IMG/VR virus record: IMGVR_UViG_3300007165_000007
Span: 1-31,624 of that record
Source: a virus
DNA: 31,624 nucleotides
Reading direction: 5' to 3' (one strand)
Positions 1 to 31,624 of this stretch are shown here, in pieces (position 1 is the first letter of the stretch; every line of letters begins with the position of its first letter). Below the pieces are notes generated by a model that saw only the letters and a program-made list of their open reading frames with translations, was not told the origin of the DNA and made no database searches. The position numbers and the translations under genes were made by a program.

Positions 1-256
1 TTGGGCTAGTCTACGTCGGGTTGCCCCAAGCAAAATTTCCGAACCTTGCACGCATCGCAGTGTTGGCGCGGGTTTGCGGCAGTTTCTACGGGCGGTCTCT
101 AGCTGTTGGCAGGTCTGCATGGATGCAAGGACAGGCAGGCCGTAACGTGCTGAAAACTAACACGTTGGTGCTTTAATGCAAACTGATTGATTCTCAGTGG
201 GTTAGTCTACTTTCTCCACCGAGCGGAGACAAGTTTACAGGCATTTGGGTGGGTGC

Positions 257-283
257 GGTCGGCAGGTCGGCAGGTCGGCAGGT
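257..283 (+). repeat. Triple tandem 8-bp repeat GGTCGGCA
   Basis: Three perfect head-to-tail copies of GGTCGGCA occupy 257-280, followed by a partial copy (GGT). They lie directly upstream of the hairpin array. A related GGTCGGC occurs again near 560. Iterons of this kind are typical protein-binding sites, but the binding protein is unknown. Confidence 0.85.
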
Positions 284-294
284 TGCACAGGAAC

Positions 295-402
295 ACAACT
301 GCGCGGTTGTATGATGGCACAACTTGTTTGGTTGTATCGCGGCACAACTTGCATGGTTGTACTATATCACAACTGCCTCGTGTGGTTGTATCCTTACACA
401 AC
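295..402. repeat. Array of four ACAAC...GTTGT hairpins plus a half-site
   Basis: Inverted repeats with arms ACAAC and GTTGT lie at 295-310, 319-335, 344-360 and 369-389. A fifth left arm at 398-402 has no right arm. Left arms start 24, 25, 25 and 29 bases apart. Loops differ (6, 7, 7 and 11 bases) while the arms are invariant, and the spacers between units are 8 bases, two of them ending in GGC. This is a regular array of small palindromes, suitable as binding sites for a dimeric protein or as extruded DNA or RNA hairpins. Confidence 0.85.
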
Positions 403-416
403 GCTGCGCCCCGCAT

Positions 417-435
417 TGTTCCACAGATGTTCCAC
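417..435 (+). repeat. Two TGTTCCAC direct repeats, 11-bp period
   Basis: TGTTCCAC occurs at 417-424 and 428-435, exactly one helical turn apart, so both copies face the same side of the DNA. The first is followed by A (TGTTCCACA), two mismatches from the classical DnaA box TTATCCACA. A link to the DnaA-like protein encoded at 7757-8242 is only an inference. Confidence 0.55.
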
Positions 436-606
436 GGCCTGTCTTTCTATCTATATCCCTGACACACAGGTAGTTAGCCGATGACAGGTAACCGATTGAT
501 AGTCAGCTAGTTAGACCCCACCCCCTTTGCTGATTTGACTTCGGGGACGGGTCGTGGCGGTCGGCTGGGTGGGGGTGACCCCAACCCTTGTTGATCAATG
601 ATTTTT

Positions 607-637
607 TTTGATTGTTATGTGCATCCGTGTATATTTG
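607..637 (+). promoter_or_regulatory. Promoter for the small-gene operon (Bacteroidetes type)
   Basis: TTTG at 607-610 and TATATTTG at 630-637 are separated by exactly 19 bases, a perfect match to the Bacteroidetes -33/-7 consensus. The first ATG is at 651, giving a short leader. It should drive the rightward genes from 651 to 2449. Confidence 0.85.
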
Positions 638-650
638 TAAAAAAAAGGCT

Positions 651-809
651 ATGCGATACGCTTCAGAGGACTTTATGGCGAACATGTACGGGAAGTACAG
701 TCCTGCTAAGATGTTGGTAAAGAACAGGGCTAGAAAGGCCCAGGAGGAGATGGAGGCCAAGATTCTTAAGGACGCTGAGGTTGATCACGAATGTGGCTGT
801 AAAAAATAG
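651..809 (+). CDS. Small charged protein, function unknown
   Basis: A 52-residue protein beginning MRYASEDFMANMYGKY and ending HECGCKK. I chose the ATG at 651 because it lies 13 bases after the -7 box; the frame is open further upstream only across the promoter. The middle is a basic and acidic helical stretch, and the C-terminus has a Cys-x-Cys pair. It is the first gene of the operon, 3 bases before the next ATG. I do not recognise the family. Its compact charged composition resembles the other tiny proteins of this operon, which may bind DNA or be packaged in the virion, but nothing in the sequence proves this. Confidence 0.7.
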   Translation: MRYASEDFMANMYGKYSPAKMLVKNRARKAQEEMEAKILKDAEVDHECGCKK

Positions 810-812
810 GTT

Positions 813-932
813 ATGGCAAAGGCACTAGGAAACGGATTAAAGACTACCTTTGGCAAAAGGAAAGACGGCAAGGCGTGTAAGCGCAAGTCTCCCATGGACA
901 AGAAAACAAAACCATCAAGAGGACAGGGATGA
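813..932 (+). CDS. Tiny lysine-rich protein
   Basis: A 39-residue, strongly basic protein (MAKALGNGLKTTF..., about a quarter Lys or Arg). It begins 3 bases after the stop at 809 and its TGA overlaps the ATG at 929 (ATGA), so translation is probably coupled on both sides. That tight packing is the main reason to call such a short frame. No membrane segment, no catalytic motif and a single cysteine. Short basic proteins like this recur in phages of aquatic Bacteroidetes. A nucleic-acid-binding role is plausible from charge alone. Confidence 0.6.
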   Translation: MAKALGNGLKTTFGKRKDGKACKRKSPMDKKTKPSRGQG

Positions 933-1471
933 AAGCAAAAGCAGGCTGTATTGTTGTTGATATTAACTCCGGTTCGAAAAACTGCTCTAAATGCGGTCAA
1001 GAAAAGCCTTTGGTTTTGTTTTTTAAGCATAAGCAAACATCTGATGGTCATCATAGTTGGTGTAAATCATGTTGCAAAGGAGGGAACCAAGCGTCTAGAA
1101 GCAAGTTGAATTCAACAATAGAAGGAAGGGCTAGAGTGTTTTTGAGAAACGCTAAGAATAGTGCTAAGAAAAGAAATCAAGAATTCTCTTTATCCGTGCA
1201 AGATATAGTTGATTTTTGGAATGATCAATACGGTGTATGCGCTTATTCTGGAAGGGACATGACGCTTTTGGCTGGTAAATTAAACACGGTTTCAATAGAG
1301 AGAATTGACAGTTCTATTGGATATACCAAAGAAAACACAATACTCGTCTGTCAAGCAATTAATAGAATGAAATCTGACTTTGATTTTGAAGATTTTTACG
1401 ATCTTTGCTCAGATGTTTCTAAGTTCCTTGGTGACAGAAATCTTAAATTAATGGTAGGAGGTTGGAAATGA
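929..1471 (+). CDS. Zinc-finger HNH-like endonuclease (copy 1)
   Basis: A 180-residue protein. Residues 19-48 hold a zinc-ribbon pattern C19-x2-C22...C45-x2-C48. The C-terminal half has C104, then SIERIDSSIGY (122-132), N136, C141 and N145, the layout of phage HNH-like nucleases of the S-(I/L)-(D/E)-R-I-D type. The usual catalytic His is not obvious, so activity is uncertain. It is a paralogue of 1636-2193, with the same two-part architecture. Start and stop overlap neighbouring tiny genes by ATGA at both ends, as if slipped into the operon without disturbing it. It is more AT-rich than the genes around it, fitting a mobile homing-type endonuclease. Alternative: an inactive DNA-binding relative. 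Confidence 0.75.
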   Translation: MKAKAGCIVVDINSGSKNCSKCGQEKPLVLFFKHKQTSDGHHSWCKSCCKGGNQASRSKLNSTIEGRARVFLRNAKNSAKKRNQEFSLSVQDIVDFWNDQYGVCAYSGRDMTLLAGKLNTVSIERIDSSIGYTKENTILVCQAINRMKSDFDFEDFYDLCSDVSKFLGDRNLKLMVGGWK

Positions 1472-1632
1472 ATAAAAAACCAAAAGGATTGTACGCTGCA
1501 ATTCACGCCAAGAAGAAGCGCATTGCTGCTGGATCAGGCGAGACGATGAGAAAGGTTGGTAGCAAGGGTGCGCCAACGGCAAAGGCATTTGCACAGTCAA
1601 AGAAGACAGCAAAAAAAACCAAAAAAAAATAA
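1468..1632 (+). CDS. Lysine-rich basic phage protein
   Basis: A 54-residue very basic protein (MNKKPKGLYAAIHAKKKR...) with the phrase AAGSGETMRKVGSKGAPTAK and a poly-Lys tail. I recognise the pattern (GLYA-I-AK-x-RIAAGSGE, GSKGAPTAKAF) as one that recurs in many environmental phages, always without assigned function. The ATG overlaps the stop of the upstream endonuclease gene (ATGA). The Lys-rich tail resembles histone-H1 or DNA-condensing peptides, so a DNA-binding or internal virion role is possible. The 3' end is an A-rich run, prone to slippage. Confidence 0.75.
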   Translation: MNKKPKGLYAAIHAKKKRIAAGSGETMRKVGSKGAPTAKAFAQSKKTAKKTKKK

Positions 1633-1635
1633 GGG

Positions 1636-2193
1636 ATGGCAAAGTCACCAGCATGGGTAGACGATAAAAAGTCGATAAAAAAATGCACCAAATGTGAAGG
1701 CGCATTTCCTTTGTCTGATTTTTATACGACTGGCTATAAAGTTTCTGGTGAAAGAAAGTACAACTCATGGTGTAAACCCTGCGTGTCTAAAAAACAGGCG
1801 TCGTACCACAAAATGACGTGGAGCGATGAAAAAATGCAATTCACTGCGTTTAAAAGGACAAAATCCGTAAGGTCTTTTTTGCAATACCTAAGATCAAAAG
1901 CTATTCAAAGGAAAAATAATGAAAACTTTATATCTTTAGATGAGCTTGAAAATTTGTGGTTTAAACAAAATGGAAAATGCGCTTTGACTGGATGGGATTT
2001 AACCATGACGCTTGGAAAAGGCGTTGTAAATACAAATTGTAGTTTAGACAGAATCGATTCATCTATTGGCTATTTTAAAGGGAATGTACAGCTAGTGTGC
2101 AGATCAGCAAATGTGGCAAAAAATAATCTTTCTATGTCTGAGTTTTTAAATCTTTGTAAATCTATAAGCAAAAAACACAATGGCTGCTCATAA
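1636..2193 (+). CDS. Zinc-finger HNH-like endonuclease (copy 2)
   Basis: A 185-residue paralogue of the protein at 929-1471. It has C17-x2-C20...C46-x2-C49 near the N-terminus, a basic linker, then C-A-L-T-G-W-D followed by SLDRIDSSIGY and GNVQLVCRSAN. Identity with copy 1 is concentrated in the zinc ribbon and in the RIDSSIGY block; the linkers have diverged, so the duplication is old or the two copies arrived separately. It starts 3 bases after the preceding stop, and its 3' end overlaps the next gene by 14 bases. Low GC content supports a selfish element living within a phage operon. The missing obvious catalytic His means nuclease activity is inferred from family resemblance. Confidence 0.75.
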   Translation: MAKSPAWVDDKKSIKKCTKCEGAFPLSDFYTTGYKVSGERKYNSWCKPCVSKKQASYHKMTWSDEKMQFTAFKRTKSVRSFLQYLRSKAIQRKNNENFISLDELENLWFKQNGKCALTGWDLTMTLGKGVVNTNCSLDRIDSSIGYFKGNVQLVCRSANVAKNNLSMSEFLNLCKSISKKHNGCS

Positions 2194-2449
2194 AACTCCT
2201 GCCTGGCAGAGATCAGAAGGAAAATCAAAAACAGGCGGATTGAATGCCAAGGGTCGCGCTGCGTACAAACGCGAAACAGGAGGCACATTGAAGCCACCGG
2301 TATCGGCCAAACAAGCAAAGAAGTCTCCCAAGGCAGCTGCCCGGAGGAAGTCCTTCTGTGCTAGAATGGGTGGCATGCCTGGTCCCATGAAGAAACCAAA
2401 TGGCAAGCCCACAAGGAAGGCGTTGGCTCTCCGTAAGTGGGACTGCTAA
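2180..2449 (+). CDS. Small basic phage protein, probable DUF6321 family
   Basis: An 89-residue basic protein with the conserved phrases PAW-x-RSEGK, GGLNAKGRAAYKRETGG, LKPPV, RRKSFCARMGGMPGP and a final LRKWDC. I recall this set of motifs from a phage-restricted domain of unknown function (probably DUF6321). It is nearly full length for that family. The gene is the last of the rightward operon and overlaps the preceding endonuclease gene by 14 bases. A terminator follows 45 bases after the stop. The function is unknown; the basic, glycine-rich composition is compatible with nucleic-acid or virion association. Confidence 0.8.
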   Translation: MAAHKTPAWQRSEGKSKTGGLNAKGRAAYKRETGGTLKPPVSAKQAKKSPKAAARRKSFCARMGGMPGPMKKPNGKPTRKALALRKWDC

Positions 2450-2494
2450 AGATGCACGGGTTGTGTAGACGGCCCGTTATAGTTACGGTTAAAG

Positions 2495-2518
2495 CCGATC
2501 AGAAATGGTCGGTTTTTT
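2495..2518 (+). terminator. Rho-independent terminator, small-gene operon
   Basis: Stem CCGATC (2495-2500) / GGTCGG (2507-2512), loop AGAAAT, followed by six T. It ends the rightward operon. It lies where the leftward gene 2499-2594 ends, so convergent transcription meets here; the reverse direction has only a weak T-run. Confidence 0.8.
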
Positions 2519-2594
2519 CTATTATACGCACCAGGGCGTAAACACCTACGTACAGGATGAGTGCTGCGAGTCCTAGGATAATGTAAGTCTCCAT
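2499..2594 (-). CDS. 31-residue single-span membrane peptide
   Basis: A peptide METYIILGLAALILYVGVYA followed by LVRIIEKTDHF. Residues 4-23 form one strongly hydrophobic helix, followed by a short charged cytoplasmic-type tail. Its ATG lies inside the 3' end of the upstream gene (22-base overlap with 2573-2686), and its own 3' end runs into the terminator stem. It is the last gene of the leftward operon. Small size, one membrane span and position among two similar peptides suggest a membrane-acting function (lysis helper, superinfection exclusion or similar), which I cannot decide between. Confidence 0.6.
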   Translation of the reverse strand: METYIILGLAALILYVGVYALVRIIEKTDHF

Positions 2595-2686
2595 ACGAAT
2601 ATAAAGTAAAGGATTGTTAGGATTAAGTAGTAGACGACTACGGTATACCAGTGGGGCTTGTTGAGTTCCCACCGGATCTTTCTCAT
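2573..2686 (-). CDS. 37-residue membrane peptide
   Basis: A peptide with a basic, aromatic N-terminus (MRKIRWELNKPHWY) followed by a hydrophobic helix at residues 15-32 (TVVVYYLILTILYFIFVW) and a short RLTLS end. The positive charge before the span predicts an N-in orientation. It begins 8 bases after the stop of 2695-2811 and overlaps the start of 2499-2594. Tight spacing and coherent topology make it likely to be real. Family unknown. Confidence 0.6.
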   Translation of the reverse strand: MRKIRWELNKPHWYTVVVYYLILTILYFIFVWRLTLS

Positions 2687-2694
2687 ACCGCGTC

Positions 2695-2811
2695 TTACAT
2701 CAGATTTGCACATACCCAGATAATATAAAACATTGCTACGCCAACGGTGATCATGACTAAATACGGGATGAGGTGTTCCAGATCCCTGCGGAAGTTGTAT
2801 TTCTTATTCAT
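2695..2811 (-). CDS. 38-residue membrane peptide
   Basis: A peptide starting MNKKYNFRRDLEHLIPY with a hydrophobic segment at about residues 16-36 (PYLVMITVGVAMFYIIWVCA). The basic N-terminus again predicts N-in. The ATG at 2811 overlaps the end of the upstream gene (stop at 2804) by 8 bases, typical of translational coupling. It is the first of three consecutive one-span peptides. I do not recognise a family. Confidence 0.65.
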   Translation of the reverse strand: MNKKYNFRRDLEHLIPYLVMITVGVAMFYIIWVCANLM

Positions 2812-3088
2812 GCTTCCAAAGTTTTTTAACGTCAAACAGTAAATCTTCAAACGACTGTGACACGTACTGGCCCTCAACAGAATCCCCCCACTCCTTGCCG
2901 TCCATGCTTTCCAGCCAATAAACTACGTCCTTGTCATCGGTGTCGTAGTGCCAAGAGGCTACACGGGCCTTGTAAATTGCAATGTGATCGGTTGGATCCC
3001 CGTTGTCGTGCCAACGCGAGATTGCATATACCTCTGTCCCCGGCTCGTAGGCTAGGATTGTGTAAACTGTTTTATCTCTCATATTCAT
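2804..3088 (-). CDS. Small acidic protein, function unknown
   Basis: A 94-residue protein beginning MNMRDKTVYTILAYEPGTEV (or two codons later at 3082). The frame is open further upstream, but that part is the tRNA-like gene at 3097-3169, so the start must be here. The sequence alternates strands and aromatic residues (AISRWHDNG, VVYWLESMDGKEW, SFEDLLFDVKKLWKHE), suggesting a small alpha/beta fold. No catalytic motif is seen. It lies between the tRNA cluster and three membrane peptides in the leftward operon. Confidence 0.7.
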   Translation of the reverse strand: MNMRDKTVYTILAYEPGTEVYAISRWHDNGDPTDHIAIYKARVASWHYDTDDKDVVYWLESMDGKEWGDSVEGQYVSQSFEDLLFDVKKLWKHE

Positions 3089-3096
3089 TTGTTTTG

Positions 3097-3169
3097 TAGT
3101 CAGGGCAGAATTCGAATCTGCATTTATCACAATATTTTGTTTAGCGCTTAGCCATTTCGCCACCTGACT
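3097..3169 (-). tRNA. tRNA-like gene with aberrant anticodon arm
   Basis: The 73-base sequence has a perfect 7-bp acceptor stem (AGTCAGG/CCTGACT), A73, a 5-bp T stem with loop TTCGAAT (GCAGA/TCTGC), a 3-bp D stem (GCG/CGC) and GG in the D loop. The middle, AAACAAAATATTGTGAT, cannot form a 5-bp stem with a 7-base loop; the best pairing is ACAA/TTGT around a 4-base loop. No anticodon can be assigned. CCA is not encoded. It shares its acceptor stem with the element at 3534-3616. It may be a degenerate tRNA or a tRNA mimic. Confidence 0.5.
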
Positions 3170-3175
3170 ATGTTG

Positions 3176-3245
3176 TGGAGAGACCAGGAGTCGAACCTAA
3201 CTCTTTGGGATTTCACCCCAACGCATACCACTATGCTATCACTCC
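3176..3245 (-). tRNA. tRNA-Phe (anticodon GAA)
   Basis: A 70-base cloverleaf: acceptor GGAGTGA/TCTCTCC (one T-T mismatch at position 5), A73, D arm GCAT/ATGC with GG in the loop, anticodon stem TTGGG/CCCAA with loop GTGAAAT giving anticodon GAA, variable loop AGAG, and T arm TTAGG/CCTGG with loop TTCGACT. CCA is not encoded. The D loop is short and position 32 is G, which is unusual. It is the only member of the cluster with a normal anticodon arm. Confidence 0.75.
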
Positions 3246-3301
3246 ATATTGCTCGTCTTTCCGAGCCGTCACCCGTTTCTTGTCTTAGTGGGTTAACTTG
3301 G

Positions 3302-3407
3302 CAACCAGAACAGGATTTGAACCTGTATGTCATATACTTGGACCCCTATTAATATTGCCCCATTTTGACACTTGTCGTTGCGTCTACCAATGTCTGCGGC
3401 CCCAGTT
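3302..3407 (-). tRNA. tRNA-like element, oversized core
   Basis: The ends resemble a tRNA: acceptor AACTGGG/TCTGGTT (three G-T wobbles), a perfect T arm ACAGG/CCTGT with loop TTCAAAT, and a Leu-like D-loop text ACATTGGTAGACGC. The element is 106 bases, about 20 longer than a class II tRNA. The stretch between D and T arms (53 bases) has no acceptable anticodon arm; only short hairpins such as GTAT/ATAC before the T arm are possible. It could be a degenerate tRNA-Leu, a tRNA with an insertion, or a tRNA-derived small RNA. Confidence 0.4.
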
Positions 3408-3408
3408 T

Positions 3409-3516
3409 TTATCCCAGCGCCATGACAATTCCGCCATCTGGTTGTTTGCTGTCTTTCCAGCTGTCAGGTAAGTTCTCCAGTTTAACGGACTGGATGCCAT
3501 ATAGGAAGATTACCAT
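3409..3516 (-). CDS. Putative 35-residue peptide between tRNA-like genes
   Basis: A short frame starting MVIFLYGIQSVKLENLPDSW and ending GGIVMALG. It fills the gap between two tRNA-like genes exactly, ending 2 bases before the 5' end of one and starting 18 bases after the 3' end of the other. Composition is protein-like (strand-forming start, W, acidic and basic residues), and no competing frame is seen. There is no other support, so it could be chance. Confidence 0.4.
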   Translation of the reverse strand: MVIFLYGIQSVKLENLPDSWKDSKQPDGGIVMALG

Positions 3517-3533
3517 TTCTCCGTAGTCAGGAC

Positions 3534-3616
3534 AGGACTCGAACCTGTAAAAAGGTAGGCTATGTACACTTGCCGTTTGAAGAACACTTGCAATTACTCA
3601 TTTCTGCCACCTGACT
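3534..3616 (-). tRNA. tRNA-like gene, possible tRNA-Leu(CAA)
   Basis: An 83-base element with perfect acceptor AGTCAGG/CCTGACT, A73, T arm ACAGG/CCTGT (loop TTCGAGT) and a D stem GCA/TGC. Length suits a class II tRNA with a long variable arm. The best anticodon loop is TTCAAAC (CAA, Leu), but only 3 of 5 stem pairs form; a shifted loop CTTCAAA would read UCA but has almost no stem. The D loop lacks the usual GG. GCAAGTGT is directly repeated on either side of the anticodon loop, suggesting a duplication damaged it. Confidence 0.45.
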
Positions 3617-3629
3617 AACATTTTTCTAC

Positions 3630-3866
3630 CTAGGGACGATTTGTCCCCATAATCTTCTTGAGATACAGCGCAAGGTCAAGCGCCTCCTCGTATGCGTGTT
3701 GGATCCACTCCTCTTTGGTCAGGTCCGTGCGGTCCATTGTGTGATTATACTGTGAAAAACCCTTCTTTTCACGCAAAATCATGTCTACGATCACCTCGTT
3801 GAGTAGGTCAGATACGTATTTTATCGGCTTATTGTCGCTTGTATGTCCCATCTGTAGCTTAACCAT
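3630..3866 (-). CDS. MazG-like nucleotide pyrophosphohydrolase-like protein
   Basis: A 78-residue helical protein. Near the C-terminus it reads EEW-x2-HAYEEALDLALYLKK, with E60, E61 and D64 forming the EExxD metal-binding motif of all-alpha NTP pyrophosphatases (MazG/dUTPase-2 superfamily). Proteins of this family remove non-canonical or excess nucleotides, and phages often carry short versions. At 78 residues it would be a minimal four-helix form acting as a dimer. Start: ATG at 3866, with alternative MGHTSDNK at 3848; the longer one overlaps the upstream gene by 46 bases. It is the last protein gene before the tRNA cluster. Confidence 0.6.
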   Translation of the reverse strand: MVKLQMGHTSDNKPIKYVSDLLNEVIVDMILREKKGFSQYNHTMDRTDLTKEEWIQHAYEEALDLALYLKKIMGTNRP

Positions 3867-4009
3867 TTATGTTCAGTTCCCATCATTTTATCGAGCTTGA
3901 AGCAGTCGTTCAGCGCCTTGGATTTGGCCGATTCAGGACTCTTGGCCCTTGATTTTGCGTTATGGACGATCTTATCGCCATCCCACACCGTTATTACGTA
4001 GTTATTCAT
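3821..4009 (-). CDS. Small protein, function unknown
   Basis: A 62-residue protein beginning MNNYVITVWDGDKIVHNAKS, with alternating strand-like segments followed by a helix (KSPESAKSKALNDCFKLDKM) and a C-terminal SYRWDIQATISR. The ATG at 4009 is preferred because it overlaps the stop of the upstream gene at 4002 by only 8 bases. Its end overlaps the MazG-like gene by 46 bases. The pattern (strand, charged turn, strand, helix) resembles small dsRNA-binding-like or YegP-like folds, but I cannot assign a family. Confidence 0.6.
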   Translation of the reverse strand: MNNYVITVWDGDKIVHNAKSRAKSPESAKSKALNDCFKLDKMMGTEHKWLSYRWDIQATISR

Positions 4010-4193
4010 GTATTCCGTAGGTTGAGTTTTTCCACACACGCACCTGATCGCTTGTAAAGTGCTTGATTTCGCCGCCTTTCGACAGCACGACCGTTATCTC
4101 ATCATTCTCCAGCATCCCCCCTGGAGTTATGTAGAGGATGTATCCGTCTCCAAGGGGAGTCGTAACTGGGATTGGTGAAGGGCAAAAGGTCAT
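4002..4193 (-). CDS. Small beta-barrel-like (KOW/SH3-like) protein
   Basis: A 63-residue protein with the flow TPLGDGYILYITPGG...ENDEITVVLSKGGEIKHFTSDQVRVWKN. The short strands joined by Gly turns suggest an SH3-like barrel. Similar short proteins (TPLGDGY at the start, HFTSDQ near the end) are familiar from Bacteroidetes phages, without known function. Its first 92 bases overlap the 3' end of 4102-4359 in another frame. Both frames look protein-like, though this one has the better-defined domain. It may bind nucleic acid or protein. Confidence 0.65.
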   Translation of the reverse strand: MTFCPSPIPVTTPLGDGYILYITPGGMLENDEITVVLSKGGEIKHFTSDQVRVWKNSTYGIHE

Positions 4194-4359
4194 TTTTACA
4201 CTTAATGTATAGATTCTCCACGTCCTCCATCTTCATTGACTTCAGCCTGTTCAGGTTGACGTTCACCGCCGTCCTGATGATGTCCTGATCCATCTGTGGT
4301 CTCCACTCCGTTAGCTTCTGCATCAGGTGTTCCTTCAGTGCTTGCTTGGTTTTTTTCAT
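4102..4359 (-). CDS. Small helical protein, overprinted at both ends
   Basis: An 85-residue protein. Residues 1-56 form basic and acidic helices (MKKTKQALKEHLMQKLTEW, DQDIIRTAVNVNLNRLKSM, EDVENLYIKCKND). The last 30 residues (after LLPF) are less structured and overlap the next gene by 92 bases; the first 158 bases overlap the 3' end of 4202-4675. The helical part has good amino-acid balance, which argues that this frame is real. No family recognised. If one member of the overlapping trio is false, the low-complexity tail of 4202-4675 is the likelier artefact. Confidence 0.6.
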   Translation of the reverse strand: MKKTKQALKEHLMQKLTEWRPQMDQDIIRTAVNVNLNRLKSMKMEDVENLYIKCKNDLLPFTNPSYDSPWRRIHPLHNSRGDAGE

Positions 4360-4675
4360 CGATTTGTCTTTGTATGTCCAAAATCCCGTTGTTTACTAGC
4401 GCCCAATACTCAACCGGCAATACAGCCAAGTTCTGAAGCGTGATTTCCATCAATTCTATGGCCTTTAGATACGATTCCCCGCCGTCTACATTGCCAAGAA
4501 CCCCGAAGATGGGCATAAGCTCACGCTCTAGCTTGGTAATAAGGTTTTTGGAGTGCATCTTCAGGTCATGCTTGAAGAATTTCATGTCTACACACTCATC
4601 ATGACACTGTGCGTAGATCTGTTGTGCGCCCAAGGCGGTCACAATCAGTCGTCTTTTTCTTTCTAGATCGTTCAT
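4202..4675 (-). CDS. Helical protein with acidic low-complexity tail
   Basis: A 157-residue protein, first gene of its operon, 17 bases downstream of the -7 box at 4693-4700. Residues 1-105 are helical (MNDLERKRRLIVTALGAQQI, DLKMHSKNLITKLERELMPIF, SYLKAIELMEITLQNLAVL). From about residue 106 it becomes Gly, Glu, Asp, Gln-rich and disordered, precisely where another gene (4102-4359) uses the same DNA. The tail therefore looks shaped by overprinting. The function is unknown; several H and C residues (AQCHDECVDMKFFKH) could bind metal. Confidence 0.7.
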   Translation of the reverse strand: MNDLERKRRLIVTALGAQQIYAQCHDECVDMKFFKHDLKMHSKNLITKLERELMPIFGVLGNVDGGESYLKAIELMEITLQNLAVLPVEYWALVNNGILDIQRQIDEKNQASTEGTPDAEANGVETTDGSGHHQDGGERQPEQAEVNEDGGRGESIH

Positions 4676-4692
4676 TTCGTTTGTTTATGATG

Positions 4693-4722
4693 CAAATATA
4701 ATACACGCGTGTCAGTATGCAA
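4693..4722 (-). promoter_or_regulatory. Promoter with palindromic spacer, leftward operon
   Basis: On the minus strand TTG (4722-4720), a 19-base spacer and TATATTTG (4700-4693) match the Bacteroidetes consensus. The spacer contains the perfect palindrome ACACGCGTGT (4703-4712), a candidate repressor operator. It drives 4675 down to about 2499, including the tRNAs. The -33 box lies next to the end of the gene at 4728-4892. Confidence 0.8.
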
Positions 4723-4727
4723 GTAAA

Positions 4728-4892
4728 TTATGATTTTTTGTATAAATTTCCGCACTTAACGCACATCCACCAGTCTGGGCGAGGAGCAAACAGTGTAACC
4801 TTCTGGCACACAGTGCATTCTTCGTACTTATGTCCGGGGGGCGGTCCAGATTGGGTAGGCATGGGGGCCGGTTCTTGTCCATGCAGTCCCAT
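4728..4892 (-). CDS. Small zinc-ribbon protein
   Basis: A 54-residue protein: a Pro/Gly-rich N-terminus (MGLHGQEPAPMPTQSGPPPG), then C26-x2-C29 and C44-x2-C47 separated by 14 residues, with WW before the second pair and a basic end. Four cysteines in two CxxC knuckles indicate a zinc ribbon, likely for nucleic-acid or protein binding. Its ATG shares bases with the stop of the upstream gene (TAATG at 4892), so translation is probably coupled. It is the last gene of the phosphoesterase operon. Confidence 0.75.
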   Translation of the reverse strand: MGLHGQEPAPMPTQSGPPPGHKYEECTVCQKVTLFAPRPDWWMCVKCGNLYKKS

Positions 4893-5146
4893 TAGTTTGC
4901 GCTAAACATGAAACTTACGTCACTCATGATGATCTCATCCACCTCTTCCATCGACATTCCAACTATGAAGTCATCTCCACCCGAACTTATCATGCAAAGA
5001 TTCTTGAAATTCATGTATGGTCTTACGTTGTCTATAGAATAAAAGACCGCAGGCTCGCATTCAAACCTTTCTGGCGTAGAGCCAACCAGATCCGCGATCT
5101 TTTTTTCATCGGTATCAACAACTATTGGTAGGATGACTCTAAGCAT
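4892..5146 (-). CDS. Small acidic protein, function unknown
   Basis: An 84-residue protein with a hydrophobic first strand (MLRVILPIVVD), acidic helices and an acidic C-terminus (EEVDEIIMSDVSFMF). It starts 1 base after the stop codon of the metallopeptidase gene (5148) and overlaps the zinc-ribbon gene at its stop. It resembles small phage regulatory or inhibitor proteins in size and charge, but no family or motif can be named. Confidence 0.7.
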   Translation of the reverse strand: MLRVILPIVVDTDEKKIADLVGSTPERFECEPAVFYSIDNVRPYMNFKNLCMISSGGDDFIVGMSMEEVDEIIMSDVSFMFSAN

Positions 5147-5147
5147 A

Positions 5148-5390
5148 CTATTCCAAATTTACTTTTCTATAACCCATTTCCCACAAGAACTCAGAGATTT
5201 TTATACCATACTCTTTAACATACTCCTCCTCCCAGTGTTTGAACTCATGGTGAAGGTACTCATGGATTAAAACTTCTAAGTATTCTTTGGCTGGAAGCCT
5301 CGGATCGATTTCGACAAGACCGTGTTCGTGGTAAAGGCCCCTAGCCTTTTCCCTTCCCAATTTCCTCTCCTTTATGATCAAGTTTTCCAT
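5148..5390 (-). CDS. Mini zinc metallopeptidase-like protein (HExxH)
   Basis: An 80-residue protein with VLIHEYLHHEFKHWEEEY: H43-E44-x2-H47 is the zincin HExxH signature, where the His pair binds zinc and Glu activates water. A third ligand could be H48, H52 or a downstream Glu, unlike the fixed spacing of SprT or M48 proteins. The ATG at 5390 is chosen; the longer frame to 5429 starts in the gap after the phosphoesterase gene and adds a Cys-rich stretch. At 80 residues it is far shorter than typical peptidases. It could be a minimal protease, an anti-restriction protein, or a zinc-binding remnant. Confidence 0.65.
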   Translation of the reverse strand: MENLIIKERKLGREKARGLYHEHGLVEIDPRLPAKEYLEVLIHEYLHHEFKHWEEEYVKEYGIKISEFLWEMGYRKVNLE

Positions 5391-5456
5391 ACAGCAAAAT
5401 AAGGAAAAATTCTTAGACCCCCGTAACAAAAAACAGGCAGAAAATGTTACTGCTCG

Positions 5457-6476
5457 TTATTTAATCTTGCCGTTCACGATGCGGTAGTTTGTAACCTCAA
5501 AGTCCTCATTATCAAATACTTTGACGTGGGCAAACCCATGCGTAAACTTGTTGATTGGCATGTAGTCCGGGTGGAGTTCACACAGGCAAGCTACCGACCA
5601 GCAGGTGGTCACTCTACCGTTGATGTTTGGCTCGGTATGCTCCGAAGTCTGGTGGTGATGTCCGCAGATGGCGTTGTCTTTTGCTCGTAGATAAAGTCCA
5701 CGGGCAATGTTTACAGGGCTGAACATGCTTGCCCCAAACTCGTGTCCGTGCAATGCAACCAACTTACCCATCTTGACAAGCTGCTTGTCTGGGATGAACG
5801 TGATGTTGAGCTGCTTGAGGTGCAGGATGGATTCTAAAGAGAATTCTTCAATCCCTATAAGATCAGCAGCGTTGTTGATCAGATAGTGGTCCCATCGGAT
5901 GTCGTGGTTCCCTGCTTTGAAGTATATTGCCTGCGTAGGGAACAGTTTCCGCAGCGTGTAGAGGAACTCCCTCGCCATGTAAATCTCGGACGCAAGGTCG
6001 CGTTTGCGAGGATCTTTTTGAAAACGGCTAATGGCATAGAAATCAATGAGGTCCCCGTTGATGTAGATCGTGTTGACTTCGTTTTCGAGTCCGTACTTGA
6101 GTGCCGCTGTGAGCGCAGGAATGTTGTGGTATGGTACGTGAATGTCGGTAAGAAAAAGGATATCATTGTGGTTGACTGGAAATTTATATGGGCTGTACTT
6201 TTTTTCCTTTGAGTCAGGCAACCCCAGCGGGTTGTTATCTGGAACCAGTTCGTTTACGATATCATTAAACGCACCTGCCGTTGTGTAAGGATTAACCTTT
6301 GCCTTTTTTACATGCTTTGAGGCGTTATTTTTCTTCCACAACAAAAACAGTCTTTTGAAAGAGTCTAAGGTAATCCCAGTTTTCACGTTTTGATATTCTA
6401 ACTCAATCCTTTTGTTTTGACTAAGATCTCTAGGGTCATTCAGGATGTTGAGGTAGTTTTGGACGTTGTTTTTCAT
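5457..6476 (-). CDS. Calcineurin-like metallophosphoesterase
   Basis: A 339-residue protein. The N-terminal 100 residues are helical and basic, probably a DNA-binding or adaptor region (HTH-like KTGITLDSFKRLFLLWKK). The catalytic domain shows all binuclear-metal motifs: D111-x-H113 (TDIH), G141-D-x2-D145, G189-N-H-D192, H243-G-H245 and G272-H-H-H275. Phage relatives include DNA-repair-type nucleases and cyclic-phosphodiesterases. Without an SbcC-like partner here, a stand-alone phosphodiesterase is likely (host defence nucleotide, end-processing or RNA substrate unknown). It is the first gene after its own promoter (6493-6523) and is followed by the metallopeptidase. Confidence 0.85.
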   Translation of the reverse strand: MKNNVQNYLNILNDPRDLSQNKRIELEYQNVKTGITLDSFKRLFLLWKKNNASKHVKKAKVNPYTTAGAFNDIVNELVPDNNPLGLPDSKEKKYSPYKFPVNHNDILFLTDIHVPYHNIPALTAALKYGLENEVNTIYINGDLIDFYAISRFQKDPRKRDLASEIYMAREFLYTLRKLFPTQAIYFKAGNHDIRWDHYLINNAADLIGIEEFSLESILHLKQLNITFIPDKQLVKMGKLVALHGHEFGASMFSPVNIARGLYLRAKDNAICGHHHQTSEHTEPNINGRVTTCWSVACLCELHPDYMPINKFTHGFAHVKVFDNEDFEVTNYRIVNGKIK

Positions 6477-6492
6477 TTAGAATAGTTATTTG

Positions 6493-6523
6493 CAAATATA
6501 GTTAGTATCACTGGAAAAGCAAA
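6493..6523 (-). promoter_or_regulatory. Promoter of phosphoesterase operon
   Basis: On the minus strand TTTG (6523-6520), 19 bases, TATATTTG (6500-6493): an exact match to the Bacteroidetes consensus. The ATG is 16 bases downstream at 6476. The -33 box abuts the terminator of the upstream transcript, so promoter and terminator are interlocked. Confidence 0.85.
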
Positions 6524-6549
6524 AACCGCCCCTTTTAGGAGACGGTTTT
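6521..6549 (-). terminator. Rho-independent terminator before phosphoesterase operon
   Basis: Read leftward: AAAACCG ... CGGTTTT(T), 7-bp stem (6543-6549 with 6522-6528) and a loop containing CCT/AGG pairing, ending in a T-run. It ends leftward transcription coming from 6634-7010 or from a short RNA starting near 6600. The symmetric sequence could also act rightward. Confidence 0.7.
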
Positions 6550-6580
6550 CACAAACGAAATGAAATAAAACAAACTGAAC

Positions 6581-6598
6581 TTGCGTGGAAACACGCAA
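6581..6598. ncRNA. GNRA-capped hairpin, possible small RNA element
   Basis: A perfect 7-bp stem TTGCGTG/CACGCAA with a GAAA tetraloop on the plus strand lies in the 84-base gap between a terminator and gene 6634-6843. On the minus strand a -7-like TACATTTG (6612-6605) precedes it and the terminator at 6521-6549 follows, so a leftward RNA of about 80 bases is possible. No good -33 box is present at the right distance, so this is tentative. Confidence 0.35.
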
Positions 6599-6633
6599 CA
6601 TCAGCAAATGTATCAACAAACTTTTTAAGTTGT

Positions 6634-6843
6634 TCATTTTCGTTTGATTACGATGACTTTACGCTTGTTTTCGATGGTCATCTTTTGTTTTTTCCATGCG
6701 TAGTATTTTATAGGAAGAATACTAGCAATGGTAAGGAAGCATGCAAATGCGCTTACGTAATCTTTTATCCAAAGGGACACAAAAAAGGCAATGGCGAAGG
6801 CCACCATAAACCCCGTAAGCGTTACGTTGGGTAATTCCAACAT
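6634..6843 (-). CDS. Small two-span membrane protein
   Basis: A 69-residue protein starting MLELPNVTLTGFMVAFAIAF, with hydrophobic helices at about 8-26 and 31-50, then a strongly basic tail (KKQKM...NKRKVIVIKRK). The topology predicts both ends inside the cell. Start: ATG at 6843, 20 bases after the upstream stop at 6864; an in-frame TTG at 6873 would add MELKKSFPAY and overlap the upstream gene. Size and topology are compatible with a holin or other inner-membrane effector, but the location far from any lysozyme gene gives no support. Confidence 0.65.
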   Translation of the reverse strand: MLELPNVTLTGFMVAFAIAFFVSLWIKDYVSAFACFLTIASILPIKYYAWKKQKMTIENKRKVIVIKRK

Positions 6844-6863
6844 GTAGGCTGGGAATGATTTTT

Positions 6864-7010
6864 TTAGTTCCAAAATATAAATTGTGATTTTTCGTTTTCT
6901 TTATACTTCATTGTTACCAAAGTAATTGGCACACAAATATACACATACTTTTCATCTCCATTTTCGTCCCAAGCATAGCGCTCGTAACAGTTAACTTCGA
7001 GTGTTTTCAT
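6864..7010 (-). CDS. 48-residue protein, function unknown
   Basis: A short frame starting MKTLEVNCYERYAWDENGDE, then KYVYICVPITLVTMKY and KENEKSQFIFWN. It looks like a small all-beta protein, with strands separated by an acidic turn. It fills what would otherwise be a gap between divergent genes, and its ATG is 14 bases from the divergent ATG at 7025. No -7 box was found for it. The balanced composition and exact fit make it credible, but the family is unknown. Confidence 0.6.
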   Translation of the reverse strand: MKTLEVNCYERYAWDENGDEKYVYICVPITLVTMKYKENEKSQFIFWN

Positions 7011-7011
7011 T

Positions 7012-7019
7012 TATCTTTG
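7012..7019 (+). promoter_or_regulatory. Putative -7 box, leaderless start
   Basis: TATCTTTG fits TAnnTTTG and ends 5 bases before the ATG at 7025. No TTG lies 19-20 bases upstream, so it is weak or activator-dependent. The expected transcript would start at or next to the ATG. Confidence 0.45.
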
Positions 7020-7024
7020 CGTTT

Positions 7025-7315
7025 ATGAGAAATAAACTTGCCGGTAAATCTTTGGGAAAATCTAAGTCTGCTAAGTATTACGCAGCCAATCCAGATGCCC
7101 GCAAAAAGAAAAACGATTACAACAAAGAATACCACTCGACAGAGAAACGCAAGAGCTATCGCGCAAGCCTCAATCGCGCCAATCGCAATGCAGGCACTTA
7201 CGGCAATGGCGACGGAAAGGACATGTCTCATACCAAATCTGGTAAACTTGTTAGGGAATCTCAGGCTTCTAACCGTGGTCGTAATGGACATGGTGGTAAG
7301 GGCCGTCTTAAATGA
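7025..7315 (+). CDS. Small basic phage protein of a widespread family
   Basis: A 96-residue, very basic protein. Recognisable blocks are SAKYYAANPDARKKKNDYNKE, YHSTEKRKSYRASLN, ANRNAGTYGNGDGKDMSHTK and SGKLVRESQASNRGRNGHGG. The same blocks occur in many phage proteins and in environmental virus sequences, with no function that I know of; DNA or RNA binding is inferred from charge and from the conserved H and N residues. It is the only rightward gene among leftward ones here, has its own -7-like box, and overlaps the 3' end of the convergent gene at 7308 by 8 bases. The ATG at 7025 was preferred to a further upstream start lying inside the divergent gene. Confidence 0.8.
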   Translation: MRNKLAGKSLGKSKSAKYYAANPDARKKKNDYNKEYHSTEKRKSYRASLNRANRNAGTYGNGDGKDMSHTKSGKLVRESQASNRGRNGHGGKGRLK

Positions 7316-7583
7316 GGTTGAACTTAAGTTTATCGTACTCCTCTAAGTCTATTAGTTTTCCGTCAAACTTACCACGGTAAGTGCAGTCAACAACCTCACA
7401 GTCACCAGAGCTGTCCCACGCAATGGCCATCGCCTTTATGTGTTTTTTAACAGCATCCGGACTATTCAAAACCTCAGAGGTCTGAAGTATTTCATTGTTT
7501 TCTCCAATGGTCCTAACACGAAATGCGTTGACCTTTTTACCATCAATTGTGCGCTTTGCGTCTTTGATTTCAATTCTGCCCAT
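7308..7583 (-). CDS. YegP/DUF1508-like small protein
   Basis: A 91-residue protein. The centre reads FRVRTIGENNEILQTSEVLNSPDAVKKHIKAMA: a strand, a turn, a strand with T-S-E, then a helix. That matches the plan of the short YegP/DUF1508 domain (usual phrase: strand-ngqvi-SE-y-s-k..a-ngI). The resemblance is moderate. The C-terminus (DCEVVDCTYRGKFDGKLIDL) adds a further strand pair. Its start overlaps the upstream gene by 14 bases and it is the last gene of the leftward replication module. Function unknown. Confidence 0.65.
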   Translation of the reverse strand: MGRIEIKDAKRTIDGKKVNAFRVRTIGENNEILQTSEVLNSPDAVKKHIKAMAIAWDSSGDCEVVDCTYRGKFDGKLIDLEEYDKLKFNLI

Positions 7584-7836
7584 CTTCTATTTTTTTAAGT
7601 TCATTAAAGTGTCCACTGAGCCAAAGGTACATATCATTGCCGGTAAGCTCATACAACCTCACGTTAATCAATTTCATTAGCGACTGATCACGGGCGTATT
7701 TTTTCTTCGGCTTATGAATACCTGCCTTTGGGTATTCCATGTCGTCAGTGAGTAGCTTATGCCTCAAATTCCGAAGGTGTTGTAACTCTGTCAGCGTCGA
7801 CGGAGTAGGCGGCAAGTATATTGGGGTTCCGTTCAT
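7570..7836 (-). CDS. Small helical protein, function unknown
   Basis: An 88-residue protein: Pro-rich start (MNGTPIYLPPTPSTLTELQH), then helices LRNLRHKLLTDD and DQSLMKLINVRLYELTGNDM followed by YLWLSGHFNELKKIED. The ATG at 7836 implies an 80-base overlap with the DnaA-like gene; a second ATG at 7740 (MEYPKAG) would remove the overlap and leave a 16-base gap. I keep the longer form because the extra part continues a regular helix, but the short form is quite possible. No family recognised. Confidence 0.6.
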   Translation of the reverse strand: MNGTPIYLPPTPSTLTELQHLRNLRHKLLTDDMEYPKAGIHKPKKKYARDQSLMKLINVRLYELTGNDMYLWLSGHFNELKKIEDGQN

Positions 7837-8242
7837 TGAAAAAGTCTAATAAAAGTTCTTGTTTGGTTTGGTCTAGTTCGGCTATGAAGTGCCTTATTTT
7901 TTTCCTTCTAATTGTATCGTACTGGTAGTCGGTGCGGAGGGTCTTCAAAGCATGGCAAACCGTTGCGTGATCCCTGTCCACAATCCTAGCAACCTGTGCA
8001 AGGGTCTTGGTGCTACATACCTTGATCGTGGTCATAAACATTTGCCTTGCAAACACTATGTCTGCGTACTTCTTTCTTCCCTTAATTTCACCGGCAGGTA
8101 CCTCAAAGTGTTTGCTAACCTTTTCAAGAATATCATTTTCTTGAGGGTTATCTACCTTGTGCAGGTATTCGTAAATCTTTGTGAACTCCGATCGTTTGTT
8201 TACGTGGACTAAATCCACTAAGTCTTTGAATGTGTATCTCAT
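7757..8242 (-). CDS. DnaA domain-IV-like DNA-binding protein
   Basis: A 161-residue protein. Residues about 40-106 match DnaA domain IV: VSKHFEVPAGEIKGRKKYAD (basic loop), IVFARQMFMTTIKVCSTKTL, AQVARIVDRDHATVCHALKTL. R-D-H-A-T-V-C-H-A at 89-98 corresponds to the DnaA signature DHTTVLHA, which contacts the DnaA box. There is no ATPase domain; the N-terminal 40 residues and C-terminal 55 are unlike DnaA. It could bind the phage origin, or occupy host DnaA boxes and block host initiation. It lies downstream of SSB with an inverted repeat between. Confidence 0.8.
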   Translation of the reverse strand: MRYTFKDLVDLVHVNKRSEFTKIYEYLHKVDNPQENDILEKVSKHFEVPAGEIKGRKKYADIVFARQMFMTTIKVCSTKTLAQVARIVDRDHATVCHALKTLRTDYQYDTIRRKKIRHFIAELDQTKQELLLDFFNERNPNILAAYSVDADRVTTPSEFEA

Positions 8243-8260
8243 GTTTGTTTAGGTTTAAGC

Positions 8261-8290
8261 CGTGGCGGGTTTCGTTTATTGCCCGCCACG
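8261..8290. other. Strong hairpin between SSB and DnaA-like genes
   Basis: Perfect 9-bp inverted repeat CGTGGCGGG/CCCGCCACG with a 12-base loop, in the 61-base gap between genes. No T-run follows on either strand, so it is more likely an mRNA-processing or stability element, or a protein site, than a terminator. Confidence 0.65.
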
Positions 8291-8303
8291 ACTTTGGTTG
8301 ATA

Positions 8304-8936
8304 TTAGAATGGTAAGTCGTCTCCAGGGTCCTCGGTTATGTCAGCGGCTCCGTATGAGTCTAGTTTTTTAACGGCACCAACAGCCTTCACCTGCGGCATG
8401 AAGATATCGTTGAGGTGCTTCTCAAAAAACTCTTGACGCTCTGAGTCGTCCCACACAATCTGACCCTTCACCTTAATCTGCTTCATCTCCGGCATGTTGC
8501 CTGGGTTGTCTTTTGTCCATCCCCACTTGATGTCCTCCTGTCCGTGACGGAGGTAAAGCATTGTGCGAGTCTTTCCGTCAACTTCCTTAGACCACGGGGT
8601 AAGAGTAATCTCCTTACCAGCGTCGATGTTAGGCATTGATAAAAAGAAACCTGATGAGTAGCGTGATGACCAAGGCATCTGGATTTGATACTCCTCTGAA
8701 CCATCTCTCAAAACAACGCACAGCTGATCGCCGTAACCCTGTTCAGACACACGCTTGAACACGTCTACGATGTAACCAGAGAGCGAAGCAAATCGCTGCT
8801 CGTACCACACCTTAGTGCCGTCCTTGCTGTTACACTTAATTGCGCCAGCTGTCCCCTCAGGAACACGCTTGGCAATCTTACCTCCAGAAATGCTGAGGTA
8901 AGTACGGTTTGATGAACCACCTTGATTTAATCCCAT
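8304..8936 (-). CDS. ssb: Single-stranded DNA-binding protein
   Basis: A 210-residue protein ending ADITEDPGDDLPF. The acidic tail with terminal DDLPF is the hallmark of bacterial-type SSB, which uses it to recruit replication partners. The body is a beta-rich, aromatic region (WYEQRFASLSGYIVDVF, YQIQMPWSSRYSSGFFLSM, MLYLRHGQEDIKWGW) compatible with an OB fold but not clearly similar to E. coli SSB, as often in phages. It would protect single strands made by the primase-helicase at the next locus. Transcribed from its own promoter (8970-9000), suggesting a need for more SSB than helicase. Confidence 0.8.
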   Translation of the reverse strand: MGLNQGGSSNRTYLSISGGKIAKRVPEGTAGAIKCNSKDGTKVWYEQRFASLSGYIVDVFKRVSEQGYGDQLCVVLRDGSEEYQIQMPWSSRYSSGFFLSMPNIDAGKEITLTPWSKEVDGKTRTMLYLRHGQEDIKWGWTKDNPGNMPEMKQIKVKGQIVWDDSERQEFFEKHLNDIFMPQVKAVGAVKKLDSYGAADITEDPGDDLPF

Positions 8937-8969
8937 AACTTTTTGATTAATATTTATTGGTTATATTCG

Positions 8970-9000
8970 CAAATGTAGCATATATGTTTCTTTTGTGCAA
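8970..9000 (-). promoter_or_regulatory. Promoter of SSB and downstream genes
   Basis: On the minus strand TTG (9000-8998), 20 bases, TACATTTG (8977-8970). The ATG follows 33 bases later at 8936. Located in the short gap after the primase-helicase stop codon. Confidence 0.75.
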
Positions 9001-9016
9001 GAAAAAAATTGTTAAT

Positions 9017-10987
9017 TTATTCCCATGCCTCTTTATACCCGTTTGGATGTGCTACGTCCTCGTTCCATTCTTTCGCTTCCTTCGAGTCCGTCCAGTTCCT
9101 GTTAGGTTTTATTGCTGTTGGCTGTTTGATCTCGGATTGAACATATTTTCCATCGATCGCCTGCTGTAAATAGTCTACCCCATCAAATGTGAATCTGCGA
9201 GTAGATCTTACAAGTTCAAAGTCGAAGAATCCCTTTACACCAACGATCTTCTGTCTGCGAATCTTCTTTGAGTGAAACTCACACAACGGACTTTCAGGCG
9301 CAGTCTGAGCAAACGGACGGTGGTAGATGATTATGTTGTCGGCCTTGTTGTTCCACATCGCACCATCGGCAAGATCAAATACTTCTGGACATGGGTAGTT
9401 GCCGTCGTCAGCCTTACGCATTTTGTGCGGGTGGACCACAATGTCAAAGTACACGTTGTTCTTTCGGGCAAAGCGCGTGCAGTCCGAAAGGAAGGTCTCA
9501 AGGTACTTGTCGCTACGTCCACCACCCTTGCTGTAGTCGTTTGCCATCTGATTGAACGGATCTATGATTACTCGGTCTACTCCGTGTTTGATAATCATGC
9601 TGAGGAAAACCTCCTTTACGTAATCGGGCGTTGGGCTTACGTTCTTGGGGTACACCATGAAGATGTGTTCTCCGATCATCTTGTACACCTTCATGTAAGC
9701 ATCGTAACTTGGCCTGTTGTAGTTGTTGGGTGTGCAGTCCTTACCAAAGTAAATTTCCACAAGGTCATGGTAGAACTGCTCCGCCGGCAATTCCTCAGGG
9801 GTAAAGATGGCGACCTTCTCCCCAAACTTTACCATGCGGAATATCATCTCCCACTTCATGAACGATGACTTACCATAGTTTCCTATTCCGGAAACAATTG
9901 TTAATTCACCCTTGACCCTCTTGAAGTGCTTGTCGAGTAACGGAACACCAAGTGGCATAGCGGCTTGATAACCCTTGAGGTAAATCTCTGAAGCCTGTTC
10001 TATTACCTCTTCAGCGTAGATCACGTCCTCCTTGCTCATCTCATCGAGATCATTCTGTGTAAGATCAATCTTGACCTCCACGTGGTTAGTCTTGCTAACC
10101 AACTGGTCCTTGGTAAACTCGGCCGTGTTCCATTGATTCATGTTAGCCCTGTACGCACTGCGAATGGCTTGTCGGCACTCCTTTTGACTAAAGCTAGAGT
10201 CGGGGGTGACGTGCGTCATCATGAGGTTGTAGCAGGTCTCCTCCATCATCCCGAATCGGCAGCAGCTTGCGGCCAACTTGAACACAAAGTGATTCCTTTC
10301 ACCCTCACGGAACGCGTCACCCTTAGATGTCATCCACGTCAAAAGGTTTTGGAATATCTTGTCGTCGTCGTTAATCGTCTCGGTAGTTGTCTGTTGGGGC
10401 AACCTCCTGTCTGACTTTTTTACGGGTAACTTCTTGTAGGTTTCCGCAAGCGGATTGTAGTATAAATTAGGATCATACGACTCAAAGCACAGACGAGAAA
10501 CATTGCGTCCAGTCTTGTCAATGTCTGGCAAATCATTCATTAAGGCATCAAAATGCTCTTTATGCATGGTTTTCCATTCAATTTGGACGAGCGCTTTTAA
10601 GCCCTTTCCTGACGGTGAAATCCAAACTGCCGTAATGTGGCTTATAGAACACAATTCGTTACGTTTTTGGGTTATATCTGACACGTTATCAAAGTCCAAA
10701 ACGATGTATCCGGAGTGTTCAAGTAGTTCAGAATCCTTTCTCTTGGAAAACGTGCCACTAAAACATACTGCTGGCAGCTTCTTCTTTAACTCGTCCGCCT
10801 CTTTCTTGGTTTTGGCTTCCCTCGCCTTTTCAACAAGTGCCTTTGATTTTCCAGACCTAATTCGTTCAAGTGCGCCCAGTACACTAATCTGGTGTCCTTG
10901 CAGGTCGTTGAAGTCTTTGTAGATGGATACCTTACCATTTATTCCTTGGGTCATTTGGGTCATAGCTGTAATTAGTTTGTTTTGCAT
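9017..10987 (-). CDS. Primase-helicase (BT4734/VirE-N-like domain plus DnaB-like helicase)
   Basis: A 656-residue replication enzyme. Residues about 20-190 resemble the VirE N-terminal/BT4734-like domain common in Bacteroidetes (KLPAVCFSGTF, then YIVLDFDNV with D98 and D100 as probable catalytic acids, SPSGKGLKALVQ, RLCFESYDP). Residues 205-290 look like a PriCT-type helical linker. Residues 340-600 are a RecA-fold helicase: Walker A GIGNYGKS (367-374), Walker B RVIIDP (D476), VVHPHK. It would unwind and prime the phage replication fork. Start: ATG at 10987 overlaps the initiator gene by 56 bases; ATGs at 10963 or 10954 would shorten the overlap. Confidence 0.85.
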   Translation of the reverse strand: MQNKLITAMTQMTQGINGKVSIYKDFNDLQGHQISVLGALERIRSGKSKALVEKAREAKTKKEADELKKKLPAVCFSGTFSKRKDSELLEHSGYIVLDFDNVSDITQKRNELCSISHITAVWISPSGKGLKALVQIEWKTMHKEHFDALMNDLPDIDKTGRNVSRLCFESYDPNLYYNPLAETYKKLPVKKSDRRLPQQTTTETINDDDKIFQNLLTWMTSKGDAFREGERNHFVFKLAASCCRFGMMEETCYNLMMTHVTPDSSFSQKECRQAIRSAYRANMNQWNTAEFTKDQLVSKTNHVEVKIDLTQNDLDEMSKEDVIYAEEVIEQASEIYLKGYQAAMPLGVPLLDKHFKRVKGELTIVSGIGNYGKSSFMKWEMIFRMVKFGEKVAIFTPEELPAEQFYHDLVEIYFGKDCTPNNYNRPSYDAYMKVYKMIGEHIFMVYPKNVSPTPDYVKEVFLSMIIKHGVDRVIIDPFNQMANDYSKGGGRSDKYLETFLSDCTRFARKNNVYFDIVVHPHKMRKADDGNYPCPEVFDLADGAMWNNKADNIIIYHRPFAQTAPESPLCEFHSKKIRRQKIVGVKGFFDFELVRSTRRFTFDGVDYLQQAIDGKYVQSEIKQPTAIKPNRNWTDSKEAKEWNEDVAHPNGYKEAWE

Positions 10988-11627
10988 TTGTATTCGTATT
11001 CGTTGTTTCGTCTTCCCACCTTCTGTCTCGAAGGTATCGCACCGGGTCCTTCCAGTATTTGCGCTCGCGACCGTTCTTGTGGTTTCCCATGCCTTCTACT
11101 GCAAGTGTGCGGTCCTCGTCGGATAGTCTGTTCCATACAGCAAGGGTTTGCTTCTTGTCCACCTTCTTGTCATATGCAAGCCAAAAGTCCTCAAATGCGT
11201 ATTTGTATTTTATTGTTTCTTTGTTGGTATTTGTTTCTTTATATATATCGATGTTACCCGACTGTTGGATATCACCGACAACGGGAAAACCAGATGTCGG
11301 TAAATCCGCTTCTCGGTCAAGTTGGGGTTCATCGTACACAATATGGTTCCAACCCAACATTCTACCTGTAGCAGCATCCATGTGACGGCAACTAAGCACA
11401 TACCCCTTCTCTTGCAGGGACTTAAACACACGGTCAATTGCGTGTTTTCCGTCTGGAAGTTGATCGTACATATTTTTCTTGTAAAGCACCCAATTGTCCG
11501 GAAGCGAAAGAAGGAAGCACATCATTCCCTTTTCTTCCATCGTAAGCTGATTGGATTGTGAGATTTCGTTTGGGATAATCGCAAAGTCATGCTTGCGTTT
11601 CCCTTTAACAATTTGTCCTGTATTCAT
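10932..11627 (-). CDS. Replication initiator/O-like winged-helix protein
   Basis: A 231-residue protein. Residues 1-110 read like the winged-helix N-terminus of phage O/RepA-type initiators: DFAIIPNEISQSNQLTMEEKG, MMCFLLSLPDNWVLYKKNM, AIDRVFKSLQEKGYVLSCRH. A low-complexity linker (NKETIKYK) leads to a C-terminal helical region (FEDFWLAYDKKVDKKQTLAVW, WKDPVRYLRDRRW) found in DnaD-like and helicase-loader proteins, followed by an Asn/Thr-rich tail. It probably binds the origin and loads the overlapping primase-helicase. ATG at 11627 is chosen; an upstream GTG lies inside the terminator hairpin. It sits directly behind a structured leader, suggesting regulated synthesis. Confidence 0.75.
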   Translation of the reverse strand: MNTGQIVKGKRKHDFAIIPNEISQSNQLTMEEKGMMCFLLSLPDNWVLYKKNMYDQLPDGKHAIDRVFKSLQEKGYVLSCRHMDAATGRMLGWNHIVYDEPQLDREADLPTSGFPVVGDIQQSGNIDIYKETNTNKETIKYKYAFEDFWLAYDKKVDKKQTLAVWNRLSDEDRTLAVEGMGNHKNGRERKYWKDPVRYLRDRRWEDETTNTNTNAKQTNYSYDPNDPRNKW

Positions 11628-11632
11628 AAAAT

Positions 11633-11663
11633 AAAAAAAGCTCGCAAGAACCACTTTGCGAGC
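11633..11663 (-). terminator. Rho-independent terminator immediately before the initiator ATG
   Basis: Stem GCTCGCAA/TTGCGAGC (8 bp, 8-base loop) followed on the minus strand by TTTTTTTATTTT and then ATG at 11627. A strong canonical terminator placed upstream of the gene it should block implies conditional readthrough. Confidence 0.85.
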
Positions 11664-11740
11664 CTTTAGGTTGGTAAGAGCAATTCATTACCTTCCAACC
11701 CTCGTTTACTGTGGTTCTTTAGCAAACGAGGAGTGAAATA
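11633..11740 (-). ncRNA. Three-hairpin leader RNA of the initiator gene, loops complementary
   Basis: Read leftward from a predicted start near 11740: hairpin A (8-bp stem 11731-11724/11707-11700, 16-base loop), hairpin B (GGTTGG/CCAACC or nested GGTAA/TTACC, 11700-11669), hairpin C (8-bp terminator stem 11663-11656/11647-11640, loop AGTGGTTC) and seven U at 11639-11633, six bases before the ATG region. Loop A contains AAGAACCAC and hairpin C contains GTGGTTCTT (11654-11646): nine complementary bases, seven of them in both loops. A kissing or pseudoknot attenuator is the natural reading; function is inferred. Confidence 0.6.
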
Positions 11741-11746
11741 TTTCGA

Positions 11747-11777
11747 CAAACATAAAACAAACACGCGAGTTTGTCAA
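11747..11777 (-). promoter_or_regulatory. Promoter of the initiator leader
   Basis: On the minus strand TTG (11777-11775), 20 bases, TATGTTTG (11754-11747). It overlaps the stop codon of 11774-11965. The spacer contains CTCGCGTGT, similar to the palindrome in the promoter at 4693-4722. Transcription would begin near 11740. Confidence 0.7.
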
Positions 11778-11965
11778 GTGTTTTCTTCATTATTTTTTAT
11801 ATGCCAGGTTTCACAGTCCCAACACATGTATACCTGCTGATCGTAATCACAGTGTTCCTGAGCCTCTTTTCGAGTCTTGTAACACCTTTTTCCACAGCCA
11901 TATATAGAATTTTTGATCATGAACCCAAGGGACAATAAAACTAGAAGAATTGAGCAGATAAACAT
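11774..11965 (-). CDS. Membrane-anchored small zinc-ribbon protein
   Basis: A 63-residue protein: an N-terminal hydrophobic helix (MFICSILLVLLSLGFMI), then CGKRCYKTRKEAQEHCDYDQ, QVYMCWDCETWHIKN. Pattern K-x-C-Y-x-T-x2-E-A and Y-x-C-x2-C-x2-W-H resembles the short zinc-ribbon proteins found widely in bacteria and phages, here fused to a membrane anchor. The ATG lies 4 bases after the -7 box, so its mRNA should be leaderless. It is the first leftward gene from the divergent promoter pair. Role unknown. Confidence 0.75.
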   Translation of the reverse strand: MFICSILLVLLSLGFMIKNSIYGCGKRCYKTRKEAQEHCDYDQQVYMCWDCETWHIKNNEENT

Positions 11966-11969
11966 AGTG

Positions 11970-11999
11970 CAAATTTACGCAAAATAGTATTGTTTACAA
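11970..11999 (-). promoter_or_regulatory. Leftward promoter of the divergent pair
   Basis: On the minus strand TTG (11999-11997), 19 bases, TAAATTTG (11977-11970), with ATG at 11965 four bases further on. Its -33 box is 8 bases from the -33 box of the rightward promoter, so one regulator could control both. Confidence 0.8.
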
Positions 12000-12007
12000 G
12001 CAAGAAC

Positions 12008-12037
12008 TTGACACTGTGTTATTTGTTTGTATATTTG
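12008..12037 (+). promoter_or_regulatory. Rightward (morphogenesis) promoter of the divergent pair
   Basis: TTG at 12008-12010, 19 bases, TATATTTG at 12030-12037, with ATG at 12042 four bases downstream. The start of the spacer holds ACACTGTGT (12011-12019), an inverted repeat resembling the ACAC/GTGT operator-like site at 4703-4712. Confidence 0.85.
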
Positions 12038-12041
12038 CATC

Positions 12042-12263
12042 ATGACGAAATTAAGACCACCAGACGGAAAAATATTTGTTGACGTGCTAGAGAAAGAAAA
12101 AGGCAACGTCACAGCTGTAATTACTCATATTGGCAACGGAGTAGACGAGGAAATAGCTATTGGAAAAAAGGTTTCTCTTGCCAAACTTCCAGACATGGTT
12201 GAATTGCAGGGGATTGAAATGTACTCCATACACTCATCATACGTACAATTTATTTATGAATAA
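12042..12263 (+). CDS. Short GroES-like (Cpn10-fold) protein
   Basis: A 73-residue protein. RPPDGKIFVDVLEKEKGN aligns with the GroES start (RPLHDRVIVKR), THIGNGVDEEIAIGKKVSL with AVGNG...VKVGDIVIF, and ELQGIEMYSIHSSYVQFIYE with the final NEEVLIMSESDILAIVE. The stretch corresponding to the GroEL-binding mobile loop (GGIVL) is missing, as is the roof hairpin, so it is shorter than the usual 95-100 residues. It may need a partner such as the double GroES-like protein at 12781-13584. First gene of the rightward operon; the ATG at 12042 is chosen over an in-frame TTG at 12027 lying inside the promoter. Confidence 0.65.
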   Translation: MTKLRPPDGKIFVDVLEKEKGNVTAVITHIGNGVDEEIAIGKKVSLAKLPDMVELQGIEMYSIHSSYVQFIYE

Positions 12264-12558
12264 GATAGATAACTGGAACAGGGCAATATCTATTATCAAT
12301 ACAATGATTGATGATAAGATTGAGATTTACGAGGTAATGAAGATATTTACCCCAATGGCTTCAACCGCCCGTAGAAATCTTTTGTATTGCAATCCCAATA
12401 TTACGTCTGATGATTTGGATCAGGTTGAAAAGGCTATCGTTAGATACAAGAATACATTGGAAGAAATGGGAAAAACTCAAGTTGAGACACGCGTCAAGCG
12501 GTCAACTTATTTTCAAAAACTGAAAGAGCATTATGATAAGGACAAAGACAAAAAATAA
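12256..12558 (+). CDS. Helical protein, function unknown
   Basis: A 100-residue, highly helical protein (MNKIDNWNRAISIINTMIDD..., IVRYKNTLEEMGK, STYFQKLKEHYDKDKDKK) with a basic and acidic end. It overlaps the GroES-like gene by 8 bases and the next gene by 26. STARRNLLYCNPNITSDDLDQVEKAI could be a short helix-turn-helix. A small-terminase role would suit its position upstream of TerL and its helical nature, but nothing specific supports it. Confidence 0.65.
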   Translation: MNKIDNWNRAISIINTMIDDKIEIYEVMKIFTPMASTARRNLLYCNPNITSDDLDQVEKAIVRYKNTLEEMGKTQVETRVKRSTYFQKLKEHYDKDKDKK

Positions 12559-12784
12559 TTACCACAAGATTATTGAGGTTTATCAATACTACATAGATCG
12601 TGAGAACACGGACATGAAGGACATTGAACGATTGATGAGTAATTGGGATGCCATAAATCTGTTTGGTACATATTCTTCACTCAGAAGGGGCGTGAACAAG
12701 ATAAAAAAGAAGATGCCGGTTGGTAAGAAGAATTTCGAAACGCAAAAGGCCCTGTTTGATATTTATAAAAAATCAGCGAAATGA
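12533..12784 (+). CDS. Small basic helical protein
   Basis: An 83-residue protein, basic throughout (MIRTKTKNNYHKIIEVYQYY, RRGVNKIKKKMPVGKKN), with a YYIDRENTDMKDIERLMSNWD segment. It overlaps the upstream gene by 26 bases and the next by ATGA. No family recognised. A DNA-binding part of the packaging machine is conceivable from charge and position only. Confidence 0.6.
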   Translation: MIRTKTKNNYHKIIEVYQYYIDRENTDMKDIERLMSNWDAINLFGTYSSLRRGVNKIKKKMPVGKKNFETQKALFDIYKKSAK

Positions 12785-13584
12785 ATTTTAACGATATAGA
12801 CATAAATACCATAAGGTTGATAAACGGGGAGTGCCTGATTGAAATCCATTCACTTACTGAAGATGAGATAGATTTTAATGGGGGTAAACTAAAACTAGTT
12901 CACTCCCTGAAAGCAGAAACAGGCGATTTCAATCCAACCGAATTGAGGAGTCTTATTGACTCAATGAAAAAAAGCAATTACAAGGACAAGGAGGCTAAGA
13001 GGAAGTACATGGAACTGTACGGAAAACAGATCCAGGAAGCTGATGATAAAAAGGAAGACCACAGGATGAAGCAGGCCGTAAGAAGGGGTGTTATTGTAAG
13101 GCTTCCGGAAAAAGACCCCAACAATGGTGGTTGGGATTTTAGTTGTGAATTTGATGGAGAGGTGGGCGATGAGGTTTGGTTTGACGCTATGGCCACGAGA
13201 GATAAAATAGAGAACGGAGAGGGCGGAATAGTTGTTGGAGATAAGATGTACATAAGCGTACCCACCAGAACAGTGCTTGCGGCGAAAAGAGGCGACGAGA
13301 TAGTTGGATTCAATGGTTACATAATTGGTAAAATGCTATCAAACGATATAAAGATTGGTTCGCTGTATACGCCAGAATCTAACATAGCAAGGGTAGAAGT
13401 TATTTCTCCACCAAAAAGGAATCCATCATACACCAATAAGGTTCTTTGGACAAATACAGAAGTAAAGAAGGGCGACATTGTTTGCTTAAAAAAGAAATTT
13501 GCAATAAAGTTGGATTCAACAATGGCAGAATCCACTGACTTGGTTAGGTTTCAGTCAAGGGTAATACTTGCATTCGAAGAATGA
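12781..13584 (+). CDS. Tandem GroES-like (double Cpn10-fold) protein
   Basis: A 267-residue protein that reads as two Cpn10-like units. Unit 1: INGECLIEIHSL (strand 1), DFNGGKLKLV (mobile-loop position), a helical charged insert at about 45-98, RRGVIVRLPEK, GEVGDEVWFDA, GDKMYISVPTRTVLAAKRGD. Unit 2 from about 177: FNGYIIGKML, IKIGSLYTPES (mobile-loop position), ARVEVISPPKR, EVKKGDIVCLKKK, then TDLVRFQSRVILAFEE. Each unit shows the GroES succession strand, loop, xVGDxV and final strand. T4 gp31 and related proteins are phage co-chaperonins for capsid folding; a similar role here is inferred. Overlaps neighbours by ATGA at both ends. Confidence 0.6.
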   Translation: MNFNDIDINTIRLINGECLIEIHSLTEDEIDFNGGKLKLVHSLKAETGDFNPTELRSLIDSMKKSNYKDKEAKRKYMELYGKQIQEADDKKEDHRMKQAVRRGVIVRLPEKDPNNGGWDFSCEFDGEVGDEVWFDAMATRDKIENGEGGIVVGDKMYISVPTRTVLAAKRGDEIVGFNGYIIGKMLSNDIKIGSLYTPESNIARVEVISPPKRNPSYTNKVLWTNTEVKKGDIVCLKKKFAIKLDSTMAESTDLVRFQSRVILAFEE

Positions 13585-14234
13585 TAAAATTAGACTTTAG
13601 TAAAATATCGTACAACATTGAAGGCATCCCGGATGACGAGTCGGTAATCTACCGTTTCTCGGACCTGGCCAGTCAAGCCCACATTCTCGACAGGTCTGAC
13701 GACCTTCCTGAAGGGGTTAGCGCTGACAAGGTTGTACGCTATCTCATATATATGTTCGCTCCAGGAACGCCTGTAAAAGACGCCTATCCGGACATCAACC
13801 AGCGCAAACGATATACGTTGAACAAACTCAACATCATGGTTGATGACGCGGATACGGAGAACGGGTACGCTCAGCTCTGCATGATGAATGTAGACTGGGC
13901 GGTGGAGCGATACATCGTCTTCACCCGCTTACAGTGCTCGGAAGATTATTCGATCATGTGTACGGCGGATATACGTATTGCAGCCTTGCAAAGGGCATTG
14001 TTGACTCAACCGGTGGACAGATCAAACGACGATAAGAATTTCCAGGCGGGTCTTGAAAGCTGGAGGCAAACACTTGTTGATGCGCGTACTCGAATAATGA
14101 ATGATGAGACAAGCATCACATTACAGAAGGCAATTACGTTTTCGGTTCGTGCAGAAAACTTGGGCATACAGCCAGAACACTACGCTCGCATATGGCGTGA
14201 GAAAAAAGAAATATTCCCGGAGGTAATACCATGA
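13581..14234 (+). CDS. Protein upstream of terminase, function unknown
   Basis: A 217-residue, mostly helical protein (DDESVIYRFSDLASQAHILD, ADKVVRYLIYMFAPGTPV, ADIRIAALQRALLTQPVDRS, FQAGLESWRQTLVDARTRIM). It overlaps the terminase gene by ATGA, and so is translated together with it. Small terminase subunits usually precede the large one and have an N-terminal DNA-binding part followed by an oligomerisation helix; size and position are compatible, but no helix-turn-helix is evident. I therefore leave it unnamed. Confidence 0.75.
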   Translation: MIKLDFSKISYNIEGIPDDESVIYRFSDLASQAHILDRSDDLPEGVSADKVVRYLIYMFAPGTPVKDAYPDINQRKRYTLNKLNIMVDDADTENGYAQLCMMNVDWAVERYIVFTRLQCSEDYSIMCTADIRIAALQRALLTQPVDRSNDDKNFQAGLESWRQTLVDARTRIMNDETSITLQKAITFSVRAENLGIQPEHYARIWREKKEIFPEVIP

Positions 14235-16693
14235 AGTACGAATACGACGAGGAGGATAAATACGTTACTTTCCACGAGGATGATGATGAGTTAGATACCA
14301 TACGAATCCCCATGCCCAGGCTTGAAGAGTGGTATTCTCATCACTTAAAGCGAGAGGTAACAAGAGAAGAAGCGCTGACGTATGTAGATGGGTATGGTTT
14401 AAATCCAAAAGACCAAAAGTTTACATATCAGGAAACTCCAGAAAAGATAAAGCTCATTTATGAGGTTGTGTTTAATAAAAAACACGCTACCAATAAGTCC
14501 AAGTACAAGGAAGTAGGTGACGTTAGGCTGGAAGATATTTATGAGGAGATTGAATCAAATCAAAAGTATTACAAGGCCGAAATAGAATGGATCAAGTTAC
14601 AGATCAAGCGAAGGTATGTTGGTTATTGGTGTTTTATCAAGGGTAAACCCACCTATTTGAATGGAGCCAACTATTTCTTCTTAAACTTCTGGACAGTAAA
14701 GAATTTCGGTAAGAACAACAATCGACCAGACTATCGAGACTACCAAAGAAAGATGTTTCATCTGTTCATGTACGCTTACTCAACCGAAGACGCGTTTTAC
14801 AAGCACAGGATATTCTATAGGGAAGATGGAGTTGTTAAAACAAAGTATTCAAACCAGGATGTAAAGCTCGTTGTGGACGATATGAAGGAAATGAACCTTG
14901 AATACTACGTAGAGCCAAACATAAATATAACTGTTTCAAAGGGGAAGAGAACCGTTCACGGTATAAACTTCGTTTCTGGACGACGTATTGCCAAGACGGC
15001 AATTGCTTGTTGTTTCTGCACATGGGGGACGCTAAATATGCCTGATCAAACTTTTATCATCCAGGCGATGAACGAGGACCAGGCCGTAAATAAGATATTC
15101 ATAAAACAAATTCAAACACCAGTAAGCAAACTTCCTTTCTTCTTTCGACCTTATTACCGTGGACGTATAGAGGCAAAAGAGGGTTTGCGTTTTCAGTATG
15201 AAGGATCTATTGCATCAGCAGCAAGAGCAGGAATCGTCCCAGAGCAAATGGAATGCTTCATCACGCCACTCCCGTCGACGGAGAAAGCAGCGGATGGAGA
15301 GGCGGAAATCGCATTTGTCTACCGTGACGAGCCAGCGAAGAAAACGGATGCGAAGGCGGCAGACCAAAACATCCCGACGTGGTGGTATAACACGATGAAG
15401 CCAGCAATCGAGCGAGGTGAGAACATTCGTGGGTTCTGCATCATGCCGTCTACTGTGGGCGATATGGATACAGGCGGTGGAGCGCAGTTCTTTGATATTG
15501 CCAACGACTCACATTTCTCCGACAGAAACGAGAACGGCACAACCCCATCTGGACTCATTAACTTCTTTCTTCCTGGATATTACGCTGTTGAAGGATACAT
15601 TGATGAGTATGGCGAGAGTATTATTGATGATCCAAAGGAACCGGTAATGTCCAACGAGGGCAAATGGATTACCAAGGGGGCCAAGTCTTATTTGCTTAAC
15701 CAAGCAGACTACTTTGAGCGTAAGCGTGAGTGGCAGAAGCTCATTAAGTTACAGCAAAACTTTCCTATGAGCTGGAAGCAAGCATTTGCCGTAATACCCA
15801 AAGACATGGGTATGCCAATTGAAAAAATGCGTGACCGCATATCTGAACTTAAATTTTCTCGTACTCCTATTACCACAAAGGTGAACTTTAAATGGATAGG
15901 CGATAAGTTTGGAGGTGACGTGTACGTGGAAAACGATCCCAAGGGTAGTTGGACCATGAGCTATCTACCTCCACACGAGATGAGGAACAGAAAAACGGTT
16001 GTAACCCCAGAAGAGGGGTACATACCTCCAAAGGCTAGGGGTCCAATATATGCCCCAGACCCGTCGGTAATGAATAAGTTTTTTCTTTGCTGTGACCCGG
16101 TAAAGTTCCACAAGCGAAACACAGTAGGTAAAAAGAAATCAAACGCGGCAGCGGCGGTTTTTTACAAACGAGATAGTCAGGCGGATCCAGACACTAAACC
16201 AAGAAACGAATGGGTTAGTAATGACTGGATACTGATTTACAATAGACAGACTGAAGATAAAGCTGAATACCACGAGGAATGGTTGAAGGCCGCTGTGTTT
16301 CTTGGTGCATACGTCTACCCCGAATGGCCAGATGGAGAGGCCCTGGTTGAATACTTCAGGGACAATGGGTTTGATGGTTATTTGCTAAAGGACATAGGGT
16401 CCGACGGGAAACAGGATGCAAGACCAGGTGTTTGGGCTGGAGAGGCTGAGAAAAACGAGATGGCTGGAGACATCATGACTTTTTTCAACAATAACGTTAA
16501 GTATGTGAAAATGTGGGAGATAATCGAGGAATGGAGTCAGATGAGGGGTCTCGACGACTTGACGAACCATGACTTGTGTGCAGCTACTGGATGGTGCATG
16601 AGAGCCATAAAGAGCAGAATGCCAGACCTTTATAAAGAGGTTTATCAACCAATTGAAATAAGGGGAGGTTTTACAATGTTTGATGTAGAATGA
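14231..16693 (+). CDS. terL: Terminase large subunit
   Basis: An 820-residue DNA-packaging motor. ATPase half: SGRRIAKT (249-256) is the variant Walker A typical of TerL, and IAFVYRDEP (D366, E367) the Walker B plus catalytic Glu. Nuclease half, RNase-H fold: FLCCDPV (D622) and NHDLCAATGW (D781) supply the metal-binding acids, with YPEWPDGEALVEYFRDNG between them. The protein is longer than usual (500-650), with a 140-residue N-terminal extension. It docks on the portal, cuts concatemeric DNA and pumps it into the prohead. Between it and the portal gene lies a 63-base gap containing a -7-like box. Confidence 0.93.
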   Translation: MKYEYDEEDKYVTFHEDDDELDTIRIPMPRLEEWYSHHLKREVTREEALTYVDGYGLNPKDQKFTYQETPEKIKLIYEVVFNKKHATNKSKYKEVGDVRLEDIYEEIESNQKYYKAEIEWIKLQIKRRYVGYWCFIKGKPTYLNGANYFFLNFWTVKNFGKNNNRPDYRDYQRKMFHLFMYAYSTEDAFYKHRIFYREDGVVKTKYSNQDVKLVVDDMKEMNLEYYVEPNINITVSKGKRTVHGINFVSGRRIAKTAIACCFCTWGTLNMPDQTFIIQAMNEDQAVNKIFIKQIQTPVSKLPFFFRPYYRGRIEAKEGLRFQYEGSIASAARAGIVPEQMECFITPLPSTEKAADGEAEIAFVYRDEPAKKTDAKAADQNIPTWWYNTMKPAIERGENIRGFCIMPSTVGDMDTGGGAQFFDIANDSHFSDRNENGTTPSGLINFFLPGYYAVEGYIDEYGESIIDDPKEPVMSNEGKWITKGAKSYLLNQADYFERKREWQKLIKLQQNFPMSWKQAFAVIPKDMGMPIEKMRDRISELKFSRTPITTKVNFKWIGDKFGGDVYVENDPKGSWTMSYLPPHEMRNRKTVVTPEEGYIPPKARGPIYAPDPSVMNKFFLCCDPVKFHKRNTVGKKKSNAAAAVFYKRDSQADPDTKPRNEWVSNDWILIYNRQTEDKAEYHEEWLKAAVFLGAYVYPEWPDGEALVEYFRDNGFDGYLLKDIGSDGKQDARPGVWAGEAEKNEMAGDIMTFFNNNVKYVKMWEIIEEWSQMRGLDDLTNHDLCAATGWCMRAIKSRMPDLYKEVYQPIEIRGGFTMFDVE

Positions 16694-16723
16694 TTGTTTT
16701 CAACTATTTAATGAAAAATTTAC

Positions 16724-16731
16724 TACATTTG
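16724..16731 (+). promoter_or_regulatory. Putative -7 box upstream of portal gene
   Basis: TACATTTG fits TAnnTTTG, 25 bases before the ATG at 16757, in the only gap between terminase and portal genes. No TTG is present at 19-21 bases, so the promoter is uncertain. Confidence 0.4.
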
Positions 16732-16756
16732 TCGAGGTTAACTAAATTCGTATAGT

Positions 16757-19150
16757 ATGATATTGCCACAATTGACTGGCGGTATGTTGTTTCCAAATGA
16801 CAATGTACCAGAGGTTGACAAGTTGAAGCCTGATTTTGGATTGCGCTGTGCAAGGGCATTGTACTCCCGTTTTTGTAGTGGAGGTACATACTTTACATAC
16901 AGCCAACTCCCTGAAATGCAGGAGATTAGAAACTATGGCGGCGGTATTCAGTCTAGCGACAAGTACAAGAACTGGTTTACAAACGGTTCTCCAACCGGTC
17001 CCAAGAGCGTAAGTCAATCAGACGCTGGGTCAACAAAAGGTATGACTAAGGCACAGAGAAAGGCCATGGCTAACATTAGCTACGACATTTTCTCTCCAAT
17101 GAGAAAACTATCCAATGTTCTTCTATCAGTTCTTGCAGATAACGACTATAAACTTGATTGTGTTTCTCTTGATAAAAATATCATCAATAAAAAGAAGCGC
17201 AAAAAATATGATTTGTACGCTAAAGCGAATTACACAAATCCATTAGCACGTCAATTGGGTCTACCAGAGTTCAAGCTACCATTCGTTCCTAAGGACGAGA
17301 CAATGCTTGAAATGGCTGACCGTCTTGGTTTCTTCAAGAGTAAGTACGAAGTGGCTTTAGAGAAATTAGCCGAGGCTGGTTTCAGGGCTTCGAACTGGGC
17401 TGGAGAGCGTATGGAGTTTAATCGTGATGCGATTGACTTTCACTTCCGTGCAGCGAAAATTTACAACGATCCCATTACCGGCCAGGTGAAGTTTCATTAT
17501 GTAGACCCTGCTCGTATGGTTATGCTTTGGAATGAAGACAACCAGGACGAGCCAGTTGCTATTGGACACATCGCGGTAGAAACAATTCAGTCTATTTACG
17601 ACAAACTAAAAGAAGCTGGTTTTGGAGATGAGGAGATTCAGTCTATGGCTAAATCTTACGTTCCTTATCAGCTAAATGTATCAAATATACCGCAGTGGGC
17701 TTTTGAGCGTAAGGACGCCACCACAAACCGTTGGGTTTGGATGGACTTCAAGGTTTACGTATTGAAGTTTGAATACCTATCAACTGATTACAAGCAGTAC
17801 GTAGAACGCACAAACAAGCAGGGGTATACTACATACCTTCGAAACAACAAGCCGGTAGACGAGAAAAAGAAGAACCCGAATGATAATTATGACGAAGTAA
17901 GTTGTAACTATTGGTACGAGGGTTCATACATCATTTCAGGAACCGGTCAAGACCGTATTTACGAATGGAGAAAAAAGCCAAACCAAATGCAGAAGGGCTT
18001 GTCTCCAATGAGTTCATATGTAATCCATCGCATCAACGGACAATCTCCAACACGCAGCGTGAAAGGATTGCTCGATGACTTGATGTTTGCAGTATTGAAG
18101 TTACGTGCAGCAGTTTGGGCTGCTGCTCCAAAAGGATACAGAATTGATGTAGGCGAAGCCGCTAACATCAAGATTGGGGGTGTAGAGTACGACCTGTTCG
18201 ACCTCATGCACGTCCACCGTCAAAACGGTATTCAGATTGTTGCCACCAAGTTTAACGCCGCAACTGGCAAGTATGTTTCTCAACCACTTGTTGAGATGGA
18301 TAACGGTCTCGGACCACAAGGTCAAGAGTGGCTTGCTCAGATAGCGAATATCCAAATGATGATCAAGGATCTCATGGGTATTCCGGATGCAATGGCTGCA
18401 AGTCCAGATCAGTCAGCAGAACGACTGGTTGGTGTAATGGAGGCAGACTACGTTGCTGGTAACCATGCCAACTGGCCACTTCGTGAGTCGGAGCGTCAGT
18501 TCAAGCAGAAACTTGGGGAGCGCATGATACACCAGGCTCGAATAGATATTGAATACGATCCAAAGATTCGTGAGTTTTATGAGAGCGTTATTGGGGAAAC
18601 CATGATCAACGCGCTTGATGAACTCGAAGGTTTGTCGTTGGATCAATTAGCAATTTCTTGCAAGGTTCTTCCGAACGAAAAAGAGAAGAGTGCTATTCTA
18701 CAACGCGCTATGCAGATGTCACAAATGCCAACCAAGGACGGCGCGGTTCTATTGAGTCCTTCAAGTGTAGAGCGTGTGGCTCAACTGTTAAAGAATGGAG
18801 ATGTAGACGAGGCACTTTGGTTTATGGCTACCGAAGAAACAGAAGCACGTCAGCGCGAGGAACAACACGCACAGATGATGATGCAGCAGACCATTCAGGG
18901 TCAGCAGCAGTCTGCTCTGATGACCGAAGAGGCTAAGCGTCAAACCGCAATGCAACTTGCTGAGATTGAAATCATGAAGCAGCGTGAGATGGCAAATATG
19001 GAGCTTATGAAGGAGCAGGAGATGGCCAAGATTAAGGCTGATGCAAACTATCAAGTTCAGTTATTGAAAGGAAAACAAGTTTTGGAACAAATACAATTAG
19101 AGGCAACTCTAGAGTCTCAAATGGGAAACGAAATAACAGGTAGAGTATAA
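16757..19150 (+). CDS. Portal protein
   Basis: A 797-residue protein between TerL and scaffold genes, the standard place for the portal. Features typical of portals: a mixed N-terminal wing, a long central helical part (ETMLEMADRLGFFKSKYEVAL, IYDKLKEAGFGDEEIQSMAK, MMIKDLMGIPDAM), and a C-terminal coiled coil very rich in Gln, Met, Glu and Ala (REEQHAQMMMQQTIQGQQQS, EIMKQREMANMELMKEQEM) like the barrel of crAss-like and P22 portals. The N-terminus carries a 60-residue extension. Twelve copies would form the vertex through which DNA enters. Assignment rests mainly on order and architecture. Confidence 0.8.
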   Translation: MILPQLTGGMLFPNDNVPEVDKLKPDFGLRCARALYSRFCSGGTYFTYSQLPEMQEIRNYGGGIQSSDKYKNWFTNGSPTGPKSVSQSDAGSTKGMTKAQRKAMANISYDIFSPMRKLSNVLLSVLADNDYKLDCVSLDKNIINKKKRKKYDLYAKANYTNPLARQLGLPEFKLPFVPKDETMLEMADRLGFFKSKYEVALEKLAEAGFRASNWAGERMEFNRDAIDFHFRAAKIYNDPITGQVKFHYVDPARMVMLWNEDNQDEPVAIGHIAVETIQSIYDKLKEAGFGDEEIQSMAKSYVPYQLNVSNIPQWAFERKDATTNRWVWMDFKVYVLKFEYLSTDYKQYVERTNKQGYTTYLRNNKPVDEKKKNPNDNYDEVSCNYWYEGSYIISGTGQDRIYEWRKKPNQMQKGLSPMSSYVIHRINGQSPTRSVKGLLDDLMFAVLKLRAAVWAAAPKGYRIDVGEAANIKIGGVEYDLFDLMHVHRQNGIQIVATKFNAATGKYVSQPLVEMDNGLGPQGQEWLAQIANIQMMIKDLMGIPDAMAASPDQSAERLVGVMEADYVAGNHANWPLRESERQFKQKLGERMIHQARIDIEYDPKIREFYESVIGETMINALDELEGLSLDQLAISCKVLPNEKEKSAILQRAMQMSQMPTKDGAVLLSPSSVERVAQLLKNGDVDEALWFMATEETEARQREEQHAQMMMQQTIQGQQQSALMTEEAKRQTAMQLAEIEIMKQREMANMELMKEQEMAKIKADANYQVQLLKGKQVLEQIQLEATLESQMGNEITGRV

Positions 19151-19155
19151 AACAT

Positions 19156-20229
19156 ATGGAAAACAACGAATTAGAAAATCAAAACGAACAGGTGAACGAT
19201 CAGGTTAATGATCAAGTGACCGATCAAGTAAACGAACAAGTTAATGATGAAGTGGCGCCACAGGACAGTCCGTGGTTTGCTGCTTATGGTTACGAAAGCG
19301 AGGATTCATTTAAGAGCGAGTTTGAACAACTTCGTTCATACAAGAGTCTTGCTGAAGAGTTGAACCATAAGCAAAGAGAGATAGAAGAGGGCTTGGCCCT
19401 TTTGCAGGAGGCCGATGATCCATTTGGTGGAATCGAGGAAGCTAAGACAATGGTTGCCTTTGGTAAAAAGGGAATCAACTCATCTATAGCCAACCAAATT
19501 GTTTCTTCTAACGCGGAAAGCCTCATGGAGGATCCGCTCAAGGCATTGGTACTTGCGGAGGCGGTAAAGAATCCAGACAAATTCAAGCGTCTTGGTCAAT
19601 CAACTATTGAGGAAGCCATTCGCGAAAAGTATAACTTAGGTGACGGGGAGTATTACGCTACAGCCCTTTTAAAGTCTGATGCAATCGATGCAATCGAAAT
19701 CATTGAAAAGACTAAAAAAGATGTTGAAACAGTAAAGAATCCCTTTACCTTTGCAAAAGAGCTAAAGAGCCAGACACAACAACATATTGCGGAAAGACAA
19801 TCTATAGCACTTGCCGAGGCAGAGTCCTACGCCAAGCAGCTAAAGAATGTCCCCTACAAGTTCGGCGATACGGAAGTTTCGTTACAAGTTTCAAACGAAG
19901 AGGTCGAATCGATTTTGAAGTCGCAGTATGCTGGTTATTTAGGTCAAGCCTTTGACACTACCACAAAGGACGGTAAGCAAGCGGTACGTGAATGGCTAAC
20001 GAACCAAATCCTCATTCATAAGGTTCAGTCTGGGGATCTCGGAGTTCAAATTGCCAAATCACTTTCTGCCCAAACCGAAAAAAAGGTAGTAAAAGAAGTC
20101 TACAACGGTCAACCTAAAACGGTTAATCGTGCAGGCAAAACTTCTGTAGATAGCAAGGACTTGACTCCAGCCCAAAGAGATTTGATCGCTAGAGGACTTC
20201 CATTGCCATCTCAGAGTATAAAATCATAA
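19156..20229 (+). CDS. Scaffolding-like protein
   Basis: A 357-residue, acidic, helix-rich protein immediately before the major capsid gene, the usual position of a scaffold. It begins with five QVND-like repeats (residues 12-31), then YKSLAEELNHKQREIEEGLALLQ (coiled coil), alternating Glu/Lys helices and a basic C-terminus (KKVVKEVYNGQPKT, LTPAQRDLIARGLPLP) that would contact the capsid, as in other scaffolds. No protease domain is seen. It would shape the prohead and leave before or during packaging. Confidence 0.65.
   Translation: MENNELENQNEQVNDQVNDQVTDQVNEQVNDEVAPQDSPWFAAYGYESEDSFKSEFEQLRSYKSLAEELNHKQREIEEGLALLQEADDPFGGIEEAKTMVAFGKKGINSSIANQIVSSNAESLMEDPLKALVLAEAVKNPDKFKRLGQSTIEEAIREKYNLGDGEYYATALLKSDAIDAIEIIEKTKKDVETVKNPFTFAKELKSQTQQHIAERQSIALAEAESYAKQLKNVPYKFGDTEVSLQVSNEEVESILKSQYAGYLGQAFDTTTKDGKQAVREWLTNQILIHKVQSGDLGVQIAKSLSAQTEKKVVKEVYNGQPKTVNRAGKTSVDSKDLTPAQRDLIARGLPLPSQSIKS
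19189..19248 (+). repeat. Five 12-bp coding repeats in the scaffold gene
   Basis: Units of the form CA(G/A)GT(T/G)AA(T/C)GA(T/A) encode Q-V-(N/T)-(D/E) five times in a row. Codons vary synonymously between units, so the protein repeat is maintained although the DNA has diverged. It lies at residues 12-31. Confidence 0.8.
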
Positions 20230-20253
20230 TAACTCTAAAAAAAGCTAAATAAA

Positions 20254-21672
20254 ATGGCATTTGTACAGAGTCCCACAATCAATCCGTTGTCAACCGGTGC
20301 GATGACCTTTGGTGGTATCCAAAACAACTGGGACGCAATTAAAGAAGACTTTGACGCAGTAGCGTATCTCCCATTCGGTGACGAATACTGGAGCGCTATG
20401 AACCAAATCATGAACGGTATTGGTAACCGCGAAATCGCTACCAACCCACGTGTTCGTTGGTTTGAATTGACCCGTATGGAGGTTCCAATGAACGTTGCAA
20501 CAGGTGCTACGTTTACCGCTGGTGCTGCAAACGACGTAGTATTGGATACTGACGATCGTCAAGAACTCCCTGCTGGTTCAGGTAATTTCTACTCTTGGTG
20601 CGCGGTTCACGAAATTTGGCGTGACGCAGCAACTGGTATCCTTTATCAAATCACTGCTAAAGATCCAGATGCTATTACCGTTACCCTTCAGCCTGTAAAC
20701 CCTACCGTAACTGGTGGTGTTGTAGGTAACGTGACAATCGCGAACAACGCTGTTCTTTTCTACGTTGGTGTATCTGTTCCTGAGAACTCTACATCACAAG
20801 CTGGTAAGTTCATGTTCGATGATGTTCACACATCATACTTGCAAACAATGCGTCACGACATCGTGACTAGCTCTGAGTCATTGTACAACGAATTGTGGTA
20901 CTCTCAACTTGAGAATGGTACTGCAACTCCATACTCTAACTCACGCGACATCATCTACTTGCAGCGTGAACACCAAGTTGGTATCGTTAACACATTCATG
21001 GCTGGTAGTCAAACCACTAACACTGCTTTGACTTCTGCTACTTCATTCCAAACTACTCCAGGTTTGATCCCATCAATCTTTGAGCGTGGTCAAACATTCG
21101 ATTACGGTGCTGCTTTGGATGAGCAGGCTATCTATGAGTTGGAAGCCCTTTTGACTACCCAAGATGGTTCTGTAAAGAACTACATGGTGTGGACAACTGG
21201 CGTTACTTCGGCTGCTCTTGAGCAGGCATTGCTTGTTCACAACCAGAACGCTAACATCAGCATCAACAAAGTTGCTATGGAGAAGACTTTCTGGGGTGAG
21301 GGTGCTTATGCTGACTTGATGTCTTCAACATACTCATTCAACACAGTTGTGTTCAATAACAAGAACTTCAACCTCGTTCGTATGGGTATCTTTGATAACC
21401 CACAAACTTTCGCTACTGCCGGTTCAACTTGGAGCAACTACGCTGTGTTCCTTCCAATGTCTCCTGGTAACGTAGATGACGGTATGGGTAATCTTGGTAA
21501 GTATATCCGTTTGGCTCACAAGCCAGGTGCTTTCATGAACATGTGGCAAACCGGTGGTCGTGCGTCTGCTAACAAGACTGATGCATGGCAGTTGGGAGTT
21601 CACATCGTATCTGAAATTGCGTTCAAATTCATCAACGCTAACAAATACGGTTTGCTCTACACTACTGCGTAA
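20254..21672 (+). CDS. Major capsid protein
   Basis: A 472-residue protein after the scaffold gene. Codon use is sharply biased (GGT, CGT, AAC, GCT preferred) compared with neighbours, indicating very high expression, and a strong terminator follows immediately. Composition is rich in Ala, Thr, Asn, Gly, with EYWSAMNQIMNGIGNREIATN near the start, FMFDDVHTSYLQTMRHDIVTS in the centre and IVSEIAFKFINANKYGLLYT at the end, a plausible HK97-fold layout. The frame begins 24 bases after the scaffold stop. An inserted beta domain is likely at residues 85-180. The GroES-like proteins may assist its folding. Confidence 0.85.
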   Translation: MAFVQSPTINPLSTGAMTFGGIQNNWDAIKEDFDAVAYLPFGDEYWSAMNQIMNGIGNREIATNPRVRWFELTRMEVPMNVATGATFTAGAANDVVLDTDDRQELPAGSGNFYSWCAVHEIWRDAATGILYQITAKDPDAITVTLQPVNPTVTGGVVGNVTIANNAVLFYVGVSVPENSTSQAGKFMFDDVHTSYLQTMRHDIVTSSESLYNELWYSQLENGTATPYSNSRDIIYLQREHQVGIVNTFMAGSQTTNTALTSATSFQTTPGLIPSIFERGQTFDYGAALDEQAIYELEALLTTQDGSVKNYMVWTTGVTSAALEQALLVHNQNANISINKVAMEKTFWGEGAYADLMSSTYSFNTVVFNNKNFNLVRMGIFDNPQTFATAGSTWSNYAVFLPMSPGNVDDGMGNLGKYIRLAHKPGAFMNMWQTGGRASANKTDAWQLGVHIVSEIAFKFINANKYGLLYTTA

Positions 21673-21687
21673 TCTTAATTAACAATA

Positions 21688-21718
21688 AAAAGAGAGGGGT
21701 TAAACGCCCCTCTCTTTT
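21688..21718 (+). terminator. Terminator after the major capsid gene
   Basis: A perfect 12-bp stem AAAAGAGAGGGG/CCCCTCTCTTTT with a 7-base loop, 16 bases after the capsid stop. It probably protects or ends the capsid mRNA and lowers expression of the tail genes behind it. No promoter was found between it and the next ATG. Confidence 0.9.
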
Positions 21719-21732
21719 AAAAACAAAACGAT

Positions 21733-22653
21733 ATGATTTTTGAACTAAATACAAACCAACCAATGTCTGTCCCAGAGTGGGCGGAAAAAGAATTAAGAGA
21801 AACATTTCCATCTTTCTTCAACGGGTCTCCGCTGAAGATAAAGGCTGTTCCGGGCGCAATGAGACAAGTTCACAAGGTGGCCTCTACAGACAGAGATGGC
21901 GGAGCTAGGGTGTTAGTTACAGCCCCAAATCCACGATCTATGAAGGCTGCTGGATACTACTATGACCCAGAGTATGGCGATCAAGTTTTTGTTCAATACT
22001 CTGAAGTAGCTCCGCGAATGACTCGTGAAGGAGTAAAGTTTGCATATCCAGCTGGAATTATAAGAATGAAAAGTGGTATGGTAATAAATCCAAGTCAAAA
22101 GGATTTGTTGTTTTATCTCCACTACTTGTGTCCAATCATCAAGGACAATAAGTGTTCATATGCAAAAGAACCTGTATTTGAATATGACAAACCACAAGAG
22201 GCTGCTCAAAACAAGATTAATACGGCTCGTCAAGCCCGTGAGCTTGAGAACCTTATCTATTTTGATCTGCCTTATGATGTTATCCTGAAGGCCATAGATG
22301 GTCTCGGAATTAAGCGCATGAAGAGCGAAGAAGAGAACCGAGTTTCTCTGCACGATTCAATCAAGCGCGGCAATGAGGTGTTTAAGAAAAATGCATTTGA
22401 GATTTTTGGTTCATCAAGCAAGAAACAAGAGTCTAAATCCGAAGAAACCATTCATGAATTAGTAAATCGACTTTCTTCTGAAGGTTTTATTAAAAATGAA
22501 GACGGAATTTGGTATCTTCGCGACCGTAGAGGCGATGGATCAAAGTGGTTGAAAAACCCATTCTTTGAATCAAATACTTCGAAGGATGCTTTTGCTCTGA
22601 TTGACCACCTCAAGGTAAATGAAGAATTATTAGGTAAATTAAGAAAACTATAA
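21733..22653 (+). CDS. Putative virion (head-proximal) protein, function unknown
   Basis: A 306-residue protein following the capsid terminator. The N-terminal third has VPEWAEKELRETFPSFFNG and a beta-rich part (VFVQYSEVAPRMTREG); the remainder is helical (AAQNKINTARQARELENLIYF, SEEENRVSLHDSIKRGNEVFKKN). The sequence ends in DGIWYLRDRRGDGSKWLKNP, FALIDHLKVNEELLGKLRKL. I see no enzyme motifs. Position suggests a head-completion or minor structural protein of the crAss-like type. Confidence 0.65.
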   Translation: MIFELNTNQPMSVPEWAEKELRETFPSFFNGSPLKIKAVPGAMRQVHKVASTDRDGGARVLVTAPNPRSMKAAGYYYDPEYGDQVFVQYSEVAPRMTREGVKFAYPAGIIRMKSGMVINPSQKDLLFYLHYLCPIIKDNKCSYAKEPVFEYDKPQEAAQNKINTARQARELENLIYFDLPYDVILKAIDGLGIKRMKSEEENRVSLHDSIKRGNEVFKKNAFEIFGSSSKKQESKSEETIHELVNRLSSEGFIKNEDGIWYLRDRRGDGSKWLKNPFFESNTSKDAFALIDHLKVNEELLGKLRKL

Positions 22654-22656
22654 AAG

Positions 22657-25014
22657 ATGATTAGCACCGTATCCCTTTCGTTTGATCTAACGTACACCAA
22701 CCCGGTAACGGGCGCGTTACAGCCGCGAGGTATTGTTACCGACTCCACGGATTATGCCGGACTTGGAATTAACCTGCTTATAGGCCAGGCAAAGGGGTAC
22801 GGTGTTATCACTTTTAACGGAGATGTAATTGAACAGCATGACACGGTTTTAGATCCGTTGATTGATCTTCAGAACTGGGACTACGCTGAAGATGGTACGC
22901 CTACCTATATATTTAATTTGCCACTAGACCTTAACGGTAACGTGGTAAATGGCGTGTATACGTTTACGTACTCACTTCGTCTTGTAGCAAACCCGTTCTT
23001 AGGCTTGCCAGTTAACGGAGACGTTGCGGCTCCCGACACCCTTACCGTTACATCTAACGAGTGGATTTCTCAGTTCTTAGAGGACGGAGACGTGATCCAA
23101 CTGTTTGGTGTTCCCGGAACAAGCACACACACCATATTGACTGGTGAGTATGTTGATCCCGATAGCGTATTTACAATTACAGCTCCGCCTGTGGACGGAA
23201 CCTACAGCTTCTTGTTTGATATTACAAACACGCAGCTGTCAGGGGTTTACACCTACTCAGGATGTACTCAAACTACAGCAAATGTCAGCTTTACGTATGA
23301 CTGCGAGTATGGAGATAACGGAGTTTGGTCGGTTTCAAACACCACAACTCTTGCATCTAACGAGGTTATATCAAGCCTAAACTGCTCGATTAATTACCCA
23401 TCTTGGGCTACGCTTAGTCCAACTTTCCCTGGCAATGTTGTTGTTACTTCGTTGCCATACCCAAGCGCTCCTGGGGTGGAGACTCCGCTTGCTACAGGAA
23501 CCTATACAGTTTCTTTGACGCAGCAGATTCAACAGACTCAAACGGATGGACTTATTCTTCAATACTCTACATCTGTAATCAAGGAGTTCGCTGTAAGTTG
23601 TGCTGGAACGCTTTGTGGACTGGTTCCTTGCATTGAGAACCTACGCGCTGCTCATCAGGCTGAACTTATTCGTAACAAGGTTTCTAAATACCAAGTATAC
23701 GTTGACAATGTTTTGATGTACTACATCGAGGCATTGAACTACAAGGCTTGCGGAGAACTCACTAAATATAAGGACACTATTGCTTTGTTAGAGGCGCAGT
23801 TAGATGCTTCCGGGTGCGATTGTGCTTGTTGCGATGACAATACTTACTATTGGGTATCTAACAACTCAGGCGTGTCTGTAATTGACGGCTTGATACAGGC
23901 ATTCCAATTCCGTTTGTTTGACGGCATTCCAGGAATCACTGAAGATGTTACTCAAGGCGTTCAAATTGGGGCTTTGTGGGAAGACTTTAACACTGGCATT
24001 CTTTATCGTTGTACAGACAACACAGAAGGTGCTGCTCTTTGGGAAGAATATTACGCGCCAGGGGTAACTCCAGACGCTATCGATATTCCAGCTGAATTTG
24101 CTGGACATAACTACTTGACCGCAAACAATGTTCAGTTGCAATTGGATCAGGTTGATGCGCTGGCAATATTCGCAGGCGCAAATGGCTTGACTAAAGACGG
24201 CAACGACTTGCGTCTTGGTGGAATCTTGGATGACGACACTACCATAAATGTTAACGGAAATGATTTCATCATAGAAAGCGATGATTCGACTTTGGAAGTT
24301 ATAGCTACCGGTGGCGTTCCTTTATTGTTAAATGTAAATCAAGCAGGCACGAGTGTAGGCGTAAACGCTATTCTTACAACAACTAACAGTGCAGGGGCAG
24401 GTGCAAACGGAATAGGAAGTTCGATTCAGTTCGCAGCAGAGAATGCAGCAGGAACACCAAGCACGACTTCGACTATTAGAAGCACTTGGGTTAATGCATC
24501 TGCTAGTAACTCAAATTTCCAGATAACCACTAAAAATGCCAACGTAGAAAGCCCTGCGCTGACATTGAACTTCAACGGTTCTGTAACCCTTAATGAGTAT
24601 ACCGCTGGCAACTTTGAGGACCCAGCACCCGCGTTTTTCCTAACTGTAGACAACGCCGGTTTGGTTTCTAAAACCGAGTTGCCATTATACACAATGGCGA
24701 TTGCAAGAATTTCTCAAAGCGGAGTGGGATCAGCTCCTACACTGCAACAGCAGATATTCAATAATACAGGAGAAACATTTTCGTTTGATTACGGAGGTGT
24801 TGGTTTGTACAGAATTATTTTAGGTTCTATTATCGATACCACAAAAACATCTGTAACCATTGTGAATGGAAATGGAGGTTCACGAGTTGGTTTTGTTTAT
24901 GCCGAACCAAACGCTGCGGGTTATATTGTAGTAAGAACATATGACTATGACACTGGTGTTTTGGCAAATGGAATCTTGAATAACGCGACTATCGAAATTA
25001 AGAAGTTTGCATAA
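22657..25014 (+). CDS. Tail fibre-like structural protein with cysteine cluster
   Basis: A 785-residue, beta-rich virion protein in three parts. Residues 1-305 contain Ig-like strands (VYTFTYSLRLVAN, TYSFLFDITNTQLSGVYTYS, GTYTVSLTQQIQQ). Residues 310-395 form a Cys-rich helical hairpin: C-x4-C-x4-C, then RAAHQAELIRNKVSKYQVYV and YYIEALNYKACGELTKYKD, ending CDCACCDD. The rest is fibre-like, with Asn, Gly and Thr-rich strands (GANGLTKDGNDLRLGG, TTINVNGNDFIIES) and a C-terminal globular head. It overlaps the next gene by 1 base (TAATG). Likely host-contact fibre or appendage. Confidence 0.65.
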   Translation: MISTVSLSFDLTYTNPVTGALQPRGIVTDSTDYAGLGINLLIGQAKGYGVITFNGDVIEQHDTVLDPLIDLQNWDYAEDGTPTYIFNLPLDLNGNVVNGVYTFTYSLRLVANPFLGLPVNGDVAAPDTLTVTSNEWISQFLEDGDVIQLFGVPGTSTHTILTGEYVDPDSVFTITAPPVDGTYSFLFDITNTQLSGVYTYSGCTQTTANVSFTYDCEYGDNGVWSVSNTTTLASNEVISSLNCSINYPSWATLSPTFPGNVVVTSLPYPSAPGVETPLATGTYTVSLTQQIQQTQTDGLILQYSTSVIKEFAVSCAGTLCGLVPCIENLRAAHQAELIRNKVSKYQVYVDNVLMYYIEALNYKACGELTKYKDTIALLEAQLDASGCDCACCDDNTYYWVSNNSGVSVIDGLIQAFQFRLFDGIPGITEDVTQGVQIGALWEDFNTGILYRCTDNTEGAALWEEYYAPGVTPDAIDIPAEFAGHNYLTANNVQLQLDQVDALAIFAGANGLTKDGNDLRLGGILDDDTTINVNGNDFIIESDDSTLEVIATGGVPLLLNVNQAGTSVGVNAILTTTNSAGAGANGIGSSIQFAAENAAGTPSTTSTIRSTWVNASASNSNFQITTKNANVESPALTLNFNGSVTLNEYTAGNFEDPAPAFFLTVDNAGLVSKTELPLYTMAIARISQSGVGSAPTLQQQIFNNTGETFSFDYGGVGLYRIILGSIIDTTKTSVTIVNGNGGSRVGFVYAEPNAAGYIVVRTYDYDTGVLANGILNNATIEIKKFA

Positions 25015-25769
25015 TGATTACTAACCTCGGTCAAATATATGATGAGCTTCTCTTCAGAGCCGGAAAGGATCTGAGGGGCGGCTACATCACGCCCGATGAC
25101 TTCAATCGGGCAATTAAGATTGTAAACCAGCGTTACTTAAACACGCTCGTTGACAATTTTGAGAAGAGCCGGGAGATTACCAGTGACCTTCAGACGTTCA
25201 TCAAGACCCTAGGCTCGCCTCAGTACCCCGCAATGTCGTTCACGCCTGTTTTAGCAGGACGTCCTGAGCGAGGAGGTTACGCAAACATTCCTGCCGACAT
25301 TTGGTACCAGGCAACTGCAAGTTTCCTTGAGATACTCAACAAGGAGTGTTCATACGAAACCAACTACCGAAGCGTAGAGTTTGTAAGCCAACACGAGTTT
25401 GACGCCAAGATGCGTAACTCGATCACAAGCCCGGTAGACAACCCACAAGAAAACGATCCAATACTTGTTACGCGAAATGACAAGTATTTCATTTATCCGT
25501 ACATGCCACGGATAACCTTTACTTACATACGAGAGCCAATTCAGCCTGTATTTGACTATGAAATTGTGAACGGAATCCCTGTATATTTACCACCGGGTTC
25601 TGTTCATACTAATTCAACTACAGCTCCAATTGACACACCGAGTGCAAGCGTTGAATTTGAATATCCCGAAAGCTGCGTGGACCACATAACTGATTTGATT
25701 AAGACTTACATCGGTATTGGTAACGAAAACCAATGGAACATTCAGACTCAAATGCCAAGTAAAGTATGA
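25014..25769 (+). CDS. Putative connector or tail ring protein
   Basis: A 251-residue protein of mixed fold. The N-terminus is helical (MITNLGQIYDELLFRAGKDL, DDFNRAIKIVNQRYLNTLVDN) and the remainder beta-rich (VTRNDKYFIYPYMPRITFTY, IVNGIPVYLPPGSVH), ending in a helix that reads VDHITDLIKTYIGIGNENQ. Similar helix-then-barrel proteins build the neck rings of short-tailed phages including crAss-like viruses. It overlaps both neighbours by start-stop contacts (TAATG and ATGA), so this and the next two genes form a coupled set. Confidence 0.65.
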   Translation: MITNLGQIYDELLFRAGKDLRGGYITPDDFNRAIKIVNQRYLNTLVDNFEKSREITSDLQTFIKTLGSPQYPAMSFTPVLAGRPERGGYANIPADIWYQATASFLEILNKECSYETNYRSVEFVSQHEFDAKMRNSITSPVDNPQENDPILVTRNDKYFIYPYMPRITFTYIREPIQPVFDYEIVNGIPVYLPPGSVHTNSTTAPIDTPSASVEFEYPESCVDHITDLIKTYIGIGNENQWNIQTQMPSKV

Positions 25770-26365
25770 TCACAAAACGTCAAGCCATCGAACTAATACA
25801 GCACAGGTTGACCAGTGGAGACACGCCGGAAGACTTGCGACGCCTGTATCCTCGCTCAATCATTTCGCGTGTACTAAACCTTGCTCTTGCTGATATCGTG
25901 TCACGCGATCCGTATGAAGCAAGCGACATGGCGGTTCCATATGTGTTCACTCCAGCTACTGACGCCAACGGTTACTATGTAACCCTCAGCCCACAGCCAA
26001 TCGCTGGGACTATGGCAATCTTTAGTGTAGAGGACCAGTCGGCAGGAGACAATGGCTATATTGTTCAGACAAAGGCTGAATCAACCGCTATAAGCATACT
26101 GCGAGGAAGCAACAAGTCGGCGGCCATTCTTTTCAAGGATAAGCTGCGATTTAATAAGAAGCCTGAGGGTAACGTAACAGTTACCATGGTTCCGAATGTG
26201 TACCAGATGGATGATGATGATGTTCTTATCATTCCAAGTGATGAGACGGGGAAGGGAGAGATGATGTTGTTCCAAATGTGCATGCAGGTCTTGTCGACCC
26301 AAGGGTTCCAAGACGATTTTAACAATGATTCAATTGACGCCCAAAACGCAGCAGCTAGATCATGA
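25766..26365 (+). CDS. Putative connector or tail ring protein
   Basis: A 199-residue protein: helical start (MITKRQAIELIQHRLTSGDT, ISRVLNLALADIVSRDPYEA), a beta middle (YVFTPATDANGYYVTLSPQP, ILFKDKLRFNKKPEGNVTVTM) and a C-terminal helix (GEMMLFQMCMQVLSTQGFQD). The helix, barrel, helix order is the same as in the genes on both sides, suggesting related ring components or an old duplication. ATGA overlap at the start, ATGA at the end. No enzyme motif. Confidence 0.65.
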   Translation: MITKRQAIELIQHRLTSGDTPEDLRRLYPRSIISRVLNLALADIVSRDPYEASDMAVPYVFTPATDANGYYVTLSPQPIAGTMAIFSVEDQSAGDNGYIVQTKAESTAISILRGSNKSAAILFKDKLRFNKKPEGNVTVTMVPNVYQMDDDDVLIIPSDETGKGEMMLFQMCMQVLSTQGFQDDFNNDSIDAQNAAARS

Positions 26366-27093
26366 CCATTAAGAATATAAAATACATTGCCACGTCAGCC
26401 CTGTACCGCTTGGGGAAGAACCCGGTTGGTCGAGAGCTGACTTGGATGACCCAGGTAGCTATTGACTACTTGAGCGAGAAGGCGCCACTAGACGGTAACG
26501 TAAGCCTAAAGACCATACGTGCCAAGATTGATACAGGGGCGCGGGTGTTTACCATGCCATCAGATTGCATGAGAATATCTAAGATTGGACTTCAGTCTGG
26601 CCGACGTGTTTGGACTCTGACTCCAGACAATTCTCTTTCATACCCTGAGGAGTTTTTTAGTTGCTCTGACGATGAGACGGATTCCGTTATAGTTGACGGT
26701 TACTTTCCATCCGGGTACTTTGGTTATTTCTACAACTACCCAAACTACGGAATCGGTGGTGGACGTAATGAAAACTACTACCGAATTGACGGAAACAATA
26801 TTATTTTTGACCACAATATCCCAGATGGTCAGTTGGTAATTGAGTATTTCTCAAACGGGGCTGAAGTAAATGAGAATACCATGATTGATGTTGCCTATGC
26901 TGAGCCATTTCGTTTGTACTTGATGAGCGAGTATTGCCTGCACAAAGGCAATGGAGAGGATAAGGCCAAGTACAAGGAATTACAGATACAATACGAGGCA
27001 GCCCAATGGAGTGCGAACCTTTTGGTTAAGGCTCCTAGACTCAGTGAAATGATTGACGCACTTGCACAAAGTTCAGAATTTAACCTAGGATAA
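26362..27093 (+). CDS. Putative tail ring or adaptor protein
   Basis: A 243-residue protein. It starts with a helix (ALYRLGKNPVGRELTWMTQVA, IDYLSEKAPLDGN), then strands (ARVFTMPSDCMRISKIGLQS), an aromatic, Gly-rich segment (GYFPSGYFGYFYNYPNYGIG) and a helical end (AEPFRLYLMSEYCLHKGNGE, KYKELQIQYEAAQWSANLL). The final helical region resembles phage head-to-tail adaptor proteins (P22 gp4/T7 gp11-like in plan, not in clear sequence). The stop overlaps the next start by 1 base (TAATG). Confidence 0.65.
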   Translation: MTIKNIKYIATSALYRLGKNPVGRELTWMTQVAIDYLSEKAPLDGNVSLKTIRAKIDTGARVFTMPSDCMRISKIGLQSGRRVWTLTPDNSLSYPEEFFSCSDDETDSVIVDGYFPSGYFGYFYNYPNYGIGGGRNENYYRIDGNNIIFDHNIPDGQLVIEYFSNGAEVNENTMIDVAYAEPFRLYLMSEYCLHKGNGEDKAKYKELQIQYEAAQWSANLLVKAPRLSEMIDALAQSSEFNLG

Positions 27094-30000
27094 TGGAGTT
27101 TAACGAGATTATAACTTTTGAAGGCGGAATGAATTCCGACGATACTCCTCAGGTTATGCCTAAGGGGGACTATCGTGAGTTTTCTTATTGCAGGCTTGGA
27201 TTCAATTCCGGCAACGCATACGCTGTGGAAACCTCTAGCGGCACTTTGTTGATTCCAAATCCTGAGATTGAGTTGCAGGATCAAATCATCGGAGCCACTC
27301 AGTGGTTGAAGCAAAACTCAATTGTTTACTTCGTTTTTAAGGCTGACTTAAATCACCAGATTTGGGTTTACAATATTGACGAACAGACGCATACGCCTGT
27401 TGTTACAGACCCTGTTTTGAACTTCAGCCGGGAGTGGCCAATCTTCCATGCTAACGTGATTGATGACATTCTCAAGTGGACTGACGGTCGTTGGGATGCT
27501 CAGATGTACGATGCGGACGGCAACAGACTTTTCAATCCTCCGTACCAAATCAACTTGCAGAAGGCGCTTGACGGGGATTACACTGTAGTTAGTCTACAAA
27601 CTATTGATGCAATTAAGTGGCCATTATCTCCGCCTTTCGTTAGTTATTTTACAGACACAACAAGGAATGATAATAAGTTGCGTAATAAACTCTTTAAGTT
27701 TATCATACAACCCATTTATGAGAACGGAGAGGTTGGTGTTTGGTCAATGTACTCTAATTTAGAGCTTCCCGAACTTTCCGAACTTGTTTCCGGAACCAAC
27801 TGGGTGTTCCCCAACAATAGCAATGGTATCCGTATTCAGTTTGAAACAGGTCCAGAAACAATACGTAAATTCAATATTGCTGTACAGCAGTTTGACAAAG
27901 ATAACTTTGGAGTAGTTCCTCCGTTTTCTATTTTCTTGCAGTTAGACAAGGACCAGGACGGTATTCTTGACAATACAATTCATTCGGTAGATTATTACGG
28001 GGGTGTATCCACCGTTCCTGCTATTGATGTTTTCAAAAACTATGATCGTCTTCCGATAGTTGCTGACTGCCAAGAATATTTGCCTACCAACCAATTGGTG
28101 TATACAAACTTCAGAGAAGGGTACGACAAACCAACAGATGAACCTTTCATTTTAGATGTTCAAGTTGATTATGAATTGAATGAAATCAACTGGAACCCCA
28201 TAACCGCAGTTAACTTGTTTGGTGTACATTTCGATACTTTTTCAATTTTTCGATTTACTAATTACCTGTTCCCTCTAAATCCTGATGGTATTACATTTAA
28301 TGCTTATCAGGTATTCCCGTTTTCCGTTGGAATGGTGTTTAGTTTTACAGACCTTAATGGATCCGTTATTTCATATGTAACATCGGAACAAGACATACAA
28401 AACGCGTTATTAGAACCCACTATAATAGATAGAAATTTATATATGTGGCAATTGTTGGGAGATGCTTTTACTGATCAAATAGGCATTCCTAACGCAACGG
28501 CTAGTTCAGATGGAAACCCATTGGTTGGTCAACTTTTTTATAACAGCAGCTATGTTGGTGTTGCTACTCCAATAAAATACATATCGGCTACAACCTCGAC
28601 ATTTGCAAAACAATCTTTAAAGGTTGGAGCGACTCATGAATTTGGTATTGTATATGGTGACAGAGCCTACAGGGATGGTACGGTATACACGATAGATTCA
28701 ATGAATCTTTTCGTGCCTTGGTTTTATGATATAGATAGATCTGTTCTTAGTAATCAAGAAAATCCATTCACTGTAAATTCACGATTTACAATAAACCACA
28801 TACCTCCCATTTGGGCTACTAAGTATTGGATTGTTGCTAAACCAGCAACTGAGATTTTGAGTTTTAGTCAGTACACAACAAACGCCAATCCTGTACAAGC
28901 CGATGACGGTTATTACATTAGTTCTATCTCTGTAGATGAGGTTAATAACAATAGATATAAAATTCAATTAGACCGATATTACTTAGACCAGAACCTTGGG
29001 GCAAACATAAGTCATGAAATAAAAGTTGGTGATAAGGTTAGGTTTATTAGAACAAGACCAGGTGGTAATACTGCGTCATCCATTCCTTATTTGCCGTATT
29101 TGGAATTAGATATTGTGGACTATAACCCAGTTGACGGAACAAGTGGAAGACAGGTCATTTACACAAACCTGTTTGACACAAGTTTACTTGAAAGCGAGTT
29201 AGATGGCTTTTTATTTGGACCGCTGCTAGAAATATACACTCCTAGACCATCTGTTGATGATACAGGCAACGTGTTTGTTTCAACCTGGAAAGATGTTACC
29301 GAAGCAATTGATATTTTAAATCCCCATACGCTAGATAGATCACATGGATCTCCAACAGCGTATCGTGTTCAGGTTGGTCAAGCCGCGTCTTATTACTTCT
29401 ATTTACCGGGAGATCAAACTGCACTCTTGAATACCGTATGGGCAAACACTGTAGTTTATAGCACGACTGGAGAAATTCTCACAAATACAATTGTAAACGA
29501 CGTAAGGTATAATCCATCCTCCAATATCACAGTAATTACTCTTGATGGCATAACTCCTGGGGCTACAACTATTTATGTAGAATTGAATTATACAACTCAA
29601 GTCGTAAACAATTTAGTTAGCAATGTATCGGCTGAGTTTCCACTTAATTATGGAGACGTTTATGTTAGGCAGCGTAATTATCAGACGGGTACTGTAGGTT
29701 TAGGTGCTGTTAATTATTACTTCATAGAAGACCCTAACTACTCCGATTATTGGCCAAGCAATGTATATAATGATGGCCGAATAAGGATTGAGGATCAAAA
29801 CGCTAAAATGACTCACCGACAGGCAACGGCTATCCATTCCGATTCATTTATTGCTGGAACTCAGATAAATGGACTTTCTTCTTTCTCGTTGTTGAATGAC
29901 AACATTGAAGATATGAACCCAATATTTGGTCCTGTCATTAGAACCTATATGTCGGGTCGAGAGGGTAAGACTCTCAAGTGTCTTCAACCAAGAAAGGAGA

Positions 30001-31400
30001 ACTCGATTTACATTCAGTTTTACCCCAACGAAGTGGGATCAGACTCAACGGTGCGTGTATCAAGCAGGACATTTGCGTCTTGGTTTGACTACAAAACATT
30101 GTTTGGTTGTTCAGACGCGGGAGCAAACGCGATACTACCTGACGGAACAACCATGTATTTTGACAACAAGGCGGGTGTGTTTATTTATTCAGGAGCAAAC
30201 GGACAGACCGTTGTAAGTGAGATAGACTCAGACACAGGTAAGGATTACAAGTTCAGAACAAAGACCAAGCAACTTGCTGCGTCTTATAATTCAACAAACA
30301 CACCTGTAGTTCGAACCTACGTGAACGAGACGGTTGGAGAGGTTGGTTTTGCATTTAGACTTGGTAATCAGTATACCGGAACCATGATTGGCGCTTTCAA
30401 CCCACCATCACTTAATACCGAGGTTTGGTTGATTGATGGAGTGAATGCTGAGTATCTATACGGTCTTCAAATAGTTGTGGTTCATGAAAACGGGGCTGTT
30501 TACACAGGGGTTGTCACTACTGCTGTTTACAGTGAAGATACTAACGACACAGGTATTCAGATAAATGGCCAAGGACCATTTGCTTCTGAGTACCTAATAC
30601 CCGCATACTATTACACGACTAGCGGGTTCACTTACGACCACGTTGTGTTTGACTACGTGAATATGCGATGGAGGTCAACATATGACTATAACTTCCAGCA
30701 ATTCTGTAATTTAGGTCAGACACTTGTTGGATGGGGCATGAATAATCAAATGTATCTGCACAACGAAAACGGCAGCTGGGATTTTCATGGGGAAGGTTTT
30801 ATTCAAAAGATATCATTTGTATCAAATGAAAATCCACTAGCTCTCAAGAGGTATCAGGACATAACTTTGATTTCTGACGATACATTTTCAGTTGAGGCTT
30901 ACTCAGAACCCAACAGAAGTTATCCACTTGGTATGAAAACAACGATGCCAACAAACATCGTCAGCATATACGAGGGATATGGGAAGACGTACTACAGAAA
31001 GAATCTGTACGACCCTAGATTCTTTGGGACGGGAACCTCTACTGTAAGTAACTACGATCCGCCAAACGGTTTCCCTATAAACGGTTGGTTGGTTCCCGGT
31101 GACCAACAGGGCTTGGCTGCACAGAATATAACTATTATACAGAACGATGGCAATATATTTTCAGGAGACGTTGTATCTGCTACTTACAGTATACCAGACG
31201 ACAACACGTTAATTGTGATTGCCGATCAAGGTCCTAGCAGTTTTGGCGTGAACGGATATTGGTACAACAGCGACAGGGCGATGTTGAATGGGGAAGATGT
31301 AAGGGCAAACGCATTGACGCACAACCTTTACTTTGATCCATCACTTGCAGATCAGTCGTCTGTTCTTTTCTCAGTTGGAATTAAGGGTGTTTTATCTTAA
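27093..31400 (+). CDS. Large tail hub/stabilisation-type protein
   Basis: A 1435-residue, beta-rich, aromatic protein, the largest in the window. It begins MEFNEIITFEGGMNSDDTPQ, followed by VMPKGDYREFSYCRLGF and a propeller-like pattern of W and Y residues (QIWVYNIDEQTH, FKFIIQPIYENGEVGVWSMY). The starting phrase is reminiscent of the large muzzle or tail-stabilisation proteins of crAss-like phages. A module N-G-x-(V/I)-(Y/F)-(T/S)-G-x-V occurs at about 1125-1175 and 1340-1395, with a weaker copy near 790-830. No lysozyme or peptidase motif. It likely forms the distal tail tube or nozzle. Confidence 0.7.
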   Translation: MEFNEIITFEGGMNSDDTPQVMPKGDYREFSYCRLGFNSGNAYAVETSSGTLLIPNPEIELQDQIIGATQWLKQNSIVYFVFKADLNHQIWVYNIDEQTHTPVVTDPVLNFSREWPIFHANVIDDILKWTDGRWDAQMYDADGNRLFNPPYQINLQKALDGDYTVVSLQTIDAIKWPLSPPFVSYFTDTTRNDNKLRNKLFKFIIQPIYENGEVGVWSMYSNLELPELSELVSGTNWVFPNNSNGIRIQFETGPETIRKFNIAVQQFDKDNFGVVPPFSIFLQLDKDQDGILDNTIHSVDYYGGVSTVPAIDVFKNYDRLPIVADCQEYLPTNQLVYTNFREGYDKPTDEPFILDVQVDYELNEINWNPITAVNLFGVHFDTFSIFRFTNYLFPLNPDGITFNAYQVFPFSVGMVFSFTDLNGSVISYVTSEQDIQNALLEPTIIDRNLYMWQLLGDAFTDQIGIPNATASSDGNPLVGQLFYNSSYVGVATPIKYISATTSTFAKQSLKVGATHEFGIVYGDRAYRDGTVYTIDSMNLFVPWFYDIDRSVLSNQENPFTVNSRFTINHIPPIWATKYWIVAKPATEILSFSQYTTNANPVQADDGYYISSISVDEVNNNRYKIQLDRYYLDQNLGANISHEIKVGDKVRFIRTRPGGNTASSIPYLPYLELDIVDYNPVDGTSGRQVIYTNLFDTSLLESELDGFLFGPLLEIYTPRPSVDDTGNVFVSTWKDVTEAIDILNPHTLDRSHGSPTAYRVQVGQAASYYFYLPGDQTALLNTVWANTVVYSTTGEILTNTIVNDVRYNPSSNITVITLDGITPGATTIYVELNYTTQVVNNLVSNVSAEFPLNYGDVYVRQRNYQTGTVGLGAVNYYFIEDPNYSDYWPSNVYNDGRIRIEDQNAKMTHRQATAIHSDSFIAGTQINGLSSFSLLNDNIEDMNPIFGPVIRTYMSGREGKTLKCLQPRKENSIYIQFYPNEVGSDSTVRVSSRTFASWFDYKTLFGCSDAGANAILPDGTTMYFDNKAGVFIYSGANGQTVVSEIDSDTGKDYKFRTKTKQLAASYNSTNTPVVRTYVNETVGEVGFAFRLGNQYTGTMIGAFNPPSLNTEVWLIDGVNAEYLYGLQIVVVHENGAVYTGVVTTAVYSEDTNDTGIQINGQGPFASEYLIPAYYYTTSGFTYDHVVFDYVNMRWRSTYDYNFQQFCNLGQTLVGWGMNNQMYLHNENGSWDFHGEGFIQKISFVSNENPLALKRYQDITLISDDTFSVEAYSEPNRSYPLGMKTTMPTNIVSIYEGYGKTYYRKNLYDPRFFGTGTSTVSNYDPPNGFPINGWLVPGDQQGLAAQNITIIQNDGNIFSGDVVSATYSIPDDNTLIVIADQGPSSFGVNGYWYNSDRAMLNGEDVRANALTHNLYFDPSLADQSSVLFSVGIKGVLS

Positions 31401-31405
31401 ATTTG
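31375..31405 (+). promoter_or_regulatory. Promoter of the last (partial) gene
   Basis: TTG at 31375-31377, 20 bases, TAAATTTG at 31398-31405, with the ATG at 31412 six bases on. The promoter is embedded in the end of the long tail gene and again predicts an almost leaderless mRNA. Confidence 0.7.
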
Positions 31406-31411
31406 CGAACT

Positions 31412-31624
31412 ATGGACCCAATTACATTAGGATTAATAGCTGCCGGAGGATCGGCACTCTTTCAGGGAATCAAGGGGGTGCAGCAAACTCAACAGGCTAA
31501 AGAGATGCAAAAGAATCTTGGCCCAAGGGTTAATTATCAAATACCCGAAGAAGCTAAGAAGGCGCTTGCCCTTTACCAGAACATGGCCGTGTCTCGTACA
31601 ATGCCGGGTCAACAGCTCATGCAG
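31412..31624 (+). CDS. Putative internal virion protein (5' part only)
   Basis: The first 71 codons of a gene that leaves the window. It starts MDPITLGLIAAGGSALFQG: an Ala/Gly-rich hydrophobic segment at 4-20, then Gln and Lys-rich helices (VQQTQQAKEMQKNLG, EEAKKALALYQNMAVSRTMP). A short Gly/Ala-rich N-terminal segment followed by helical repeats is typical of ejection or internal core proteins encoded behind the tail genes of short-tailed phages. Identification is tentative because the gene is incomplete. Confidence 0.65.
   Translation, partial: MDPITLGLIAAGGSALFQGIKGVQQTQQAKEMQKNLGPRVNYQIPEEAKKALALYQNMAVSRTMPGQQLMQ

Follow-up and report, generated by a model that had tools for sequence, protein, structure and literature searches.

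The principle of operator arrays, and of titration by operators, is established. The lambda O iterons and the lambdoid operator arrays are composed of 18-bp dyads at a spacing of about 23-25 bp, and their specificity is swappable. In Bacteroides thetaiotaomicron, the AraR sites are 21-bp semipalindromes of the form AGTGT-N7-ACACT placed in tandem (PMC4666351). Our search of the open-access literature found no precedent for natural phage operator decoys or for swappable arrays of host metabolic operators.

We analysed a stretch of 31,624 bases (hereafter the window), a linear fragment holding the right half of a phage that is related to many freshwater contigs, which reach about 70 kb. Its terminase and portal belong to PHROG families 6681 and 6547, and its distant matches are phages of Flavobacterium, Cellulophaga and Maribacter; it is probably a lytic Bacteroidota phage. 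Also recorded on the minus strand (3175-3245 and 3524-3616) were a gene for tRNA-Phe and another tRNA match, weaker and seen by Rfam only. The window carries an array that shares with the lambda O iterons and lambdoid operators the 18-bp dyad, a similar spacing and a swappable specificity. In contrast to these systems, it lies outside the initiator gene, the phage's own O-like iterons are located elsewhere, and no cI/Cro-like protein, nor any cI/Xre repressor or integrase of temperate-phage immunity, was found in the phage, whose genome is incomplete in the window.

Five complete dyads in the window

The array spans positions 282-402 and consists of five copies of an 18-bp dyad with the constant unit GTTGYA-N6-CACAAC:

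282-299: site 1, GTTGCACAGGAACACAAC, with one mismatch in the arms
306-323: site 2, GTTGTATGATGGCACAAC
331-348: site 3, GTTGTATCGCGGCACAAC
356-373: site 4, GTTGTACTATATCACAAC
385-402: site 5, GTTGTATCCTTACACAAC

The copies begin at 282, 306, 331, 356 and 385, with start-to-start spacings of 24, 25, 25 and 29 bp; all five are preceded by G, and every copy has an 8-bp centre between 5-bp arms (GTTGT-N8-ACAAC). The preliminary description had reported four ACAAC/GTTGT palindromes with variable loops and a fifth half-site. The motifs are present as it described, with exact ACAAC at 295, 319, 344, 369 and 398 and exact GTTGT at 306, 331, 356 and 385, but its register was wrong: read as ACAAC...GTTGT the loops measure 6, 7, 7 and 11, whereas in the GTTGT...ACAAC register the four exact copies share a centre of 8 bp, and the former loops are the variable spacers between sites. 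The supposed half-site is a complete copy, namely site 1. The constant 8-bp centre in this register and the one-mismatch fifth copy thus give the window five complete 18-bp dyads.

Centres and spacers bear no sequence relation to each other, and this palindrome, which we call type A, forms dyads nowhere else in the 31.6-kb window. A multi-copy dyad of constant geometry with unconserved centres is the pattern that marks an operator array. In keeping with the earlier description, the locus is not a CRISPR array, since the arms alone are conserved and identical direct repeats with unique spacers are absent. Four dyads with identical arms and a constant gap were observed within 130 bp; shuffles of window positions 1-700 gave one such dyad in 299 of 300 cases and two in the remaining one, and shuffles of the whole window gave at most two. 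A chance origin of the array is excluded. The array region is intergenic, in agreement with its first description as non-coding: the first conserved gene begins at 651, and the open reading frames across the array are not conserved as proteins.

The slot and its array types

The homologous intergenic region of relatives was recovered with the sequence itself and with a conserved 20-mer. This region, the slot, is divergent, with the genes on its left running leftward and the small genes on its right running rightward. In the window its elements are, from left to right and with the array between the second and the third:

144-166: left-flank dyad AACGTG-N11-CACGTT, retained by records of types A and B and by some of N
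187-229, plus strand: block TTGATT...GTTAGTCTACTTTCTCCACCGAGCGGAGA, with a promoter-like TTG-N18-TACTTTC and a small hairpin
417-435, plus strand: two direct TGTTCCAC elements, each half of the parS core and also DnaA-box-like
516-587: C-rich/G-rich inverted segment CCCCACCCC...GACTTCGGG...GGTGGGGGTGACCCC, conserved
602-637, plus strand: TTTG-N-TATATTTG, a canonical Bacteroidota promoter serving the cluster of small rightward genes, kept in relatives

Genes for small basic proteins follow the promoter, and in several relatives direct repeats of the form CCAACCATnnTGAGTTTAy lie between the C-rich/G-rich segment and the canonical promoter. The C-rich/G-rich segment with its GACTTCGGG core is kept in most relatives, those of type C (below) included. 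The promoter-like block lies upstream of the array, and a distance of about 200 bp separates the array from the nearest canonical promoter, so that no regulated phage gene can be assigned to the array.

Several features of this neighbourhood are recorded here in their own right. The block consensus TTGATTATCAATrrGTTAGTCTACTTTSTCCACCGnnCGGAGACAA is common to unrelated Bacteroidota phage contigs, at non-homologous places (L266, L268, L269, L271, L272, L275, L280, L284). Two related endonuclease VII/HNH-type genes (929-1471 and 1636-2193) are inserted in the small-gene cluster, and the second has the same opening, MAKSPAW, as DUF6321 in relatives, which gives the impression that it took over the 5' end of that gene. 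The region is also a hotspot of assembly breaks, with many contigs of the group ending within about 1 kb of it (G004, G016, G021, G030, G031, G034, G052), while G014, G015, G024 and G035 continue straight through.

The content of the slot differs among relatives. Type A (GTTGTR-N6-YACAAC) is present in five copies in G000 and two in G035, and in degenerate form in G012 and G030. Type B, AGTGTR-N4-GTACACT (that is, AGTGT-N7-ACACT), has four copies in G029 and G052 and two in G022, G028 and G031. Type C, TATGCAYGCATA, has five copies in G024 and G032 and two, one of these imperfect, in G025 and G026. Type P has no array and instead the parS core GTTCCACGTGGAAC; it comprises 11 records, several of them near-duplicates (G013, G014, G015, G019, G021, L260, L264, L265, L270, L273, L277). 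Four further records have neither an array nor a parS core in the slot (G002, G053, G006, G033).

Between G000 and G052, identity is 89% in the left flank (220 bp), 43% in the array and 69% in the right flank; G029 is similar. The preliminary description had tied its reading to the presence of the motif in close relatives. It is literally absent from G052 and G029, yet a different palindrome array stands in its place. Exact array sites were not found outside the slot in the phage genomes of this group; the array therefore does not belong to a regulon spread over the phage genome. Unrelated phages also carry types B and C, with C arrays in L324, L326, L328, L330, L334-L336 and more. In another phage, B-like and C-type sites adjoin in one intergenic region (L329, 1-150).

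Bacterial counterparts of the array types

For type C, a two-site TATGCAYGCATA pattern occurs in at least 120 stretches of bacterial genomes, nearly all from Bacteroidota among the matches listed. In the cases inspected, the pair usually lies in the promoter of a MarR-family gene (exceptions L344, L339 and L395), and the genes beside that MarR encode FadB (3-hydroxyacyl-CoA dehydrogenase/enoyl-CoA hydratase), an acyl-CoA synthetase or an acyl-CoA dehydrogenase. Among 30 MarR orthologues collected independently by protein search, 24 have an exact TATGCAYGCATA within 120 bp upstream, and 27 have it with at most one mismatch; in shuffled sequence the best match still had three mismatches. Given this occurrence in orthologous MarR promoters and at marR-fadB loci, type C is, with the regulator assigned by position, the operator of a host MarR protein that regulates fatty-acid degradation. 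The Bacteroidota marR-fadB operator is a palindrome near the promoter, usually single or paired, and the exact site stands in the homologous slot of type C phages. The window differs in having another palindrome (type A), in five copies and away from the canonical promoter. In other orders, the orthologous MarR operator was not seen to take the type A form.

Type B has the geometry, AGTGT-N7-ACACT, and the tandem layout of the AraR/NrtR operators of Bacteroides (PMC4666351). In 198 Bacteroidota genomes, the motif is found before ribulokinase and beside Nudix regulators and SusC-like genes; in some genomes with several copies it also lies near glycolytic and other central-carbon genes, with no control matches. 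Over all 198 genomes the excess is modest, about 44 sites against 25 in the control. The published AraR geometry and the host gene positions suggest that type B is most simply the operator of a Nudix regulator. Unlike these operators, type B in phage DNA has at most four copies and no adjoining sugar genes, and it is not the type of the window.

The core found in type P, GTTCCACGTGGAAC, is exactly that of chromosomal parS, in the same region of these relatives. A ParABS system would combine a full parS palindrome with a ParB in the element; the window has only the two direct TGTTCCAC half-elements, and no ParB was found in type P phages (no ParB_N in 21 records). The partition site proposed in the preliminary description thus gains indirect support from type P, but not from the window itself.

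For type A, the type of the window, the chromosomes gave a negative picture. No enrichment was found in Bacteroidota chromosomes (24 genomes, below control), pairs were absent from 395 Bacteroidota genomes, and matches combining operator and promoter were below control. In the Bacteroidota contig L112, a pair (GTTGTA-N6-YACAAC) lies directly upstream of a RelE/HigB-like toxin and an Xre antitoxin, and one of the two sites has the A...C form of the window. In four orthologous RelE/HigB-Xre modules, GTTGTA-N6-TATAAC is located immediately upstream of a TAnnTTTG-like element. Compared with GTT[AG]TA-N6-TA[CT]AAC, the window sites have the same 18-bp geometry and, in four of five, the GTTGTA left arm, whereas their right arm is CACAAC and not TAYAAC. 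Among viral contigs with two sites, pairs also precede a Cro-like gene (L101) and HTH-containing operons (L088, L110).

From these positions, type A resembles a typical operator of Xre/HTH proteins. The best lead for its binder would be an autorepressor of Xre type, for instance the antitoxin of a RelE/HigB module, a link drawn from one exact pair and near-consensus orthologues. The RelE/HigB-Xre operator agrees with the window in its 18-bp geometry and is present in two copies at L112; it differs in overlapping the promoter of its module, whereas the phage array has five copies and no such module. Since the other sites in relatives include host switches of fat and sugar metabolism, the slot gives the impression of an interchangeable landing site for host regulators.

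Candidate binders and possible mode of action

The array is very probably an operator array for a dimeric regulator. Among the functions first suggested for it, a multi-site operator is the best supported, because the slot arrays of relatives coincide with host operators that are known or can be demonstrated (types C and B). The balance tips slightly towards a host-encoded binder, and for type A we infer such an origin. Taken as a whole, the account that we prefer falls a little short of an even chance: the array would consist of operators of a dimeric HTH regulator, probably host-encoded, in a swappable slot, where it would likely serve as a sponge or sensor. More tentatively, we suggest that it acts mainly by titration, with a sponge effect, and otherwise as a sensor of host state. 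Replicating phage DNA would bring hundreds of extra operators into the cell; these would draw the regulator off its own promoters, and host expression would be re-tuned. In a variant, the bound regulator would report the state of the host to phage transcription. Titration fits the anatomy, because it requires no fixed promoter distance, tolerates loss or change of copy number and type, and would grow stronger as phage DNA replicates.

We consider it unlikely that the array instead serves, as operator or centromere, a DNA-binding protein that the phage encodes and that swaps with it, as heteroimmune repressors and plasmid centromeres do. The array types do switch as cassettes within an otherwise conserved region, many early phage proteins have no family assignment, and since about half of the phage genome is missing from the window, a binder encoded there is possible. 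Against this, no protein family in the shared gene set covaries with array type, searches of 21 records for HTH_3, ParB_N and phage integrase gave no match while controls did, and types B and C recur in unrelated phages, C also at a host promoter. The recognisable DNA-binding proteins among the early genes scanned are the following two and, in G024 only, a weak MarR-like protein; no cognate MarR or Nudix regulator was found there.

7757-8242, minus strand: DnaA domain IV-like protein (PF08299)
10932-11627, minus strand: lambda-O-like replication initiator, with a swappable N-terminal HTH domain and iterons within its own gene

Each was rejected as the partner of the array. The MarR-like protein of G024, considered as a type C binder, does not resemble the host MarR and is missing from the other lineage with type C arrays. 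The sequence of the DnaA-like protein does not differ between G030, with an A-like array, and G022, G028 and G031, with type B, so this protein is excluded as the determinant of array specificity. Initiator type and array type are independent, which rejects the initiator in the same role.

A host-regulator sensor of a more specific kind is about as improbable: the bound array would be a roadblock downstream of the promoter-like block, making phage transcription follow host metabolism. The TTG-N18-TACTTTC block is indeed conserved 60-190 bp upstream of array sites, and the regulators assigned to types B and C are metabolite sensors. However, G002 and G053 keep the block without an array, and the block is only promoter-like and also present in unrelated phages.

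Origin iterons bound by a phage initiator, another of the functions first proposed, are a still less probable reading, though one that keeps some likelihood for type A. GTTGT-N8-ACAAC arrays lie inside the O-type initiator genes of unrelated phages (L099, L103, L111), and a distant relative (G057, terminase 38% identical) has seven exact copies of this broader form beside its DnaA-domain-IV and primase-helicase genes; the region also has direct repeats and AT-rich parts. What weakens this reading is the initiator itself. Across the window, G024 (L154) and G035 (L145), it has three interchangeable N-terminal domains. Each type comes with distinct repeats (TGAGCA-N6-TGCTCA in type III), which lie within the gene where the domains join and precede an AT-rich stretch. 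Because the initiator's iterons lie within its own gene, the array is probably not its origin. Moreover, neither initiator type nor DnaA_C sequence follows array type, and several relatives have no array. GC skew, which had been proposed as a check, follows gene strand and is uninformative for the origin. As a separate observation, the initiator domains and their matched in-gene repeats form a modular origin-initiator system.

A structured RNA, a packaging site or chance repeats are very improbable: a 133-nt segment folds better than shuffles (z -3.2) and many contigs break near the region, but the fold is a trivial consequence of inverted repeats and the 2-nt centre of type C cannot loop, which makes hairpins unlikely, the four contigs that run through the region leave no fixed end and terminase-adjacent genes do not track array type either, and chance is excluded by the shuffles.

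Returning to host-encoded binders, a broader proposal is possible but equally as tentative as titration itself, namely that Bacteroidota phages keep a swappable "host-regulator docking array", for fatty-acid MarR, Nudix sugar/NAD regulators, toxin-antitoxin autorepressors or ParB, as a sponge with no protein effector. If true, host metabolism would be taken over by DNA sites alone, and the effect would scale with infection, since further operator copies come with every genome replicated. The proposal would account for the change of slot specificity between near-identical phages, and would point to the host pathways on which the phage depends: fat oxidation, sugar or NAD metabolism, and toxin-antitoxin control. 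The sequence of the slot would then also be a simple means of predicting hosts and of locating the operators of uncharacterised host regulators.
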